Source: Rhodococcoides trifolii (lineage in GTDB: Bacteria > Actinomycetota > Actinomycetes > Mycobacteriales > Mycobacteriaceae). Taken from it: 64,000 nucleotides of DNA. Below are positions 1-64,000 of the stretch, in pieces. Both the position numbers and the translations under genes were made by a program. The DNA is taken from positions 124,001 to 188,000 of the forward strand of contig NZ_BMCU01000004.1 of NCBI RefSeq assembly GCF_014635345.1, in the 5' to 3' direction. Under the pieces are notes generated by a model. The model ran no database searches and was not told the origin of the DNA. It worked only from the letters and a program-made list of their open reading frames with translations. The stretch's first letter is position 1. Every line of letters starts with the position of its first letter.

Positions 1-268
1 CGACGGCCAGGGCGTAGACCTCACCGCCGCCGTCCGCCGCCGCCACCTTGGTCTCGACCGGTGCGAGCGGGGGAACGTCGAAAAGTTGGGCGATGCCCTG
101 GCGGCCCTCGACCTCGACCAGCAGAACTTTCCGGCCGCCGGCGGCGAGCGAGAGCGCCAACGCCGCTGCAACGGTCGATTTTCCGGTGCCGCCCTTGCCG
201 GATACGAAATGCAGGCGAGCCCGGTCGGCCTTGGCGGGCCAACCGGTGGTGTCGACAGTGGAGGTCAC
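1..268 (-). CDS. ArsA/GET3-like anion-transporting ATPase, N-terminal part
   Basis: Partial gene: the first 89 residues are present and the rest lies beyond the left edge. A deviant Walker A (GKGGTGKS) at residues 24-31 marks the SIMIBI/ArsA ATPase class, which in actinobacteria sits as two adjacent ATPase genes next to whiB4 (Rv3679/Rv3680 type). The start is a GTG at 268; a basic stretch precedes the P-loop. It is divergent from the DUF4177 gene with only 31 bp between starts, so the promoters must overlap. The role is not established; ATP-driven handling of an anion or client protein is the family inference. Class assignment is strong, precise function is not. Confidence 0.85.
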   Translation of the reverse strand, partial: MTSTVDTTGWPAKADRARLHFVSGKGGTGKSTVAAALALSLAAGGRKVLLVEVEGRQGIAQLFDVPPLAPVETKVAAADGGGEVYALAV

Positions 269-299
269 AGATCCCAGCGTAGCGATAGGCTTCATCCTC

Positions 300-464
300 A
301 TGAGCGCATCGACGACGTGGGAATACTTCACCGCCCCCCTGCTGATCCACAACACCAAGACCATCCTCGACAACTTCGGATCCGACGGGTGGGAACTGGT
401 GACGGTTCTGCCCGGCCCGACGGGCGAGCAGCTGGTCGCGTACTTCAAGCGTCCGAAGAGCTGA
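300..464 (+). CDS. DUF4177-type small protein
   Basis: A 54-residue protein with an aromatic N-terminal WEYF patch and a central DGWELV motif at about residues 29-34, typical of DUF4177 proteins (Rv3678A position in mycobacteria). ATG start at 300. Its stop is 6 bp before the GTG of the RidA-family gene, so the two are probably co-transcribed. Function unknown. The conserved position beside the ArsA-like ATPase and RidA is the main context. The reading is supported by the motif and by synteny. Confidence 0.8.
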   Translation: MSASTTWEYFTAPLLIHNTKTILDNFGSDGWELVTVLPGPTGEQLVAYFKRPKS

Positions 465-469
465 CCGCC

Positions 470-925
470 GTGCCCCCCAAGGACAACCTGGCGGCGATGG
501 GGCTCGAGCTTCCTCCCGTCGTCCCCCCGGTCGCGTCGTACGTTCCCGCGGTGCGGACCGGCTCTCTCGTCTACACCTCGGGTCAACTGCCGATGGTCGA
601 CGGAAAGCTTCCCCTGGTCGGCAAGGTCGGAGCCGAGGTCACCGCCGAGCAGGCTCAGGACCTCGCGCGTACCTGTGCGTTGAATGCGATCGCCGCGATC
701 GACGCCCTCGTGGGAATCGACTCGATCGTCAAGGTCGTGAAGGTGGTCGGATTCGTTGCGTCCGCACCGGGATTCACCGGTCAGCCCGGCGTGATCAACG
801 GTGCATCGAACCTGCTGGGTGACGTGTTCGGCGACGCCGGCGTGCACGCGCGCTCGGCTGTGGGCGTGGCGGAGTTGCCGCTGAACGCACCGGTCGAGGT
901 GGAGCTCATCGTCGAGGTGGCTTGA
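470..925 (+). CDS. RidA/YjgF family protein
   Basis: A 151-residue protein of the YjgF/YER057c/UK114 family. The N-terminal half carries a YTSGQLP-type motif (about residues 40-46 after the GTG start) and the C-terminal half the PxNAPVEVELI-like end. Canonical RidA hydrolyses reactive enamine/imine intermediates from PLP enzymes to ketoacids and ammonia. This longer actinobacterial subgroup (Rv3678c type) is less well characterised, so imine deamination is an inference. Start GTG 470 is preferred because it follows directly on the DUF4177 gene; ATG 497 is the alternative. Its 3' end overlaps the convergent oxidoreductase gene by 20 bp. Confidence 0.85.
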   Translation: MPPKDNLAAMGLELPPVVPPVASYVPAVRTGSLVYTSGQLPMVDGKLPLVGKVGAEVTAEQAQDLARTCALNAIAAIDALVGIDSIVKVVKVVGFVASAPGFTGQPGVINGASNLLGDVFGDAGVHARSAVGVAELPLNAPVEVELIVEVA

Positions 926-1772
926 GGCGGAGCACCTTCTCGATCACTTCCTGTAGATGCAGGCCACGCTGAGCCGAACAGGCGTGGGGCACCCCGGTGC
1001 GCACCGACTCCAGGAATTCGTCGAGCAACACGCGGTAGCACTCCACTGCCGCAGTGGTGCGATCGGACAGTTCGCGAACGCCACCGTCGCCGCTGACGAC
1101 GACCTTCAGCACCGACGGCATCACCGGTGTGCGCATCGACAACACCACGCTCGACGTCTTGTCCTCGTGCGCCAACGTGATCGACCACGTATCGGTTTCG
1201 ACGTCCCGTCGGGTGGACACGACGTCGGTGATGGGGCCAAGCGCGCAATCCAATAGATCGAAGACATGCGGGCCGACGTCCATCAGGGCGCCGCCCTCCT
1301 GACGCCAGGTGGACGACGAATACTCCCCGCCCAGCAGCGCACCGGACAGCCAGGTACCCGTCGCCGCCGCCCAGTCGTGGCCGTCGAGCGAGGCGAGAAA
1401 CTCTCGCGTCTCGGGTGCGAAGCGGCGCGTCAACGTCACCATCGACATCACTCCCGCCCGGTCGACGGCGTCGACGAGGCGTCGTGCGTCGTCGAGAGTG
1501 CCGGCAATCGGCTTGTCGAGCAGGACGTGTTTGCCCCTGTCGAGTGCCTTCGTCGCGAGCTCGGCCTGCACCGTCGGCGGGACTGCGAACGCCACTGCGT
1601 CCACCGCGTCGATCAACGAGTCCACGTCGTCGAACACCTCGGTGCCGAGGTCCTGTGCCTGTTCGGGCCGTCGCGCCCACACCCCGACGAACTCGATGTC
1701 CGGGTGGGCAGTCAACGCCGGTCCGGCTGCAGTGTGTGCCCAGGGGCCGGCGCCGATCACTCCGATTCGCAT
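906..1772 (-). CDS. Gfo/Idh/MocA family oxidoreductase
   Basis: A 288-residue NAD(P)-dependent oxidoreductase. An N-terminal Rossmann motif VIGAGPWA (residues 5-12) is followed by a DKP variant of the EKP motif (86-88, Lys87 catalytic). The MDVGPHVFD segment (residues 164-172) supplies the conserved Asp165 and His169. The substrate of this subfamily cannot be read from sequence; sugars or inositols are usual. ATG 1772 starts immediately at the Rossmann strand, as is usual, and lies 30 bp from the divergent MBL hydrolase start. The 3' end overlaps the RidA gene. Confidence 0.85.
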   Translation of the reverse strand: MRIGVIGAGPWAHTAAGPALTAHPDIEFVGVWARRPEQAQDLGTEVFDDVDSLIDAVDAVAFAVPPTVQAELATKALDRGKHVLLDKPIAGTLDDARRLVDAVDRAGVMSMVTLTRRFAPETREFLASLDGHDWAAATGTWLSGALLGGEYSSSTWRQEGGALMDVGPHVFDLLDCALGPITDVVSTRRDVETDTWSITLAHEDKTSSVVLSMRTPVMPSVLKVVVSGDGGVRELSDRTTAAVECYRVLLDEFLESVRTGVPHACSAQRGLHLQEVIEKVLRLKPPRR

Positions 1773-1802
1773 GGCTTCGACCCTAAACGGATACGGTGAG
1801 GC

Positions 1803-2582
1803 ATGGCCCTCGAACATCCCGCGTACGAGCAGCTGCGTCAGGTGACGCCCACCGCGGCAGTACTTCTCGCACGCAACCCGGGGAAGATGACGCTCGACGG
1901 GACCAACACCTGGGTTCTGCGGGGACCGGACAGTGACGAGGTTGTCATCGTCGATCCGGGCCCACGCAGCCGGGACCACATCGACCTCGTGGCGCAGCAG
2001 GGAAAGGTGGCCCTGATTCTGCTGACGCATCGCCACCACGATCACACCGGCGGCATCGCGCGACTGCACAAACTGACCGGCGCGCCCGTCCGTGCGTCCA
2101 CCGAGAAGTACTTACGTGGGGGTGGAGCTCTCCTGTCCGACGGGGAGGTGATTGCGGCGGCGGGCGTCGAGTTGACCGTCGTGGCAACTCCCGGCCACAC
2201 GGCCGACTCGGTCAGCTTCCTCACCGACGACGCCGTCCTGACCGGTGACACCATCCTCGGGCGCGGAACCAGCGTCATCGACGCCAAAGACGGGACGCTG
2301 GCGGACTACCTGTCGTCACTGGATCGGCTCGAGCAGGTGGGCGAAGGACGCCGCGCGCTTCCCGGTCACGGTCCCGACCTCCCCGACACCGCGTTGGTCG
2401 CCCGTGAGTATCGAGCTCACCGCGAGCAGCGGCTGGACCAGGTGCGTGAGGCCCTCGCCGAACTGGGTGACGGCGCGAACGCGCTCAAGGTGGTCAAACA
2501 CGTCTACGCCGACGTCGACAAGAAGCTGTGGCCGGCGGCGCGCATGTCGGTGAAGGCTCAGTTGGAGTACCTGCGGGGCTGA
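1803..2582 (+). CDS. Metallo-beta-lactamase fold hydrolase (LACTB2-like)
   Basis: A 259-residue MBL-fold protein. The zinc motif HRHHDH lies at residues 76-81; further ligands are His132 in PGHTADS, Asp149 in LTGDT and His189 in LPGHGP. The C-terminal extension, about 60 residues long, matches the LACTB2/RNase-like hydrolase subgroup. In mycobacteria the orthologue (Rv3677c) sits beside crp, as here. Family members include glyoxalase II-type thioesterases and endoribonucleases, so substrate is open. ATG 1803 is 30 bp from the divergent oxidoreductase. The 3' end overlaps the convergent TetR gene by 25 bp. Confidence 0.88.
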   Translation: MALEHPAYEQLRQVTPTAAVLLARNPGKMTLDGTNTWVLRGPDSDEVVIVDPGPRSRDHIDLVAQQGKVALILLTHRHHDHTGGIARLHKLTGAPVRASTEKYLRGGGALLSDGEVIAAAGVELTVVATPGHTADSVSFLTDDAVLTGDTILGRGTSVIDAKDGTLADYLSSLDRLEQVGEGRRALPGHGPDLPDTALVAREYRAHREQRLDQVREALAELGDGANALKVVKHVYADVDKKLWPAARMSVKAQLEYLRG

Positions 2583-3079
2583 GCATTCAGGTACCGCTCG
2601 ATTATCGGCTCGAAACCGTCGACGAACTCGCGACCGTTGACTGTCGTCTCGTAGACCAGACCTTCCAGCAGCGCAACGAATCCTGCTCCGCCGGTGTCGC
2701 CCAGGAGCGCCTGGGCCCTCGGAGTCGAGAACAGGCAGTTCGCGAGCCGGTCGCGTAATGCCTGGTCGTCCCCGCACTCGATCGTCATCGCAGCGCGAGC
2801 GACAACGTCATGCCGTCGCTCGGAGACCAAGCGGCCCAGGTACCGAGCGACGGACGGCACGACGTGCGAGGTGTCGAGCTCGGCGAACTCGGTGCGTGAC
2901 CTGCTGGTGAGCATGTCCACGATCGCCGTCAGCAAATCGCGCCGCGATCGAAAGTAGTAGGACGTCGAACCGGCGGGCAGCGCAAGTTGGCTGTCGATCG
3001 CGCGATGGGTCAGCGCACGGATACCACGATCGGCGATGAGGTGGATCGCACAGTCGGCGATCTGGTCTCGGCGTTCCAT
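2558..3079 (-). CDS. TetR family transcriptional regulator
   Basis: A 173-residue repressor. The N-terminal 50 residues form a TetR helix-turn-helix (ALTHRAIDSQ followed by the GSTSYYFRSR recognition region near residues 36-45). The C-terminal part is a ligand-binding helical bundle, unassignable by eye. It is divergent from the ZapE-like gene, and a 16-bp palindrome sits between the two starts. Autoregulation and control of zapE are therefore likely. This pair interrupts the otherwise mycobacterium-like order between the MBL hydrolase and crp. Confidence 0.85.
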   Translation of the reverse strand: MERRDQIADCAIHLIADRGIRALTHRAIDSQLALPAGSTSYYFRSRRDLLTAIVDMLTSRSRTEFAELDTSHVVPSVARYLGRLVSERRHDVVARAAMTIECGDDQALRDRLANCLFSTPRAQALLGDTGGAGFVALLEGLVYETTVNGREFVDGFEPIIERYLNAQPRRYSN

Positions 3080-3087
3080 GCGTCGTA

Positions 3088-3103
3088 CTCTACATTCGTA
3101 GAG
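3088..3103. promoter_or_regulatory. Palindromic operator candidate between tetR and zapE
   Basis: CTCTAC-attc-GTAGAG is a perfect inverted repeat with 6-bp arms. It lies in the 34-bp gap between the divergent TetR start (3079) and the ZapE-like start (3114). Position and symmetry fit a TetR dimer site covering both promoters. Binding is inferred. Confidence 0.6.
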
Positions 3104-3113
3104 GGAGGCGGAG

Positions 3114-4010
3114 ATGGACGAGGGTCAACAACGGGTACGGGATGCATGCGCGCAGGTTTGCCCGGGCAGGGGTCTGTACGTCTGGGGGCCGGTCGGTCGC
3201 GGGAAGACGATGCTGTTGGACGAGCATTTCGACACTCTGCGAGAACCGAAGGTTCGTATGCACTTTCACGATTTCTTCGTCAGGCTTCACGCCGAGTTCA
3301 TCCGTGCGGATCTCCGCATCGATCGTGCCCTCGATGCGGTTGTCGGAAGGGCGGAGGCAGTCTTGTTCGACGAGTTCTTCGTTCACGACATCGGTGACGC
3401 AATGCTCGTGCATCGAGGTATGCAGGCGTTGAAGACGAAGCGGGTCACCGTGATGGCCACTTCGAACTACGCTCCGGACAACCTGCTGCCCAGCAACCTC
3501 TTTCATGCCAAGTTCGTGCCGACGATCGAGCTGCTGAAATCGATGATGCAGATCGTGGACATCGGCGCGGGGCTCGATTATCGAACGAAGTCGGATCACA
3601 AGAGCGGTTTCGCAGCCGGACGGTGGACGACAACTGGTCGTATCCAAGCGCCTGCCGGTAAGAGGACAACACTTTTCCCTGCCGGTCACCCCGTCGTCGC
3701 ATTGTTCGCAGGCAACGGCTCGGTGTGGTTCGACTTCGCTGATCTGTGCGAAAAAGCCACAGCTACAAGCGATTACATCGCACTGGCCAGAACGTTCCCC
3801 CGCTGGTTCGTGACGGGCATTCCGCCGCTTGCGAACGTATCGCAGGATTCCGCAATCCGGTTCGCCAACGTCGTCGACGTGTTGTGCGACCGCGACATCG
3901 AGACAGTCTTCATCTCGGACGGGCCGCCGGATTTACGGGGCCTCGATCGGGTGCCCCAATTCGAGTCCGCCCGGCTTGCGAGCCGGCTCGGTCAATTACT
4001 GATGGATTGA
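3114..4010 (+). CDS. zapE: ZapE/AFG1-like ATPase
   Basis: A 298-residue AAA+-type ATPase of the AFG1/ZapE family. Walker A GPVGRGKT is at residues 25-32, the family motif RMHFHDFF near 48-55, Walker B AVLFDEF at 82-88 and a sensor-like MATSNYAPDNL near 115. In other bacteria ZapE acts at the division septum, and AFG1 homologues act in membrane-protein quality control. The protein is shorter than typical ZapE (about 340-390 residues), mainly at the N-terminus. ATG 3114 has a GGAGGCGGAG ribosome site just upstream. It ends one base before the convergent crp gene. Confidence 0.82.
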   Translation: MDEGQQRVRDACAQVCPGRGLYVWGPVGRGKTMLLDEHFDTLREPKVRMHFHDFFVRLHAEFIRADLRIDRALDAVVGRAEAVLFDEFFVHDIGDAMLVHRGMQALKTKRVTVMATSNYAPDNLLPSNLFHAKFVPTIELLKSMMQIVDIGAGLDYRTKSDHKSGFAAGRWTTTGRIQAPAGKRTTLFPAGHPVVALFAGNGSVWFDFADLCEKATATSDYIALARTFPRWFVTGIPPLANVSQDSAIRFANVVDVLCDRDIETVFISDGPPDLRGLDRVPQFESARLASRLGQLLMD

Positions 4011-4011
4011 C

Positions 4012-4686
4012 CTACCGCGCGCGACGAGCCAACCGCTCGGAATCCGAGATCAGCACACTCTTGCCCTCGAGGCGCAACCAACCGCGATGCGCGAAGTCGG
4101 CCAGTGCCTTGTTCACTGTTTCACGTGAAGCACCGACGAGCTGCGCGATCTCTTCCTGCGTCAGGTCGTGGGTGACGCGCAGCGACCCGGCTTCCTGCGT
4201 TCCGAAGCGCTGAGCCAGCTGGAGAAGGGCCTTGGCCACGCGGCCGGGCACGTCGGTGAAGATGAGGTCGGCGAGGTTGTTGTTGGTGCGACGCAGGCGA
4301 CGAGCTAGGACACGCAGCAACTGCTCGGCGATCTCGGGGCGCTGATCGATCCACGCCTTGAGGGCGTCGCGGTCCATGCTTACCGCGCGCACCTCGGTGA
4401 CGGTGGTCGCAGAGGACGTGCGGGGGCCCGGGTCGAAGATGGAGAGCTCGCCGAACATGTCCGACGGTCCCATGATCGTCAGCAGGTTCTCACGGCCGTC
4501 GGGTGACTTGCGGCCGAGCTTCACCTTGCCGGACACGATGATGTAGAGACGGTCGCCGGGCTCGCCTTCGTTGAAGACGACGTGGCCACGCGGAAAGTCG
4601 ACGGGCTGGAGCTGCTTGGTCAGCGCGGAAACCGCTGACGGCTCTACTCCCTGAAAGATGCCGGCCCGTGCCAGAACCTCGTCCAC
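4012..4686 (-). CDS. crp: cAMP-binding Crp/GlxR global regulator
   Basis: A 224-residue CRP/FNR-family regulator, the expected length for Rv3676/GlxR. A cyclic-nucleotide-binding domain spans residues 10-120 with the phosphate-binding cassette [17 protein letters not shown] at 79-95. The dimer helix follows, then a winged HTH at 175-200 ([17 protein letters not shown]). GlxR/Crp in this group binds TGTGA-N6-TCACA palindromes and controls carbon, acetate and respiratory genes. Matching sites occur in this window before acs (18097) and at the Ms1-like RNA (25352), with a weaker one upstream of crp itself (4765). Confidence 0.95.
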
Positions 4687-4764
4687 GTGTGCTCCTTTTG
4701 CGACTCATCGATCGGCGAACGCGTTACGCCGTGCGAGGGAAGTCTACTTCCCGCCGGCCGATCG

Positions 4765-4784
4765 CGAGTGATCGCAGCCACTCG
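4765..4784. promoter_or_regulatory. Candidate Crp autoregulatory site
   Basis: CGAGTG-N8-CACTCG is a perfect inverted repeat about 80 bp upstream of the crp start. It keeps the GTG-N8-CAC core of Crp/GlxR sites (GTGA present, TCAC changed to CCAC). Autoregulation of crp is known in relatives; here it is inferred. Confidence 0.45.
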
Positions 4785-4802
4785 ACGTGTTGCAGACCGT
4801 CC

Positions 4803-5075
4803 TCAGCTGGCGCGACGGGCGTGATCGTCGAGCAGCGAGACCTCCTCGGCGGTCTCACCGTCGACCCGCCGGCGGCGACGAGCGAAGCGGGCGAACGCGT
4901 TGGGGAAGCCGTCGCTGGCGAGGGTGGCGACCTCGGCGCTACTGGCCTGATCGACGAATTCCTGCACCTCTTGTTCGCGAACGCCGACCCTGTTGAGGCG
5001 CGATTCGAACCGCTCCATCGCGAGCGCGAACAGCGTCAGCAATATCGGGAAGAGAACCACAGCGAGAGCCTGCAT
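4803..5075 (-). CDS. Small single-pass membrane protein (Rv3675-like position)
   Basis: A 90-residue protein if started at ATG 5075; a GTG at 5114 would add 13 residues. The N-terminus is one hydrophobic helix (residues 2-18), followed by a charged cytoplasmic-type tail with an RRRRR cluster near residue 67. It lies between crp and nth, where mycobacteria carry a small membrane protein (Rv3675), so it is likely the same family despite weak ribosome-site support. Function unknown. Confidence 0.6.
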   Translation of the reverse strand: MQALAVVLFPILLTLFALAMERFESRLNRVGVREQEVQEFVDQASSAEVATLASDGFPNAFARFARRRRRVDGETAEEVSLLDDHARRAS

Positions 5076-5167
5076 AGATGGAAGTAAACACGCTCGAGGT
5101 CTCGAAAAGAACACGACCGGGCACTTGCCCGGTGAAGGTTGTCGGTGGTGTTCCGTAGAGTCGACGT

Positions 5168-5935
5168 GTGCCGAAGACAGCTGGGGAGAGCCCCGACGTG
5201 CGGAAACTCGCCGAGACGCCCATCGGGCTCAAGCGGCGTGCGCGCAGGATGAATCGCCGTCTGGGTGACGCGTTTCCCCATGTCTACTGCGAACTGGATT
5301 TCACGACGCCGCTCGAGCTCGCCGTCGCCACCATCCTCTCGGCGCAATGCACCGACGTTCGCGTGAACCAGACCACGCCCGCCCTCTTCGCGAAGTACCG
5401 AACGGCCCGCGATTACGCAGAGGCAGACCGCACCGAACTCGAGGAGTTCATCCGCTCCACCGGCTTCTACCGGAACAAGGCCAACTCGCTCATCGGTCTG
5501 GGGCAGGCCCTGCTCGACGGGTACGACGGGGAAGTGCCGCCCGATCTGAACAAGCTCGTGAAGCTGCCGGGAATCGGCCGCAAGACTGCGAACGTAATTC
5601 TGGGAAACGCGTTCGACATTCCCGGAATCACGGTCGACACCCATTTCGGCCGGCTGGTTCGACGCTGGCAGTGGACCGACGAAGAAGACCCGGTCAAGGT
5701 CGAGCACGCCATCGGCGCGTTGATCGAACGCAAGGAATGGACCATCCTCTCGCATCGCGTCATCTTCCACGGTCGGCGCGTGTGCCATTCCCGCAAGCCG
5801 GCGTGCGGAGTCTGCGTCCTCGCGAAGGACTGCCCGTCGTACGGGATCGGTGAGACGGACCCGTTGAAGGCGGCCGCGCTGGTCAAGGGCCCCGAGACCG
5901 CTCACTTGCTGGAACTGGCTGGCATCGAGGCGTGA
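5168..5935 (+). CDS. nth: Endonuclease III
   Basis: A 255-residue bifunctional DNA glycosylase/AP lyase for oxidised pyrimidines. The helix-hairpin-helix LPGIGRKTA carries catalytic Lys139, and Asp157 lies in VDTHFGR. The 4Fe-4S cluster Cys residues C206, C213, C216 and C222 keep the C-X6-C-X2-C-X5-C spacing. The N-terminus is about 20 residues longer than in E. coli. GTG start at 5168. It is the first gene of a run of four with 4-bp overlaps (nth, thioredoxin-like, Nudix, marP), the same order as in mycobacteria. Confidence 0.95.
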
Positions 5936-6603
5936 GCAGATCGTCCGCACTGAGGTGGAGCCTCGCTGCTCTGGTGGTGGTGGTTGCGTTGATCGTCGCC
6001 ATCTGGCCGCGCGGCGGTGACGAGGCAACAGGTCCGAGCTCGTACGACGAGTTCCGCAACTCGATCGGGACGGCGGCCGGAACGCCCCCACCGTCGTCCG
6101 ATGCGGATCTCGGCGCTCTGCGGGCAGCAGCCGACCTGGCGCCGTGCCCGACGCCGCCGGCCGGTTCGACCGGGTCGGGCCCGCTTGCCGGAATCACGTT
6201 GGACTGCCTGGCCGACGGCTCGCCCGTCGACCTCGCAGGCGCATTGGCCGGGAAACCTGCGCTGATCAACCTGTGGGCCTACTGGTGCGGGCCGTGCGCG
6301 GAGGAACTGCCGTACCTGCAGCAGTACGCAGAGCGCGCTGGTGATGCCGTTACCGTGTTGACGGTGCACGAGGATCCGAAGCAGGACAATGCGCTCACCC
6401 GCCTCACCGATTACGGCGTTCGGCTGCCGGGCGTGCAGGACGGATCCGCTCGCGTCGCCGCAGCGGTCGCTGCGCCCAGCGTCCTACCGGTGACGGTCCT
6501 CGTCGCGGCGGACGGTTCGATCGCCAAGGTTCTTCCGCAGCCGTTCCGCAGCGTCGACGACGTGGCCGGTGCCGTCACCACCTACCTCGGGGTGTCCGCA
6601 TGA
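5932..6603 (+). CDS. Membrane-anchored thioredoxin-like (TlpA/ResA-type) protein
   Basis: A 223-residue protein. An N-terminal membrane helix (residues 8-25) anchors an extracytoplasmic thioredoxin fold with active-site WCGPC (C119, C122). Two further cysteines at 72 and 92 precede the fold. TlpA/ResA-type proteins reduce disulfides outside the membrane. The Rv3673c-type gene always sits between nth and the Nudix gene. GTG start overlaps the nth stop (GTGA), and its own stop overlaps the Nudix start. Confidence 0.88.
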
Positions 6604-7280
6604 CCGCACCGGCGTGGCTGCGCGGACTCGAGCACGCCTCGCTCGTCGACCGCTCGCACACCAATCCCGTACTCGATCGGCAAGCGCCAGAGGGGGCCAC
6701 GTCTCGCGACGCCGCTGTGCTCGTTCTCTTCTCCGGATCCGATGCTGACGACGTTCCCGAGGATGCGGATGTGCTTCTGACGCAACGGGCGTCGTCGCTT
6801 CGGCAGCACAGCGGTCAGGTGGCGTTCCCCGGCGGAGCCGCCGATCCGGGGGACGACGGGCCGATCGGCACTGCGTTGCGCGAGGCCGTGGAGGAGACCG
6901 GACTCGACCCGTCGGGGGTCGAGCCGTTGGCGACACTCGACCCGATCTACGTGCCCCCGTCGGGCTTCGTGGTGACGCCCGTGGTCGCGTTCTGGCGCAC
7001 GCCGTCCCGGATCGGTGTGGTCGACACGGCCGAGACCGAGCGCGTCGTGCGCGTCAAGCTGTCCGAATTGCTCGATCCCGCACGGCGGTTCGTCGTTCGG
7101 CATCCGCTCGGCTACCAGGGACCGGCGTTCGGAGTCGACGAGATGCTGGTCTGGGGTTTCACGGCTGGAATACTGTCCGGCGTGTTCGATTCCATGGGCT
7201 GGGGGACGCCCTGGAACACAGACGATATTCGTGATCTCGATGCCAGCATCGAGGCAGCAGGGGCGGGGATGCAGCAATGA
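6600..7280 (+). CDS. Nudix hydrolase, CoA pyrophosphatase type
   Basis: A 226-residue Nudix enzyme. The Nudix box covers residues 79-102 (GGAADPG...REAVEETGL), with an extra upstream LRQHSGQVAFPGG motif that matches the CoA/acyl-CoA diphosphatase signature (UPF0035). The likely reaction is cleavage of CoA to 4'-phosphopantetheine and 3',5'-ADP. ATG start overlaps the upstream gene by 4 bp and its stop overlaps marP by 4 bp, so translation is probably coupled. Confidence 0.88.
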   Translation: MTAPAWLRGLEHASLVDRSHTNPVLDRQAPEGATSRDAAVLVLFSGSDADDVPEDADVLLTQRASSLRQHSGQVAFPGGAADPGDDGPIGTALREAVEETGLDPSGVEPLATLDPIYVPPSGFVVTPVVAFWRTPSRIGVVDTAETERVVRVKLSELLDPARRFVVRHPLGYQGPAFGVDEMLVWGFTAGILSGVFDSMGWGTPWNTDDIRDLDASIEAAGAGMQQ

Positions 7281-8467
7281 CGGGATCGACCTGGCTCGAC
7301 ATCGGGGTGGCGCTGGTGGCGCTGCTCGCCGCGTCGTCGGGTTGGCGGCAGGGCGCCGTCGCGTCCGCTCTCGCGTTCTTCGGCGTCGTGCTCGGCGCGG
7401 TGGCCGGCATCCTCCTCGCTCCGCGAGTGCTCGTTCACGTCGACGACAGTCGGATGCGGGTGATCGTAGGCATCGGGCTGATCGTCGTTCTCGTGGTCGT
7501 CGGCGAAGTGGCCGGCATGGTCCTCGGGCGCGCTCTGCGCAGCGGAATGCACAGTCCCGCAGCACGTTCGGTCGACAGCACCATCGGTGCGGTACTGCAG
7601 GCCGTCGCCGTTCTGGTGGCGGCCTGGTTGTTGGCCATCCCGCTGACGGCGTCGTCGCAGCAGAGCGTCGCCGCTGCGGTCCGTGGGTCCGCCATTCTCG
7701 GCGGGGTCGACGACCTCGCCCCCGAATGGATGCGGGAAATTCCGAACGAGTTCTCGGCGCTGCTCGACACCTCCGGCCTCCCGGACGTCATCGGACCGTT
7801 CGGCCGCACACCCGTCGCCAACGTCGAACCGCCCGACGGCAGTGTTCTCTCGCTTCCCGTCGCGGCGAATCTGCAGCAGAGCGTGGTGCGGATCCGAGGC
7901 GTCGCCGAGAGCTGCCAGAAGGCGCTCGAGGGGTCGGGCTTCGTGATCGGCAACCAGCACGTCATGACCAACGCACACGTTGTTGCGGGCACGTCGTCGG
8001 TGACCGTCGACTCGTCGTCGGGCCCGCTCACCGCGCAGGTCGTGCTCTTCGACCCGTCCGTCGACATCGCCGTCCTCGAAGTTCCGGACCTGACTGCGCC
8101 CGTTCTGCCGTTCGCCCCCACACCGGCCCAGCCCGGCCAGAACGCGATCGTCCTGGGGTATCCGGGCGGTGGCCCGTATTCGGCCAGTGCGGCACGAGTG
8201 CGCGAGACACTCCCGCTTTCGGGACCGAACATCTACAAGACGGGGACGGTCGACCGCGAGGTCTACACCGTCCGCGGATCGATCCGGCAGGGCAATTCCG
8301 GTGGGCCGTTGGTGACCACCGACGGTCAGGTGCTGGGGGTCGTCTTCGGTGCGGCAGTCGACAATTCGGACACCGGGTTCGTTCTGACCGCCGGCGAGGT
8401 TGCCGACGAGGTCACCGCGTCGCAGCAAGCCGTCGCGGCGGTGAGCACGGGAGCGTGCATCGTCTGA
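7277..8467 (+). CDS. marP: MarP-like membrane serine protease
   Basis: A 396-residue protein, essentially the length of mycobacterial MarP (Rv3671c). Four transmembrane helices of a CvpA-like domain fill residues 8-125. A chymotrypsin-fold protease follows with His234 (TNAHVV), Asp263 (SVDIAVL) and Ser341 (QGNSGGP). Cys213 and the near-terminal Cys394 correspond to the activating disulfide known in MarP. In M. tuberculosis this protease maintains intrabacterial pH in acid and under oxidative stress. It ends the nth operon and abuts the convergent ephE gene with no gap. Confidence 0.92.
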   Translation: MTGSTWLDIGVALVALLAASSGWRQGAVASALAFFGVVLGAVAGILLAPRVLVHVDDSRMRVIVGIGLIVVLVVVGEVAGMVLGRALRSGMHSPAARSVDSTIGAVLQAVAVLVAAWLLAIPLTASSQQSVAAAVRGSAILGGVDDLAPEWMREIPNEFSALLDTSGLPDVIGPFGRTPVANVEPPDGSVLSLPVAANLQQSVVRIRGVAESCQKALEGSGFVIGNQHVMTNAHVVAGTSSVTVDSSSGPLTAQVVLFDPSVDIAVLEVPDLTAPVLPFAPTPAQPGQNAIVLGYPGGGPYSASAARVRETLPLSGPNIYKTGTVDREVYTVRGSIRQGNSGGPLVTTDGQVLGVVFGAAVDNSDTGFVLTAGEVADEVTASQQAVAAVSTGACIV

Positions 8468-9403
8468 TCAGGGGGTGAGCGTGAGGTGTTCCAACAGCAG
8501 GCGGCACACCTCGTCGGGCGCCTCCTGATGCGCGAAGTGCCCGACTCCGGGCAGCGAGCGCAGGTCCATCGCCGGGGCCCACGCCGCGTCGTGGCGCACG
8601 GTCTCGGTCAGAACGTAGGGATCGGCGTCGCCGTGAATGTGCAGGGCGGGTACGCCGGTGCGCACGTCCACGGCTTTTCTGAACCGTCGTCCCTCCGCGC
8701 GGAACTGGCTGCGGAAAGCCCAGCGCTGATACTCCAGGGCGCTGTGCGCCGCGCCGGGAATTTGAATGGCGGATCGCAAGGTCTTCGCGACGTCCCGAAA
8801 GTCGTCGGTCTCGGGCCACGCCGGGCCGGAGCGTTCGCGCAACAACCGTTCCACCTCGGCGCCGCCGGAGAGCGTCAGCTTTGCCTCCGGCCGTAGCGGC
8901 ACCTGGTAGCGCAGGAAGTACGGCAGCAGCGCGGACCGTTGACCACTGTTGCGAATGGTCTGTCGCCGCAGGGCGATCGGATGGGGGGAACTGACCAGCG
9001 CAATGGAACGAACGAGACGGGGATGCAGGGCGGCTACCGCCCAGCAGACCAGACCGCCGTCCGCGTGACCGACCAGAGCCGCGTTCGTGTGGCCCATGGC
9101 TCGGATGAGACCGGTGATGTCACCCGCCAGCGTCCATCCGTCGTATCCACGCGGAGGTTTGTCGGAGTCCCCGTACCCGCGCAGGTCGACGGCGATCGTA
9201 TGGAAACCGGCGTCGGCCAGGCCGGTCAGCTGGTGACGCCACGACCACCAGATGTCGGCGAACCCATGGAGCAACACCACGAGGGGCGCATCAGGCGAGG
9301 TGGGACCGGCTTCGACCACGTGGAAACGGATGCCGTTGGCGCGCACGTCGAGATGGCGCCAAGGGCCCGGGTAGCGGACGGTGGACGGATCGGGTGTTGC
9401 CAT
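8468..9403 (-). CDS. ephE: Alpha/beta hydrolase, epoxide hydrolase EphE-like
   Basis: A 311-residue alpha/beta hydrolase. The oxyanion HGF lies at 46-48, the nucleophile is Asp115 in VGHADGG and the catalytic His is 289 in VGHFAHQ. An aspartate nucleophile supports epoxide hydrolase or dehalogenase chemistry rather than esterase activity. Synteny with Rv3670 (ephE) is kept. It is followed on the upstream side by the holin-like gene on the same strand with a 22-bp gap. Natural substrate unknown. Confidence 0.85.
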   Translation of the reverse strand: MATPDPSTVRYPGPWRHLDVRANGIRFHVVEAGPTSPDAPLVVLLHGFADIWWSWRHQLTGLADAGFHTIAVDLRGYGDSDKPPRGYDGWTLAGDITGLIRAMGHTNAALVGHADGGLVCWAVAALHPRLVRSIALVSSPHPIALRRQTIRNSGQRSALLPYFLRYQVPLRPEAKLTLSGGAEVERLLRERSGPAWPETDDFRDVAKTLRSAIQIPGAAHSALEYQRWAFRSQFRAEGRRFRKAVDVRTGVPALHIHGDADPYVLTETVRHDAAWAPAMDLRSLPGVGHFAHQEAPDEVCRLLLEHLTLTP

Positions 9404-9425
9404 GTGCCGTGTGCGTCAGCCGTGT

Positions 9426-9959
9426 CTATCGACGCTGCGGGTCGAGTGCCTTGTCGAATGCCGGCGAGTTCAGCGCCTTGTCGCCCGGCTTGCTGCTCGT
9501 CGGCAGCACAGTCGACGCCTGCTTGAGCGAATCGATGGTCTTCGCGGGCTTACGCAGTTTCTTCAGCCGTAGATACCCGACGAACGCGAGAAGAGCGGTG
9601 ATCGCGATCATGATCAGGAAGACGATCAGGAACGCCAACCAGCGCGACACCCACACGTTGAGCAACTCGGCCAGGAAGAAGAAGAAGAAGAACGCGCTGA
9701 AGATCAGGACGGCGAGCGCCAGGACGAACAGAATGCTGCCCTGCAGGCCCTTCTTGATCTCACCGGTGACCTCGGCCTTCGCGAGTTCCACCTCGGCGCG
9801 AACGAGGGTGGACACCTGGGACGTCGCGTCCTTGACCAGGTTGCCGATGCTGGCCGTGCCCGGCGCGTGTGCGTCGACGTCGGTCAGCGGGATGGACGAG
9901 ATGCTGCTGGGGACGCCGTCGCCGGTTCCCCCGATCCCGTTGCCTCGGCTGCTGCTCAC
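9426..9959 (-). CDS. Phage-holin-superfamily III/Act_transp membrane protein
   Basis: A 177-residue protein with an acidic/glycine-serine N-terminus, an amphipathic segment (about 40-68) and two strong transmembrane helices (about 74-96, with a run of phenylalanines, and 106-128). A basic cytoplasmic tail follows. This is the actinobacterial holin-superfamily protein at the Rv3669 position. Despite the family name it is not phage-derived here. Function unknown; cell-envelope role inferred from topology and its pairing with ephE. Confidence 0.75.
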   Translation of the reverse strand: MSSSRGNGIGGTGDGVPSSISSIPLTDVDAHAPGTASIGNLVKDATSQVSTLVRAEVELAKAEVTGEIKKGLQGSILFVLALAVLIFSAFFFFFFLAELLNVWVSRWLAFLIVFLIMIAITALLAFVGYLRLKKLRKPAKTIDSLKQASTVLPTSSKPGDKALNSPAFDKALDPQRR

Positions 9960-10040
9960 TGCGTGGTCCCTTCGATGGTGACAAAGATGCTCGATGCATA
10001 CCCTAGCCGTTCACCGACCAGCCTCCGGCTTACCCGCCCA

Positions 10041-10057
10041 GCGTGTGGGTCACACGC
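10041..10057. promoter_or_regulatory. Palindrome upstream of MFS gene
   Basis: GCGTGTG-ggt-CACACGC has perfect 7-bp arms, about 98 bp before the MFS start and 80 bp before the divergent holin-like start. It resembles a regulator dimer site but is too short between half-sites for a canonical Crp box. The rest of the 195-bp gap shows nothing else I can assign. Confidence 0.4.
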
Positions 10058-10154
10058 GAATCGTCGCGGTCCGTATTCGCCCGAAGCGGCCGACGGGCGT
10101 CGTTCGGTCGGGTAACTTGCAGCAGTCAATGCACGCTGTCATCAGGAGATTCTC

Positions 10155-11519
10155 GTGAGCACCACATCGGCAGCAGATCCCGACGTCGTGGACGGAGTGC
10201 CGCGCAGCCGGATCGTCGTCGCCTCGATGGTCGGTACGTCCATCGAATTCTTCGACTTCTACATCTATGCGACCGCGGCAGTACTCGTCTTCCCTCGACT
10301 GTTCTTCCCGTCGGGCAACGACACCACTGCACTCCTGGCGTCGTTCGCCACGTTCGGGCTCGCCTTCGTCGCGCGCCCGCTCGGGTCGATTCTGTTCGGA
10401 CACTTCGGCGACCGGGTCGGGCGCAAGGCGACGCTGGTGGGTTCGTTGCTCACGATGGGTATCGCGACGTTCCTGATCGGCTTGCTCCCCACGTACGGAA
10501 ACGTCGGCATCGTTGCGCCGATGCTTCTTGCGCTCATGCGCTTCGTGCAGGGACTCGGCCTCGGCGGTGAGTGGAGCGGAGCCGCGCTGCTCGCGACGGA
10601 GACGGCCAAGGAAGGCAAGCGGGCCTGGGCGGCCATGTGGCCACAGCTCGGCGCTCCGATCGGCTTCTTCATGGCCAACGGACTCTTCCTCATCCTCACG
10701 CTGGTTCTCGGATACGACTCGGCCACGTCCGACGCCGAGCACGCATTCCTGACCTGGGGTTGGCGCATTCCCTTCCTGCTCAGCGCGATCATGGTGATCA
10801 TCGGCCTGTACGTACGCCTGAAGTTGGAGGAGACGCCGGTCTTCAAGCGGGCGCTCGAGCGGGGCCAGAAGGTCAAAACCCCTGTCGCCGAAGTATTCCG
10901 CTCGAGTTGGCGGCCGTTGATCCTCGGCACGTTCGTGATGCTCGCGACGTACACGCTCTTCTACATCATGACCACGTGGGTGGTCAGCTACGGCACCGGC
11001 AAGGTCGTCGATCACAGCGGCGTCAAGGTCGCCATCAAGTACACCGATTTCCTCGGGCTGCAGATCATCGCGGTGCTCTTCTTCGCGGCGTTCGTACCGG
11101 TGTCCGGGTGGCTGGCCGACAAGTACGGACGACGCATCACACTGATCGTGATCACCTCCGCGATCATCGTGTTCGGGCTGAGTTTCCACTGGTTCGCGGC
11201 ACCGGAGAGCGCGACCGCCGGCCGCATGTTGCTGTTCATGTGTGTCGGTCTCGCCCTGATGGGTCTGACGTTCGGACCGATGAGTGCTGTACTGCCCGAA
11301 CTGTTTCCGACCAACGTGCGGTACACCGGGTCCGGCATCTCCTACAACACGGCCAGCATCCTGGGCGCTGCGGTGGCGCCGTTCATCGCGACGTACCTGG
11401 TCAACTCGTACGGAGTCGGGTGGGTCGGGGTGTATCTGGCGATCGCTGCAGCACTGACCTTGACCGCGTTGGTGATCATGCGCGAGACCCGCAACCAGTC
11501 GCTGGACACGCCCGTATAA
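10155..11519 (+). CDS. MHS-family MFS transporter
   Basis: A 454-residue, 12-helix major facilitator of the metabolite:H+ symporter (MHS/ProP-like) family. The first inter-helix loop carries the signature GHFGDRVGRK (about residues 80-89), and the mid-protein loop has GWLADKYGRR (about 317-326). Relatives import shikimate, dicarboxylates, proline/betaine or aromatic acids; the substrate here is unknown. GTG start at 10155 has a good AGGAG site 7 bp upstream. The ABC exporter pair follows after 3 bp. Confidence 0.9.
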   Translation: MSTTSAADPDVVDGVPRSRIVVASMVGTSIEFFDFYIYATAAVLVFPRLFFPSGNDTTALLASFATFGLAFVARPLGSILFGHFGDRVGRKATLVGSLLTMGIATFLIGLLPTYGNVGIVAPMLLALMRFVQGLGLGGEWSGAALLATETAKEGKRAWAAMWPQLGAPIGFFMANGLFLILTLVLGYDSATSDAEHAFLTWGWRIPFLLSAIMVIIGLYVRLKLEETPVFKRALERGQKVKTPVAEVFRSSWRPLILGTFVMLATYTLFYIMTTWVVSYGTGKVVDHSGVKVAIKYTDFLGLQIIAVLFFAAFVPVSGWLADKYGRRITLIVITSAIIVFGLSFHWFAAPESATAGRMLLFMCVGLALMGLTFGPMSAVLPELFPTNVRYTGSGISYNTASILGAAVAPFIATYLVNSYGVGWVGVYLAIAAALTLTALVIMRETRNQSLDTPV

Positions 11520-11522
11520 GGC

Positions 11523-13226
11523 ATGCCTAAGCTGGGGTCCGTGGATCCCAGGGGTGTTCTCAGGCGAACGGTCGTCCGCAACCGGCGCCGCCTCGCGGTC
11601 GGTACGGCGCTGATCAGCGTTCACCAGGTGTGCGAGGCATCGGTGTTGGTGTTGATCGGCATCATCGTCGACCGCGCGGTCGGCACGGGAAGCATCTCGG
11701 CCATCATCGGGTGGATCGGGGTGCTCGCCGGACTCTTCGTGGTGCTCACGACGGCTTACCGCTTCGGTGCGCGGCAGTTGATGATCGCCATCGCAACCGA
11801 AGGGCACCGACTCAGGGTCGAGGTGGCGGCAAAGATTCTCGATCGCCGCGGAATCCGAACCGACCTGCGGTGGGGCGACATGTTGTCGATCTCCACGACG
11901 GACGCCGACAACACGTCCTACCTCCTCGACTACGTACCGCGGATCGTCGGTGCTCTCGTCGCCACCGCCGTGGCGGCGATCGTGCTGCTGACCATCGACG
12001 TTCCGCTGGGGTCCATCGTGGTCGTGGGCACTCCCGTCGTTCTCGGGTTGCTCGGACTCAGCTCCCGCTTCATCACCGAACGGGTTGCGCAGCAACAGAA
12101 GTTGGCCGGCGCCTCGACCTCGACGGCCACCGATCTCATCACCGGACTACGCCCGCTGCGTGGAATCGGCGGCGAGGACGCAGCCGCCGCCCGTTACCGC
12201 GCGGTCAGTCGCGAATCGTTGCGGGCGACGCTTGCCGCGGCCAGGACGCAGGGCGCCTACGCGGGTGTCGCGGGGGCGGTCGGGTCGCTCCTCGCCGTCG
12301 GGATCGCCCTCACAGCAGGGTGGTTCGCGCTCGACGGACGCATCAGCGTCGGCGAACTCATCACGGTGATCGGGCTGGCGCAGTTCCTGATCGAACCCTT
12401 GGGCATGCTCGCCCTCGCGCCGGGATGGGTGGCCGAGGCGCGCGCGTCAGCGGATCGCATTGCGCTGGTGATGAATGCGGATGTGGTGCAAGCTGGTGGC
12501 GAGCAATCGGTGACGGGTTCCGGACTGAGACTGCACGACGTGAGCGTCGGCACCCTGGACCGACTGTCCTTGGTGGTCGAACCGGGAGAGTTCGTCGGTG
12601 TCGTCGCCGCCCGCGCGAGCGACAGCGACGCCCTCGTGCGATTGCTCGCCGGCGGGTTCGGGCGCGACGAGTACACCGGGACGGTCGAGGTGGGTGGGAC
12701 GGACGTCGAGTCGGCCGATACGACGGAGCTTCGATCCGCACTGTTGGTCGAACCGCACGCCACCGACTTGTTCTCCGGCACAGTCGGTTCGAACATCGCG
12801 GGTTCGAATATCGGAAGTGCAGATCCGACGACGATCGAGCCGGTCCTGCAGGCGTCCGCCGCAGCCGACGTGGTCGACGAACACGGACTCGATCTCGTCG
12901 TGTCCGAACGGGGAGCCAGCCTGTCGGGAGGACAGCGCCAGCGGGTCGCGCTCGCGCGGGCTTTGCTGGCGCGTCCGCACACGCTGGTCTTGCACGATCC
13001 CACCACCGCGGTCGACTCGGTGACCGAACACGCCATCGGCCGCGGTATTGCAGCAACTCGACACGGTGTCGGATCCCGCTCGAGCACAGTGGTCGTGACC
13101 AGTAGCCCGGTTCTATTGGCAGCCACCGGTCGGGTCGTGGTGATCGACGACGGGCGAGTGGTGGCCGACGGAACACATGCCGATCTCGGACACCACCCCA
13201 TCTACCGTGCGACGGTGCTGCGATGA
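11523..13226 (+). CDS. ABC exporter subunit 1, degenerate ATP-binding motifs
   Basis: A 567-residue half-transporter with a six-helix membrane domain (residues 15-310) and a C-terminal ATPase domain. Seen directly: no GxxGxGKS P-loop (the equivalent reads VVAARASDSDA near 360), Q-loop Gln replaced by Glu, Walker B HDPT lacking the catalytic Glu (near 488) and Ser in place of the H-loop His (near 525). The signature LSGGQRQR (near 465) is intact. This is the inactive-site partner of the next gene, joined by a 4-bp overlap. ATG 11523 has no clear ribosome site; GTG 11541 is an alternative. Cargo unknown. Confidence 0.88.
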   Translation: MPKLGSVDPRGVLRRTVVRNRRRLAVGTALISVHQVCEASVLVLIGIIVDRAVGTGSISAIIGWIGVLAGLFVVLTTAYRFGARQLMIAIATEGHRLRVEVAAKILDRRGIRTDLRWGDMLSISTTDADNTSYLLDYVPRIVGALVATAVAAIVLLTIDVPLGSIVVVGTPVVLGLLGLSSRFITERVAQQQKLAGASTSTATDLITGLRPLRGIGGEDAAAARYRAVSRESLRATLAAARTQGAYAGVAGAVGSLLAVGIALTAGWFALDGRISVGELITVIGLAQFLIEPLGMLALAPGWVAEARASADRIALVMNADVVQAGGEQSVTGSGLRLHDVSVGTLDRLSLVVEPGEFVGVVAARASDSDALVRLLAGGFGRDEYTGTVEVGGTDVESADTTELRSALLVEPHATDLFSGTVGSNIAGSNIGSADPTTIEPVLQASAAADVVDEHGLDLVVSERGASLSGGQRQRVALARALLARPHTLVLHDPTTAVDSVTEHAIGRGIAATRHGVGSRSSTVVVTSSPVLLAATGRVVVIDDGRVVADGTHADLGHHPIYRATVLR

Positions 13227-14959
13227 CGCATCCGGAAATTCTCCCGGTCGCCTCCGGGCTCGAGACGTGGCGGTGGCTCTGCGCGGAGCTGAAACCCCAT
13301 CGGGCACAGGCGATCGTGACCGCACTGGTGGCCATCGTGGGAGCTGCGGCGTCGATCATCCCGTTCTACGCCATGTCCATCCTTATCGACAAAGCAACCG
13401 AGAACGCACCGACGAGCGCGATCGTCCCCCTCGGTGTCGCCATCACCCTGGCCGCCGTCGTCGGGGGAGTCGCCACGGGGTGGACGTCGTACCTCGTCAG
13501 CCGCCTCGGCGAGACGATCCTGGCCGACTTGCGCGAGCGTGTGGTGGCCACCGCACTGCACATCCCGACGGAACGGCTCGAACGAATCGGCAAGGGCGAC
13601 GTGCTCTCTCGTGTCGGGACGGATGTGGCGACCGTCGCGAAGGCGGTGTCGTCGGTGCTGCCCGTCGTGATCTCCGGGCTGCTGCTCGGCGCTCTGAGCG
13701 TGGTGGCCATGGCAGGACTCGACTGGAGACTGGGCCTCGCCGGGCTCGTGGCCGTCCCCGCGTACGTGCTGGCGGGCCGCTGGTACCTACCGCGGTCCGC
13801 ACCGCGGTATGCGCAGGAGCGCAGGGCGATCGGGCATCGATCCAGCGTGCTGATGGAGAGCATGCAGGGTGTGCAGACGGTTCACGCGTATCGACTCGAG
13901 GACACGCACCTTCGGCAGGTCGACATATCGTCGGCCGCGGTGCGCGACATCTCGGTGAACGTGTTCGCCCTCTTCACCCGGTTCGTCGGACGGGTCAATC
14001 GAGCGGAGTTCCTCGGCCTGTCGGTGATTCTGGTGACCGGGTTCTTCCTCGTTCGTGCCGACGAGGTGAGCGTCGGACAGACCGCCGCGGCGGCACTGTT
14101 GTTCGCACGCCTGTTCAACCCTGTTGGAATGGTGCTGTTCATGTTCGACGAGGTGCAGTCGGCGAACGCGAGCCTCGCCCGGTTGGTCGGGGTGGTGTCC
14201 GATTCGCCGCCGGCGCCGAACCGCGCGGCGCGGGCTGTGAAGTCGACTGCACTCGAGCTCTCGAACGTCGAGTTCGGTTACGACAGCGGGGTTCCCGTGG
14301 TCCGTGGGGTGAGCATCGGTGTCGAGGCCGGGCAGCGAGTTGCTCTGGTGGGCGCCACGGGGGCCGGTAAGTCGACGCTGGCTGCGATCGCGGCCGGTCT
14401 ACTCGATCCGGACGAGGGCAGTGCGACCGTCGGCGGGGTGCCGGTCGCGGAGCTCGATCGCGGGTCCGTCGCGATCGTCAGTCAGGAAGTCCACGTGTTC
14501 TCCGGCCCGCTGATCGAGGACCTCCGGCTGGCTCGCTCGACGGCGACGCAGCAAGACGTCCTGGACGCGTTGGACGCTGTGGGCGCACGGGAGTGGGTCG
14601 ACGCGCTGCCGGAAGGCGTGGACACGGTCGTGGGAGAGGGCGGCCACAGCCTGACCGCATCGCACGCGCAACAGCTGGCGCTTGCGCGAATCGTGTTGCT
14701 GGATCCCGACATCGTCGTTCTCGACGAAGCGACCGCGGAGGCGGGCAGTCTCGGGGCACGGGACCTCGAACTGTCCGCCGCCGCGGCGACGCAGGGTCGC
14801 ACGACGCTCGTGGTCGCGCATCGGCTCACTCAGGCCGCGACGGCCGATCGGGTCGTCGTGCTCGATCGCGGTGTCGTCGTGGAGGAGGGCACTCACGCCG
14901 AACTCGTTGCGGCGCAGGGACGTTACGCGCAGCTATGGACGGCGTGGGAGGGTCGGTAG
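13223..14959 (+). CDS. ABC exporter subunit 2, canonical Walker motifs and degenerate signature
   Basis: A 578-residue half-transporter. The ATPase domain has a perfect Walker A GATGAGKST (near 376), Q-loop VSQE, Walker B VVLDEAT (near 498) and H-loop VVAHR (near 531). Its ABC signature is degraded to LTASHAQQ (near 476). In a head-to-tail heterodimer its Walker motifs would pair with the intact signature of subunit 1, giving one complete and one dead ATP site. A strong hairpin follows the stop. The neighbouring siderophore-binding gene suggests but does not prove an iron-related cargo. Confidence 0.9.
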   Translation: MTHPEILPVASGLETWRWLCAELKPHRAQAIVTALVAIVGAAASIIPFYAMSILIDKATENAPTSAIVPLGVAITLAAVVGGVATGWTSYLVSRLGETILADLRERVVATALHIPTERLERIGKGDVLSRVGTDVATVAKAVSSVLPVVISGLLLGALSVVAMAGLDWRLGLAGLVAVPAYVLAGRWYLPRSAPRYAQERRAIGHRSSVLMESMQGVQTVHAYRLEDTHLRQVDISSAAVRDISVNVFALFTRFVGRVNRAEFLGLSVILVTGFFLVRADEVSVGQTAAAALLFARLFNPVGMVLFMFDEVQSANASLARLVGVVSDSPPAPNRAARAVKSTALELSNVEFGYDSGVPVVRGVSIGVEAGQRVALVGATGAGKSTLAAIAAGLLDPDEGSATVGGVPVAELDRGSVAIVSQEVHVFSGPLIEDLRLARSTATQQDVLDALDAVGAREWVDALPEGVDTVVGEGGHSLTASHAQQLALARIVLLDPDIVVLDEATAEAGSLGARDLELSAAAATQGRTTLVVAHRLTQAATADRVVVLDRGVVVEEGTHAELVAAQGRYAQLWTAWEGR

Positions 14960-14966
14960 GCGTTCC

Positions 14967-15014
14967 GCACGGGTGCGAAAAAGAGTGTTGGGGGACTCTT
15001 TTTCACGCCCGTGC
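14967..15014. terminator. Bidirectional hairpin terminator between ABC pair and siderophore-binding gene
   Basis: A long inverted repeat begins GCACGGG and ends CCCGTGC. Its inner arms AAAAAGAGT and ACTCTTTTT pair perfectly around a G-rich loop, so poly-U follows on either strand. It lies between two convergent genes. The hairpin at 16065 has a related core. Confidence 0.8.
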
Positions 15015-15022
15015 CGCAGGCC

Positions 15023-15997
15023 TCACGCCGCCGACAGATCCGTCACGGGCGTCGCCGGGTTGTCGTCGGCGGCGTTCGCGAGCTGCGGGACCAGGATGTC
15101 GAGGGCGTAGAGCAATGCGTCGGGGCCGCTGTATGCCAGTGCGCCGCCGAGGTTTCCGTCGAAACTGGTGTACAGCGTGCGGTCCTGCGACACCACGTTC
15201 AACGCGCTGAACACCGGTGACTGCACCATCTGTTCCTTGGTGGCGCCGTTGACGAACAGCACGTCACGGTCGAGGAGATCGGCGCGTTCTTCGCTGACTT
15301 CCTCGCTCTCTTCCTGCGCACCGAAACCGAGAGCGTCGAAGAGCGCTCGGCGCGGATCGCCGGCGGGCAGCAGATAGTGCTGGCCGTTCTCCGGACCGAA
15401 GTCCTCCACGAGAACCTTGCCTGCGAACTCGGGATGCGCAGCCTTGGCCTCGTCGATCTTGCCCTGAACCTGCGTGACGAGCGCCTCCGCTTCCTCGGTC
15501 TTGCCGAGGGCCTTGCCGGTGGTCAGTGTCTGCACGTCCCACGGTGTCTGTTCGTTCTCGTAGTCAGCGGTCTGGATCACGGTCGGCGCGATCTTGGACA
15601 GACCGTCGTACGTCGCCTGATCGATCGACTCGTACACGGCAAGAATGAGATCGGGGTTCTGGGCGCTGATGGCCTCGAAGTCGATGTCGGCAGAGAACGT
15701 GGGGATCGGCGCGTCGCCGCGGGCCTCGCGCACCCAGGGGTAGTCCGGATATTCGTCGAACCACTGACGGGTGGCAACGGGAACGACACCGAGGGACAAG
15801 GCGAAATCCTGATCGTTCCAACCGACGGTGACCACGCGTTGTGGTTGGGCGTCGACGGTGGTCGAGCCGTACTTGTGATCGATCGTCACGGGGAAGGCAC
15901 CGCTCGACTCGGTGGTCGTGGGTGCGTCGTCCGTCGTTCCGCACGCGGCGACGAGAACGAGGCCGACGGATGCGGCGAGCAGGCGAAAGCGGGTCAT
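15023..15997 (-). CDS. Iron-siderophore ABC transporter substrate-binding lipoprotein
   Basis: A 324-residue FecB/FepB-type periplasmic-binding protein. The signal peptide ends in lipobox LVAAC (Cys about residue 18), so it is a membrane-anchored lipoprotein. The body has the class III two-lobe features: VVTVGWNDQDFALSLG in the first lobe and the ISAQNPDLILA motif near residue 100. The role is capture of ferric siderophores for an importer not in this window. ATG 15997 has GGAG upstream. An IdeR/DtxR-like iron box sits about 40 bp upstream, and related hairpins lie on both sides of the gene. Confidence 0.88.
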   Translation of the reverse strand: MTRFRLLAASVGLVLVAACGTTDDAPTTTESSGAFPVTIDHKYGSTTVDAQPQRVVTVGWNDQDFALSLGVVPVATRQWFDEYPDYPWVREARGDAPIPTFSADIDFEAISAQNPDLILAVYESIDQATYDGLSKIAPTVIQTADYENEQTPWDVQTLTTGKALGKTEEAEALVTQVQGKIDEAKAAHPEFAGKVLVEDFGPENGQHYLLPAGDPRRALFDALGFGAQEESEEVSEERADLLDRDVLFVNGATKEQMVQSPVFSALNVVSQDRTLYTSFDGNLGGALAYSGPDALLYALDILVPQLANAADDNPATPVTDLSAA

Positions 15998-16036
15998 GGA
16001 TGGCTCCTCGGTGTTGCGCTCGGCGGTGATCGCCGG

Positions 16037-16055
16037 TGAGGTTACCATTACCTAA
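16037..16055 (-). promoter_or_regulatory. IdeR/DtxR-type iron box
   Basis: Read on the minus strand, this 19-mer (TTAGGTAATGGTAACCTCA) matches the consensus TTAGGTTAGGCTAACCTAA at 15 of 19 positions and keeps both half-sites. It lies 40 bp upstream of the siderophore-binding gene start, in promoter position. Iron-dependent repression is inferred from established IdeR/DtxR biology. Confidence 0.75.
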
Positions 16056-16064
16056 CCATGGGGT

Positions 16065-16106
16065 CGGGTGTGGCAAAGAGTGCTGGGACACTCCTTGCCA
16101 CACCCG
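16065..16106. terminator. Hairpin terminator downstream of acs
   Basis: Inverted repeat with arms starting CGGGTGTGGCAAAGAGTG; 17 of 18 positions pair across a 6-nt CTGGGA loop. It lies 5 bp beyond the acs stop and 10 bp upstream of the iron box. It probably ends acs transcription. Its core GAGTGxTGGG resembles the hairpin at 14967. Confidence 0.75.
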
Positions 16107-16110
16107 TGGG

Positions 16111-18054
<1,944 letters not shown>

Positions 18055-18096
18055 CCGAACGCGACCTCTTTCGCTCTGCGGCTAGCTTCCTGCGAG

Positions 18097-18112
18097 TGTG
18101 AGGGTAGTCACG
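18097..18112. promoter_or_regulatory. Crp/GlxR binding site upstream of acs
   Basis: TGTGA-gggtag-TCACG matches the TGTGA-N6-TCACA consensus at 9 of 10 defined positions. It is centred about 50 bp upstream of the acs start. Crp control of acs is established in relatives; site use here is inferred. Confidence 0.7.
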
Positions 18113-18497
18113 TATCGACTTGATAGCACCGTTGCAGCGGTGTGCAACCCCGGTTCCTGCGGTGGGTGGTCGAGTAGCCGCGACGATCGGTTACGTGCGG
18201 CGATGACGGGTTTCGTCCGGTTCGTGAGGATGGGTTTCAGGCTGTCGGACCGGTGATGTCCAGTCCTGTCAGGTTACGGCGACGTTTCAGCTCTGTTCGT
18301 CGTACTACTCGATTTGGGGGGACTCGACGACAAACCAAAAAGGTGTGTCTACAGTCAAGCCATTATCGGTCGTTGCAACTGCGAACCATGCGTTCGGTTG
18401 TGTGCGGTCACCCCGACGTTCCGCTGCGTCGACCCGGCCATCCCGGTCGCGATCACAGCGGAACCAGGACACGGTCGTGGGTCGTGTCCGTCCACTG
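18113..18497. other. Intergenic region between acs and dppA
   Basis: About 385 bp between divergent genes, lower in GC than its surroundings near 18290-18370. No convincing ORF or hairpin was found. It presumably holds the dppA promoter and a leader; I could not fix a -10/-35 pair with confidence. Confidence 0.5.
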
Positions 18498-18510
18498 ATG
18501 GAGGAACAAC

Positions 18511-20139
18511 TTGCGTGCAAGACGCATATTGACGGCTGCAGCTGCGGTCGTCGTTGCCGGAGCGATGATCACCGCGTGCGGTGGCAGCGGGGGCAGCGAT
18601 GGCGGCAGCGGCGGCGGTGGCGGCGGAATCGTCACGGTCAACGGCTCCGAGCCCCAGAACCCCCTCGTACCGACCAACACGAACGAAAACGGCGGCGGCC
18701 GCATCGTCGACCGCCTGTTCGCCGGCCTGACGTCCTACGACGCCAAGGGTGTTCCGTCCAACGAGGTCGCGGACTCGATCGACACCTCCGACAACGTCAA
18801 TTACGACATCAAGATCAAGCCCGACTGGAAGTTCACGGACGGCACGACGGTGACCGCGAAGTCGTTCGTCGACGCATGGAACTACGGCGCGTTGGGATCC
18901 AACGCTCAGCTTCAGCAGTCCTTCTTCGAACCCATCCTCGGCTACGACGAGGTGTCCTCCGAGACGCCGACCGCGCAGACCATGTCCGGCCTGAAGGTCG
19001 TCAGCGACACCGAGTTCACGGTTCAGCTCAAGCAGCCGACCATCGACTTCGAGCTGCGGCTGGCGTTCACGCCGTTCTACCCGCTGCCCGAAGCCGCGTT
19101 CGCGGACATGGCGGCGTTCGGCGAGAACCCGATCGGCAACGGCCCGTACAAGCTGGCCGGACCGGGTGCGTGGCAGCACAACGTGCGCATCGACCTGGTG
19201 CCGAACGAGGATTACGCAGGTAACCGCGTTCCCAAGAACTCGGGCCTGGGCGTCGTGTTCTACAGCTCGCTCGACACGGCATATGCCGACCTGCAGTCCG
19301 ACAACCTCGACGTGCTCGACACGATCCCGCCGAGTGCACTGCCGACGTACGAGAGCGACCTGGGCGACCGCGCAATCCAGACACCGACCGCGCAGAACAC
19401 GACCATCACCATTCCGTCACGCCTGGAGCACTTCTCGGGCCAAGAGGGCAACCTGCGTCGTCAGGCGCTCTCGCTGGCGATCAATCGCGACCAGATCACC
19501 GAGCAGATCTTCCAGGGAACGCGCAAGCCGCTCGACGACTTCACCGCCTCCACCCTGCCCGGTCACAGCGACTCGATCGCCGGGAACGACGTGCTGAAGT
19601 ACAACCCGGACCAGGCCAAGGCGCTGTGGGCACAGGCCGACGCGATCTCCCCGTGGAGCGGGCAGTTCCAGGTCGGGTACAACGCGGACGGCGGTCACCA
19701 GGAATGGGTGGACGCGATGACCAACAGCATTCGCAACACGCTGGGCATCGAGGCCGTGGGTGCACCGCAGCCGACGTTTGCGCAGATCCGTACGCAGATC
19801 ACGAACCGCACCATCTCGACGGCGTTCCGTACCGGCTGGCAGGGCGACTACCCGTCGCTGCTCGAATTCCTCGAGCCGATCTTCGTGACCGGTGCCGGAT
19901 CCAACGACGGTGACTACTCGAACCCGGCATTCGACGCCGCGCTCCGCGACGCCGAGGCTGCCCCCGACGCGGAGGCCTCCTACGCGTTGACCAACAAGGC
20001 GCAGGAGATCCTGATGCAGGATCTGCCGGCAATCCCGCTGTGGGACTACGTCAATGCGACCGGTATCTCGACGCTGGTCGGAGACGTTGCGACTGCGTGG
20101 AACGGCCTGCCCGACTACGAGAACATCACCAAGAGCTGA
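18511..20139 (+). CDS. dppA: Peptide/heme ABC transporter substrate-binding lipoprotein
   Basis: A 542-residue SBP_bac_5 (family 5) solute-binding protein. The signal peptide ends at Cys23 (ITACGGS lipobox) and is followed by a glycine-serine linker. The family 5 KPDWKFTDGTTVTAKSF signature lies near residues 107-123. The start is TTG 18511, chosen because a strong GGAGGA site sits 5 bp upstream and the signal peptide begins there. First gene of dppABCD; the mycobacterial orthologue (Rv3666c) binds peptides and has been linked to heme uptake. A stable hairpin follows the stop. Confidence 0.9.
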   Translation: MRARRILTAAAAVVVAGAMITACGGSGGSDGGSGGGGGGIVTVNGSEPQNPLVPTNTNENGGGRIVDRLFAGLTSYDAKGVPSNEVADSIDTSDNVNYDIKIKPDWKFTDGTTVTAKSFVDAWNYGALGSNAQLQQSFFEPILGYDEVSSETPTAQTMSGLKVVSDTEFTVQLKQPTIDFELRLAFTPFYPLPEAAFADMAAFGENPIGNGPYKLAGPGAWQHNVRIDLVPNEDYAGNRVPKNSGLGVVFYSSLDTAYADLQSDNLDVLDTIPPSALPTYESDLGDRAIQTPTAQNTTITIPSRLEHFSGQEGNLRRQALSLAINRDQITEQIFQGTRKPLDDFTASTLPGHSDSIAGNDVLKYNPDQAKALWAQADAISPWSGQFQVGYNADGGHQEWVDAMTNSIRNTLGIEAVGAPQPTFAQIRTQITNRTISTAFRTGWQGDYPSLLEFLEPIFVTGAGSNDGDYSNPAFDAALRDAEAAPDAEASYALTNKAQEILMQDLPAIPLWDYVNATGISTLVGDVATAWNGLPDYENITKS

Positions 20140-20146
20140 CACAGGA

Positions 20147-20180
20147 CACGGCACTCGGGGCGATCGCCCCGGGTGCCGTG
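20147..20180 (+). terminator. Intercistronic hairpin between dppA and dppB
   Basis: Arms CACGGCACTCGGGGCGA and TCGCCCCGGGTGCCGTG pair at 16 of 17 positions as Watson-Crick, with one wobble at the remaining position, and almost no loop. There is no U-tract. It probably acts as a partial attenuator or 3' stabiliser that raises dppA over the permease genes, as in many ABC importers. Confidence 0.7.
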
Positions 20181-20205
20181 ACCTCTTCACACGGAAAGTG
20201 ACCTG

Positions 20206-21132
20206 ATGACCTGGTACATCGGGCGACGCGTCCTGCAGATGATCCCGGTGTTCATCGGCGCGACCCTCCTCATCTACGCAATGCTGTTTCTCCTCCCCGG
20301 AGATCCCATCGCCGCACTCGGCGGCGACAAGCCGCTGACCCCCGCGGTGCAGGCTGCGCTCCGCGCGCGCTACCACCTCGACGACCCGTTCTATCTGCAG
20401 TATCTGCAGTACATCAAGGGCATCTTCACCCTGGACTTCGGCACGTCGTTCTCGGGCCGACCGGTCTCCGAGGTCATGGCCCAGGCGTTCCCCGTCACGA
20501 TCAAGCTCGCAGTGATGGCGCTGCTCATCGAAGCCGTGTTCGGCATCGGCTTCGGTGTCCTCACCGGCATCCGCAAGGGCGGCATCTTCGACGGCACGGT
20601 GCTGATCATCAGCCTCATCGTGATCGCGGTCCCGATCTTCGTTCTCGGCTTTCTCGGACAGTTCTTCCTCGGCATCAAGTGGGGAATCGCGCCGGTGACC
20701 GTGGGTGGGGACGCCACGATCGGCAAATTGCTGCTGCCGGCGTTCGTGCTGGGACTCGTCTCGTTCGCCTACGTGCTGCGGCTGACGCGGTCCTCGATCA
20801 TCGAGAACCTGAACGCCGACCACGTGCGCACCGCAACGGCAAAAGGCCTGGGACGCAAGCGCGTCGTCACCGTGCACATTCTCCGCAACTCACTCATCCC
20901 GGTGGTCACGTTCCTCGGCGCGGACCTGGGCTCGCTGATGGCCGGCGCCATCGTCACCGAAGGCATCTTCAACATTCCCGGTGTCGGCGGAACCCTCTAC
21001 CAAGCCATCGTGCGGCAGGAAGCCCCTACCGTCGTCTCGTTCGTGACTGTCCTGATCGTCATCTACATCGTGGCGAACCTGGCCGTCGACTTGCTCTACG
21101 CCGTACTCGATCCGAGGATCCGTTATGTCTGA
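20206..21132 (+). CDS. dppB: Peptide ABC transporter permease DppB
   Basis: A 308-residue inner-membrane permease. It starts with the DppB-type MTWYIGRRVLQMIP helix, has six transmembrane segments, and carries the EAA loop motif with RTATAKGLGRKRV near residues 205-217, which docks on the ATPase. ATG 20206 has GGAAAG 9 bp upstream. Its 3' end overlaps dppC by 8 bp, so translation is coupled. Confidence 0.93.
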   Translation: MTWYIGRRVLQMIPVFIGATLLIYAMLFLLPGDPIAALGGDKPLTPAVQAALRARYHLDDPFYLQYLQYIKGIFTLDFGTSFSGRPVSEVMAQAFPVTIKLAVMALLIEAVFGIGFGVLTGIRKGGIFDGTVLIISLIVIAVPIFVLGFLGQFFLGIKWGIAPVTVGGDATIGKLLLPAFVLGLVSFAYVLRLTRSSIIENLNADHVRTATAKGLGRKRVVTVHILRNSLIPVVTFLGADLGSLMAGAIVTEGIFNIPGVGGTLYQAIVRQEAPTVVSFVTVLIVIYIVANLAVDLLYAVLDPRIRYV

Positions 21133-22081
21133 CCCCGCTGTCCCGAAAGACCGTGCAGCGCAGCCGTACTTCGTCGCCGGGCCCACCGAGGTCGAGGTGG
21201 CCGCCACCGACCGGGTCGACGAATCGGAGTCACCCGCCGGCTTCTGGAAGGACGCGTGGCGGGGGCTCCGAAAGAGCCCGCTGTTCATCATTTCCGGTCT
21301 GCTGATCGTCTTCGTGATCGTCGTCGCGATCTTCCCCAGTTGGTTCACCAGCCAGGATCCGCGCTACTGCAACGGCGACTTCTCGATGGCGGGTCGCATT
21401 CCGGGTCACCCGTTCGGATTCGACCTCCAGGGCTGTGACGTGTACGCGCGCACCGTCTACGGTGCGCGCGCGTCGGTCACCGTGGGTGTGCTGTCGACGC
21501 TCGCCGTGCTGCTGTTCGGCGGCATCCTCGGTGCACTCGCCGGGTTCTACGGCGGCTGGCTCGATTCGTTGCTCTCGCGCGTCACGGACATCTTCTTCGG
21601 TATCCCGTTGATCCTGGGCGCGATCGTGCTGCTGCAGGTGCTTCGCGATCGCAACACGTGGGTGGTGGTGGGCATCATCGCCATCTTCGGCTGGCCCCAG
21701 ATCGCCCGTATCGCCCGCGGCGCGGTGCTGTCGGTCAAGAACGCCGACTTCATCACCGCGGCAACATCGTTGGGTGTGAGCAAGTTCAGAATCCTGCTGC
21801 GGCACGTCATTCCGAACGCACTTGGCCCGGTCATCGTGACCACCACGATCACGCTGGGCGTCTTCGTCACCCTCGAGGCGACACTGTCGTACCTCGGTGT
21901 CGGCCTCCCGCCGTCGATCGTGTCCTGGGGCGGTGACATCAGCACCGGCCAGTCGCGTCTGCGCTCGGGGTCACCCATTCTGTTCTATCCCGCAACGGCA
22001 CTGGCGATCACAGTGCTCGCGTTCATGATGATGGGCGACGCCTTGAGCGCCGCCCTCGATCCGAAGTCGAGGAAGCGATGA
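21125..22081 (+). CDS. dppC: Peptide ABC transporter permease DppC
   Basis: A 318-residue DppC/OppC-type permease with a cytoplasmic N-terminal 50 residues, then six helices. The coupling EAA loop reads ITAATSLGVSKFRIL near residues 210-224. The first external loop contains two cysteines (about residues 80 and 101) between helices 1 and 2. It overlaps dppB by 8 bp and dppD by 4 bp in one operon. Partner of DppB in the importer channel. Confidence 0.93.
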   Translation: MSDPAVPKDRAAQPYFVAGPTEVEVAATDRVDESESPAGFWKDAWRGLRKSPLFIISGLLIVFVIVVAIFPSWFTSQDPRYCNGDFSMAGRIPGHPFGFDLQGCDVYARTVYGARASVTVGVLSTLAVLLFGGILGALAGFYGGWLDSLLSRVTDIFFGIPLILGAIVLLQVLRDRNTWVVVGIIAIFGWPQIARIARGAVLSVKNADFITAATSLGVSKFRILLRHVIPNALGPVIVTTTITLGVFVTLEATLSYLGVGLPPSIVSWGGDISTGQSRLRSGSPILFYPATALAITVLAFMMMGDALSAALDPKSRKR

Positions 22082-23760
22082 CAGACAAGCCTCTTCTGGA
22101 GATCAAGGACCTCGAGGTCTCCTTCGGGTCGACTCCCGCGGTACGTGGTGTCTCCCTGACGGTCTACCCCGGTCAGACCGTGGCGATCGTGGGCGAGTCG
22201 GGATCGGGCAAGTCCACCACCGCGCACGCGATCATCGACCTCCTTCCCGGCTCCGGCAAGGTGACCGGCGGTGAGATCCTGTTCGACGGAACCGATGTCA
22301 CCACCGCGTCGAAGAAGGAGATCATCGCTCTGCGCGGTGAGCAGATCGGGCTGATCCCACAGGACCCGATGTCGAACCTCAACCCCCTGTGGAAGATCGG
22401 ATTCCAGATCGAGGAGACCCTGGCGGCGAACAACATCGCCAAGGGCAAGGCCGCCAAGAAGCGCGCCATCGAACTCCTCACCGAATCGGGAATGTCCGAC
22501 GCGGACAAGCGCGTCAACCAGTACCCGCACGAGTTCTCCGGCGGCATGCGCCAGCGTGCGCTCATCGCGATCGGACTCTCGTGCCGACCGAAGCTGCTGA
22601 TCGCGGACGAACCGACGTCGGCCCTCGACGTGACGGTTCAGCGGCAGATCCTCGACCACCTCGAAGGTCTCACGAACGAGCTCGGCACCGCAGTTCTGCT
22701 CATCACGCACGACCTCGGGCTCGCCGCCGAGCGCGCCGAGCACCTCGTCGTCATGTACCGCGGACGCGTCGTGGAATCCGGTCCGGCGCGGCAGATTCTG
22801 CAGAATCCGCAGCACGAGTACACGAAGCGGTTGGTCTCGTCTGCGCCGTCGCTGTCGTCGCGCCGCCTCGAGTCGATCAACAAACGTGTCGAGGTGCGCG
22901 AGCAAGCTGTCGAGCACGCCGCCGAATTGGTCAAGGACGCCGACGATGTCGGCACTGTGACCGACGACGTTCTCGTGGTCGACGGCCTGACCAAGTCGTT
23001 CAAGATTCGTGGCGGTGCGCCGTGGAAGTCGACCGACTTCCTTGCCGTCGACGACGTCTCGTTCGCAGTGCCGCGCGGTACCACCACCGCCATCGTGGGG
23101 GAGTCGGGATCCGGCAAATCCACTGTGGCGCAAATGGTTCTGGGCTTGCTGCCGCCGACCTCCGGGACGGTCACCTTCGACGGCCAGGACGTCTGGAATC
23201 TGAACCGCAAGGAACTGTTCGCATTCCGTCGCCGCGTTCAGCCGATCTTTCAGAACCCCTACGGTTCGCTCGACCCGATGTACTCGATCTTCCGCACCAT
23301 CGAAGAGCCGCTGCGCACCCACGGCATCGGCTCGAAGAAGGAACGCGAAGCACGGGTCCGTGATCTGCTGGACAAGGTGTCGTTGCCCTCGTCGGTCATG
23401 CGGCGCTTCCCGAACGAGCTGTCGGGCGGCCAACGGCAACGCATCGCCATCGCGCGCGCGTTGGCGTTGCAGCCCGAGGTGGTCGTGTGCGACGAGGCCG
23501 TCTCGGCTCTCGACGTGTTGGTGCAGGCTCAGATCCTGACCCTGCTCAACGACCTGCAGGCCGAGCTCGGGTTGTCGTACGTGTTCATCACGCACGACCT
23601 CGCTGTGGTGCGGCAGATCGCCGATCGGGTGCTGGTGATGCGGTCGGGCAAGGTCGTGGAGGCGTCGTCGACGGACGAGGTGTTCGCCGACCCGAAGGAC
23701 GAGTACACGCAGAATTTGCTCAATGCCATTCCGGGAGCGTCGATTCCGCTGGGTGCGTGA
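22078..23760 (+). CDS. dppD: Fused DppD/DppF-type dual ATPase
   Basis: A 560-residue protein with two complete ABC ATPase domains. The first has Walker A GESGSGKST near residues 38-46, signature FSGGMRQR near 152-159 and Walker B LLIADEPTSALD. The second has Walker A GESGSGKST near 341-349, signature LSGGQRQR near 448 and VVVCDEAVSALD. Each ends with the oligopeptide-type C-terminal extension. One gene thus supplies both nucleotide-binding domains, as in mycobacterial DppD (Rv3663c). ATGA overlap with dppC. All catalytic motifs look intact. Confidence 0.94.
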   Translation: MTDKPLLEIKDLEVSFGSTPAVRGVSLTVYPGQTVAIVGESGSGKSTTAHAIIDLLPGSGKVTGGEILFDGTDVTTASKKEIIALRGEQIGLIPQDPMSNLNPLWKIGFQIEETLAANNIAKGKAAKKRAIELLTESGMSDADKRVNQYPHEFSGGMRQRALIAIGLSCRPKLLIADEPTSALDVTVQRQILDHLEGLTNELGTAVLLITHDLGLAAERAEHLVVMYRGRVVESGPARQILQNPQHEYTKRLVSSAPSLSSRRLESINKRVEVREQAVEHAAELVKDADDVGTVTDDVLVVDGLTKSFKIRGGAPWKSTDFLAVDDVSFAVPRGTTTAIVGESGSGKSTVAQMVLGLLPPTSGTVTFDGQDVWNLNRKELFAFRRRVQPIFQNPYGSLDPMYSIFRTIEEPLRTHGIGSKKEREARVRDLLDKVSLPSSVMRRFPNELSGGQRQRIAIARALALQPEVVVCDEAVSALDVLVQAQILTLLNDLQAELGLSYVFITHDLAVVRQIADRVLVMRSGKVVEASSTDEVFADPKDEYTQNLLNAIPGASIPLGA

Positions 23761-24255
23761 TCACGACTGTCGTAAGTGGTCCGCATTCCCCCGAATCGCG
23801 GCCTCGTACCGGCGGATCTCCGTGTTGCCGCAGTCGGCGATCACGAGGAGGGCCTCGGCAAGGGCATCGTTCGCCCGACCGGCCGCGTGCAGCGACAGCG
23901 CGTGAAAGACCCGGAGCGAATCCGATTCGGGGAACTCGGCTTTGGCGCGCTCGAACACGTCGAGCGACTCGTCGAACCGGCCGAGATTGCGCAGCGTGCT
24001 CCCGTACTGCAGCAGCGCCCGCCTTCGCCGATCACCCGATAGGCCGGCGTCGAACGCCCGAAGGTAGTACTTCTCCGCGACCTCCTCCTGCCCGTCGGTG
24101 TCGTAACTTCCGGCGAGTTCCAACAGCACTGCCGCGTCGCCGGGGTGCTTTGTCAGGAGGTCGACGAAGTACTCGATCGTTGGCTGCATGTGGTCGCGGT
24201 CCCGCGCCTGCAGACCGGCGGCGATGGCGGCTTCGAGTTCCGGTGACGGGTCCAT
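23761..24255 (-). CDS. Tetratricopeptide-repeat protein
   Basis: A 164-residue protein made of about three to four TPR-like helical pairs. Alternating small/large patterns such as AVLLELAGSYDTDGQ and ALLQYGSTLRNLGRFDESLDVFERA fit the 34-residue TPR consensus. No signal or membrane helix. It abuts the dppD stop convergently and is divergent from the next gene with 35 bp between starts. Likely a small protein-interaction scaffold; partner unknown. Confidence 0.75.
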   Translation of the reverse strand: MDPSPELEAAIAAGLQARDRDHMQPTIEYFVDLLTKHPGDAAVLLELAGSYDTDGQEEVAEKYYLRAFDAGLSGDRRRRALLQYGSTLRNLGRFDESLDVFERAKAEFPESDSLRVFHALSLHAAGRANDALAEALLVIADCGNTEIRRYEAAIRGNADHLRQS

Positions 24256-24290
24256 CCGCCCATCATCGCAGCCCTGTAGCGTCGCATTTC

Positions 24291-25040
24291 ATGACGGATC
24301 CACTGGGCCCCATCCTCGCGCTCCCCGGTGTGCGTGACGCTGCCGAACGTTCTCGTGACGCTCTGGGTGCGGTCCACCGTCACAAGTCGAACCGTCGGGG
24401 CTGGCCGGCGTCGGCTGCCGAGGCGGCCGTGCGCGCGGCGAGAGCCTCCGCGGGGATCGAGGGTGCTTCGCTCGATCTGCCGGCAGAGGGGGAATCGGCG
24501 GATCCGGTGCTGGCCGGTGCACTTCGAGTGGCGCAGGCGCTCGACGGTGATTCTCTGCCGATCATGGTGACGACGTGGCAACGTGCTCCGCTGCAGGCGC
24601 TCGCGCGGCTGCATCTGCTCGCCGCTGCCGACTTGGTGACGGACGCTGATGCACTCGGACGTCCCCGCGGGGACGCGTCCGTCGCCGAGCGGTTGGGTTT
24701 GCTTGCCGACCTCGTCACCGGTGGCACGCAGGTACCCGCGCCGATCGTCGCAGCCGTCGTACACGGAGAGTTGTTGTCCGTGAAGCCGTTCGGCACGGCG
24801 GACGGGGTCGTCGCACGCGCGGCGTCACGGTTGGTGGCGGCGTCGAGCGGTCTGGATCCGCACAATCTCGGTGTTCCGGAGGTGAGCTGGTTGCGCCGGG
24901 CAAGCGCCTACCGTTCCGGCGCCGAGGGTTTCGCGACGGGGTCCGAGCAGGGCGTCGGCAGCTGGGTTCTGCTGTGCTGTGGATCGTTCGAAGCCGGTGC
25001 GACAGAAGCACTCTCGATCGCAGATGCGGCCGCACCCTGA
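24291..25040 (+). CDS. Conserved protein with Fic-like core motif (Rv3662c-type)
   Basis: A 249-residue protein at the conserved position between dppD and the Ms1-like RNA. Seen: an alanine-rich N-terminal half with an AGIEGASLDL segment, then HGELLSVKPFGTADGVVARA near residues 160-180. The latter recalls the HxFxxGNGRxxR core of Fic proteins but lacks several key residues, so AMP-transferase activity is doubtful. Annotations of relatives vary (oxidoreductase or Fic-like). ATG 24291 is chosen because an upstream extension would run antisense through the TPR gene. Confidence 0.7.
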   Translation: MTDPLGPILALPGVRDAAERSRDALGAVHRHKSNRRGWPASAAEAAVRAARASAGIEGASLDLPAEGESADPVLAGALRVAQALDGDSLPIMVTTWQRAPLQALARLHLLAAADLVTDADALGRPRGDASVAERLGLLADLVTGGTQVPAPIVAAVVHGELLSVKPFGTADGVVARAASRLVAASSGLDPHNLGVPEVSWLRRASAYRSGAEGFATGSEQGVGSWVLLCCGSFEAGATEALSIADAAAP

Positions 25041-25044
25041 CAGA

Positions 25045-25340
25045 AAGACGGGCGGCGCCGCCGACTCTCGTCGACCACGCCGCCCGTAAGCACGAATCAG
25101 CCGGTTACCAAGCGTGCGGTATGGGTTGTGGTGAAGACCTTCTTCACGTGGCCTCGGCGAAGAGGTCGGTCAACCGCCGGTTCACGCCGACTTCTGCTCG
25201 ACTTTCGCAGGCCCACAACACTTGTGCCATCAAAGCGGCAAGCTACGCGTGGGTACCTGATATCCGTGCTGGGAAAGCCCGGCTGGGAGAGCGATCCTTC
25301 TCTTCCGGCCCGCTCTTGGCCTTCCGTCTTCCCGTAACTC
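25045..25340 (-). ncRNA. Ms1/MTS2823-like 6S-type RNA locus (by synteny)
   Basis: A gene-free 342-bp gap lies between the Rv3662c-like and Rv3661-like genes. In mycobacteria this exact gap encodes the abundant, about 300-nt RNA MTS2823/Ms1, which binds core RNA polymerase. It is transcribed in the same direction as the Rv3661-type gene, here the minus strand. On that strand I see TTGCTG-N17-TACAAA just after 25371 as a promoter candidate, internal hairpins (for example GTGAAG-acctt-CTTCAC at 25131-25147) and a GC-rich hairpin at 25048-25087 as the end. That predicts about 290 nt. Ends are approximate and the family call is inferred. Confidence 0.65.
25048..25087. terminator. GC-rich hairpin at end of Rv3662c-like gene and Ms1-like RNA
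   Basis: ACGGGCGGC and GCCGCCCGT form perfect 9-bp arms around a 22-nt loop, 8 bp after the stop at 25040. It can end the plus-strand gene and forms the predicted 3' end of the minus-strand RNA. No long U-tract on either side. Confidence 0.6.
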
Positions 25341-25351
25341 CCTTTGTACTC

Positions 25352-25367
25352 TGTGACCGGCCTCACA
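25352..25367. promoter_or_regulatory. Perfect Crp/GlxR palindrome at Ms1-like promoter
   Basis: TGTGA-ccggcc-TCACA is a perfect match to the Crp/GlxR consensus ends. It sits between the candidate -35 (TTGCTG) and -10 (TACAAA) of the minus-strand RNA, where bound Crp would be expected to block RNA polymerase. It is 15 bp beyond the stop of the HAD gene. Confidence 0.65.
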
Positions 25368-25382
25368 GCAAGGGGTCGAACC

Positions 25383-26195
25383 CTAGCGTTTCCTGCGAAC
25401 CAGCCCGTAGGTCGCAGCGCCCGCCAGAACCGCTGCGAGACCGACTGCCGCGGCACCCGCCACCGTTCCGGACGAGGGTGTCTGAAAACGCGCCCGTAGC
25501 GACACCGGGTTGGAGAAGGTGAGTATCGGCCATCCGTTCGCCGCTGCTTCCTTGCGCAAACCGCGATCGGGATTCACCGCAGTGGGGTGACCGACAGCCC
25601 CGAGCATCGGGAGGTCCGTGATCGAATCGGTATAGGCGTACGAGCGTGCCAGGTCGTAGTTTTCGGTGGCCGCCAACGCATTCATGGCGTCGACCTTTCC
25701 CGTTCCATAGCAATAGAAATCGATTTCGCCGCTGTACTTTCCGTCCTCGACCTTCATGCGTGTGGCCGTGCTGTGATCGGCCCCGAGCGCCTCGGCGATG
25801 GGCGTCACCACTTCCTCGCCCGACGCCGACACGATCACCACGTCGTGTCCGCGCAGTTTGTGGTCGGCAATGAGGTCCGCGGCTTCTGCGAACACCAGCG
25901 GATCGACGATGTCGTGCAGGGTCTCTGCCACGATGGCGCGTATCTGCTCGACGTCCCAGCCGGCACTCATGTTGGCGATGTGGATGCGCATCCGTTCCAT
26001 CTGGTCGTGGTCCGCGCCGGACACCAGAAACAGGAACTGCGCATAGCTGCTCTTCAACACGGATCTGCGATTGATCAGCCCTTGGTCGAAGAACGGCTTG
26101 CTGAAGGCGAGGGTGCTCGACTTGGCGATGATCGTCTTGTCGAGGTCGAAGAACGCTGCGATGCGCTTCGGCGTCGATTGTTCGGCTGTATCCAC
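25383..26195 (-). CDS. SerB-like HAD-IB phosphatase with C-terminal membrane tail
   Basis: A 270-residue HAD hydrolase of the IB/SerB subfamily (Rv3661 type). Motif I is FFDLDKTI with nucleophile Asp17 and acid Asp19. Motif II is VIVSAS (near 124-129), and motif III is DSITDLPM (near 188-195). The last 25 residues form a hydrophobic helix ending RRKR, which would tether it to the inner membrane. Start GTG 26195 is placed just before the conserved region; the frame stays open to 26285. The exact substrate is unknown; a phosphoserine-phosphatase-like reaction is the family inference. Confidence 0.82.
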   Translation of the reverse strand: MDTAEQSTPKRIAAFFDLDKTIIAKSSTLAFSKPFFDQGLINRRSVLKSSYAQFLFLVSGADHDQMERMRIHIANMSAGWDVEQIRAIVAETLHDIVDPLVFAEAADLIADHKLRGHDVVIVSASGEEVVTPIAEALGADHSTATRMKVEDGKYSGEIDFYCYGTGKVDAMNALAATENYDLARSYAYTDSITDLPMLGAVGHPTAVNPDRGLRKEAAANGWPILTFSNPVSLRARFQTPSSGTVAGAAAVGLAAVLAGAATYGLVRRKR

Positions 26196-26273
26196 GTATC
26201 TCAGAATAGGTGGGAGTAGGTCGGGCTCGTTCGGACAGTGCGAAGACCTCGCAACCGCGGCGGCGATCGGGTG

Positions 26274-26279
26274 TATTAT
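26274..26279 (+). promoter_or_regulatory. Promoter -10 element of 6C RNA
   Basis: TATTAT, an AT-rich hexamer in a GC-rich context, lies 8 bp before the predicted 5' end of the 6C RNA. The -35 region is not well conserved. Sigma-A-type recognition is inferred. Confidence 0.6.
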
Positions 26280-26286
26280 TTGCATT

Positions 26287-26385
26287 GCCCGGACTTGATC
26301 CGGGTGTGTTCAGCCCGACCCCCCGGGGCTGAACACCGACGACCCCCGCCTCCTCCCCCCTTGGCGGGGGTCGTCCTCTAATTCC
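26287..26385 (+). ncRNA. 6C RNA (B11-type sRNA)
   Basis: Two strong stem-loops each expose six consecutive cytosines, the defining feature of the 6C RNA family. Stem one pairs 26306-26316 with 26326-26336, with C's at 319-324. Stem two is a perfect 13-bp helix, 338-350 with 363-375, with C's at 355-360, and doubles as the terminator before CTCTAATT. A smaller hairpin (CCCGGA/TCCGGG, 26288-26304) precedes them. The location between the SerB-like gene and ssd, on the ssd strand, matches M. tuberculosis B11 (ncRv13660Ac). The size, about 99 nt, also fits. C-rich loops can pair with G-rich ribosome-binding regions of targets. Confidence 0.92.
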
Positions 26386-26409
26386 CCGCTCTCGTACCGT
26401 GATTCGCGA

Positions 26410-26468
26410 TTTGCGCAAACAGTGTTTTGCGCAAAAAGGTTTATCCACAGGGCAATTTTCTATCCACA
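26410..26468. promoter_or_regulatory. ssd upstream region: two TTTGCGCAAA palindromes and two DnaA-box-like sites
   Basis: TTTGCGCAAA occurs at 26410-26419 and 26426-26435, 16 bp apart centre to centre. It is followed by TTATCCACA at 26441-26449 (a perfect DnaA box) and CTATCCACA at 26460-26468 (one mismatch), 19 bp apart in the same orientation. The cluster ends about 52 bp before the ssd start. DnaA or another regulator binding here is inferred. Confidence 0.55.
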
Positions 26469-26520
26469 GGCAGCGGGTCGACCTCTGGTGCCGCGCCGTC
26501 GGACCACGCAGTCTCGATGT

Positions 26521-27594
26521 GTGACCGCAACCCAAACCGCCATGCTCGTGACGACCGACCACGCGCTCGCCTCCGCAGTGCGACGCGTCGCCGCTGCAGC
26601 CGATCGAGCACTGGACGAATTTTCGACGCTCGCGCGGCGTGCGCAGTGGGACGAGCACACGGTGGTGATGCTCGACGCGTCCGCCGCCTTCTCCGTTGTC
26701 GACCAACGACTCCCGCGTCGACCGGGCGTCGTCGTGGTGGTGTCCGGTGACGCGGGGCTCGATCACTGGCGGGCGGCAACCGCGGTGGGCGCCGAACACG
26801 TCGTTGCGTTGCCGACCGACGAAGACGCACTCGTCGCCCTGCTTGCGGCGTCACCCGACGACCGAGATCGCGGCGACGGTGGGGTCATCACGGTCGTCGG
26901 TGGGTGCGGTGGCGCGGGAGCGTCGACGTTCGCGGCCGCACTGGCGCTGCACCCCTCGGAACGGCGACGCATTCTCCTCGACGCGGACGGAGCCGGCGGT
27001 GGTCTCGACCTCGTCCTCGGGTGGGAAGAACGCGTCGGGCTGCGGTGGCCGGACCTCGTGCTCGACGGTGGTCGGGTGGCGGCGGAGGCCCTGCACCACG
27101 CACTACCCGTCGACGACGGCCTGGCGCTCGTCTCGGTATGCCGTGAATCGTCCGCCCCGCTGTCTGCGCGCGCCGCTGCAGCCGTGGTCGACGCGGGCCG
27201 CTCCGCCGGCGACCTCGTGGTCTGCGATGTTCCACGGCACGCCGACGACGTCGCCGACACCCTCGTCGAGTTCGCCGACCTCGTGGTCCTCGTGGTGCCT
27301 GCCCGAGTGCGCGCCGGCGCCGCCGCCGGGCCCGTGGCCGAACGGCTACGCGCGGCGAACGCGAACGTCGGGGTCGTGGTGCGCGGACCGTCGCCGGGTG
27401 GGCTCCGAGCAGCCGACATCGGGGAGATGTTGCACCTGCCCGTCATCGTCGGCATGCGGCCGGAACGGGGGCTCGACGCGATGCTCGACCGTACGGGTCT
27501 GAACCTCGGTCGCCGTTCACCGCTCGCAACGGCCGCAGAAGCGGTGCTGGCGGCGTTCGACGGCAAACCCGTCGCGGCCGGGTGGGCGACGTGA
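26521..27594 (+). CDS. ssd: CpaE/MinD-like septum-site protein Ssd
   Basis: A 357-residue MinD/ParA-superfamily protein of the actinobacterial CpaE-homologue family found beside Tad-type genes (Rv3660c, Ssd). The N-terminal 110 residues look like a receiver-type fold and the rest like a ParA domain. The P-loop equivalent GGCGGAGAST (127-136) has no lysine, so classical ATP hydrolysis is doubtful. LLDADGAGGG and VVCDVP mark the following switch-like motifs. GTG 26521 is preferred; ATG 26542 is possible. First of a tightly packed cluster; its GTGA stop overlaps the TadA start. Ssd is linked to septum inhibition in mycobacteria. Confidence 0.85.
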   Translation: MTATQTAMLVTTDHALASAVRRVAAAADRALDEFSTLARRAQWDEHTVVMLDASAAFSVVDQRLPRRPGVVVVVSGDAGLDHWRAATAVGAEHVVALPTDEDALVALLAASPDDRDRGDGGVITVVGGCGGAGASTFAAALALHPSERRRILLDADGAGGGLDLVLGWEERVGLRWPDLVLDGGRVAAEALHHALPVDDGLALVSVCRESSAPLSARAAAAVVDAGRSAGDLVVCDVPRHADDVADTLVEFADLVVLVVPARVRAGAAAGPVAERLRAANANVGVVVRGPSPGGLRAADIGEMLHLPVIVGMRPERGLDAMLDRTGLNLGRRSPLATAAEAVLAAFDGKPVAAGWAT

Positions 27595-28769
27595 GCGGGT
27601 GGGTGTCGCCGGATCTGCTCGACCGCGTTCGGGACCGGCTCGCCGGGTCGTCGGAACCACCGACGGCCGCGCGGCTGGCCGACGCGATCCGGACGGAATC
27701 GGGCGGCGTCCTGGGCGACACCGATCTCCTCGCCGCCCTGCACCTCCTCGACACCGAGTTCACCGGTGCCGGACCGCTGGACGCGTTGCTGCACGATCCG
27801 GGCGTGTCCGACGTGCTCGTCACGTCCGCATCGCACGTCTGGGTCGATCGCGGCAGCGGACTGCAGAGAGCCTCGGTGACATTCGCAGACGAAGCCGCGG
27901 TCCGGCGGCTGGCGCAACGCCTCGCCTTGTCGGCCGGTCGGCGGTTGGACGATGCTCAACCATGGGTCGACGGACGGCTGCCGGGCGTGGGCGCAGGCAG
28001 TTTCGGGGTCCGTCTCCACGCGGTGCTTGCGCCGGTGGCTCAGGGTGGGACCTGCTTGTCGCTGCGCGTCCTGCGGCCGGCCACCCAGGGCCTCGACGCG
28101 CTCGCCCGAGCAGGCGCGGTGGCACCGGACGCACTCGTACTCCTTCGTCGAATGATGGCTGCGCGCTTGGCATTTTTGGTGGTCGGCGGCACCGGAGCAG
28201 GAAAGACGACGATGCTGGCGGCGCTCCTCGGCGAGGTGGACCACGCCGAACGCATCATCTGCGTCGAAGATGCGGCCGAGTTGGCGCCCAACCACCCACA
28301 CGTCGTTCGGCTCGTCGCCCGCGCGCCGAACGTGGAAGGGGTCGGCGAAGTCACCGTGCGCGATCTCGTCCGGCAAGCGCTCCGCATGCGGCCGGACCGC
28401 ATCGTCGTCGGCGAAGTCCGCGGCGGCGAGGTGGTGGACCTGCTGACGGCCATGAACACCGGTCATGACGGCGGCGCCGGCACCGTGCACGCCAATTCGA
28501 CGGACGAGGTGCCCGCCCGTCTCGAGGCGCTGGCCGCGCTGGGCGGATTGGATCGCGCAGCTCTGCACAGCCAGCTCGCTGCGGCGGTGCAGGTCGTGTT
28601 GCACGTGCACCGACATGCCACAGGCAGCAGGCGACTGGTGCAGATCGCGGTGGTCGGTAGAGCGGCGGACGGCCTGGTCACCATTACCCCTGCCTGGGAC
28701 GGAACCGAGAATCCGCCGGGCGTGGACCGGCTCGAGGCAATGCTCCGCTCGCGCGAGGATCTGTCGTGA
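27591..28769 (+). CDS. tadA: TadA-like secretion ATPase
   Basis: A 392-residue type II/IV secretion ATPase (helicase/secretion-neighbourhood family, Rv3659c). An N-terminal domain precedes Walker A VGGTGAGKTT at 198-207. CVEDAAEL (Asp box, near 224) and RIVVGEVRGGE (Walker B, near 267) follow, and a His box surrounds TGHDGGAGTVHAN. It powers assembly of a Flp-type pilus or pseudopilus. GTG start overlaps the ssd stop, and ATGA/GTGA overlaps continue into tadB. Intact motifs suggest a working motor. Confidence 0.92.
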   Translation: MSGWVSPDLLDRVRDRLAGSSEPPTAARLADAIRTESGGVLGDTDLLAALHLLDTEFTGAGPLDALLHDPGVSDVLVTSASHVWVDRGSGLQRASVTFADEAAVRRLAQRLALSAGRRLDDAQPWVDGRLPGVGAGSFGVRLHAVLAPVAQGGTCLSLRVLRPATQGLDALARAGAVAPDALVLLRRMMAARLAFLVVGGTGAGKTTMLAALLGEVDHAERIICVEDAAELAPNHPHVVRLVARAPNVEGVGEVTVRDLVRQALRMRPDRIVVGEVRGGEVVDLLTAMNTGHDGGAGTVHANSTDEVPARLEALAALGGLDRAALHSQLAAAVQVVLHVHRHATGSRRLVQIAVVGRAADGLVTITPAWDGTENPPGVDRLEAMLRSREDLS

Positions 28770-29533
28770 CCGTCGCACTCCTGTTGTGCGCAGCAGCGGT
28801 GATGTCGCTGCCCGTACACCGCCGTCGACTGGTGAAAACCGTTGCAGCACGGCCTCTGCCGCGCGTACCCGCCGAAGCCCTGGTGGTTCTCGGGGTAGTC
28901 ACGTGCGGTGTCCTCGCGGGCATTCCGGTCGGTGTCGCAGTGGCCGCGGTAGGTGCAACGTTACAGGTCCGACGCCGACGACGTCGTGAATCACGCTGTC
29001 GTGAAGACGAATTGAAGGATCTGGTCACCGGCCTGGACACCGTCATCAGTGAGCTCGAGGTCGGAGCGCACCCGGCCGCTGCCTGCGAATCCGCGGCGCG
29101 GGAATGCGCCGTGCCGACGGTCTTCGCCGGCGCCGCCGCCCGAGCGCGCCTCGGAGGGTCCGCGGCCGACGCCTTCGCGGACGCGGCGGGTCGCTGCTCG
29201 GTCGAGATCGGTCGCGTCGGAGCGGTGTGGCGAGTTGCCGAGGCCCACGGTTTGGCGCTCGCCGTCTTGCTCGACGCCGTCCGTTTCGACCTGTTGGGGC
29301 GCAGAAGGTTTGCGCGACGGACCGAGGCGTCGCTCGCGGGTGCACGGGCCACGGCTGCCGTGCTTGCGGCGTTGCCCCTTGTCGGGGTGGGACTCGGTCA
29401 GATGATGGGTGCGTCACCCTTCACGGTGCTTCTCGGCGGTGGTCTCGGGGGAATGCTGCTGATGATCGGCGCCGCCCTGGTATGTGCCGGTTTGCTGTGG
29501 ACCGACGCGATCACCGCCAAGGTCACGTCGTGA
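28766..29533 (+). CDS. tadB: TadB-like inner-membrane platform protein
   Basis: A 255-residue T2SSF-domain protein. A short N-terminal helix, then a helix pair near 32-55, a cytoplasmic four-helix T2SSF region (about 75-190) and two C-terminal helices (about 195-215 and 222-248). It corresponds to the Rv3658c position. The role is a membrane scaffold for pilus assembly with TadC. Starts on an overlap with tadA and ends with GTGA into tadC. Confidence 0.85.
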   Translation: MTVALLLCAAAVMSLPVHRRRLVKTVAARPLPRVPAEALVVLGVVTCGVLAGIPVGVAVAAVGATLQVRRRRRRESRCREDELKDLVTGLDTVISELEVGAHPAAACESAARECAVPTVFAGAAARARLGGSAADAFADAAGRCSVEIGRVGAVWRVAEAHGLALAVLLDAVRFDLLGRRRFARRTEASLAGARATAAVLAALPLVGVGLGQMMGASPFTVLLGGGLGGMLLMIGAALVCAGLLWTDAITAKVTS

Positions 29534-30090
29534 CGTGGACGTGCATCCTGTTGGCGACGGCGCTGCTGGCCGTGCCGATGCCCGGACGTCGGCGACTGCA
29601 ACCTGCCGAAGCCGTTGAGGTGACAGCTACTGCGCCGCAGCATGATCCGATGGCCGTCGCCGGTGCGTTCGACCTTGTGTCCGCCTGCCTTCGCTCAGGA
29701 TCGACCCTGGCGGCTGCGGCGTCGGCCGTCGCTGCCACCGCGCCCGAACCGCTCGCGTCGGCGTTGAGACGAGGGGCTCACCTGCTCGCGCTCGGTGCGG
29801 ATCCGGTGGTGGCGTGGGAGAGCGTGGCCTCGGACCCGGAAGGAGAAGCGCTGGCGCGCATGGCCCGACGATCTGCTCGTTCAGGGTCGTCGATGGCCGA
29901 CGCGATCACCGAACTCGCCGCCGAGCGCCGGGTCGCGGCGGAGGACTCGGCCGTCGCCGCGGCGGAGCGCGCCGGTGTGCTGATCGGCGGGCCGCTGGGC
30001 TTGTGCTTTCTGCCCGCGTTCGTGTGTCTGGGCATCGTGCCGGTCGTGATCGGCCTTGCGCGAACGGTTTTGAGCGGCGGTCTGCTGTGA
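29530..30090 (+). CDS. tadC: TadC-like inner-membrane platform protein
   Basis: A 186-residue, shortened T2SSF-domain protein. An N-terminal hydrophobic helix (residues 2-17) precedes an alanine-rich helical core (LVSACLRSGSTLAAAAS..., about 43-120) and a C-terminal helix (about 150-176). GTG 29530 overlaps the tadB stop. It is the Rv3657c-type partner of TadB. The whole secretion platform is compact relative to proteobacterial Tad systems. Confidence 0.8.
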   Translation: MTWTCILLATALLAVPMPGRRRLQPAEAVEVTATAPQHDPMAVAGAFDLVSACLRSGSTLAAAASAVAATAPEPLASALRRGAHLLALGADPVVAWESVASDPEGEALARMARRSARSGSSMADAITELAAERRVAAEDSAVAAAERAGVLIGGPLGLCFLPAFVCLGIVPVVIGLARTVLSGGLL

Positions 30091-30150
30091 CCGCGCCACG
30101 AGAACTCCGGTGCGGACCGTCCACACCGGGAACAGAGGGGGACCAGGACC

Positions 30151-30339
30151 ATGAAGAATCTGAAGATGCGGCTGATGCTGTTGGCGGTGGACGACGACGG
30201 AATGTCGACCGCAGAGTATGCGATCGGCACGATCGCAGCCGCCGCGTTCGGGGCCGTGCTGTACACGGTGGTGACGGGCGACAGCATCGTCTCCGCGCTG
30301 ACGGGCATCATCGACAAGGCGCTGAACACGCAGACCTAG
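30151..30339 (+). CDS. Flp-type pilin (DUF4244)
   Basis: A 62-residue prepilin-like protein. A basic leader (MKNLKMRLML...) ends in DDDG; the mature part would start MSTAEYAIGTIAAAAF, giving the class IVb hydrophobic N-terminus with the conserved Glu at +5 and Tyr at +6. Cleavage is expected after Gly17 by a TadV-type peptidase, which is not in this window. It would be the structural subunit assembled by TadA/B/C. A clear GAGGGGGACC ribosome site lies 8-15 bp upstream. Confidence 0.88.
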   Translation: MKNLKMRLMLLAVDDDGMSTAEYAIGTIAAAAFGAVLYTVVTGDSIVSALTGIIDKALNTQT

Positions 30340-30353
30340 GCGATCGCGGTGCG

Positions 30354-30668
30354 GTGACCGTCGAAGCGGCGCTGGCCATCTCGTCGATCATCGCGGTGGT
30401 GGTGCTCTGTCTGGGCGCGGTGTCGACGGTGACGGCTCACATCCGGTGTGTCGACGCAGCGCGAGAGGCTGCGCGCCTCGCAGCACGGGGTGACACCGCG
30501 TCCGCGACCGCCGCTGCGGCTGCCGTCGCCCCGCGAGACGCACGCATCGACATTCGCGACGACGGGACCCGGGTGATTGCGAGAGTGGTTGCCTCGTCAC
30601 CGTTCCCGTCGATGGACGTCACAGCGGAAGCCGTGGCAGTGAAGGAGCTTCCGGATGCCGGCCGCTGA
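30354..30668 (+). CDS. TadE-like pseudopilin
   Basis: About 104 residues beginning VTVEAALAISSII, a TadE-like N-terminal hydrophobic helix with the conserved Glu. In the frame upstream lies DRGA, a plausible prepilin cleavage site, so the true start may be 5' of GTG 30354 and overlap the pilin gene; no clear start codon is seen there. It occupies the Rv3655c position. Minor pseudopilin or anchor role inferred. Its end overlaps the next gene by 14 bp. Confidence 0.75.
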   Translation: MTVEAALAISSIIAVVVLCLGAVSTVTAHIRCVDAAREAARLAARGDTASATAAAAAVAPRDARIDIRDDGTRVIARVVASSPFPSMDVTAEAVAVKELPDAGR

Positions 30669-31038
30669 GGGGACGATCGGCATCCGGAGGCTCGCACAGG
30701 ACGACGACGGCCTCGCGTCGATACTCGGGGCCTTCGTCGTCGCTGCCGTCGTCCTGGTCACGGCCATGGTTCTGTACACCGGGGGCGCCGTGGCGGCGCG
30801 ACACCGAGCCCAGTCGGCGGCCGACTTCGCGGCGCTGGCCGGCGCCGCGGCACTCGATTCCGGAAACGTGGCAGGCTGCGACGCGGCACGTGAGGCCGCA
30901 GAGTCCAATGGCGCCGACTTGGACGACTGCCGGGTCGAGGACTGGGATCTGCAGGTGCGCGTTCACGTTCGAGTAGCACTGTCACGGTTCGGTGTTCGTG
31001 ATGCCGTGGCGGTGGCTCGGGCCGGGCCGGTGGAGTGA
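30655..31038 (+). CDS. Helicase/secretion-neighbourhood TadE-like protein
   Basis: A 127-residue protein of the TadE-like family that accompanies DECH helicases in actinobacteria (Rv3654c type). DDDGLAS precedes a hydrophobic helix (about residues 20-45), followed by RHRAQSAADFAALAGAAAL, the typical TadE/TadG Flp-like segment. Two cysteines (75, 92) may form a disulfide outside the membrane. It is the last Tad gene. Normally the helicase lies close by; here accessory genes intervene, beginning with a convergent gene that overlaps this one by 57 bp. Confidence 0.82.
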   Translation: MPAAEGTIGIRRLAQDDDGLASILGAFVVAAVVLVTAMVLYTGGAVAARHRAQSAADFAALAGAAALDSGNVAGCDAAREAAESNGADLDDCRVEDWDLQVRVHVRVALSRFGVRDAVAVARAGPVE

Positions 31039-31521
31039 GGCGGCGTCCACGATGGTGTCGACCACGTGCTCGAGGGGTCCGGTGGCGTCGATGACGAAAT
31101 CACCTTTCGGAATGTCCTCCGAAGTTTCGTGCAGACGAACGACGAGGTCGCGTTCCTCCTGCGCCGCACCCCATTCGCCCGGAGGACGAGCGTCGAGTCG
31201 GCGCAAGAGGGTGTCCCGGTCGATATGGAGGACGAACACCGCGTCGAACACGTCGAGATAGCGAGAGAAGTTGCGCGATCCGCCGCAGAAGAACGTCACG
31301 GGTTGGTCCTGCCTCGCCGCCAGAGCCCGAACACGACCCACGTCCCAGATGTGATTCGCGTGCGACGTGCCGGTCGTGGGCAGTCCCGTCCCTGAATCCC
31401 CCTGGTACGCAAGCTCCCGATCACCGTGGATCGCACGGAAACCGCGGCGATTCAGCTCATCGCAGACGGCGGTCTTGCCGGTGCCGGAGACGCCCTCGAT
31501 GAGGTAGTTGCGCACTCCCAT
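30982..31521 (-). CDS. P-loop kinase-like protein
   Basis: A 179-residue small P-loop protein with Walker A GVSGTGKTA at residues 10-18. An LID-like arginine region (LLRRLDARP near 105) recalls nucleoside/shikimate-type kinases. The substrate cannot be told. It begins the insertion that separates the Tad genes from the helicase. Its 3' end overlaps the TadE-like gene by 57 bp on the opposite strand, an unusually long convergent overlap that fits a recent junction. ATG 31521. Confidence 0.75.
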   Translation of the reverse strand: MGVRNYLIEGVSGTGKTAVCDELNRRGFRAIHGDRELAYQGDSGTGLPTTGTSHANHIWDVGRVRALAARQDQPVTFFCGGSRNFSRYLDVFDAVFVLHIDRDTLLRRLDARPPGEWGAAQEERDLVVRLHETSEDIPKGDFVIDATGPLEHVVDTIVDAASLHRPGPSHRHGITNTEP

Positions 31522-31665
31522 GGTCCGAGGATAGAACGGAGCCGAGCCTGACTTCGGATTTCGCGACCGAAACCGTCAATTGCTTACGATATATCCCGAG
31601 CGTTCGACGATTGCGCCCGCGGAAACCTCGTGGCCAACCGCTTCGGACCAGAAGGAGGATCGGCG

Positions 31666-32082
31666 ATGCCGGAACCATGGCCCTCCCACCTCGACGTCAC
31701 TGCCGTACGGTTCGCGCGACCCACAGCGAACTACGAGGCCGTTGTCGAGTTCTATCGAGACATTCTCGGTCTGCCGGTCCTCGCGCAGTGGCGGAATCAC
31801 CGCGGATACGACGGCGTGGTGTTCGGCTTGCCGAGCTCCCAGGTCCAGATGGAATTGCTTCAGTTCGGAGAACCACCGCGGATACCGGAGCGCGACAACG
31901 AGAACCAACTCGTCCTCTACCTCAGCGGGCCTGAGGTATTGGATGGCGTGTGCAGGCGCTTCGCCGACCGAGGCCAGGAACCGGTTCCGCCTGCGAACCC
32001 TTATTGGACGGACAACGGAGCGGTTCTGTTCGAGGACCCCGACGGATGGTTGGTGGTACTGGTTCCGCGGCCCTATGCATGA
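31666..32082 (+). CDS. VOC (glyoxalase/bleomycin-resistance) family protein
   Basis: A 138-residue vicinal-oxygen-chelate protein with two beta-alpha-beta modules. The first contains FYRDILGLPVL and the second ends in LFEDPDGWLVVLVPRP. Putative metal ligands include His7 region residues, Glu in the QMELL strand and the final DPDGW site. ATG 31666 has AGGAGG 7 bp upstream, so it is preferred over the earlier ATG-type codons. Activity could be lyase, dioxygenase or drug binding; not assignable. Confidence 0.82.
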   Translation: MPEPWPSHLDVTAVRFARPTANYEAVVEFYRDILGLPVLAQWRNHRGYDGVVFGLPSSQVQMELLQFGEPPRIPERDNENQLVLYLSGPEVLDGVCRRFADRGQEPVPPANPYWTDNGAVLFEDPDGWLVVLVPRPYA

Positions 32083-32103
32083 TCGGTCGCGGAAACGTGA
32101 GAC

Positions 32104-32427
32104 TCACACCGCAGCTGCTCCCAACTCCACCACCAATACCCCGGCCACAATCAGCGCTATGCCCGCCAGCATGCGGCGAGTCAGCGGCTCGGCGAACAGG
32201 AACTTCGACGCGACGGCCGTGAGCGCGACGCCGCAGGCCACCCAGATGCCGTACGCCACCCCGAGTGCAAGCCCCTGCCGCAGGACGAGGATCAATCCCA
32301 CGAAACCACCGGCATACCCGGCAACCACCAGCACGTAGAAGGCTGTCCGGCCCCGCGCCGCCACGCGCAGCGCCAGGGTGGCCATTACCTCGCACAGGAT
32401 CGCGCCGATCAGAAACACGTACGCCAT
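32104..32427 (-). CDS. Small multidrug resistance (SMR) efflux protein, subunit B
   Basis: A 107-residue, four-helix EmrE-like protein. The essential membrane Glu lies in helix 1 (GAILCEVMATLAL, Glu13), and helix 3 carries the AYGIWVACG motif. Its ATG overlaps the stop of the upstream SMR gene by one base (TGATG), so the two are translated together. This fits paired SMR transporters that form antiparallel heterodimers, such as EbrAB or YkkCD. Confidence 0.88.
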   Translation of the reverse strand: MAYVFLIGAILCEVMATLALRVAARGRTAFYVLVVAGYAGGFVGLILVLRQGLALGVAYGIWVACGVALTAVASKFLFAEPLTRRMLAGIALIVAGVLVVELGAAAV

Positions 32428-32756
32428 CAGTGGACCTCCTCAGGATGAGATCCGCTCTCCACGAGCAGCACGCCGGCGATGATCAGCACGATGCCCCCGA
32501 GCATGACGACGGTCAGTGCCTCGCCGAAGATCAGAGCGGACAGTACCGCGGTGGCTGCGACGCCACTGGCGCCCCAAATTCCGTAGGCGGCACCGAGTCC
32601 CATGCCGCGTTTGAGAACCAATGTCAAGCCGACGAATCCCGCCAAGTACCCGGCCACCACCACGGCGTATAGGACTGGGTGCGTTTGCGCCCCCTTCAGC
32701 GAGAGTGTCGCTGTCACTTCGGCCGCAATGGCGCCGAACAGAATCAGCCAGGTCAT
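32427..32756 (-). CDS. Small multidrug resistance (SMR) efflux protein, subunit A
   Basis: A 109-residue, four-helix SMR protein. Glu13 in GAIAAEVTATLSL is the proton/drug-coupling residue, and AYGIWGASG marks helix 3. The charged C-terminal tail (ESGSHPEEVH) is longer than in the partner. First gene of the pair; its stop overlaps the start of the second. No upstream riboswitch of the guanidine type is apparent because the DUF998 gene ends only 10 bp upstream. Confidence 0.88.
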   Translation of the reverse strand: MTWLILFGAIAAEVTATLSLKGAQTHPVLYAVVVAGYLAGFVGLTLVLKRGMGLGAAYGIWGASGVAATAVLSALIFGEALTVVMLGGIVLIIAGVLLVESGSHPEEVH

Positions 32757-32766
32757 GCCGAGAAGC

Positions 32767-33363
32767 CTATCGACGCACCGCGGGCGCCCGAGCCAGCAGC
32801 AGCGCCGCCCCGATCGTCCACACGTTCAGGGTGTCCAATGCCAGCCGCTCGCTGTACCCCGCTCCGAGTCCCCAGTGGCCGGGGCTGACGAATGCGATTC
32901 CCCCCACGACGGATACCGCCGCGCAGACCGTCGTCCACCAGAAGAGCGAACCGGTGTATTCGATTGCGAGCACGATCATTCCGGCCACTTGCAGCCCGAA
33001 GTGGATCTGTGCCGCCAGGGCGTGTGCGACCGGGATCGTGTCGAGCGGGATGAAACCGACGACGATCGTGGCGACGCCCGACGCGGCGACCAGACCGTAT
33101 CCCCACCGTGTGACGGACCGAGCGGCCTGCCGGCCGAGAATCACCGCGCCGAGTGCCGTCGCGGCGCCGACACCCACGAAAGTGGCGTTCATCAGAGCGT
33201 GGTCGGGTGAGCAGGCCTTCTCGCAGGTGACTGCGCCGAGGTCACTGATGACGTTGTCCCGAATGCTGTAGGGCACCGACCACGACGACGCGACGAGAAC
33301 CTGTAGCGGCCAGTAGGCGACCGTGGCTACCCACAGCGCGAGCGCAGCCCGCCGATGTTTCAT
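32767..33363 (-). CDS. DUF998 membrane protein
   Basis: A 198-residue protein with six predicted membrane helices and the DUF998 pattern: PYSIRDNVISDLGAVTC after helix 1, ALMNATFVGVG at helix 2, and IHFGLQ before helix 4. Two cysteines (about 49 and 53) lie in the first outer loop. Function unknown. ATG 33363; divergent from the P450 gene and just upstream of the SMR pair, possibly one unit. Confidence 0.78.
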   Translation of the reverse strand: MKHRRAALALWVATVAYWPLQVLVASSWSVPYSIRDNVISDLGAVTCEKACSPDHALMNATFVGVGAATALGAVILGRQAARSVTRWGYGLVAASGVATIVVGFIPLDTIPVAHALAAQIHFGLQVAGMIVLAIEYTGSLFWWTTVCAAVSVVGGIAFVSPGHWGLGAGYSERLALDTLNVWTIGAALLLARAPAVRR

Positions 33364-33467
33364 CACATCACCGTAATGGTTGTCCCACATGTGTTGAGAG
33401 CGCATGATTGCCTGAGATGTCTGTGACTTGCATGCACCGACACTCGAACAACACATTGGGGGCGCTC

Positions 33468-34805
33468 ATGTCGGTACTCGACCAGGTGAAGGACGAGGCC
33501 CGATCTCGGGTGCGGTGGGTAGCGATGCACGGCTTCATCCGATTCATCGCCAAGCGTGGCGTGAAGATCAACGACCCACAGGCCAAGCTCATCGCAGATC
33601 CGGCCACCCGTGAGGACCCGAAGCCGGTCTACAAACAGATCCGCGACAACGGCACGCTGTTCGACAGTCGCGTCGTGTCCCTGACGGTCGATCACCGGGT
33701 CGTCTTCGACCTGCTGCGTTCCGACGACTTCCGGACCGTCATCCAGGGCGCCAACCTGCCGGCGCCTCTTCGGGCGATCGAGAAGCGCACCCGAACGAGC
33801 GCCCTCCATCCACTCGCCCCGCCGTCACTGCTGTCCGTGGAGCCGCCGTCGCACACCCGGTATCGCAAGGTGGTGTCGTCGGTCTTCACCGTTCGAGCCG
33901 TCAACCAGATGCGTGACCGACTGCAGGTGACGGCCGATCAACTGCTGGACGAGCTGGTCGCGAGCGGTGTCGGCACGGTGGACATCGTCGACGCGTACTG
34001 CGCCAAACTGCCCGTGGCCGTGATCAGCGACATCCTGGGTGTTCCGCCCGAGGATCGTGACCGCATTCTGAAATTCGGCGAGCTCGCCGCACCGAGCCTC
34101 GATTTCGGGCTCACCTGGACGCAGTTCCGCCTCGTCGAAAAGGGGCTACAGGGCTTCGACGAATGGCTTGCCGACCACATCGAGTTCCTTCGCGCCAACC
34201 CGGGTGACAACCTGATGAGCGAGCTGATCGCGTCGTCGGACGACGGTGTGTTCCTCGACGACCGCGAGCTGCGGGCCACGGCCGGTCTCGTTCTCGCGGC
34301 CGGTTTCGAGACCACCGTGAACCTGTTGGGCAGCGGTATAAACCTGCTCATCAACAATCCGGATCAGCTTGCACGCCTGTTCGAGGACCCGTCGTTGTGG
34401 TCCAACGCGGTGGACGAGATGCTGCGGTTGGAATCTCCGGTGCAGATGACGGCGCGAGTGGCGAAGCACCCCGTCGAGGTCGAGGGGCATTCACTCGCTA
34501 CCGGTCGCACGGTGGTCTGCGTATTGGCCGGTGCCAACCGGGATCCGAAGGTGTTCGACGACCCGGACACGTTCGACGTCGGTCGGCCCAATGCCAACAA
34601 GCATCTGTCGTTCTCCGGTGGTCGCCACTTCTGCCTCGGGGCGGCGCTGGCGCGGGCGGAAAGCGAAGTGGGACTTCGTACTCTGTTCGAGCGGTTCCCC
34701 GACCTGTCGTCGGCGGGCGCCGGCGTCAAGCGTGACACCCGTGTGTTGCGCGGGTTCCTCACGTTGCCGGTGCACCTCGGCGAACCCGCCACGATCGACG
34801 CCTAG
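33468..34805 (+). CDS. Cytochrome P450
   Basis: A 445-residue soluble bacterial P450. The I-helix oxygen motif AGFETT lies near residues 282-287, the K-helix ExxR is EMLR near 319-322, and the heme loop FSGGRHFCLG has proximal Cys389. No redox partner gene is adjacent. ATG 33468 is preferred; the open frame extends 20 codons upstream without support. It converges with the helicase gene and overlaps its stop by 4 bp. Substrate not predictable; the CYP family was not assigned. Confidence 0.92.
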   Translation: MSVLDQVKDEARSRVRWVAMHGFIRFIAKRGVKINDPQAKLIADPATREDPKPVYKQIRDNGTLFDSRVVSLTVDHRVVFDLLRSDDFRTVIQGANLPAPLRAIEKRTRTSALHPLAPPSLLSVEPPSHTRYRKVVSSVFTVRAVNQMRDRLQVTADQLLDELVASGVGTVDIVDAYCAKLPVAVISDILGVPPEDRDRILKFGELAAPSLDFGLTWTQFRLVEKGLQGFDEWLADHIEFLRANPGDNLMSELIASSDDGVFLDDRELRATAGLVLAAGFETTVNLLGSGINLLINNPDQLARLFEDPSLWSNAVDEMLRLESPVQMTARVAKHPVEVEGHSLATGRTVVCVLAGANRDPKVFDDPDTFDVGRPNANKHLSFSGGRHFCLGAALARAESEVGLRTLFERFPDLSSAGAGVKRDTRVLRGFLTLPVHLGEPATIDA

Positions 34806-37132
34806 CGCCGCACAGCGGTGAGGACGGCGTCGAGCACACGCACGGCGCCGTCCTTGTCCAGTGGTTCGTTTCCGTTGCCGCACTTGGGTGATTGCACGCA
34901 CGACGGGCAGCCGCTCGCGCACTCGCACGAGAAGATGGCTTCTCTCGTCGCGCCGAGCCAATCGGCGATGACGGCATGGCCGCGGTCGGCGAATCCTGCG
35001 CCCCCGTCGTATCCGTCGTAGACGAACACCGTGGGCAGGCCGGTGTCCTGGTGCAGTGCGGTCGAGACGCCGCCGATGTCCCAGCGATCGCACGTCGCAA
35101 CGAGCGGCAGCAATCCGATGGCGGCGTGCTCGGCGGCGTGCAGCGACCCTGGGAATCGTGCCGGCTCGATTCCGCTGGCCTCCAACAACTCCGGGGTGAT
35201 CGTGTACATCACGGCGCGTGTGTTGAGGCGCTGGACGGGCATGTCCAGGTCGACGGAATCGAGCACCTCGCCGGACGGGAGTCGGCGCAGGTAGCTCACC
35301 ACCTGGTGGCTCACCTCCACCTGCACCAGAGCAACCGTCACCTCGCCGTAGTTGCGGGCGTCGTGCACGTCCTCGATGACGATCTCGGTGACCTCGCGCG
35401 CCGACGTCGTCCATTCCGGTTCCTCGGGGTGGACGAGTGCGAGGTGGTCGTCGAAATCGAGCGAGTCGACGACGAACGTCTCGCCCTGGTGAATGTGGAC
35501 TGCGCCGGGATGTGTCGTTGCGGGCGCACGGCCGCCGTCGACGGTGCCCAGAACCCGCCCGCTGTGACCGTCGACGATCGAGATCTGCGATCCGATACCG
35601 CCCCGGATGTCCACTGCTGCATGGGGAGTGGCGCCCGCGGTGACATGCCATCCGTGCCGACGTCGACGGATCAGGCCCTGCTCGGCCAGGGATGCGACGA
35701 CGTCCTCCGCATGCCACTCCATGACCTCGGCGTCGGTCAGCGGCAGTTCCAGTGCGGCACAGAGCACCTGAGGGCCCAGCACGTACGGGTTGGTGGGATC
35801 GGTGATCGTCGCCTCGATCGGTTTGTCCAACAATGCCTCTGGGTGGTGCACGAGATAGGTGTCGAGCGGGTCGTCGCGCCCGACCAGGATCACCAGCGAG
35901 CCCTGTCCCCGGCGACCGGACCGCCCTGCCTGCTGCCAGAACGAGGCGACGGTTCCGGGAAAACCGGCGACGACGACAGCGTCCAGGCCGGCGATGTCGA
36001 TGCCGAGTTCGAGGGCATTCGTGGTGGCGACCCCGAGGAGTTGCCCGTCGGACAGTGCCCGTTCGAGAGCTCGTCGATCGTCGGCGAGATATCCGGCCCG
36101 ATATGCGGCAATGCGCTGCGGCAGTGACGGATCGACGTCGGCAAGAAGCCGTTGGGCGCCCAGCGCGGCAAGCTCGGCACCGCGGCGGGACCGGACGAAG
36201 GTCAATGTGCGAGCACCTTCGACCACGAGATCGGCCATGATGCGTGCAGCCTCGGATCCGGCGGCCCGTCGCACGGGAGCGCCGTTCTCACCGGTGATGT
36301 CGAGCAGGGGAGGCTCCCACAGTGCGACGGTGCGCGGGCCGTGTGGGGACCCGTCGTCGGTGATCTCCTCGCACGGCATTCCGATCAGGCGTGACGCTGC
36401 TGCACCGGGTTCGGACGATGTCGCACTCGCGAGTACGAACACCGGATCGCCTCCGTGGCGCGCCACGAGGCGACGCAGTCTACGAATGACCAAGGCGACG
36501 TTGGACCCGAATACTCCGCGGTACGAGTGGCATTCGTCGATCACGACGTACTTCAGATTGCGAAAGAAATGTGCCCATCGCTGATGACCCTTGAGCAGCG
36601 AGATGTGCAGCATGTCGGGATTGGTGAAGATCCACCGCGAATTCGCGCGCGCCCACTGACGTACCTCGAGGGGTGTGTCGCCGTCGTAGTCGCTCGGCCA
36701 GATGGGTGGGAACGCTTGGTCCGCGAGCGTGTCCGTCATGTCGGTCGCGGCCGTCAACTGGTCTGCCCCCAGGGCTTTCGTGGGCGCAAGGTACAACGCG
36801 GTGGCACGCGGATCCGCGGACAGCGTCGTGAGAATCGGCATGCGGTAAGCCAGCGACTTTCCCGACGCGGTCCCCGTCGAGATGACTACGTTCTTGCCCG
36901 CCCACACCAGATTCGCGGCGTCGGCCTGATGGGTCCACGGCGAGGGTATGCCGCACTCGACGAAGACCCGCTCGATGTCGCTCGGCAGCCACTGCGGCCA
37001 AGGGGCATAACGGGACTCACGTCCGGGAAGCTCGGCAGTGAAGGTCAGCGGAGATTCGCCCGACGGGGTGCCCGCGAGTGCTCGGCCGAGAAGCATGCCG
37101 CCGAAAGATTCGGTGGAATGCGGGGCAGTCAC
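34802..37132 (-). CDS. DECH-box helicase with DUF1998 domain (MrfA-like)
   Basis: About 776 residues from GTG 37132; ATG 37096 would shorten it by 12. Superfamily 2 motifs: GTASGKS (87-93), VVIDECH (197-203), then QQAGRSGRRG (motif VI) after the second RecA domain. The C-terminal DUF1998 region has a four-cysteine cluster (CECASGCPSCVQSPKC). This is the actinobacterial helicase that defines the Tad helicase/secretion neighbourhood (Rv3649). Related MrfA helicases act in mitomycin-type DNA repair. Frame stays open far upstream through the csp region, which is not taken as coding. Confidence 0.9.
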   Translation of the reverse strand: MTAPHSTESFGGMLLGRALAGTPSGESPLTFTAELPGRESRYAPWPQWLPSDIERVFVECGIPSPWTHQADAANLVWAGKNVVISTGTASGKSLAYRMPILTTLSADPRATALYLAPTKALGADQLTAATDMTDTLADQAFPPIWPSDYDGDTPLEVRQWARANSRWIFTNPDMLHISLLKGHQRWAHFFRNLKYVVIDECHSYRGVFGSNVALVIRRLRRLVARHGGDPVFVLASATSSEPGAAASRLIGMPCEEITDDGSPHGPRTVALWEPPLLDITGENGAPVRRAAGSEAARIMADLVVEGARTLTFVRSRRGAELAALGAQRLLADVDPSLPQRIAAYRAGYLADDRRALERALSDGQLLGVATTNALELGIDIAGLDAVVVAGFPGTVASFWQQAGRSGRRGQGSLVILVGRDDPLDTYLVHHPEALLDKPIEATITDPTNPYVLGPQVLCAALELPLTDAEVMEWHAEDVVASLAEQGLIRRRRHGWHVTAGATPHAAVDIRGGIGSQISIVDGHSGRVLGTVDGGRAPATTHPGAVHIHQGETFVVDSLDFDDHLALVHPEEPEWTTSAREVTEIVIEDVHDARNYGEVTVALVQVEVSHQVVSYLRRLPSGEVLDSVDLDMPVQRLNTRAVMYTITPELLEASGIEPARFPGSLHAAEHAAIGLLPLVATCDRWDIGGVSTALHQDTGLPTVFVYDGYDGGAGFADRGHAVIADWLGATREAIFSCECASGCPSCVQSPKCGNGNEPLDKDGAVRVLDAVLTAVRR

Positions 37133-37522
37133 GGAAATGTCGGTCTCGATTCTTCTGATCGCGTGGTTTCGGGCGTGTACCAATGGTAGCCAGCAGGGCT
37201 GTCGGACAGCTGTTGGTGCAGGTGAGGGGCCACATCGGTTGAAGGTTGCAGTTGGACGCTCGTTCAAGATCATGTTTTTTGCGAAAAGTGTGTTTGTCGA
37301 CTGTTGCGTGGGCGTTCTACGTGGTTGACTTACCCCCGGTCGCAGTTTCTGTGTTCGCGTAAAGCTCGCAGGATCTATTGTTGCGAGCGCCGTGCTTGGA
37401 AGCTCTGCCTGACGGGGGTGTCGCACCTGATGGGGAATCAAAAGTACTGCGGTCGGAACCGGCCCGATGAGCTGTAAGTGCCGTTCATCGCATCCGGTGT
37501 ACAAGAAGAAGGATAGACAAGC
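37133..37522. other. Regulatory gap between helicase and cspA
   Basis: A 390-bp gap with lower GC than the surroundings. It holds the divergent promoters and probably a long cspA leader. Visible: a palindromic TTTTGCGAAAA at about 37275-37285 and a hairpin GCTCGCA (37364-37370) / TGCGAGC (37382-37388) with an 11-nt loop. An AGAAGAAGGA ribosome site precedes cspA. Cold-shock mRNAs commonly have structured leaders; a thermosensor role here is inferred. Confidence 0.5.
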
Positions 37523-37726
37523 ATGGCACAGGGAACTGTGAAGTGGTTCAACGCCGAAAAGGGCTTCGGCTTCATCGCACCCGAGGACGGTTCTGCTGAC
37601 GTCTTCGTTCACTACTCCGAGATTCAGGGCAGCGGCTTCCGCACCCTCGAGGAGAACCAGCGCGTGGAGTTCGAGGTCGGACAGGGCACCAAGGGCCCGC
37701 AGGCCACTGGCGTTCGCGCGGTCTGA
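37523..37726 (+). CDS. cspA: Cold-shock protein
   Basis: A 67-residue CSD protein. The RNP1 motif KGFGFI (residues 15-20) and RNP2 motif VFVHY (residues 30-34) are present, with the [14 protein letters not shown] start typical of actinobacterial CspA. It binds single-stranded nucleic acid and melts RNA structure. A strong terminator follows at 37736. Synteny with Rv3648c (cspA, beside Rv3647c and topA) is kept. Confidence 0.96.
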
Positions 37727-37735
37727 TCGACCCCT

Positions 37736-37773
37736 CTCGTCCCCCGTCACCGTTCGCGGTGGCGGGGGACGAG
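37736..37773 (+). terminator. Intrinsic terminator of cspA
   Basis: CTCGTCCCCCGTCACC pairs with GGTGGCGGGGGACGAG (15 of 16 plus a G-U pair) around a GTTCGC loop, followed by TTGTTTC. It begins 9 bp after the cspA stop. Confidence 0.88.
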
Positions 37774-37818
37774 TTGTTTCAACTGCAGATTTCGATCACG
37801 GTGCCTTAGTGTCGGTCC

Positions 37819-38403
37819 GTGGGTCAGCTGTCCTTTTTCTCCGCCGAGTCGATGCCGCCTGCGGCCACCGACCTCAGCGGGCTGTTGGCAGGACCCGGCC
37901 AACTGGTCAGCTCCGCCGGCAAAGCGCGTATCTCCGTCGTCGTGGACGACGACTACCGAGCCCTCGCCATCGCCGACATGATCGAGGAGACCGGCCTCGA
38001 CGCCGAGATCACCCGATCCGAAGAGAACCACCCCTTGGTACGCACCGGCGCCGTCGACAATCTGCGCGCACTGGCCACGCAGTGGACCAAGGGTGCCGTC
38101 AAGTCCGTGCCCGCCGGCTGGGTACCCGGGCCGCGGGAGCTGCGCGGCTGGGTATTGGCGTCCGGGCGCATCGAGGCGGACGGTGAGCGATTCGTGCTCG
38201 GACTCGACCCGCACGCACCCGACACTCACTCCACGCTCGTCCAGTCGCTGATGAGGGCGGGCATCGCACCGACCTTGGTGGGAACCCGCGGCACCACTCC
38301 GGCGCTGCGCATCACCGGTCGTCGAAGGTTGACGCGACTGCTCGAGAACATCGGTGACCCGCCCCCGGGGGCCGAAAACGCAGGTGGCTGGCCCCGGGTC
38401 TGA
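37819..38403 (+). CDS. Conserved actinobacterial protein (Rv3647c-like)
   Basis: A 194-residue soluble protein found between cspA and topA across mycolate actinobacteria. Seen: MGQLSFFSAESMPP at the N-terminus, an alternating ISVVVDDDYRALAIADMIEETGLDAEI region and a C-terminal ALRITGRRRLTRLLENIG basic helix that might contact nucleic acid. No known catalytic motif. GTG start at 37819. Function unknown; the constant link to topA suggests a DNA-related role. Confidence 0.78.
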   Translation: MGQLSFFSAESMPPAATDLSGLLAGPGQLVSSAGKARISVVVDDDYRALAIADMIEETGLDAEITRSEENHPLVRTGAVDNLRALATQWTKGAVKSVPAGWVPGPRELRGWVLASGRIEADGERFVLGLDPHAPDTHSTLVQSLMRAGIAPTLVGTRGTTPALRITGRRRLTRLLENIGDPPPGAENAGGWPRV

Positions 38404-38539
38404 GGGCGATTCGTCGGTCCTGTGACGTACGGTGCTGCGCGGTGTCGGGTGGCAATCGTGGTTGTATGTCAGTCTGTAGTGAGTTGGCGCAGGTCGATCT
38501 GCGCCCGGATACGGGTTTTCCAGGAAGGTTCGGCACCAG

Positions 38540-41491
38540 GTGGCAGCAGGGGACAACAAGACGAGCGGTTCGACGGGAACTGGCAATGTGCGCCGTCTCG
38601 TCATCGTCGAGTCACCCACGAAGGCCAAGAAGATCGCGCCCTACCTCGGTAAGAACTACGTGGTCGAGGCGTCGGTGGGTCATATTCGTGACCTTCCGCG
38701 TGGTGCCGCCGACGTCCCGGCCAAGTACAAGGGTGAGTCCTGGGCTCGCCTCGGTGTCGACGTGGACCACGACTTCGAAGCCCTCTATGTCGTCAGCCCC
38801 GAGAAGAAGGGGAAGGTTGCCGAGCTCAAGTCGCTCCTGAAGGACGCCGATGAGCTCTACCTCGCGACCGACCCCGACCGCGAGGGTGAAGCCATCGCCT
38901 GGCACCTTCTCGACACGCTCAAGCCGAAGATTCCGGTTCGCCGGATGGTGTTCCACGAGATCACCGAGTCGGCCATCCTCGCCGCCGCGCAGGACACTCG
39001 CGATCTCGACACCGATCTCGTCGACGCCCAGGAAACACGCCGCATCCTCGACCGCCTGTACGGCTACGAGGTCAGCCCCGTGCTGTGGAAGAAGGTCATG
39101 CCGAAGCTGTCGGCGGGCCGTGTGCAGTCCGTCGCGACGCGCGTCATCGTCCAGCGCGAGCGTGAGCGCATGGCGTTCCGTACCGCCGGATACTGGGACA
39201 TCTCGGCACAGCTCGACGCCGGGGAGACGGCGTCGCCGCGCAGTTTCGCTGCCCGTCTGGTCAATGTCGACGGTAATCGCGTGGCGTCCGGCCGCGATTT
39301 CGGAGCCGACGGACTGCTGAAGTCCGACGGCGTCACCGTTCTCGACGAGGCCCACGCACGACGGTTGGCGGAGGCGCTCGACGGCGTCGATCTCACCGTC
39401 GCGTCGGCGGAGAGCAAGCCGTACACGCGTCGCCCGTACGCGCCGTTCATGACGTCGACTCTGCAACAGGAGGCCGGCCGCAAACTGCGGATGTCCTCCG
39501 AGCGCACCATGCGCATCGCGCAGCGGTTGTACGAGAACGGCTACATCACCTACATGCGTACGGACTCGACGAACTTGTCGGCGACGGCGATCGACGCCGC
39601 CCGTCGTCAGGCCGGGGAGCTCTACGGGCCCGAATACGTCCACGACACCCCCCGTCAGTACACCCGCAAGGTCAAGAACGCGCAGGAGGCGCACGAGGCC
39701 ATCCGCCCCGCCGGCGACTCGTTCGCGACGCCGGGTCAGCTGCACAGCAATCTCGACACCGACGAATTCCGTCTGTACGAACTGATCTGGCAGCGCACCG
39801 TCGCGTCGCAGATGGCGGATGCGCGCGGAACCACACTCTCCCTTCGTATTTCGGGTACCGCCGGAACGGGCGAAGAGTGCACGTTTGCCGCGTCGGGCCG
39901 CACCATCACCTTCGCCGGCTTCCTGAAGGCGTATGTGGAGAGCGTGGACGATCAGGCGGGCGGCCAGTCCGACGACGCCGAGTCGCGGCTACCCGTGCTG
40001 GAGAAGGGTCAAGCCGTCACGGCGACCCAACTCGATCCCGACGGTCACACCACCAACCCGCCCGCCCGCTTTACCGAAGCGTCGCTCATCAAGACGCTCG
40101 AGGAATTGGGAATCGGTCGCCCATCGACGTATTCGTCGATCATCAAGACCATCCTCGACCGTGGATACGTCTACAAGCGCGGCAGCGCACTGGTGCCCGC
40201 GTGGGTGGCGTTTGCCGTAACCGGTTTGCTGGAAGCACATTTCGGTCGGTTGGTGGACTTCGACTTCACCGCCGGAATGGAAGACGACCTCGACGCGATC
40301 GCCGGCGGACGCGAACAGCGCGGACACTGGTTGTCCGGCTTCTACTTCGGCGGAGACTCCGGAGTCGAAGGCTCCGTTGCCCGTTCGGGTGGCCTCAAGA
40401 AGATGGTCGGGCAGAACCTCGAAGAGATCGACGCGCGCGAGATCAACTCGATCCGCCTGTTCGACGACGACCAGGGACGCGAAGTTCACGTACGCGTCGG
40501 ACGTTTCGGTCCGTATCTGGAGCGGATGGTCAGAAACGACGACGATCCCGACGGCGACCCGATCTCGCAGCGCGCCAACCTCCCCGACGATCTGCCGCCC
40601 GACGAGCTGACGCTCGAGTACGCCGAGAAGCTGTTCTCGACGCCGCAGGAAGGGCGCAAGCTCGGGGCCGATCCGATCACCGGACACGAAATCGTCGCCA
40701 AGGAAGGACGATTCGGTCCGTACGTGACCGAGATCCTGCCCGAGCCCGAAGAACCGGCGCCCGAGCCTGTTCCGGACATCGTCCCGGTCGAGCCCTCCGG
40801 TGGCGGCGGCACCGCGACGAAGACAGCGGTCAAGAAGGCGCCCGCGAAGAAGGCAGCCAAGAAGGCTGCGGCCGTGAAGCCGCGTACCGGGTCGCTGCTC
40901 AAGTCCATGGATCTGGCGACGGTCACGCTCGACGACGCCCTGAAGCTCCTGTCGCTGCCCCGCACCGTGGGCGTCGACCCGGAGTCGAAAGAAGAGATCA
41001 CGGCGCAGAACGGTCGATACGGTCCTTATCTGAAGAAGGGCACGGACTCTCGCTCGCTCGCGACCGAGGACCAGATCTTCACGGTCTCGCTCGAAGAGGC
41101 GCTGAAGATCTACTCCGAGCCCAAGCGTCGCGGAGGGCAGGGTGCCGCCAAGCCACCTCTGCGCGAGCTGGGTACCGACACGGTCAGCGGCCAGCCGATG
41201 GTGATCAAGGACGGCCGCTTCGGCCCCTACGTCACCGACGGTGAGGCCAACGCGAGCCTGCGCAAGGGTGACGAGGTCGCGACCATCACGGACGAGCGGG
41301 CGATGGAACTGCTCGCCGACCGTCGCGCCCGCGGCCCGGTGAAGAAAAAGGCCACGACCAAGAAGGCACCGGCGAAGAAGGCCCCAGCCAAGAAAGCTGC
41401 GGCCAAGAAGACCCCCGCCAAGAAGGCGCCCGCGAAAAAGGCGGCGGCCAAGAAGACTTCAGCGAAGAAGGCCCCGCCCGCCGAGTCCTGA
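38540..41491 (+). CDS. topA: DNA topoisomerase I
   Basis: A 983-residue type IA topoisomerase. The Toprim domain starts at [12 protein letters not shown] (about residues 19-30) and has the DPDREGE-type metal site near 113-119. The active tyrosine lies in [11 protein letters not shown] near residue 337. Instead of zinc fingers the C-terminus has four repeated LG/GRFGPY-type topoisomerase C-terminal repeats and ends in a long lysine tail of repeated AKKAPAKK units (about 935-980), as in mycobacterial TopA. It relaxes negative supercoils. GTG start at 38540 with AGGAAGG upstream. Confidence 0.96.
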
Positions 41492-41597
41492 GTGCTGCGA
41501 CGCCGCATCGGTGTCGTGATACGACCGTCACGGAATCGTGAGCGAAGCTACGCAGTATTTGCCCTCGGAGGGTCTCGGTGGTGAATACCGTCGCAGC

Positions 41598-42047
41598 ATG
41601 ACTACGACACTGCGTGCCTCGGGACTGCGTGCCTCGGGCACACGATCGCCGAAGCTGGTACGAATTCTTGCTGCGCTCGCCGTCACCGCGGCCGCCCTCT
41701 TCGCGGGTTCCGGGATGGCCAGTGCCGACGAATGGCCGCCGGTGCCCGCCGAGCCGAGTCCGTCGGTGCCATTCGAGACGAAAGGCTTCCTGACGCCGAC
41801 CGATCCGAACTATTGGAACCCGCTCGTGGCGGAGAACCGTTTGACGTCGCCGTTCGGCACATCCACCCGGATCGTGTGCACTGCGTTCCACGGTGTCTAC
41901 ACCGGTTGCTGGCAGGCTGATGAACGGGGCAATCCGCACAAGCTCGTCGCCCTGCCGTTCAACTTCCCGAGCATCACCGGGTGGTCGCTTCCCGGGGGCG
42001 GTCCGGCCCACTTCGTCTACCCCGGCTTCATCCCCGGTATCGGCTGA
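41598..42047 (+). CDS. Small secreted protein, unknown function
   Basis: A 149-residue protein. A long signal peptide (helix about residues 22-41) ends in AGSGMASADE, so Sec export and cleavage after ASA are likely. The mature part, about 105 residues, is proline/glycine-rich with aromatic residues and two cysteines (residues 95 and 102) that could form a disulfide. The N-terminal leader contains a 15-bp tandem duplication giving LRASGLRASG. Start ATG 41598. The 3' end overlaps the convergent hydrolase gene by 31 bp. Not recognised. Confidence 0.7.
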   Translation: MTTTLRASGLRASGTRSPKLVRILAALAVTAAALFAGSGMASADEWPPVPAEPSPSVPFETKGFLTPTDPNYWNPLVAENRLTSPFGTSTRIVCTAFHGVYTGCWQADERGNPHKLVALPFNFPSITGWSLPGGGPAHFVYPGFIPGIG

Positions 42048-42670
42048 TCTCGGGCGCCGAGCAGGCCCAGCGACTCCTCCAGCGTGAGGACGTCGGCGTA
42101 TTTGGCCTGGAGGTCCAGCAAGTTCTGCTGGTGCATCCCCGGTTCCCGGTCTCCGCATGCATCGGACACCACCAGAGGCCGGAATCCGTGCTGCAGTGCG
42201 TCGGTGGCGCTCGCGCGGATGCAGCCGCTGGTGGTGAGACCGCAGATGTAGAGAGTGTCGATACCGCGCGCGGTCAACGTCGCGGCGAGCGAGGTTCCGA
42301 AGAACGCGCTGGCGTACTGCTTCGTCACCACCGTCTCGCCCGCGAGCGGCCGAGGCGCCGGCGGGAAGTCGCCGAGTGCGGATCCCTCCTCGAAGACGGT
42401 CAACGCCGGGATCTTCGTCATGAACAGCCCGCCGTCGACGCCGCCCGGTTGGTAGCTGACGCGAGTGAAGACGACCGGGACACCGGCGCCTCGTGCCGCG
42501 GCCACCAACGTCGCCGCGGCCGCGACGGCGTCGTCGACAGGAGCGCGCAGCGGCGAGCCGTCGACGAGATACGCCTGCACGACGTCGACCACGAGCACCG
42601 CCGGACTGCGGCCCGGCCCGAGGTCCCCCGCGAAGCCCGACTCCCGGTACGAGCCCAGGGTGTCGCTCAC
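42017..42670 (-). CDS. Isochorismatase-family amidohydrolase (N-carbamoylsarcosine amidase-like)
   Basis: A 217-residue cysteine hydrolase. The triad is Asp in AVLVVDVVQAY, Lys in VTKQYASAFFG and Cys in LTTSGCIRAS. The N-terminal YRESGFAGDLGPG...LVDGSPL pattern is closest, from memory, to N-carbamoylsarcosine amidases and maleamate amidases rather than isochorismatases. Last gene of the hyu operon; its GTG overlaps the hyuB stop (GTGA). It could remove the carbamoyl group produced by ring opening of a hydantoin. Confidence 0.82.
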   Translation of the reverse strand: MSDTLGSYRESGFAGDLGPGRSPAVLVVDVVQAYLVDGSPLRAPVDDAVAAAATLVAAARGAGVPVVFTRVSYQPGGVDGGLFMTKIPALTVFEEGSALGDFPPAPRPLAGETVVTKQYASAFFGTSLAATLTARGIDTLYICGLTTSGCIRASATDALQHGFRPLVVSDACGDREPGMHQQNLLDLQAKYADVLTLEESLGLLGARDQPIPGMKPG

Positions 42671-44556
42671 GCGCGCAACGCCTTTCGTACGTCGACCGGT
42701 GGACGGGGCGCGGGCAGTCCGGTCTCTTCGAGGCATCGCTCGAGGATGACCTCGATGGAGGGCCCCTTGTCGAAGACGTCGATATCGCCACGCTCGGTCG
42801 CCATCGTCTTGCGTCGACCGGCGGACGCGTCGGAGTCGACGACACCGTTCGAGTCGCAGACCACCCCGTAGCCCGCCAACGCTCCGTCGGGACTCACCAA
42901 CCCGCGGCGAACCTCGAGTGCGACGAGCTCGGGGTCACGCTCGAGGGGATCTCCCCACCCACCGCCGCCCCACGTCACGAAGTGCAGGACGTCGCCCCGC
43001 GCCACCTCGACGTCGTGGATCTTGCTCGGGAGGATCTCGATGTCACCGGACGCTCGAACAAGCCACTTGCGGCCGCGCGCACCGGGTTTGCCGCCGTTCA
43101 CGCCCCAGGGGTAGGTGAGCCACCGGTCGTCGTGAATGGCGATGGTGCCCGGCTCCTCGAAGTAGTAGGCAACGTCCACGCCGTTGCCGCCGCGATGCAG
43201 ACCGGCGCCACCGGTGTCGGTGACGGTTTCCCAGCGTTCGATGCGGAGCGGGTAGTACGACTCGAGGTACTCACAGGGAATGTTGACGAACGACGGCCAC
43301 AACGAATGACCGTCGGGCCCGTCGCCCATCGGACGCCCGGGGATACCGCCGAAACCGATGGAGTAGAGCTGGAACCACTCCCCGTCGCGGGGCCCGCCGT
43401 CGTAGTGGCCGGAGTACATGAAGTGCGGCGACGAGGAGAAGCCGGCCGCGTTCAAGATCTCGGGGTTGTTCTTGCCCAGCAGCCCACCGAAAAGGTCGAA
43501 GACACGGCCGATTCCGTGATTGCGTCCGTTCAGCGCGGCGGGATACCGCGGTTTCCAGAACGAATCCTCGGGGATCGTCACGTCGATCAGGGGATAGAAG
43601 CCGTCGTTCCACAGGATTTGGGGATCGGCGACCGTGATGACGTAGATGCCGAAGAACATGCGTACGAGATTCTCGTTGATGAAGTAGTTGATCGGACCGA
43701 CCGCCTGCGGTGCGGCCTTGCTGAAGTCGAGATGGATCTTCTCCCCGTGGCGCGTGAGGGTGATCGCGAGTTCGTAAGGCCCGTAACCACATCCGTCGTC
43801 ACAGATGAAGTCGTTGAACTCGATCGTCTCGCCGTCGACGAACAGCATGGCGAGCAGAACCTTCATCGCCTGATAGTTCCGCTCGAGCAGGGCGTCGAGT
43901 GCGGAGAGGTAGACATCGACACCGAACCGGTCGCACAGCTCGACGATGCGCCGAGACGCGGTGGTGCAGGCGGCGACGAGCCCGTTCAGGTCGGCACGAT
44001 TCCAATCGGGCTTGCGGACCTGGTTGAGAATGATGTCGAGTGCGGTCTCGTTGAGCTCACCCTTGCTGTACAGCTTGAAGGGCGGAATGACCACGCCCTC
44101 TTCGAAGATGGTGTGCGCGTCAGTGGGCATCGACGACGGAGTCTTGCCGCCCACGTCGGCCATGTGTCCGAACATCGACGACCAGCCGACGACGCGCCCG
44201 CTGTGGAAGATCGGCAGCACGATCAGCCAGTCGTTGGCATGGCTGATCGCCGCACCGCAGGCGTAGGGATCGGACGTCAGCAGGACGTCGCCTTCGCCGA
44301 CCGTGCCGGCGTAGTTGTCGAGAAGATCGGGCACGGACAGTCCGAACTGGCCGACGACCATCTTTCCGCTCGGGTCGGCGATGAGCGGGAACTCGTCGTG
44401 CTGTTCGCGAATGCCGGGCGACAAGGCGGTCCGGAAGAGCACCTCGTCCATCTCGTAGCGCGCGTTGCGCAGCGCGTTCTCGATGATGTCGAGCGTGATG
44501 GGATCCACCGGAACGGTGGTGAAGGGAGTCGTCGAGGTCTCGATGATGGTGGCCAT
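42667..44556 (-). CDS. hyuB: Hydantoinase/oxoprolinase subunit B
   Basis: A 629-residue HyuB-family protein. It begins DPITLDIIENALRNARYEMDEVL, the family start, and has SHANDWLIVLPIFH near 105-120 and the GGGGWGDPLERDPE motif near the C-terminus. With HyuA it forms an ATP-dependent ring-opening amidohydrolase (5-oxoprolinase, N-methylhydantoinase or caprolactamase) or an acetone-carboxylase-like enzyme. ATG overlaps the hyuA stop (TGATG). The long C-terminal 60 residues beyond the GGGGWGDP motif vary in the family. Confidence 0.9.
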   Translation of the reverse strand: MATIIETSTTPFTTVPVDPITLDIIENALRNARYEMDEVLFRTALSPGIREQHDEFPLIADPSGKMVVGQFGLSVPDLLDNYAGTVGEGDVLLTSDPYACGAAISHANDWLIVLPIFHSGRVVGWSSMFGHMADVGGKTPSSMPTDAHTIFEEGVVIPPFKLYSKGELNETALDIILNQVRKPDWNRADLNGLVAACTTASRRIVELCDRFGVDVYLSALDALLERNYQAMKVLLAMLFVDGETIEFNDFICDDGCGYGPYELAITLTRHGEKIHLDFSKAAPQAVGPINYFINENLVRMFFGIYVITVADPQILWNDGFYPLIDVTIPEDSFWKPRYPAALNGRNHGIGRVFDLFGGLLGKNNPEILNAAGFSSSPHFMYSGHYDGGPRDGEWFQLYSIGFGGIPGRPMGDGPDGHSLWPSFVNIPCEYLESYYPLRIERWETVTDTGGAGLHRGGNGVDVAYYFEEPGTIAIHDDRWLTYPWGVNGGKPGARGRKWLVRASGDIEILPSKIHDVEVARGDVLHFVTWGGGGWGDPLERDPELVALEVRRGLVSPDGALAGYGVVCDSNGVVDSDASAGRRKTMATERGDIDVFDKGPSIEVILERCLEETGLPAPRPPVDVRKALRA

Positions 44557-46634
44557 CAGTTCTCCTGAATCGAGGTGTTCGCGAGGGGGGTGATGAGTAG
44601 GCAGGCGCTCGGGTGGACCGTCGCGCTGTGGCCGGAGAGCACCAGAGTTGTCGAGTCCATCTCCGTGATCACGGCGGGACCGGTGACGACGTTGCCCGCC
44701 AACAGCTTTGCGCGGTCGTAGATGCCGGCTTTCGCGTACGCGCCGTCCATCCACACGTCGTTGGTCGATACCAGCGCGGCCGAGGGATCCTCGCTGCCGG
44801 TGTCCAGCGCCTGAAATGCAACGTCCGGGCGTGGTCCGCTGACCGTCACGCGCAGATTGATCACTTCGCGTTCGTTCTTCAGCAAGAACGAGAACAGCCG
44901 CTGATGTTCCGCGTCGAACGCAGTTCCGAGCGTGGACAACAGGTCGCCCGACTCGAGTGCTGCGGCGTCGAGGTCGACGGGAATCTCGAACCCCTGACCC
45001 TGATAGCGGAGGTCGACCTGGTATTTGGCCGTTTGTTGTTCGGAGGGAACGCCTTCCGCTGACAGACGTTCGGCGGCGGACGCGGCGAGCTCGGTCAGAG
45101 CGGTGTGGATCTCGGCGTCGTCGGTAGCGGAGAACGCACGAATCATGGTGCGCGCGCTCTCGTCTCGCACACACGTGGTGGCGTCACCGTAGGCGCAGAG
45201 GACGCCAGGTGACGGCGGCACGATCACGGGCCACGCACCGGTGAGTCGGCCGAGAGCGTTGGCGTGCAGCGGTCCTGCGCCGCCGAAGGACACGAGCGCG
45301 AAGTCGCGGGGGTCGTATCCCTGCTGCACGCTGACCAACCGCAACGCACCGAACATGTTCTCGTTGACGATGTCGACGATCCCCGATGCCGCTTCCTCGG
45401 CGCTGCCGAGCCCGATCGCGTCGGCGATGGTGGCAACGGCGGTTCTGCTGGCGTCGGCGTCGAGCGCCACCTCACCGCCGGCCAACGCGGTGGGCAGGTA
45501 TCCCAGCACCACGTTGGCGTCGGTCACGGTGGGGTCGGTTCCGCCGTTCCCGTAGGCCGCCGGTCCGGGATCGGCACCGGCAGACTGAGGTCCGACGCGT
45601 AGAGCCTTGGTCAGTTCCGGCACGTGGGCGATGGAACCACCACCTGCACCGACCGTGCGCACGTCCACGCTGGTGGCGCGCACGGCCAGATCGCCGACCT
45701 TGGTCTCGCGGCCGATGCGCGGTTCGCCGTTCAGGACCAGTGCCACGTCCGTCGAAGTGCCGCCCATGTCGAACGTGAGGAAGTCGGAGTACCCGGCCTG
45801 TTCGGCGAACCAGACGGCGCCGGTGACGCCGCCCGCAGGGCCGGACAACAGCAGCGAGACAGGTGATTCGGCAGCCTTGGCCGACTGCACCAGACCGCCG
45901 TCGCTGCGCAGAATCGACAGCGGAGCGGTAATCCCCTTCTCCTGCAGGGAACGGTCGAGGTTGCGAACGTAGCGCGACACCTCGGGCTGGACGTAGCTGT
46001 TCGCAACGGTGGTCAGAGTGCGTTCGTACTCGCGCATCTCGGGAAGGACCTGGCTGGAGATCGAGATCGGGATTCCCGGCAACTCGTCCTCGGCCCACGC
46101 CGCCACCTGTTTCTCGTGGACGTCGCTCGCGTACGCGTTGATCAAGGAAATCGTCAAGGCTTCGATGCCCGCTCCGGCGAGACTGCGCAGCTGCTCGCGC
46201 GCCTGAGCCTCGTCCAGGGGCGTGATCTCGCTTCCGTCCGCAGCCAGCCTGCCGACCACTTCGACGGTGTTCTCCAGAGCTGCGAGCGGTTCCGGCTTCG
46301 GCCAGATGATCCATCCGGCCAGACCCCCGGGCACGAAGGACCGCGCGATCTGCAGTACCTGTCTGAATCCGTCGGTGGTGACGAGACCGACGCGCGCTCC
46401 CCGCCCCTGCAGGATCGCGTTCGTCGCAACGGTGGTGCCGTGCAGCACCTGTCCGATCTCGGACGGTTCGATGCCGGCTTGATCGCAGACCTTCGCGATC
46501 CCGTTCAGAACACCGACCGACTGATCCGCCGGGGTGGACGCAGTCTTGGCTCGGAACGTGCTTCCGGTCGTTTCCTCGAGGAGCAGCACGTCGGTGAAGG
46601 TTCCGCCGACGTCGACTCCGAGTCGATAACGCAT
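44556..46634 (-). CDS. hyuA: Hydantoinase/oxoprolinase subunit A
   Basis: A 692-residue HyuA-family protein. The N-terminal DVGGTFTDV (residues 8-16) is the ASKHA-type phosphate loop, TVATNAILQGRGARVGLVTT follows near 75, and the central LTFDMGGTSTDVALV (near 287) is the second phosphate motif. It binds ATP and phosphorylates the lactam/hydantoin carbonyl in known homologues. ATG 46634 with GGGAGAAC upstream. It shares translational coupling with hyuB, so the complex is probably made at a fixed ratio. Confidence 0.92.
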   Translation of the reverse strand: MRYRLGVDVGGTFTDVLLLEETTGSTFRAKTASTPADQSVGVLNGIAKVCDQAGIEPSEIGQVLHGTTVATNAILQGRGARVGLVTTDGFRQVLQIARSFVPGGLAGWIIWPKPEPLAALENTVEVVGRLAADGSEITPLDEAQAREQLRSLAGAGIEALTISLINAYASDVHEKQVAAWAEDELPGIPISISSQVLPEMREYERTLTTVANSYVQPEVSRYVRNLDRSLQEKGITAPLSILRSDGGLVQSAKAAESPVSLLLSGPAGGVTGAVWFAEQAGYSDFLTFDMGGTSTDVALVLNGEPRIGRETKVGDLAVRATSVDVRTVGAGGGSIAHVPELTKALRVGPQSAGADPGPAAYGNGGTDPTVTDANVVLGYLPTALAGGEVALDADASRTAVATIADAIGLGSAEEAASGIVDIVNENMFGALRLVSVQQGYDPRDFALVSFGGAGPLHANALGRLTGAWPVIVPPSPGVLCAYGDATTCVRDESARTMIRAFSATDDAEIHTALTELAASAAERLSAEGVPSEQQTAKYQVDLRYQGQGFEIPVDLDAAALESGDLLSTLGTAFDAEHQRLFSFLLKNEREVINLRVTVSGPRPDVAFQALDTGSEDPSAALVSTNDVWMDGAYAKAGIYDRAKLLAGNVVTGPAVITEMDSTTLVLSGHSATVHPSACLLITPLANTSIQEN

Positions 46635-46672
46635 GGTGTTCTCCCGTGATGTGTGGGGTGGGCGAGCGAAGG

Positions 46673-47878
46673 TCAGATGATGCCGCGTGCTGCGAGCACG
46701 TCCCGATCGGATTCCGAGACCCCGAGAAGTCCGCCGTAGATGTCGGAGTTGTGTTCTCCCAGTTCGGGTCCGGGATGACGCACCGATCCCGGACTCTCGC
46801 TGAGCTTCGGCGCGACGTTGGCCATGGGAATTTCGCCGAAGTCGGGGTGCGCCAGTCGTACGATCGCCTCCCGCGCCTTGAAGTGTGGATCGTCGAACAT
46901 GTCGCGCGCGGTGTAGATGCGGCCGGCGGGAACTCCGGCTTCGTGCAGGACGTCGAGCACCGCGTCGGTCTCCCGTGTGGCGGTCCAGGCGCTGACGATG
47001 TCGTCGAGTTCGGTCATGTTCACCCCGCGCGCGGCATGGTCTCGGTAGCGCGGGTCCTCGATGAGATCGGTTCGGTCCATCGCGGTGACGAGACGGCCGA
47101 AGACGGAATCCTGATTGGCCGCAACGAGAATCATTTCCCCACCGAGCGTGGGATACACGTTGCTCGGGGCGATGTTCGGCAGCACGGACCCGGTACGTTC
47201 GCGCTGGTATCCGCCGAGTTCCCATTCCGGCAGGAGAGATTCCATCATGGCCAGCACGGCCTCGTAGATGGCCGAGTCCACCAATTGCCCACGCCCGGTG
47301 CGCTCGCGGTGGTGCAGCGCGGTGAGCACTCCGATGGTGGCGAAGACGGCCGCAAGCGAATCGCCGAGCGAGATACCGGTGCGCGACGGTGGCATCTCGG
47401 GATTACCTGTGACGTAACGTATCCCGCCCATGGCCTCGCCGATGGAACCGAAGCCCGCGCGGGGGGAGTAGGGCCCGCTCTGGCCGTACCCCGTAACTCT
47501 GGCCATGATCAGTTTCGGGTTGAGCTCGCGGAGTTCGTCGAAACCGAGTCCCCACCGCTCCATGGTTCCGGGCCGGAAGTTCTCGACCACGATGTCTGCG
47601 TCCGCGATGATCTTGCGGGCCAACGCTTGTCCTTCGTCGCTGCGCAGGTTGCAGGTGACGGACTTCTTGTTTCGCGCGACGACCGGCCACCACAGGGACT
47701 TGCCGTGTGGCTTCTCCCGGCCCCACTGCCGCATCGGGTCGCCGGTGCCCGGTGGTTCGAGTTTGATCACCTCGGCGCCGAAGTCGGCGAGCAACTGTCC
47801 GCAGAACGGTCCGGCGAGTAGCTGACCCATCTCTACGACTCGTAGGTCGGACAGTGGTCCGGTGGGGGTCTCGCTCAT
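46673..47878 (-). CDS. Class III CoA transferase (CaiB/BaiF family)
   Basis: A 401-residue family III CoA transferase. LRVVEMGQLLAGPFCGQLLADFGAEVIKLEPP is the family start; the catalytic aspartate is likely in LVDSAIYEAVLAM (near residue 201). It moves CoA between carboxylic acids. ATG start overlaps the GntR stop (ATGA). The 38-bp gap to hyuA still fits one operon. Together with the divergent lyase-like gene it suggests the pathway ends in acyl-CoA chemistry. Confidence 0.9.
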   Translation of the reverse strand: MSETPTGPLSDLRVVEMGQLLAGPFCGQLLADFGAEVIKLEPPGTGDPMRQWGREKPHGKSLWWPVVARNKKSVTCNLRSDEGQALARKIIADADIVVENFRPGTMERWGLGFDELRELNPKLIMARVTGYGQSGPYSPRAGFGSIGEAMGGIRYVTGNPEMPPSRTGISLGDSLAAVFATIGVLTALHHRERTGRGQLVDSAIYEAVLAMMESLLPEWELGGYQRERTGSVLPNIAPSNVYPTLGGEMILVAANQDSVFGRLVTAMDRTDLIEDPRYRDHAARGVNMTELDDIVSAWTATRETDAVLDVLHEAGVPAGRIYTARDMFDDPHFKAREAIVRLAHPDFGEIPMANVAPKLSESPGSVRHPGPELGEHNSDIYGGLLGVSESDRDVLAARGII

Positions 47879-48540
47879 GAAGACTCCTGTGTCTCGTCGG
47901 CGGTGAGTGATTGCAGTAGAACGTGTTTGGCGGCACGGACGTGTGCCCGCATGACCGAGTCGGCCCAGGTCGCGTCGGCGGCCCTCAGGGCGGCGACCAG
48001 GTCCCGGTGGTGAGCGTGACTGCGTGCGAGATCGACGGGCGCGTAGCGATGAAAGGTGCGCATGACCAGCGGGAGTTGAATGACCGCGCCGAGCATCGAC
48101 ATCAAGCGAGGGCTGGCCGCCGCCGTCCGGACGATGGCGTGGAACTCGTCGTTCAGTTGCGCCATGAGATCGAGGCGCTGCTCGGCGCCGTCCGAGGCGG
48201 CTTCCTCCATCAGGTCGCAGAGCTCGGCCATCCTGTCGATGTCCTTCTCGTCGATGCGTGCCGCGGCCCGCGTCGCAGCCATGGCCTCCAACGACATTCG
48301 CAAGTCGTAGATCTCGTCGAGGTCGTCGGCCGTCCACCGGTAGACGTGCGCTCCCTTGTGCGGGAGGACCTCCACGAGCCCTTCCATCTCGAGTTGACGG
48401 AGTGCTTCGCGAACTGGAGTGCGGCTGGTCGCGGTCAGGTCCGCTATCTCGGCCTCACCCAGGTGAGCCCCCGGCGCGTACGTGCCCGCGACGATGCTGT
48501 CCCGGATGTGTGAGTACACGCGGTCGACGGCTCTCGGCAT
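47875..48540 (-). CDS. GntR/FCD-family transcriptional regulator
   Basis: A 221-residue FadR-subfamily regulator. The N-terminal winged HTH contains SRTPVREALRQLEMEGLVEV (residues 39-58), and the C-terminal FCD domain carries the metal/acid-binding DEFH (near 140-143) and HHRDLVAALRAAD (near 185). It is the first gene of the hyu operon and divergent from the lyase gene, so it probably senses an organic acid and represses both. Start ATG 48540. Confidence 0.9.
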   Translation of the reverse strand: MPRAVDRVYSHIRDSIVAGTYAPGAHLGEAEIADLTATSRTPVREALRQLEMEGLVEVLPHKGAHVYRWTADDLDEIYDLRMSLEAMAATRAAARIDEKDIDRMAELCDLMEEAASDGAEQRLDLMAQLNDEFHAIVRTAAASPRLMSMLGAVIQLPLVMRTFHRYAPVDLARSHAHHRDLVAALRAADATWADSVMRAHVRAAKHVLLQSLTADETQESS

Positions 48541-48667
48541 CGGTGAGTTTTCCTTGCCTGCTCGGTGGATTGTTCACAATGTAGGGCCGCACGGGCAGTT
48601 TGTCTCGGCTTCTTCGTTTAATTCGTGCCCTATTGCATGCAACGCGAGTGAAGTGGAGGATGAGGGC

Positions 48668-49564
48668 ATGGCTGCGGTGCAACTTGTCGAAGTAGGTCCA
48701 CGGGACGGATTGCAGAACGAGGATGCCGTTCTGTCCATCGACGACAAGATCGAACTGATCGAACGCAGCGTGGCGTCGGGCGCGAAGCGAATCGAAGCCG
48801 TCAGCTTCGTGAATCCCAAGCGAGTCCCACAGATGGCCGGCGCCGAGGAGGTCATGGCCGGCGTTCCCCGGTCCGACTCCGTCTCCTACATCGGCTTGGT
48901 GCTGAACCGTCGGGGGTTGGAGCGGGCGCTGGAGGCGCGCGTCGACGAGGTGAACGTCGTCGTCGTGGCGACGGAGGAATTCAGCAGGCGAAACCAAGGC
49001 TGCTCCGTCGACGAGGCAGTGGCCGCCGCCCACGACATCGTCAGGGACGCGCGGGCCGCCGGCGTCGCCGGAACTGTCACGATCGCAGCGGCGTTCGGAT
49101 GCCCGTTCAGTGGTGAGGTGGACCCCGCGACGGTCGGCGAACTCGTCGCACGGATCGCGGAGTGCGAGCCCGCCGAGATCGCCCTGGCCGACACGATCGG
49201 CGTCGGCGTTCCGGCTCAGGTACGTCGGTTGTCGGAAGTCGCGTCACGCAATGCCCCGAACATCCCGCAGCGCTGGCACTTTCACAACACTCGCAACACG
49301 GGGTATGCGAATGCGCTGACGGCCTTGGAAGTGGGTGCGCATGCCCTCGACGCCAGCATCGGTGGATTCGGCGGGTGCCCGTTCGCGCCGGCCGCCACCG
49401 GGAACATTGCGTCGGAAGACCTGATCTACGCGTTCGACCGGTCCGGGGTCGATACCGGCGTGAACATGAATGTTCTGGTCGAGGCTGCCACGTGGCTCGG
49501 GGGCGCGTTGGCAAAAAGTATTCCGGCGCAATTGGGACGAGCGGGAGGCTTCCCCGTCGGTTGA
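48668..49564 (+). CDS. Hydroxymethylglutaryl-CoA lyase-like protein
   Basis: A 298-residue HMGL-like TIM-barrel protein. VEVGPRDGLQNE (residues 8-19) gives the catalytic Arg and metal-binding Asp, FHNTRNTGYAN (near 198) the second metal His, and GGFGGCPFAPAATGN (near 235) the G-loop with the catalytic Cys. It cleaves a beta-hydroxy-beta-methyl acyl-CoA to acetyl-CoA and a keto acid. ATG 48668 has GTGGAGGATG upstream. Divergent from the GntR gene; likely part of the same pathway. Confidence 0.9.
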   Translation: MAAVQLVEVGPRDGLQNEDAVLSIDDKIELIERSVASGAKRIEAVSFVNPKRVPQMAGAEEVMAGVPRSDSVSYIGLVLNRRGLERALEARVDEVNVVVVATEEFSRRNQGCSVDEAVAAAHDIVRDARAAGVAGTVTIAAAFGCPFSGEVDPATVGELVARIAECEPAEIALADTIGVGVPAQVRRLSEVASRNAPNIPQRWHFHNTRNTGYANALTALEVGAHALDASIGGFGGCPFAPAATGNIASEDLIYAFDRSGVDTGVNMNVLVEAATWLGGALAKSIPAQLGRAGGFPVG

Positions 49565-49625
49565 GGACTGTGGATGTCCTAGTTCGCTTCTAGTGTTGTC
49601 CTCACACCCGATGAGAGGACACATC

Positions 49626-50177
49626 ATGGCCGGCACCTACACACCCGTCTCGCTGAACGTCGAGGTCACGGGCGAGAAGCTCGACCTCGTGACGATCCTC
49701 GCGGACCAGCGCCAGATGCTCGCGATCACCGCGCGTGGCATCACCGACGACCAGGCGCGTGAGCGGACGACGGCGAGCGACTTCACCCTCGGCGCTCTCA
49801 TCAAGCACGTCGCAACTGTCATCCGCGACAACGTGTCCATGTTGCAAGCGCGGGACGAGAACTCGGCACTGGACATGTCGGAGCTCGAGGAGGCGTTCAC
49901 GTTCGGGCCCGACCAGTCGATCGAGTACTGGCTGGGCGAACTCGGCGCCGCAGGTGATGCGCTGGAGGAGTACATCGCGTCCGTCGACCTGGACGACATG
50001 ATCCCGCAGCCCACCGCACCCTGGGAGCCGGAGCGAGTGTGGATGACGGCTCGTCAAGTGCTGCTGCACCTTTTGCGCGAGATCGCCCACCACAGCGGCC
50101 ACGCCGACATCATCCGCGAGACGTTGGACGGGCAGACGACGATGGCGGCGATCTGGACTCCGCCGGCGGGGGAGTAG
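49626..50177 (+). CDS. DinB-like (DUF664) metal-binding protein
   Basis: A 183-residue four-helix-bundle DinB/YfiT-like protein. Putative metal histidines are His in LIKHVA (near 60) and the HLLREIAHHSGHAD segment (near 144-157), which has the family's HxxxHxGH pattern. Members include mycothiol-dependent transferases and detoxification enzymes; thiol-cofactor use is inferred for this actinobacterium. ATG 49626. It follows the lyase gene after 61 bp but is probably independent. Confidence 0.82.
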   Translation: MAGTYTPVSLNVEVTGEKLDLVTILADQRQMLAITARGITDDQARERTTASDFTLGALIKHVATVIRDNVSMLQARDENSALDMSELEEAFTFGPDQSIEYWLGELGAAGDALEEYIASVDLDDMIPQPTAPWEPERVWMTARQVLLHLLREIAHHSGHADIIRETLDGQTTMAAIWTPPAGE

Positions 50178-50187
50178 AGGGCAGTCG

Positions 50188-50724
50188 TCAGGCGGGCGGA
50201 GGGAGGAAGGGGTCGATTGCGACGAGCGCGTTGTCGGTGAGCGCGCAGACGTCGTCTCCGACGCCCGCCCAGAAAAGGCTTACCCAGCCACCCGAGGTCT
50301 CCGTCGCTCTGATGCAGTTGTTGATTCGACCTATTGGCGGCGTGTCGATCCCCAGGACTGTCCTTGGTCCGAGCCCGTATTCGACGTAGTTCTGCGCGTC
50401 CGGGGCAGTCGCGAGATCGCGCCCGTTACCCCCGAACGACGCAATGATTCCCAGAGTCCCATTGACGCCTTGGAAAGAGCACGACGCTGCCGGCGGATTG
50501 CTGGACCTACCTTCGTCTGTCGGTTTCGAAAACATCCCGACGCCATTGAGCGCGGTGACGGGAATCGAACATGGCTCGAAAAGTGCTTCCGTCGAACCAC
50601 TTTCGGTCGGCACTGCGGATGTAGCAATCGGTTCAGCGGTCTCCGGTGCGCCGCTGATCTCACGCGAGCAGGACGTCGCGGTGAGCACGAGCAGAATCAG
50701 GAAAGCGCAGCGAATTGTCGTCAT
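50188..50724 (-). CDS. DUF3558-type lipoprotein
   Basis: A 178-residue lipoprotein. The signal peptide with lipobox LTATSC puts Cys19 at the membrane anchor. A serine/threonine-rich linker follows, then a beta-rich domain with paired cysteines (FEPCSIPV, ASCSFQG, NNCIRAT, DDVCALTD) typical of the DUF3558 family in mycolate bacteria. ATG 50724 with a G-rich site upstream. Convergent with the DinB gene after a 10-bp gap. Function unknown; extracellular. Confidence 0.8.
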   Translation of the reverse strand: MTTIRCAFLILLVLTATSCSREISGAPETAEPIATSAVPTESGSTEALFEPCSIPVTALNGVGMFSKPTDEGRSSNPPAASCSFQGVNGTLGIIASFGGNGRDLATAPDAQNYVEYGLGPRTVLGIDTPPIGRINNCIRATETSGGWVSLFWAGVGDDVCALTDNALVAIDPFLPPPA

Positions 50725-50764
50725 ACCCCCTGGACGCTGCAAGATTCGTTTCGGTTCCACCGCG

Positions 50765-50831
50765 ACTGGTCAGGTTTCAGCAATGCTCACACCTTGCAGA
50801 GTGTCAGTACTGCTGGAACGTGCGCAGTCGT
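50765..50831. repeat. 67-bp repeat, copy A
   Basis: This copy matches 51791-51857 at 50 of 67 positions without gaps. Ends are best conserved: ACTGGTCAGG at the left, GGAACGTG and CAGTCGT at the right. Inside, TCACAC and a GTGT form a short stem. It lies between the DUF3558 gene and the 3' end of the DUF559-type gene. Confidence 0.7.
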
Positions 50832-50832
50832 C

Positions 50833-51732
50833 TCACACACGCCTGATCGTCCGCGGTGGCGGCAGCGTTCTTGCCACCTCGATGGCCTGGCGCAACCGCT
50901 CGGCCGGCGCACCCGTCGTCAGTTCGTTCCATGTCCACCGCACCACTTGCCAACCGAGCGAACGCAATCGGTCTTCACGTAGCTTCTCCGAAATGAGGAC
51001 GTGGGACCCGTCCGGGCCTCGGTACTTCATCAATCCGTCGAACTCACCGATGACGCCGTCCACTTCGAAGTCCACGCGGGCGACGAAGTGACCGTCATCG
51101 TCGAACAGGGCGCTCTGCAACCGGGGCGCAGAAAAACCCCAACGCTGCAACCGAACTCGGCTACGCGATTCGCCCACTGTTTCCGATCGGCCGTCCATGA
51201 ATGCGACCGCGCGCCGAGCCTTCGCGATGCCACGTCGGCCGTACCCTCTCTCGAGGGCGTTGCCGAGGTCGAGGTGGGGCATCGCACGCAACGCCGAATC
51301 CCCGGTGCACACTGCCGACTCGAAGGACCACGCGCAAGCCAGATCGACAGCAGTTCGTGCCGGTGAGGTCACGAGCAAGCCGTCGACCTCGACGACGTCG
51401 TCCGGGTCGAGGGCCGACGCATGCACCACACGATGCTTCTTCGTTCGCCCGCCGGTGGTGCGATTCGCGGTGAGGTGAACCCGTCGGTCGAGATCGGGCC
51501 ACACCGCGAAACCGTGGATGGCCGCAGCGGACCGGTGGCTGATCACCAGCCCGGACGTGGAAGCGAGCGACGTGGCCCGAACGGTGCACAGGTAGCGGTC
51601 CATGTCATCGCCGGACCCGTCGACGTAGAAGCCGCGTCGGATGGGCTCGATCGAACCGGCCTTGGCGGCCGCCCTTATTTCGCCGTCGGTCACACCACGA
51701 CTGTTGAGTTCGCGTCGAGAGATGAGTTCCAT
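50833..51732 (-). CDS. AbiEi-like antitoxin-domain protein with DUF559/Vsr-like nuclease fold
   Basis: A 299-residue protein. The N-terminal 60 residues (ISRRELNSRGVTDGEIRAAAKAG) look like the winged-helix AbiEi antitoxin domain, the middle has the ISHRSAAAIHG region, and the C-terminus has VDFEVDGVIGEFDG...REDRLRSLGWQVVRWTW, a Vsr/DUF559-type endonuclease core with conserved Asp/Glu. Such proteins are common and scattered in actinobacteria without a proven role; no AbiEii toxin is adjacent. ATG 51732. Flanked on both sides by copies of a 67-bp repeat. Confidence 0.75.
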   Translation of the reverse strand: MELISRRELNSRGVTDGEIRAAAKAGSIEPIRRGFYVDGSGDDMDRYLCTVRATSLASTSGLVISHRSAAAIHGFAVWPDLDRRVHLTANRTTGGRTKKHRVVHASALDPDDVVEVDGLLVTSPARTAVDLACAWSFESAVCTGDSALRAMPHLDLGNALERGYGRRGIAKARRAVAFMDGRSETVGESRSRVRLQRWGFSAPRLQSALFDDDGHFVARVDFEVDGVIGEFDGLMKYRGPDGSHVLISEKLREDRLRSLGWQVVRWTWNELTTGAPAERLRQAIEVARTLPPPRTIRRV

Positions 51733-51790
51733 GAACCGGAGCCTTCTCGACGCATCCGTCGCCCCGCTGATGCTTATCCACAGCCCCACC

Positions 51791-51857
51791 ACTGGTCAGG
51801 GTCCAGCAGTTCTCACACGTCGCAACCGGTGTGGATTGCGGGAACGTGTCCAGTCGT
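51791..51857. repeat. 67-bp repeat, copy B
   Basis: Second copy, same orientation as 50765-50831 and 75% identical. Its ends ACTGGTCA and TGTCCAGT are nearly complementary (7 of 8), and CACAC pairs with GTGTG near the centre, so it can fold as a stem-loop. It lies 59 bp upstream of the AbiEi-like start and 44 bp upstream of the DUF808 gene. Confidence 0.7.
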
Positions 51858-51900
51858 CACCGCGCGGTATCGTTCCCTTTACCAACACGAGGGAGAACAC

Positions 51901-52845
51901 ATGGCCGGCGGACTCGTCGCTCTGCTCGACGACGTCGCGGCGCTCTCGCGTCTCGCGGCAGCATCACTGGACGACATCGGCGCCGCCACGGGCAAGGCCA
52001 CGGCCAAGGCTGCGGGCGTGGTGATCGACGACGCCGCCGTCACGCCGCAGTACGTCCGCGGCCTCGCTGCCGAGCGGGAGCTGCCGATCGTCAAGAAGAT
52101 CGCGATCGGCTCGCTGCGCAACAAGATCCTGATCATCCTTCCGATTGCGTTGCTGCTGAGCCAGTTCCTGCCTGGTCTGCTGACGCCGATCCTGATGCTC
52201 GGCGGCGCGTACCTGTCTTACGAAGCGGCGCACAAGATTTGGGCTGTGCTGACCGGTCACGGCGCGCATGCGGCCGACGAGGACGGGCCTCGCGATGAGA
52301 AGACGGTGGTCGCCGGAGCCGTTCGCACCGACCTCATTCTCTCCGCGGAGATCATGGTCATTGCCCTCGATACCATTGCGAGCGAGGGCTTTTGGAACCG
52401 GCTGATCATTCTGGTGATCGTCGCAATCGTGATCACGTTCGTCGTCTACGGGGCCGTCGGCTTGATCGTGAAGATGGACGACATCGGTTTGAAGCTTGCG
52501 GAGAACTCGTCTGGATTCACCGAGAAGTTCGGCCGAGGCCTCGTCTCGGCGATGCCGAAGGTGATGTCCGTGCTGTCGGTCGTCGGTACGGCCGCCATGC
52601 TCTGGGTGGGTGGCCACATCCTGCTGAACGGCATCGATGAATTGGGCTTTCACCCGCTTTACGAACTCGTGCACCACGGCGAGGAAGCGGTCCGCGGTGT
52701 CGCCGGTGTCGGTGGAGTCCTCGCGTGGATAGTCAACACGATCGCCTCCGCGATTCTCGGCTTCGTCGTCGGGTCGCTGATCGTTGCGATCATGGCCGGG
52801 GTCGGCAAGGTGCGCGGCACGAAGGATGTCGCAGCCGCGCACTAG
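51901..52845 (+). CDS. DUF808 (YedI-like) membrane protein
   Basis: A 314-residue protein of the DUF808 family. MAGGLVALLDDVAALSRLAAAS at the start and TGKATAKAAGVVIDDAAVTPQYV are family marks. About five to six transmembrane helices follow (near 78-105, 140-158, 165-190, 225-245 and 275-300). Function unknown. ATG 51901 has GGGAGAAC 6 bp upstream. It ends 10 bp before holB and may be transcribed with it. Confidence 0.85.
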   Translation: MAGGLVALLDDVAALSRLAAASLDDIGAATGKATAKAAGVVIDDAAVTPQYVRGLAAERELPIVKKIAIGSLRNKILIILPIALLLSQFLPGLLTPILMLGGAYLSYEAAHKIWAVLTGHGAHAADEDGPRDEKTVVAGAVRTDLILSAEIMVIALDTIASEGFWNRLIILVIVAIVITFVVYGAVGLIVKMDDIGLKLAENSSGFTEKFGRGLVSAMPKVMSVLSVVGTAAMLWVGGHILLNGIDELGFHPLYELVHHGEEAVRGVAGVGGVLAWIVNTIASAILGFVVGSLIVAIMAGVGKVRGTKDVAAAH

Positions 52846-52855
52846 GGTTTCAAGC

Positions 52856-54040
52856 ATGAGCGTGTTCGATCGGCTGGTGGGGCAGCACGACGTTGTCGCC
52901 GAGCTCACCGACGCTGCCACCGCAGCTCGGGACGGCATCATCGGATCACGGATGACGCATTCGTGGTTGTTCACCGGTCCGCCCGGGTCGGGACGATCGA
53001 TCGCCGCGCTGTGCTTCGCCGCCGCCTTGCAATGCGTCACACCGGGAGAGGTCGGGTGCGGGCACTGTCACGCATGCACAACCACGATGGCGGGCACGCA
53101 CGGTGACGTTCGACGGATCATCCCGCAGGGCCTGAGCATCTCGGTCAAGGAGATGCGCGGAATCGTGCAGACTGCTGCTCGGAAGCCGACGACGGGCAAA
53201 TGGCAGATCGTCGTCATCGAGGACGCCGACCGGTTGGGTGAGCGCGCCTACAACGCGCTACTCAAGGCCGTGGAGGAACCGCCCGAACGCACGCTGTTCC
53301 TGTTGTGTGCGCCGTCCGTGGACCCCGAGGACATCGCCGTCACCATTCGATCGCGCTGCCGGCACGTCGCCCTCGTGACGCCGACTCCCGACGCCATCGC
53401 AAAGGTGCTGCAGGACAACGACAAGCTCGACGAGCGCACCGCACACTGGGCTGCGTCGGTGAGCGGTGGGCACGTCGGCCGCGCACGACGACTTGCGACG
53501 GACAGCGACGCTCGTGACCGCCGTCAGCGTGCGCTGGGCATCGCCCGCGCAGCGTCCAGGCCTTCGACGCAGTACGCCGTGGTCGAGGAATTGGTGAAGG
53601 CGGCGGAGACCGACGCCGTGGAGATGAACGTCGACCGTGAGGAGCAGGAGACCGACGAGCTCCGCACCTCGCTCGGTGCGGGCGGCACCGGTAAGGGTGC
53701 GGCGGGGGCGTTGCGGGGGTCGGCCGGCGTACTCAAGGAACTCGAAGCACGGCAGAAGTCGCGGCGGACCCGCACCGGACGTGATTCGCTGGACCGTGCG
53801 TTGATCGACTTGGCGGGCCTGTACCGGGATGCGTTGTCACGGTCCTACGGGTCGACGGCCACCCTCACTCACCCGGACATGGCCGACGAGGCCGACGGCC
53901 TCTCCAAGGCCGCTACGCCAGAGAAGTTGTTGCGCTGTATCGAGGCGATTCTGGAATGCCGGGAGGCGCTGTCGCTGAACGTGAAGCCGAAGTTCGCGGT
54001 CGATGCGATGGTGGCGACGTTGGGTGCGGCGACGCGATGA
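52856..54040 (+). CDS. holB: DNA polymerase III subunit delta'
   Basis: A 394-residue clamp-loader AAA+ protein (Rv3644c type). The N-terminus reads FDRLVGQHDVVAEL. The P-loop is GPPGSGRS with Arg in place of Lys, in line with delta' not hydrolysing ATP. A zinc module (CGHCHACTTTMAG, near 60-75) and the SRC motif (IRSRCRH near 164-170) follow. The C-terminal 150 residues form the collar domain with an acidic, glycine-rich linker. Start ATG 52856. The tRNA-Thr gene follows after 61 bp, as in mycobacteria. Confidence 0.92.
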   Translation: MSVFDRLVGQHDVVAELTDAATAARDGIIGSRMTHSWLFTGPPGSGRSIAALCFAAALQCVTPGEVGCGHCHACTTTMAGTHGDVRRIIPQGLSISVKEMRGIVQTAARKPTTGKWQIVVIEDADRLGERAYNALLKAVEEPPERTLFLLCAPSVDPEDIAVTIRSRCRHVALVTPTPDAIAKVLQDNDKLDERTAHWAASVSGGHVGRARRLATDSDARDRRQRALGIARAASRPSTQYAVVEELVKAAETDAVEMNVDREEQETDELRTSLGAGGTGKGAAGALRGSAGVLKELEARQKSRRTRTGRDSLDRALIDLAGLYRDALSRSYGSTATLTHPDMADEADGLSKAATPEKLLRCIEAILECREALSLNVKPKFAVDAMVATLGAATR

Positions 54041-54101
54041 CCACCCGTTTTCGTGCATCGGTGAGGCTCCGTTAGACTTGTCGAGGCTCCTGCGGGAGCA
54101 C

Positions 54102-54177
54102 GCCGCCTTAGCTCAGTCGGTAGAGCATTTCACTCGTAATGAAAAGGTCAAGAGTTCGATTCTCTTAGGCGGCTCCA
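54102..54177 (+). tRNA. tRNA-Thr (anticodon CGT)
   Basis: A 76-nt cloverleaf with encoded CCA. The acceptor GCCGCCT pairs with AGGCGGC, D-loop AGCTCAGTCGGTAGAGC, anticodon stem TTTCA/TGAAA with loop CTCGTAA (anticodon CGT, reading ACG), T-arm GAGTTCGATTCTC. All four stems form. Strand plus, in the same orientation as holB. Confidence 0.96.
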
Positions 54178-54184
54178 CCCACAA

Positions 54185-54220
54185 CGGCGCTCAACCACAG
54201 AATTTGTCGGTTGGGCGCCG
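54185..54220. terminator. Terminator after tRNA-Thr
   Basis: CGGCGCTCAACC pairs with GGTTGGGCGCCG (one G-U) around a 12-nt loop, 8 bp after the tRNA and followed by CTTTCGTGTT. It also lies 20 bp beyond the stop of the convergent SDR gene, so it may serve both. Confidence 0.78.
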
Positions 54221-54240
54221 CTTTCGTGTTCGCGTCGGCT

Positions 54241-55038
54241 CTACTGCTTGAACGGATTGAACGTCTTGCCCAGGACGTATCCGACACGGGTGGGTATGGG
54301 TTTGGACGACGCCGCGATCACCTTGTTGACAACCCCGGGCACGCACACGGGGTTGCCGTTCTCGACGGCGCGCCACCCTTCGCGTACCACCGCGTCGGCG
54401 CTCTGCCACAGCACGGAGGGCAGCTTCGACTGGGCTGCATCGCGGGTACCCATGACGTCGTGGAACTCGCTGTGCGTGAAGCCCGGGCACAGCGCGGTGA
54501 CGTTGATGCCGTGGGGCTTCAACTCCATGTCCAGGGCCTGCGACATGTCGAGAACGTAGGACTTGATGGCGGTGTAGAGCAGGCTCGCCGCGGGCGGAAG
54601 CAACGCGGCCAGCGACGACAGGTTCACGATGCGTCCGTACCCGCGCTCCTTCATCCCGGGAACCGCGAGGTGCGCCAGCTCGGTCACGGCGGTGATCATG
54701 ACTTGGATCTCGGCGGCCAGCGTCTCGAAGGGTGCATCGGCGAACGCGGTGTTCCCCGACATGCCGGCGTTGTTGATCAGGATGTCGACGTGCAGACCCA
54801 GGGACGTCGTTCTCTCCATGATGGATCGGGGAGCCTCGCGATCAGCGAGGTCGGCCGCCAGAACCTCGCACCGCACTCCGTGTTTCGACGACAGTTCGGC
54901 GGCCAGCGCGGTGAGGCGGTCTTCGCGTCGCGCTACCAGAATCAGGTCGTGGCCTTCGGCGGCCAGGTGGCGGGCGAACGCCGCACCGATGCCTGCTGAT
55001 GCGCCGGTGACCAGCGCAGTGCGGCCCGAGCTCGACAT
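54241..55038 (-). CDS. Short-chain dehydrogenase/reductase
   Basis: A 265-residue classical SDR. Cofactor motif TGASAGIG (11-18), NNAG (90-93), catalytic Ser near 142, Tyr156 and Lys160 (YTAIK). The C-terminus ends GKTFNPFKQ. It is an NAD(P)-dependent oxidoreductase of unknown substrate. ATG 55038 with GGAGG upstream. Divergent from a TetR gene; two 17-bp operators lie between, so it is the likely target of that repressor. Confidence 0.9.
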   Translation of the reverse strand: MSSSGRTALVTGASAGIGAAFARHLAAEGHDLILVARREDRLTALAAELSSKHGVRCEVLAADLADREAPRSIMERTTSLGLHVDILINNAGMSGNTAFADAPFETLAAEIQVMITAVTELAHLAVPGMKERGYGRIVNLSSLAALLPPAASLLYTAIKSYVLDMSQALDMELKPHGINVTALCPGFTHSEFHDVMGTRDAAQSKLPSVLWQSADAVVREGWRAVENGNPVCVPGVVNKVIAASSKPIPTRVGYVLGKTFNPFKQ

Positions 55039-55052
55039 GGTGCCTCCACTCT

Positions 55053-55069
55053 CTTGAACGATCGTCAAG
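55053..55069. promoter_or_regulatory. TetR operator 1
   Basis: CTTGA-acgatcg-TCAAG: inverted repeat with 5-bp arms and a 7-bp spacer, 15 bp upstream of the SDR start. It repeats with the same arms and spacer length at 55084. Confidence 0.75.
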
Positions 55070-55083
55070 GATGGTAACAGCGT

Positions 55084-55100
55084 CTTGAAGGTCGATCAAG
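55084..55100. promoter_or_regulatory. TetR operator 2
   Basis: CTTGA-aggtcga-TCAAG: same arms and spacing as operator 1, centres 31 bp apart (about three helical turns), 15 bp upstream of the TetR start. Position fits joint control of both divergent genes. Confidence 0.75.
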
Positions 55101-55114
55101 ATAGAATGTGATCC

Positions 55115-55654
55115 ATGCCCAGAAACCGCGGTTTGCACGATCGGGAAAGCAAACGTGCAGACATCGTGACGGCCGCACGTGAGCTGTTCGTATCCGACGG
55201 CTTCGATCGGACCTCGATCAGCCGACTCGCGCGGGCGGCCGGCATCACCCCGAACACGCTGTACTGGTACTTCACCGACAAGGACGACATCCTGGTGGCC
55301 GTCCTGACCGAGATCGTCGCCGAAGATGCCGCGGCGTACGTCGACATCGCCGACCGTCCGCTCGTCGACCGCCTGTCCTGGCTGGTGGAGCGGCTACAGC
55401 AGGTTGGCCCGTTGGTGACGACCGTGCACGATCGTGCAGACAAATCCACTGCAGTAAACAACTGGCACAACGGCTTTCACCAGTTTGCCGAGTCCTTGTT
55501 CCTCGCTGACGTGGAGGCGGCCGGTCTGTCGGGTCCTCGAGCGGATGCGATGGTGCGCATCGGCACGTTCGTCGTCGAGGGGCTGTTGACGCACGCACCG
55601 GCGCCCGAGGTCACCCGTGCGGTGATCGACACACTGGTCGACGCCATGTCCTGA
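55115..55654 (+). CDS. TetR family regulator
   Basis: A 179-residue repressor. TetR HTH at residues 15-60: IVTAARELFVSDGFDRTSISRLARAAGITPNTLYWYFTDK with the usual YWYF recognition-helix end. The C-terminal domain is unassigned. ATG 55115. It probably represses itself and the divergent SDR through the twin CTTGA-N7-TCAAG sites. The lipase gene follows 23 bp downstream and might be co-transcribed. Confidence 0.9.
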   Translation: MPRNRGLHDRESKRADIVTAARELFVSDGFDRTSISRLARAAGITPNTLYWYFTDKDDILVAVLTEIVAEDAAAYVDIADRPLVDRLSWLVERLQQVGPLVTTVHDRADKSTAVNNWHNGFHQFAESLFLADVEAAGLSGPRADAMVRIGTFVVEGLLTHAPAPEVTRAVIDTLVDAMS

Positions 55655-55677
55655 GCTCGGCGGGCACACTGGACGGA

Positions 55678-56487
55678 GTGTTCGCCTCCCTGTCCCCAGC
55701 CCGCCGACGCCTCGTCATCGGTGTGATCGCCCTCGTCCTGGTGGGGGTCGTCGCACTCGTGGTGTCCGTCGTACTGGCGCGCAACACGAACACCCCCATC
55801 GCCCAGGTCGACCAGTCGTTGCCCGGTCCGGTGCTGCTGGTCCCCGGGTACGGCGGCTCCACCGACGCGCTCGAGGTTCTTGCAGACAGACTGCGGGCAG
55901 AGGGCCGCGACGCCACCGTGGTGGCCCTTCCCGACGGCGGTACCGGCGACCTCATGGACCAGGCAAGCACCCTCGAGGATGCCGTCGACGCCGCACTGAC
56001 GAGGACCGGAGCGACCTCGGTCGACGTCGTCGGGTACTCGGCCGGGGGCGTGGTGGCCCGGATCTGGGCCGCCGATCTGGGCGGCGCCGAGCAGGCTCGG
56101 CGCATCGTCACCCTCGGCTCCCCACACCACGGCACGCAGGTGGCGGGGCTGGCGGCTCAGTTTCTGCCCGGCCAGTGCCCGACCGCATGTCAGCAGCTCG
56201 CTCCGGACAGCCCCGTCCTCACCGCCCTGAACGCCGACGACGAGACACCGGCGGGACCGGAGTGGGTGTCGATCTGGACCGAGGTGGACCAGGTGGTCAC
56301 CCCGCCGACCTCGGCCAGCCTCGACGGGGCGATCGATATTCCGGTCCAGAGTGTGTGTGCGGACTCCACCGTCGATCACGGCAACTTGCCCCGCGATCCC
56401 CTCGTCGGCGCGATGGTGTCGGCGGAGCTGAACGGCGACTCCACAACCCAGCTGGGCGCGGGTGACTGCACCGGCCTCAGCTCGTGA
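55678..56487 (+). CDS. Membrane-anchored lipase/esterase (alpha/beta hydrolase)
   Basis: A 269-residue class 2-type lipase. The N-terminal helix (residues 11-34) is a signal anchor. GYSAGG has nucleophile Ser121; the oxyanion/entry motif VPGYGGS lies at 55-61; STVDHGNLP holds a likely catalytic His near 244. Cysteines in PGQCPTACQQL and the final GDCTG suggest disulfides outside the cell. GTG start. Extracellular hydrolysis of esters is inferred. It overlaps the convergent ABC permease gene by 11 bp. Confidence 0.85.
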   Translation: MFASLSPARRRLVIGVIALVLVGVVALVVSVVLARNTNTPIAQVDQSLPGPVLLVPGYGGSTDALEVLADRLRAEGRDATVVALPDGGTGDLMDQASTLEDAVDAALTRTGATSVDVVGYSAGGVVARIWAADLGGAEQARRIVTLGSPHHGTQVAGLAAQFLPGQCPTACQQLAPDSPVLTALNADDETPAGPEWVSIWTEVDQVVTPPTSASLDGAIDIPVQSVCADSTVDHGNLPRDPLVGAMVSAELNGDSTTQLGAGDCTGLSS

Positions 56488-57289
56488 TGTCCTTCGTCGT
56501 GAAGTTCGCCCACGCGGCTCCGAGCAGAACGACGACGTAGACGGCCTGCAGTCCGACACCGCGCAGCAGGTCCCGCATCGGCACCGGGTCGCGGAACAGG
56601 TCGACGAAAGCCAGCCAGTACCTCGTCGGCAGATACGGCGCGAGGGCGTCGGCCGCGTCCAGAGTCAGCAGCAGTGAGCTGGCGATGAGGAACGCCAAGG
56701 CGCCCAGTGTCGCGGCAAGCGGAGAGTCGGTCAAGGTCGAGAGGAACAGCCCCATGGCGGCGACGCCGAGCATGGACAGGGTCACGTAGAGCACCGCGAC
56801 GATGGTGCGTACAGCGATCTGTTTTTCGGTCAGCGGCGTGCCGGAGACACTGGCGACGCCCGCGAGGGTCGAACTTTCGAACAGCGCGGTGCCGACGAAG
56901 TACGCGGTCACGGCGACGACGACTACGGCGAGCAGGACGAACGCGGCCACCGAGATCAGTTTCGCAACCAGCAGCCGGGTTCGCCCTACCGGTCTCGCGA
57001 GTAGGTACCGCAGGGTCCCGGCCTGGGCTTCCCCGGCAACCGAATCACCGGCGATCACCGCCACGGCGACCGGCAGAAACAGCGGCAGCACGATGGCGAG
57101 CGCCGCAAGCGGGAAGAGCTGACCGTTGTTCAGGACCGCCGAGAGAAAGGCGGGACCTTCACCGGGCCGCGGACCGACGTCGGTCAGGGCCAGGAGGGCG
57201 GCCACGATGGTGGGCAGTAGATCGAGCAGAAGAATGACGACCCAGGTGCGGGGGCGGCGCAGCATCGCGCCCAGCTCGACGCCGATCAC
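56477..57289 (-). CDS. ABC-2 type permease
   Basis: A 270-residue membrane protein with six helices and the ABC-2 pattern: RRPRTWVVILLLDLLP start, then LPVAVAVIAGDSVAGEAQAGTLRYLLARPVGRTRLLVAKL, the typical cytoplasmic coupling segment near residues 73-112. It pairs with the ATPase gene upstream (ATGA overlap of 4 bp). Export of a drug or lipid is the usual role; cargo not assignable. Confidence 0.88.
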   Translation of the reverse strand: MIGVELGAMLRRPRTWVVILLLDLLPTIVAALLALTDVGPRPGEGPAFLSAVLNNGQLFPLAALAIVLPLFLPVAVAVIAGDSVAGEAQAGTLRYLLARPVGRTRLLVAKLISVAAFVLLAVVVVAVTAYFVGTALFESSTLAGVASVSGTPLTEKQIAVRTIVAVLYVTLSMLGVAAMGLFLSTLTDSPLAATLGALAFLIASSLLLTLDAADALAPYLPTRYWLAFVDLFRDPVPMRDLLRGVGLQAVYVVVLLGAAWANFTTKDITS

Positions 57290-58221
57290 GCGGTCACCGC
57301 CGTCCGTGACGGGACGCGGTCGGCACTCTCGCCCGTGGCGGCCAGCACCGACTGCTCCAGACTCATCCGCTGCGGGCTCAGCTCACCCACCCGGACACCG
57401 CCCTCGACGAGAAGGCGGTTCAGCTGGGCCGGGTCCGGGTGCTCGACGACGAGTTGTTGATCCTCCCGCTTCAGCACGGTGGCGCCGTCGACACCGGAGA
57501 GCAATGCGACGGCGTCGGCCGGGTCCGGGGTACGCACCAGCACCCGTCCGGTCGGTTGTTGCATCGCGGAGAGTTGATCCTGCAGGACGAGGCGACCCCG
57601 GTCGAGAACTCCGACCCGGTCGCACAGCTGTTCCACCTCGGCCAACAGGTGACTCGAAAGAAAGACGGTGGTGCCGCGGGCGTGCAGGCCCAGCAGCAGT
57701 TCCCGAATCTCCAGGATCCCCTGAGGGTCGAGGCCGTTCGTCGGCTCGTCGAGAATGAGGAGCTCGGGGGTGCGCATCAAGGCTGCGGCCAGCCCCAGGC
57801 GTTGCCGCATGCCGAGGGAGTACTGCTTCACCGGTCGGCGTCCCACTCCGGCAAGACCCACCTGCTCCAGGGCCTCGTCGACGCGGGTGCGCCGGGTGCG
57901 CCGCGACCCACCAGGGCCGGCTGCGTCGAGCAGCGTGAGGTTCCGCCGGCCGGAGACGTTGGGGTACGCGGCCGGGTTCTCGATCAGCGCTCCCACCCGC
58001 GGCAGGACATTCGTGCGCCGCCGCGGCATCTCTTCTCCGAGCACCTGCATCTCACCGGAGGTGGCCAGCACCAGTCCGAGAAGCATCCGTACCGTCGTCG
58101 TCTTTCCGGAGCCGTTCGCGCCGACGAATCCGTAGATGTCGCCGGCGCGTACGTCGAGGTCGATGCCGTCCACCGCCCGTACCGATCCGTAGCGCTTGGT
58201 CAGGCCGGTCGTGCGGATCAT
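57286..58221 (-). CDS. ABC transporter ATPase (CcmA/DrrA type)
   Basis: A 311-residue ATPase. Walker A GANGSGKTT (near 33-41), signature YSLGMRQRLGLA (near 130-141), Walker B LLILDEPTNGLD (near 150-161) and H-loop SSH (near 187). The C-terminal 100 residues are the DrrA-type extension. Partner of the adjacent ABC-2 permease. Its start overlaps the stop of the next upstream gene by 4 bp, so the three genes form one operon. Confidence 0.92.
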   Translation of the reverse strand: MIRTTGLTKRYGSVRAVDGIDLDVRAGDIYGFVGANGSGKTTTVRMLLGLVLATSGEMQVLGEEMPRRRTNVLPRVGALIENPAAYPNVSGRRNLTLLDAAGPGGSRRTRRTRVDEALEQVGLAGVGRRPVKQYSLGMRQRLGLAAALMRTPELLILDEPTNGLDPQGILEIRELLLGLHARGTTVFLSSHLLAEVEQLCDRVGVLDRGRLVLQDQLSAMQQPTGRVLVRTPDPADAVALLSGVDGATVLKREDQQLVVEHPDPAQLNRLLVEGGVRVGELSPQRMSLEQSVLAATGESADRVPSRTAVTA

Positions 58222-59309
58222 GTGGCTGCTCCTCCGAGCTGCAGTGCGGCGGTGGCCAAGGTTTGCGCGGTGACGGTGCCGGAGAGCAGGTACCGTCGCC
58301 CGTCTTCATTGGGCCCTGTGACCAGGGCATTGAGCGGACCTATCGACAGGGCGACGGTGTTGCCCGTGACGACCGCGCCGGGGGCGGCCCGCAGCTGGTC
58401 GACGAGGCTGCGCCCTGCTCGTCGCGGCAGGGGAGCGGCCACCAACTCGGTCACGCCGCGACCGTAGATGCCCACGGACCCCTGTCCGTCGCGGCTGTTC
58501 AGGTCGAGGCCGGACAGGGTGGCGGGGAGGCTGCGGGTGTCGATCCGGTCGGCGAAGGAGGCGATGTCGGTGCCGCCCTCCTGCTGCACGTCCGCCCCGG
58601 GCGGAGGGATGAAGCGCACGGTGTCGGCGTCGGGAGTCGCCCCCGAGAAATCGAGAAAGGTGGTGCTCACGATCGGGCGGCCCGCGCCGGCGGCAAGCAC
58701 GTCGACCTTCAGCGGGATACCACTGTCGGGGTCGACCCACACGTCGACCTCGGTGACGGTGCTCTGCGGTTGGTTGGGGACGAGCCGCAGGCCGGGCGCG
58801 TCGCGACCGGCGAGCCGACGGGTCGGCAGCCGGGTCACTTCGTCTGCGGTCGCCTCGCTGAGCAGCCGTCGGCCGAGCTCCGGTGGCAGCAGGTCGGCCT
58901 CGCGGGGCAGTCGCAGGCTCGGCTCGGGCACCGGGCTGACCACGGCGGTGTTTTGCTCGTAGTCCCATCTCCACAGTCGCCTCGGGGTCCGGTAGAGATC
59001 GCGTTCGCCGCCGAGGCGGATGGTGTCGACTCGCCAGCTGACCGGACTGCGGAACCAGGCGCGCAGGTTCGTGGTGTCACCGAGCAGATCCGGCAGCCCG
59101 CCCAGCCCATCGGTGACCGGCAGGACGATGCCGCCGACCGCTTCGGCGTAGCCCGAGTACGGGGTCGATGTGGACGACTGGACGCGGGCGAGTAGCTCGG
59201 CGGCTCCCACCTCCGACTCGTCGACGGGCAGTCGCGCGACTATCGACGGGGTTGCCACGAGCATGGCGAGACCGAGCGCCACCGCCAGCCACCGCCACTT
59301 CTTACGCAC
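58218..59309 (-). CDS. Secreted LolA/MucB-like protein, first gene of ABC-2 operon
   Basis: A 363-residue exported protein. GTG 59309 starts a basic segment and signal helix (VRKKWRWLAVALGLAMLVATP), and the body resembles the LolA/RseB (MucB) lipid-binding fold: SSTSTPYSGYAEAVGGIVLP, then VDVWVDPDSGIPLKVDVLA near 190-208. It probably works outside the membrane with the exporter, binding a hydrophobic ligand or acting as a sensor. Stop overlaps the ATPase start. No lipobox Cys is visible. Confidence 0.8.
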   Translation of the reverse strand: MRKKWRWLAVALGLAMLVATPSIVARLPVDESEVGAAELLARVQSSTSTPYSGYAEAVGGIVLPVTDGLGGLPDLLGDTTNLRAWFRSPVSWRVDTIRLGGERDLYRTPRRLWRWDYEQNTAVVSPVPEPSLRLPREADLLPPELGRRLLSEATADEVTRLPTRRLAGRDAPGLRLVPNQPQSTVTEVDVWVDPDSGIPLKVDVLAAGAGRPIVSTTFLDFSGATPDADTVRFIPPPGADVQQEGGTDIASFADRIDTRSLPATLSGLDLNSRDGQGSVGIYGRGVTELVAAPLPRRAGRSLVDQLRAAPGAVVTGNTVALSIGPLNALVTGPNEDGRRYLLSGTVTAQTLATAALQLGGAAT

Positions 59310-59436
59310 ACCTTCAACCGTACGGACGTCTCCGGTGGGCGGCCGGTGAGCAGACGTTCGACCGCAAGGGCGCCTCTCGCGCCGATGACATTCGACGTCG
59401 CGGGAGGTCTGTTCATTCAACCGAAGGAGACGTGGG

Positions 59437-59841
59437 CTGAGTGCCGACGCCTTTGCGGGCACGCCCCTTCGACAGACCTTCGAAGTACACAACCCGGAAG
59501 GTGGGGCATTCGACGCCTACGTCGAGAAGATGAAGCGCCTGAACGTCGACGACCAGAACATCGGCGACGACGAGATGCGGTCCATTCAGGCGCCGACCAT
59601 GGTGATCATCGGAGACGCCGACGGCGTGACGCCCGGTCACGCGCTCGAGATGTTCCGTTTACGCGGTGGCGGCGACGAGAAAGCCGCGGCAACTGGGGTA
59701 TTGGACGCCGTGCCTGCCGCGCGCCTGCTGGTACTACCGGGGATGTCGCACGTCGGCATATCGGGGGAGTCGGAACTGGTGGGCCCCCTCGTCGAGGATT
59801 TCTTGGACGACGTCCCGCCGACTACGCCGCGCTTGTTCTAG
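59437..59841 (+). pseudogene. Remnant of an alpha/beta hydrolase gene
   Basis: The reading frame from LSADAFAGTPL to the stop (about 134 residues) looks like the C-terminal half of an alpha/beta hydrolase: IQAPTMVIIGDADGVTPGHALEMF carries the acid Asp and MSHVGISGES the catalytic His. The nucleophile half, including the oxyanion and G-x-S-x-G motifs, is absent upstream. No good start codon precedes it, and ATG 59530 would begin inside the fold. Decay by 5' deletion is inferred; a short expressed remnant cannot be ruled out. Confidence 0.7.
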
Positions 59842-59889
59842 AACCAGACGGAGAGCATTCGCTCACGGCGCGGCGTAGGGTCTGCGTCC

Positions 59890-60870
59890 ATGAACGAGCA
59901 GCGGGGGTTGGCTCGAAGTGTTGTCGGTGACGGGGTTCCGCTGCTGATGGCAACGGCCGGGATACTGGCCCTGGCAGGCGGATTCGCGATGTTTCTCTCG
60001 TTGACGGGAGAATTTCTACCGCACGATCTGGCGTACCTCGGTATGAGCGCAGACGAACTCTGCGGTATCGCCGACTGCCACGTCGTGCACTTCATGTTGC
60101 ACGACCGGATGGCGTTCGGCGGATCGGTCTTCGGGATCGGGGTGTTGTACGGGTATCTGGCACTGTTTCCACTGCGACGCCGGGAGTCGTGGGCATGGTG
60201 GCTGCTCGCGTTGTCGGGAGTGCTCGGATTCTCGAGCTTTCTCGGCTATCTCAGCTTCGGCTACCTGGACACCTGGCACGCTGCGATCACTCTGTTCTTG
60301 TTGCCGCTGTTCGTCATCGGGCTGATCATGACGTGGCGAACCCTGGAACATCCTCGCTCTCTCGCGGTCGTTGTGGTACCTGTTGCACGCCCGAACTTTC
60401 GCACGCGCGCCGGGATCGGGCGGGTATGTCTTCTCTTGGGCGCGGCAGGGACGTTCGCGGCGGGAACCGAGATCTTTCGCATCGGTCTGATGGAGACTTT
60501 CGTCCCGGCCGACCTGACGTTTCTCGGGGTATCCGCGGACCACCTCGAGCACCTCAACGATCGACTGGTGCCCCTCGTCGCGCACGATCGAGCCGGGTTC
60601 GGTGCTGCTGTGGTCATCCAAGGCCTGCTGTCGTTCGGTTGTCTGTGGTCGAACTCAACCAGTGTCGAAGTGTCGAAGGCGCTGTGGCAAACCATCTTCC
60701 TGGCCGGCGTCGTGTCGTTGAGCGCGGCTATCGGGACTCATTTCATCGTCGGATACATCGACCTGTGGCACCTGGCGCCGCCCGTCGCTGCAGCTGTTGC
60801 GCTGGTCGTCGGCTTGACCCTGTCGTATCCGGTTTCGACTCGACCGGTCGTGACGCGAGAACCAGTCTGA
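59890..60870 (+). CDS. Internally duplicated membrane protein, unknown family
   Basis: A 326-residue protein with about eight helices, built from two tandem homologous halves. Half one has FLPHDLAYLGMSADEL (42-57), HDR at 71-73 and GYLDTWH at 124-130. Half two has FVPADLTFLGVSADHL (204-219), HDR at 232-234 and GYIDLWH at 288-294. Paired His and Asp residues could bind metal or heme at the outer face. ATG 59890. No neighbour explains it. Not recognised. Confidence 0.75.
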   Translation: MNEQRGLARSVVGDGVPLLMATAGILALAGGFAMFLSLTGEFLPHDLAYLGMSADELCGIADCHVVHFMLHDRMAFGGSVFGIGVLYGYLALFPLRRRESWAWWLLALSGVLGFSSFLGYLSFGYLDTWHAAITLFLLPLFVIGLIMTWRTLEHPRSLAVVVVPVARPNFRTRAGIGRVCLLLGAAGTFAAGTEIFRIGLMETFVPADLTFLGVSADHLEHLNDRLVPLVAHDRAGFGAAVVIQGLLSFGCLWSNSTSVEVSKALWQTIFLAGVVSLSAAIGTHFIVGYIDLWHLAPPVAAAVALVVGLTLSYPVSTRPVVTREPV

Positions 60871-60889
60871 GCCAGACTCGTAGCTGTCT

Positions 60890-61279
60890 TCACCGACCCC
60901 GCCTGCGCCACACGTCGGCCGACTGCGCTCCCACCGAGTCGTCGTGAGTCTGCTGAAAGTTCCTCCCGCCACGCGCGAACGTCCGCAACGTCGCCGGTGG
61001 CACTTCCGCCTCGGGCACGGGCTCAGCGGTCCATCGGCACGTGCGGGCGTACGTCAGCTCCGACGCAAGCGCCTCGAGGCCGTGATCCTCGAACAGCGGA
61101 CCGGAGATGCGACCGAGAAAGAACTCGCCGCTGCTCGTTCGGGTCCAGACGAACGAACCGTCGGCAACCTGCTCGAAGCGGTCGACTCTGCGCACGGAGC
61201 GTTCGTCCGTTGCCGACATACCGCACACGCCGAGCACCACAGCTCGGTCGGCACCGTCGATCATCGGCGCGCGATACAC
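60890..61279 (-). CDS. Hypothetical protein
   Basis: A 129-residue protein, not recognised. The N-terminal 85 residues look folded, with WTRTSSGEFFLGRISGPLFEDH and ASELTYARTCRWTAEPV segments, and the C-terminus is basic (RRRGR). GTG 61279 is 12 bp downstream of the reductase stop on the same strand, so the two may be one unit; ATG 61264 is the alternative start. Codon usage looks normal. Confidence 0.6.
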   Translation of the reverse strand: MYRAPMIDGADRAVVLGVCGMSATDERSVRRVDRFEQVADGSFVWTRTSSGEFFLGRISGPLFEDHGLEALASELTYARTCRWTAEPVPEAEVPPATLRTFARGGRNFQQTHDDSVGAQSADVWRRRGR

Positions 61280-61290
61280 CAGTTCGTCGA

Positions 61291-61878
61291 TCAGGGCTCA
61301 CCCACCTGGTAGCGCAGAACCACTGCGGGAGAGTCGGTATGGCGCGTCACGTCGATCAAGGTGAGGCCCGTCGCAGGCACACCGCTGAACGCCGGGGTAT
61401 CACCGGCCACCAATTTCGGTCCGATCATCAGCACGAGCTGGTCGACGAGACCCTCGGCGAGCAAGCGGCTCCAAAGCGTTCGACTTCCGAAGACAACCGT
61501 GTCGCCGTCCTCGGCACGCAGCGCCGCAATGGCGGCTAGGTCGTCGGTACGGCGCACGATCGTCGTCTGCTCGCGCCAGGGGCCCGTGTCCTCTTCGGTC
61601 AGTGAGTCGGAGACCACGGTGACCGGCATACCGTCGGCCATCCGCCGGGCGATCTCCTGCTCCGCGTCGGAGGCATCGGGGTTGTCGGGCACGGTCGGCC
61701 AGTATCCGACCATCTGCCGGTAGGTGTTGCCGCCGTACAGCAGTCGACCGGCGCCGCGGATGAGCGCGGCGTTGTGCACGTTGAAGCTTTCGTCCAGCGG
61801 CATGGCGCTCATGTCCGCGCCAGGCCCTTCGGTGTAGCCGTCGACGCTGAGCGCCACCGACACGATCACTCGTCCCAT
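61291..61878 (-). CDS. RibD C-terminal domain/dihydrofolate-reductase-like protein
   Basis: A 195-residue protein of the RibD_C/DHFR-fold family. The start VIVSVALSVDGYTEGPG and the ending VDQLVLMIGPKLVAGDTPAFSGV (near 142-166) are typical of actinobacterial stand-alone RibD_C proteins. An NADPH-dependent reductase role is inferred; the substrate is not folate by default. ATG 61878 with GGAGAT upstream. Confidence 0.85.
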   Translation of the reverse strand: MGRVIVSVALSVDGYTEGPGADMSAMPLDESFNVHNAALIRGAGRLLYGGNTYRQMVGYWPTVPDNPDASDAEQEIARRMADGMPVTVVSDSLTEEDTGPWREQTTIVRRTDDLAAIAALRAEDGDTVVFGSRTLWSRLLAEGLVDQLVLMIGPKLVAGDTPAFSGVPATGLTLIDVTRHTDSPAVVLRYQVGEP

Positions 61879-62283
61879 CTCGATCTCCTTCGGGTCTCCC
61901 GATCACGGTAATGGCTCGGCCGCTGAGACATGGTCCGAATATGTGGGATCGTCGGCCGTGAGTGCAGTGTGGAGCGGCTCGGCGAGCTGTGCGCGGCGGA
62001 GCATGTGCGTTCCAAGTAGAGCACGCAGCGACATCGGTCGCGCGCCGAAGCGGTATCACCGAATGTTTTGCACCGGCGAAATTATTCGGTAGGTCTGAAC
62101 TCTCGCGCTGCCAGGGGCGATGAAAAGTATTGTTCGGCAGCATCTTCGAACGGCGTCCTGCTTGAGAGCGATTTCGGTTTTTCTCCGACTGTGTCTCAAA
62201 TTGAGTATCGAAGATAATGCCCAACTGTCGCGAGACGAATGCGTAGCGTAAATCCTCTTCCGTCCCGCGAGAGGATCTGCATC
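61879..62283. other. Gap upstream of secreted lipase
   Basis: About 405 bp with lower GC from 62040 to 62220 than the genes on either side. It contains a small palindrome CTCAA-a-TTGAG at 62195-62205 and the GAGAGGAT ribosome site before 62284. No ORF or structured RNA was convincing. It should hold the lipase and reductase promoters. Confidence 0.5.
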
Positions 62284-63687
62284 ATGTCTCGAACAACGAC
62301 GCTCGTGAATACCGCTTTCGTACTGTCCGCGGCCTTTGTGCTTGTTTCGACGGGCCCGGTAAATGCAGTGGCGCAGCCGCTTCCGCAATTACCGTCGATC
62401 GGCGACATCCTCAACCCGATAGTGCCGGCTCCGAATCCGCCGCCGATGCAGGGACCTGTCCCGCCGATCGTGCAAGCACCCTCGAACGGCAATGGTGGTG
62501 TGTCGATTTCGGACCAGCTCTACGCGCAACTGCTCCCGTCTCCGGTCGGTGATGCATTCTTCGACGAATGGCCCACCGATCTGGCGTCGCTCGGCAACGG
62601 TGACATCATCGGAACGCCCGACGACGTCACCGCGGTGAGTCAGGGATTCTTTCCTGCGCCGGGCGGGGTTCGCGTGCGACAGGTGAAGTTCAAGACCACC
62701 GATTCGGCGGGCGACAATTCCTTCGGCACCGCAACCTTGGTACTTCCGAACAATTCCTGGACCGGTGCCGGAACACGGCCGCTGTTGGTGGACGAGAAAC
62801 CGATCGACGCACTCGGTCGGGCGTGCACACCGGGATACACCCTCCGGAAGGGCGTGAACTTCGCAACCAATCAGACCGACTTCCTTCCGCCGGCGTCGCA
62901 AGCCGCAGTGCTGCGCAACTACGCCGTTCTCATCCCGGACCACGAAGGACCACGGATGAGCTACGCCGAACCTGTTGTGGCAGGGCGCATCACGCTCGAC
63001 GCGGTTCGTGCTGTGCAACGGTTGGAACCGACGTTCCGCAACAGCCCGATGGTGATCAACGGATACAGCGGTGGCGCGATCGCGACGCGGGGCACTGCGT
63101 TGGAAGTCGGCACCTACGCGCCCGAGTTGGCGGGCAACATCAAGCTCGCAGTGATGGGCGGGAACCCGATCGACTACGAAGTGCTCGGCTCGAGCATGGA
63201 TGGTCCCGCCAACCTGGCCTCCGGCGTGTTCCACGGTGCGACGGTGGGTTTCATGAGGTCGCACCGCGAGGGCTTCCTGGAAGCGAACAATCTTGCTCTG
63301 CAGATCGCAACGTCGCCGTACAAGGACTTCTGCATCGTCGGCGAGGGTCTGGTGGGCACGTTGATTCCGACGTCGGCACTGTCGAATGACGGAAAACCGA
63401 TGGACTCGGACTTTGCCCGCACGGTGTTCGCGAGTCTGACTGCACTGTCGCAGCGCCCGTCGGCGGTACCGCTCTACGTCTTCAACGGTGCGCAGGAGTT
63501 CTGGATACCGTCCGAGCCGGTCCGTCGTTTCGCGCGCCTGCAGTGTGACCAGGGCGTGTCCGTCGCCTACAGCGAACCGTTCGGGGAGCATCTCGTCGGC
63601 GCCATCACCGCGATGCCCGACCAGTTCCTCGCAATCGACGAGGCGCTGCAGGGATCGGTTCCGTACGACAACTGCGGCCGGTTCTGA
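62284..63687 (+). CDS. Secreted lipase (LIP family)
   Basis: A 467-residue exported protein. A signal peptide (cleavage expected after VNAVA near residue 30) is followed by a proline-rich linker (LPSIGDILNPIVPAPNPPP) and a lipase domain of the secretory LIP family. The nucleophile motif is GYSGGA near 260-265; Asp/His follow in the C-terminal half (GEHLVGAI near 440 holds a likely His). Triacylglycerol hydrolysis outside the cell is the family role. ATG 62284 with GAGAGGAT upstream. Confidence 0.88.
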   Translation: MSRTTTLVNTAFVLSAAFVLVSTGPVNAVAQPLPQLPSIGDILNPIVPAPNPPPMQGPVPPIVQAPSNGNGGVSISDQLYAQLLPSPVGDAFFDEWPTDLASLGNGDIIGTPDDVTAVSQGFFPAPGGVRVRQVKFKTTDSAGDNSFGTATLVLPNNSWTGAGTRPLLVDEKPIDALGRACTPGYTLRKGVNFATNQTDFLPPASQAAVLRNYAVLIPDHEGPRMSYAEPVVAGRITLDAVRAVQRLEPTFRNSPMVINGYSGGAIATRGTALEVGTYAPELAGNIKLAVMGGNPIDYEVLGSSMDGPANLASGVFHGATVGFMRSHREGFLEANNLALQIATSPYKDFCIVGEGLVGTLIPTSALSNDGKPMDSDFARTVFASLTALSQRPSAVPLYVFNGAQEFWIPSEPVRRFARLQCDQGVSVAYSEPFGEHLVGAITAMPDQFLAIDEALQGSVPYDNCGRF

Positions 63688-63693
63688 CGGCGT

Positions 63694-64000
63694 TCATCGC
63701 GCTGCGCGCCCGACCACGTCGTCGAGATCGGTGCGGTAGGAGTCCGGTAGCGGCCGACGGACCAGCTCCCGAGCCTCGTCGGTCGGGATTCCGAGGCCGC
63801 GCAGGAGATCCGCTGTCATCCGGTCCACCGCCACCGCGTCGTCCCGTTCGGGGTGCTCCATCAGCAGTCTCCCCATGGCAAGCAGGGCGCCGGCTACCAG
63901 CGACAGGGCCAGTTCGGGGTCGTCGACGTCGAACCTGCCGAGTGCGGCGCCGGCCCGGATGTCGCGCAGGCAGCGCGGCGCCAACCCGCGTCCGGACGTG
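63694..64000 (-). CDS. TetR-family regulator, C-terminal part
   Basis: Partial gene, open through the right edge. About 102 residues of a helical C-terminal domain are present (LALSLVAGALLAMGRLLMEHP..., RMTADLLRGLGIPTDEARELV), typical of TetR regulators; the DNA-binding part is beyond the window. It converges on the lipase gene with a 6-bp gap. Assignment rests on the helical pattern only. Confidence 0.55.
   Translation of the reverse strand, partial: TSGRGLAPRCLRDIRAGAALGRFDVDDPELALSLVAGALLAMGRLLMEHPERDDAVAVDRMTADLLRGLGIPTDEARELVRRPLPDSYRTDLDDVVGRAAR

What the first reader, a model, noticed from the sequence alone, without database searches (positions are those of the whole stretch)
25041..25382. 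Ms1/MTS2823-like 6S-type RNA locus with Crp site inside its promoter
The gap between the Rv3662c-like and Rv3661-like genes is the known place of the RNA polymerase-binding RNA Ms1 in mycobacteria. On the minus strand there is TTGCTG-N17-TACAAA, a perfect TGTGA-N6-TCACA palindrome (25352-25367) inside that promoter, and a hairpin end at 25048-25087, predicting about 290 nt. Direct Crp control of a 6S-like RNA would tie cAMP to RNA polymerase storage.
Basis: partly seen in the sequence, partly recalled or inferred. Interest (0 to 1): 0.78.

Follow-up and report, generated by a model that had tools for sequence, protein, structure and literature searches.

The report
Ms1 RNA gene with built-in Crp operator
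The gap holds the gene for Ms1, a known small RNA that binds bacterial RNA polymerase, and its promoter carries a site of the type read by the cAMP-sensing protein Crp, at a place that recurs in many related bacteria and should let Crp switch the RNA off.

Summary
Rfam's Ms1 model (RF02566) matches 25335-25040 on the minus strand over its full length (135 bits, E 1.3e-35; below Rfam's 162-bit cut-off), with the expected neighbours, terminator and a TTGCTG-N17-TACAAA promoter. TGTGA-N6-TCACA (25352-25367) is centred at -24.5, inside the promoter. By rarity alone it means little (3 sites in 5.29 Mb, 3 for the reversed pattern). Conservation is the evidence: the core GTGA-N6-TCAC is intact at exactly this promoter position in 83 of 167 aligned family promoters (13 of 23 genera), 13 of 15 in another family and 94 of 150 listed Mycobacterium matches, while the N6 drifts. 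Spacer shuffles gave none. The window also encodes a Crp 92% identical to PDB 3h3u. Best reading: Crp represses Ms1 in growth and releases it when cAMP falls. Binding, sign and signal are untested. Several clades, including named slow-growing mycobacteria, have lost the site, so Crp cannot be the only control. Ms1 is known; I found no report of a Crp operator in its promoter in the papers searchable here, and one key paper was not held.

The parts
25040..25335 (-). Ms1 RNA, 296 nt by the model, 5' A at 25335
   Evidence: RF02566 positions 1-304, 135.1 bits, E 1.3e-35, below the 162-bit gathering score; consensus fold of 22 relatives
25048..25087 (-). intrinsic terminator hairpin, followed by a U-rich end
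   Evidence: Rfam alignment, fold, 3' end printed
25343..25348 (-). -10 element TACAAA
   Evidence: conserved across 167 family promoters
25366..25371 (-). -35 element TTGCTG
   Evidence: TTG fixed in 167 aligned family promoters by the way they were chosen
25352..25367 (.). Crp-type operator TGTGA-N6-TCACA, centred at -24.5
   Evidence: core intact at this position in 83 of 167 family promoters and 13 of 15 promoters of family f14
25383..26285 (-).
   Evidence: PF12710, E 6.3e-34
   Evidence: open frame ending at 25040; no Pfam family for the part tested, 24327-25040
4012..4686 (-). crp gene, the probable reader of the operator
   Evidence: 224 aa; best PDB match 3h3u, E 4.2e-135; 205 of 224 residues identical, recognition segment identical

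Best explanation
The locus is an Ms1 gene with a sigma-A-type promoter into whose spacer a Crp operator is built. During growth Crp (with cAMP) sits between -35 and -10 and keeps RNA polymerase off, so Ms1 stays low; when nutrients and cAMP fall, Crp leaves, Ms1 is made in bulk and binds RNA polymerase core lacking sigma. Shown by sequence: the RNA family, the promoter, the operator, its conservation at a fixed promoter place, and a Crp orthologue. From papers on relatives: Ms1 binds RNAP core and rises in stationary phase; Crp close to a start site goes with repression; Crp binding and cAMP fall on starvation. Inferred: that Crp binds this site, that it represses, and that cAMP is the signal.
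For: Ms1 identity. Operator locked to the promoter: core intact in 83 of 167 with 44 different N6 among 67 unique intact promoters, 0 in shuffles; 13 of 15 in family f14 with A...T or A...G outer bases; in Mycobacterium 94 of 150 listed matches intact, 15 with one mismatch, 0 with two, 41 with three or more. The dyad's distance to the upstream stop codon varies while its place in the promoter does not. Crp orthologue. Crp near the start site goes with repression, and starvation lowers cAMP and Crp occupancy in M. tuberculosis (PMC4117774, sections 14 and 16). Ms1 rises about 130-fold in stationary M. smegmatis (PMC4191392, section 24) and is abundant in stationary R. erythropolis (PMC9130861, section 21).
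Against: No binding or expression data for this organism. 57 of 167 family promoters have two or more mismatches, with ten of 23 genera lacking any intact member, and MTS2823 of M. tuberculosis still rises ten-fold in stationary phase, so Crp is not needed for induction everywhere. The three sRNAs named with upstream Crp sites in the M. tuberculosis ChIP paper do not include Ms1; its table was not seen. No target centred near -24.5 is in its Table 2. The nearest genome to M. smegmatis by topoisomerase has one mismatch. The inner A and T of the half-sites are no better conserved than the N6, and a G just outside the dyad is as conserved as the half-sites. LexA, CarD and CrsL are also linked to Ms1 or its locus.
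Confidence: 0.66

Rival explanations
1. The operator is read by a different dimeric regulator of the Crp/Fnr family (for example a Cmr-type paralogue), so the signal is not cAMP.
For: A second protein in this genome scores just over the HTH_Crp_2 cut-off (27.7 against 27 bits, L032). Family members can read similar half-sites (general knowledge).
Against: That hit is far weaker than Crp (65.6 bits) and the Crp recognition segment is identical to that of PDB 3h3u. The M. tuberculosis Crp motif is described as similar to that of E. coli Crp (PMC4117774, passages). Presence of the paralogue in the other genera was not tested.
Confidence: 0.14
2. Crp binds but activates, or binds with little effect on Ms1; the site is kept for another reason.
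For: Only a minority of Crp-bound genes change in the crp mutant of M. tuberculosis (PMC4117774, section 16). Ms1 induction persists where the site is lost.
Against: A dimer centred at -24.5 overlaps the DNA that polymerase must hold; the known activating positions lie upstream. Keeping the half-sites while the N6 drifts argues for a use.
Confidence: 0.14
3. The dyad is not an operator: it is a hairpin of the upstream transcript or part of the core promoter.
For: The N6 also tends to be self-complementary (1.5 of 3 pairs on average; about 0.8 would be expected by my own rough estimate from G+C). A G next to the dyad is conserved too.
Against: The dyad is locked to -35/-10 while its distance to the upstream stop codon varies (15 nt in G000, 32, 65 and 88 nt in three others). 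Clades without it keep -35, -10 and the 17-nt spacing, so the promoter does not need it.
Confidence: 0.06

Closest known systems
Ms1 of M. smegmatis / MTS2823 of M. tuberculosis (Rfam RF02566)
   Same: Full-length model match, same neighbours and strand arrangement, start base A, sigma-A-like promoter, terminator. Ms1 homologues in Rhodococcus were reported before (PMC9130861, passages).
   Different: Score below the Rfam gathering cut-off, as in all 37 genus genomes. A Crp operator in the promoter is not mentioned in the 2014, 2022 and 2024 Ms1 papers (0 occurrences of 'crp' in their main texts; supplements not seen).
MTS0997 (Mcr11) sRNA of M. tuberculosis
   Same: An sRNA with a Crp site at its promoter region (PMC3207917, passages).
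   Different: There the site is 107 bp upstream and expression falls without Crp; here the site is inside the promoter, which predicts repression. The RNAs are unrelated families as far as I know (recalled).
6S RNA
   Same: A structured RNA that binds RNA polymerase and accumulates in stationary phase (PMC4191392, passages).
   Different: 6S RNA binds the sigma-70 holoenzyme, Ms1 the core; length about 300 against 150-210 nt; no 6S model matched here.

Membership tests
Ms1 (RF02566) | Match to the covariance model over its full length | tested here: met
   Positions 1-304, E 1.3e-35; 0 of 14 control genomes match
Ms1 (RF02566) | Score over Rfam's gathering threshold | tested here: not met
   135.1 against 162 bits; also 0 of 37 in the genus, 36 of 201 in the family
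Ms1 (RF02566) | Location between the Rv3661-like and Rv3662c-like genes, same strand as the former | tested here: met
HAD gene upstream on the same strand, convergent ORF downstream.
Ms1 (RF02566) | Binds RNA polymerase core without sigma | not testable with these tools
   Shown for relatives only (PMC4191392)
6S RNA | Match to a 6S family model | tested here: not met
   No 6S family in the window at gathering score or at E up to 5 in 24900-25500
Crp operator | TGTGA-N6-TCACA dyad | tested here: met
   Perfect match at 25352-25367
Crp operator | Conserved at the same promoter position in relatives | tested here: met
   Core intact in 83 of 167 family promoters, 27 with one mismatch, 57 with more; 13 of 15 in family f14 and 0 of 2 in f4
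Crp operator | A Crp with the matching recognition helix is encoded | tested here: met
   205 of 224 residues identical to PDB 3h3u, recognition segment identical
Crp operator | Crp binds and changes expression | not testable with these tools
   No binding or expression data for this organism

The most novel reading that the evidence does not exclude
Ms1 was ancestrally gated by cAMP: a Crp operator inside its promoter, older than the split of at least two families of the order, couples the carbon and energy signal to how much RNA polymerase is parked on Ms1. Slow-growing mycobacteria lost it, which would free Ms1 from Crp and help explain why MTS2823 is already the most abundant non-ribosomal transcript in growing M. 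tuberculosis.
Probability: 0.35. Interest if true: 0.78.

Novelty: new variant of a known kind. Interest (0 to 1): 0.6.

Why it matters
What switches Ms1 on was left open in the founding paper, which says that neither the sigma factor nor other proteins at the locus are settled (PMC4191392, section 24). A conserved Crp operator gives a named regulator, a sign and a signal that one gel shift and one deletion can test. It would join second-messenger sensing to the store of RNA polymerase in a group that includes Rhodococcus and mycobacteria, and the natural losses of the site give ready-made comparisons.

Tried and rejected
Rejected: that the palindrome is notable by rarity. Perfect sites are few (3), but the reversed control pattern is as frequent; with TCACR there are 14 places (8 forward and 9 reverse matches) against 3 and 6 control matches. 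Rejected: 6S RNA proper; a hairpin of the upstream gene; a Crp site at the neighbouring 6C RNA in this genome (no core with fewer than 3 mismatches within 350 nt upstream).

Led nowhere: Sikova et al. 2019 on Ms1 control is not held, so a mention of Crp there cannot be excluded. That 3h3u is from M. tuberculosis and 6pcm from M. smegmatis is recalled. I make no claim about the exact site in either species. ORFs beside the other strict sites in the genome gave no clear regulon.

Limits of the counts: one search found Ms1 in 181 of 201 family genomes; about 32 of them, with weaker or unlisted matches (genera g4, g5, g7, g11, g17, g28 wholly, others in part), were not fetched. 173 loci of 171 genomes in 24 genera were read; two weak second hits (L044, L045) were left out before that. 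Six of the 173 were dropped from the 167 (five without a 17-nt spacer, one without a promoter); none of the six has the intact core (best 2-4 mismatches), so the count is 83 of 173 if they are included. One more locus (L146) has the core one base out of register and is counted as lost. The full TGTGA-N6-TCACA is at the position in 19 of 167, in this genus only in G000. In one search, 113 of 150 order genomes had no match; the second weak hit in G302 (L318) was dropped. Of 98 named stretches 80 were listed and used: 33 intact, 4 one mismatch, 43 three or more; Ms1 was confirmed by Rfam in the 8 of them tested. One search's pattern matches 327 of 396 genomes; 150 matches (149 genomes) were listed and counted; it fixes the first G of the core, and the matches were not each checked with the Ms1 model. 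One search's stop-distance script takes the longest open frame and is wrong for some loci (G000: it gave -5, the true gap is 15 nt). One search printed minus-strand loci in the wrong direction and was replaced.

Papers: PMC4191392 (passages and section 24), PMC9130861 (passages and section 21), PMC11077062, PMC3207917, PMC12709188, PMC8628891 and PMC3871856 (passages), PMC4117774 (passages, sections 14 and 16). Searches linking Ms1, MTS2823 or Rv3661 with Crp gave 4, 0, 2 and 1 papers; of these I looked into PMC3207917 and PMC12709188, where the passages seen do not link Ms1 and Crp; the others were seen as listings only. Supplements were not available.

Full report
What is there. The window lies in a 5.29 Mb genome in 15 contigs. 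Rfam's Ms1 model matches 25335-25040 on the minus strand over its full length, 135.1 bits, E 1.3e-35; the whole-window search at gathering thresholds did not report it because Rfam's cut-off is 162 bits. Each of the 37 genomes held for the genus has a full-length match (best E 3.1e-38 to 8.4e-24), none over the cut-off; two have a second, weak match; 0 of 14 control genomes match. In the family 181 of 201 genomes match, 36 over the cut-off. In a consensus fold of 22 chosen members, 27 of 68 pairs have changes on both sides with the pair kept, though the covariation term is modest (-3.98 of -89.53 kcal/mol). The upstream neighbour is a HAD hydrolase on the same strand and the downstream ORF is convergent, as for MTS2823 between Rv3661 and Rv3662c (PMC3207917, passages). 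Ms1 in Rhodococcus was reported before (PMC9130861, passages).

The promoter. Minus strand: TTGCTG (25371-25366), 17 nt, TACAAA (25348-25343), 7 nt, then A25335. The dyad TGTGA-GGCCGG-TCACA (25367-25352) uses the last two bases of the -35 hexamer and fills most of the spacer; its centre is at -24.5.

More than chance? Not by rarity. By place, yes. I read 173 Ms1 loci of the family; 172 have a TTG...TA promoter and 167 a 17-nt spacer. At the homologous position the core GTGA-N6-TCAC is intact in 83, has one mismatch in 27 and two or more in 57; 13 of 23 genera have at least one intact member, 10 have none; in the window's own genus the figures are 23, 11 and 3 of 37. None of the six dropped loci has it. 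Two hundred shuffles of each spacer gave no intact core and 0.045% with one mismatch. The 67 unique intact promoters hold 44 different N6: half-sites are kept while the middle drifts. Genus-weighted information is 0.8-1.1 bits for CACR of the right half against 0.2-0.6 in the N6; the inner A and T of the half-sites (0.43, 0.46) are no better than the N6, and a G just outside the dyad is also conserved (1.24 bits). These loci share ancestry, so the counts are not independent. On a tree of the RNA the state changes at least 14 times (two or more mismatches against fewer) or 18 times (intact against the rest), which fits an old site lost repeatedly, though such counts cannot tell gain from loss.

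Deeper. Two loci of family f4 lack it (loci). Of 30 loci taken after the HAD gene in a class-level sample of 79 genomes, 5 were of this family (4 with a dyad) and 25 were not: one of these (G426) has CGTGA-N6-TCACA in a similar promoter setting and 24 have none near the stop codon (Ms1 was not confirmed in each).

Mycobacterium. A pattern fixing the -35, the G after it and the -10 region is found in 327 of 396 genomes; of the 150 matches listed, 94 have the intact core, 15 one mismatch, none two and 41 three or more. Among 80 named records (of 98 found) 33 are intact, 4 have one mismatch and 43 three or more. Intact ones include M. peregrinum, M. senegalense, M. septicum, M. brisbanense and M. 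wolinskyi; degenerate ones include M. szulgai, M. scrofulaceum, M. colombiense and M. triplex, most with GGTCTAGTAG or a near variant instead. That the first set grows fast and the second slowly is general knowledge; there are exceptions (M. fragae, L246, slow by recall, is intact). The M. tuberculosis promoter was not available.

The reader of the site. The window's crp gene (4012-4686 minus) encodes 224 residues, 205 identical to PDB 3h3u (M. tuberculosis Crp by recall), with an identical recognition segment.

How it probably works. In M. [quoted passage not shown] starvation lowers cAMP and Crp occupancy (PMC4117774, sections 14 and 16). A dimer centred at -24.5 should block polymerase. Ms1 rises about 130-fold in stationary M. 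smegmatis and binds core RNAP. Put together: Crp-cAMP represses Ms1 in growth and lets go in starvation. The chain from operator to repression is inferred.

Against a simple version. Many lineages lack the operator, and MTS2823 is still induced ten-fold. The M. tuberculosis ChIP paper does not name Ms1 among the three sRNAs with upstream sites, which fits a lost site but proves nothing, and no target near -24.5 is in its Table 2. CarD/CrsL depletion and LexA have also been linked to Ms1 or its locus. Crp is at most one input.

Verdict. A known RNA, correctly recognised; the operator in its promoter is real and conserved. I found no report of it in the searches made (one key paper not held). 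Interest 0.6.

Noticed in passing
L174 and L179 (second copies in G054 and G079, genus g19): A second Ms1-like RNA (107 and 103.9 bits) besides the main one, without the usual promoter (L174 has none of the TTG...TA type); several other genomes list two matches.
   Followed up: no
window 18097-18112: Another strict Crp-type site, TGTGA-N6-TCACG, about 50 bp upstream of ORF 16111-18054 minus, which looks like acetyl-CoA synthetase (name recalled from its sequence, not from a search).
   Followed up: partly
window 26304-26379: 6C RNA on the plus strand (81.5 bits), next to the start of the HAD gene; the M. tuberculosis Crp ChIP paper names a site upstream of ncRv13660c, which I recall to be 6C/B11, but no good Crp core lies upstream of it here.
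   Followed up: partly
L200, L239, L248 and other slow-growing Mycobacterium loci: Where the operator is lost the spacer is not random: many share GGTCTAGTAGTACAAAGG, perhaps a different control element.
   Followed up: no
L301-L307, L310, L312-L315 (family f14): A conserved block around ACCGGTGCAC some 45-60 nt upstream of the RNA start, a possible second regulator site.
   Followed up: no
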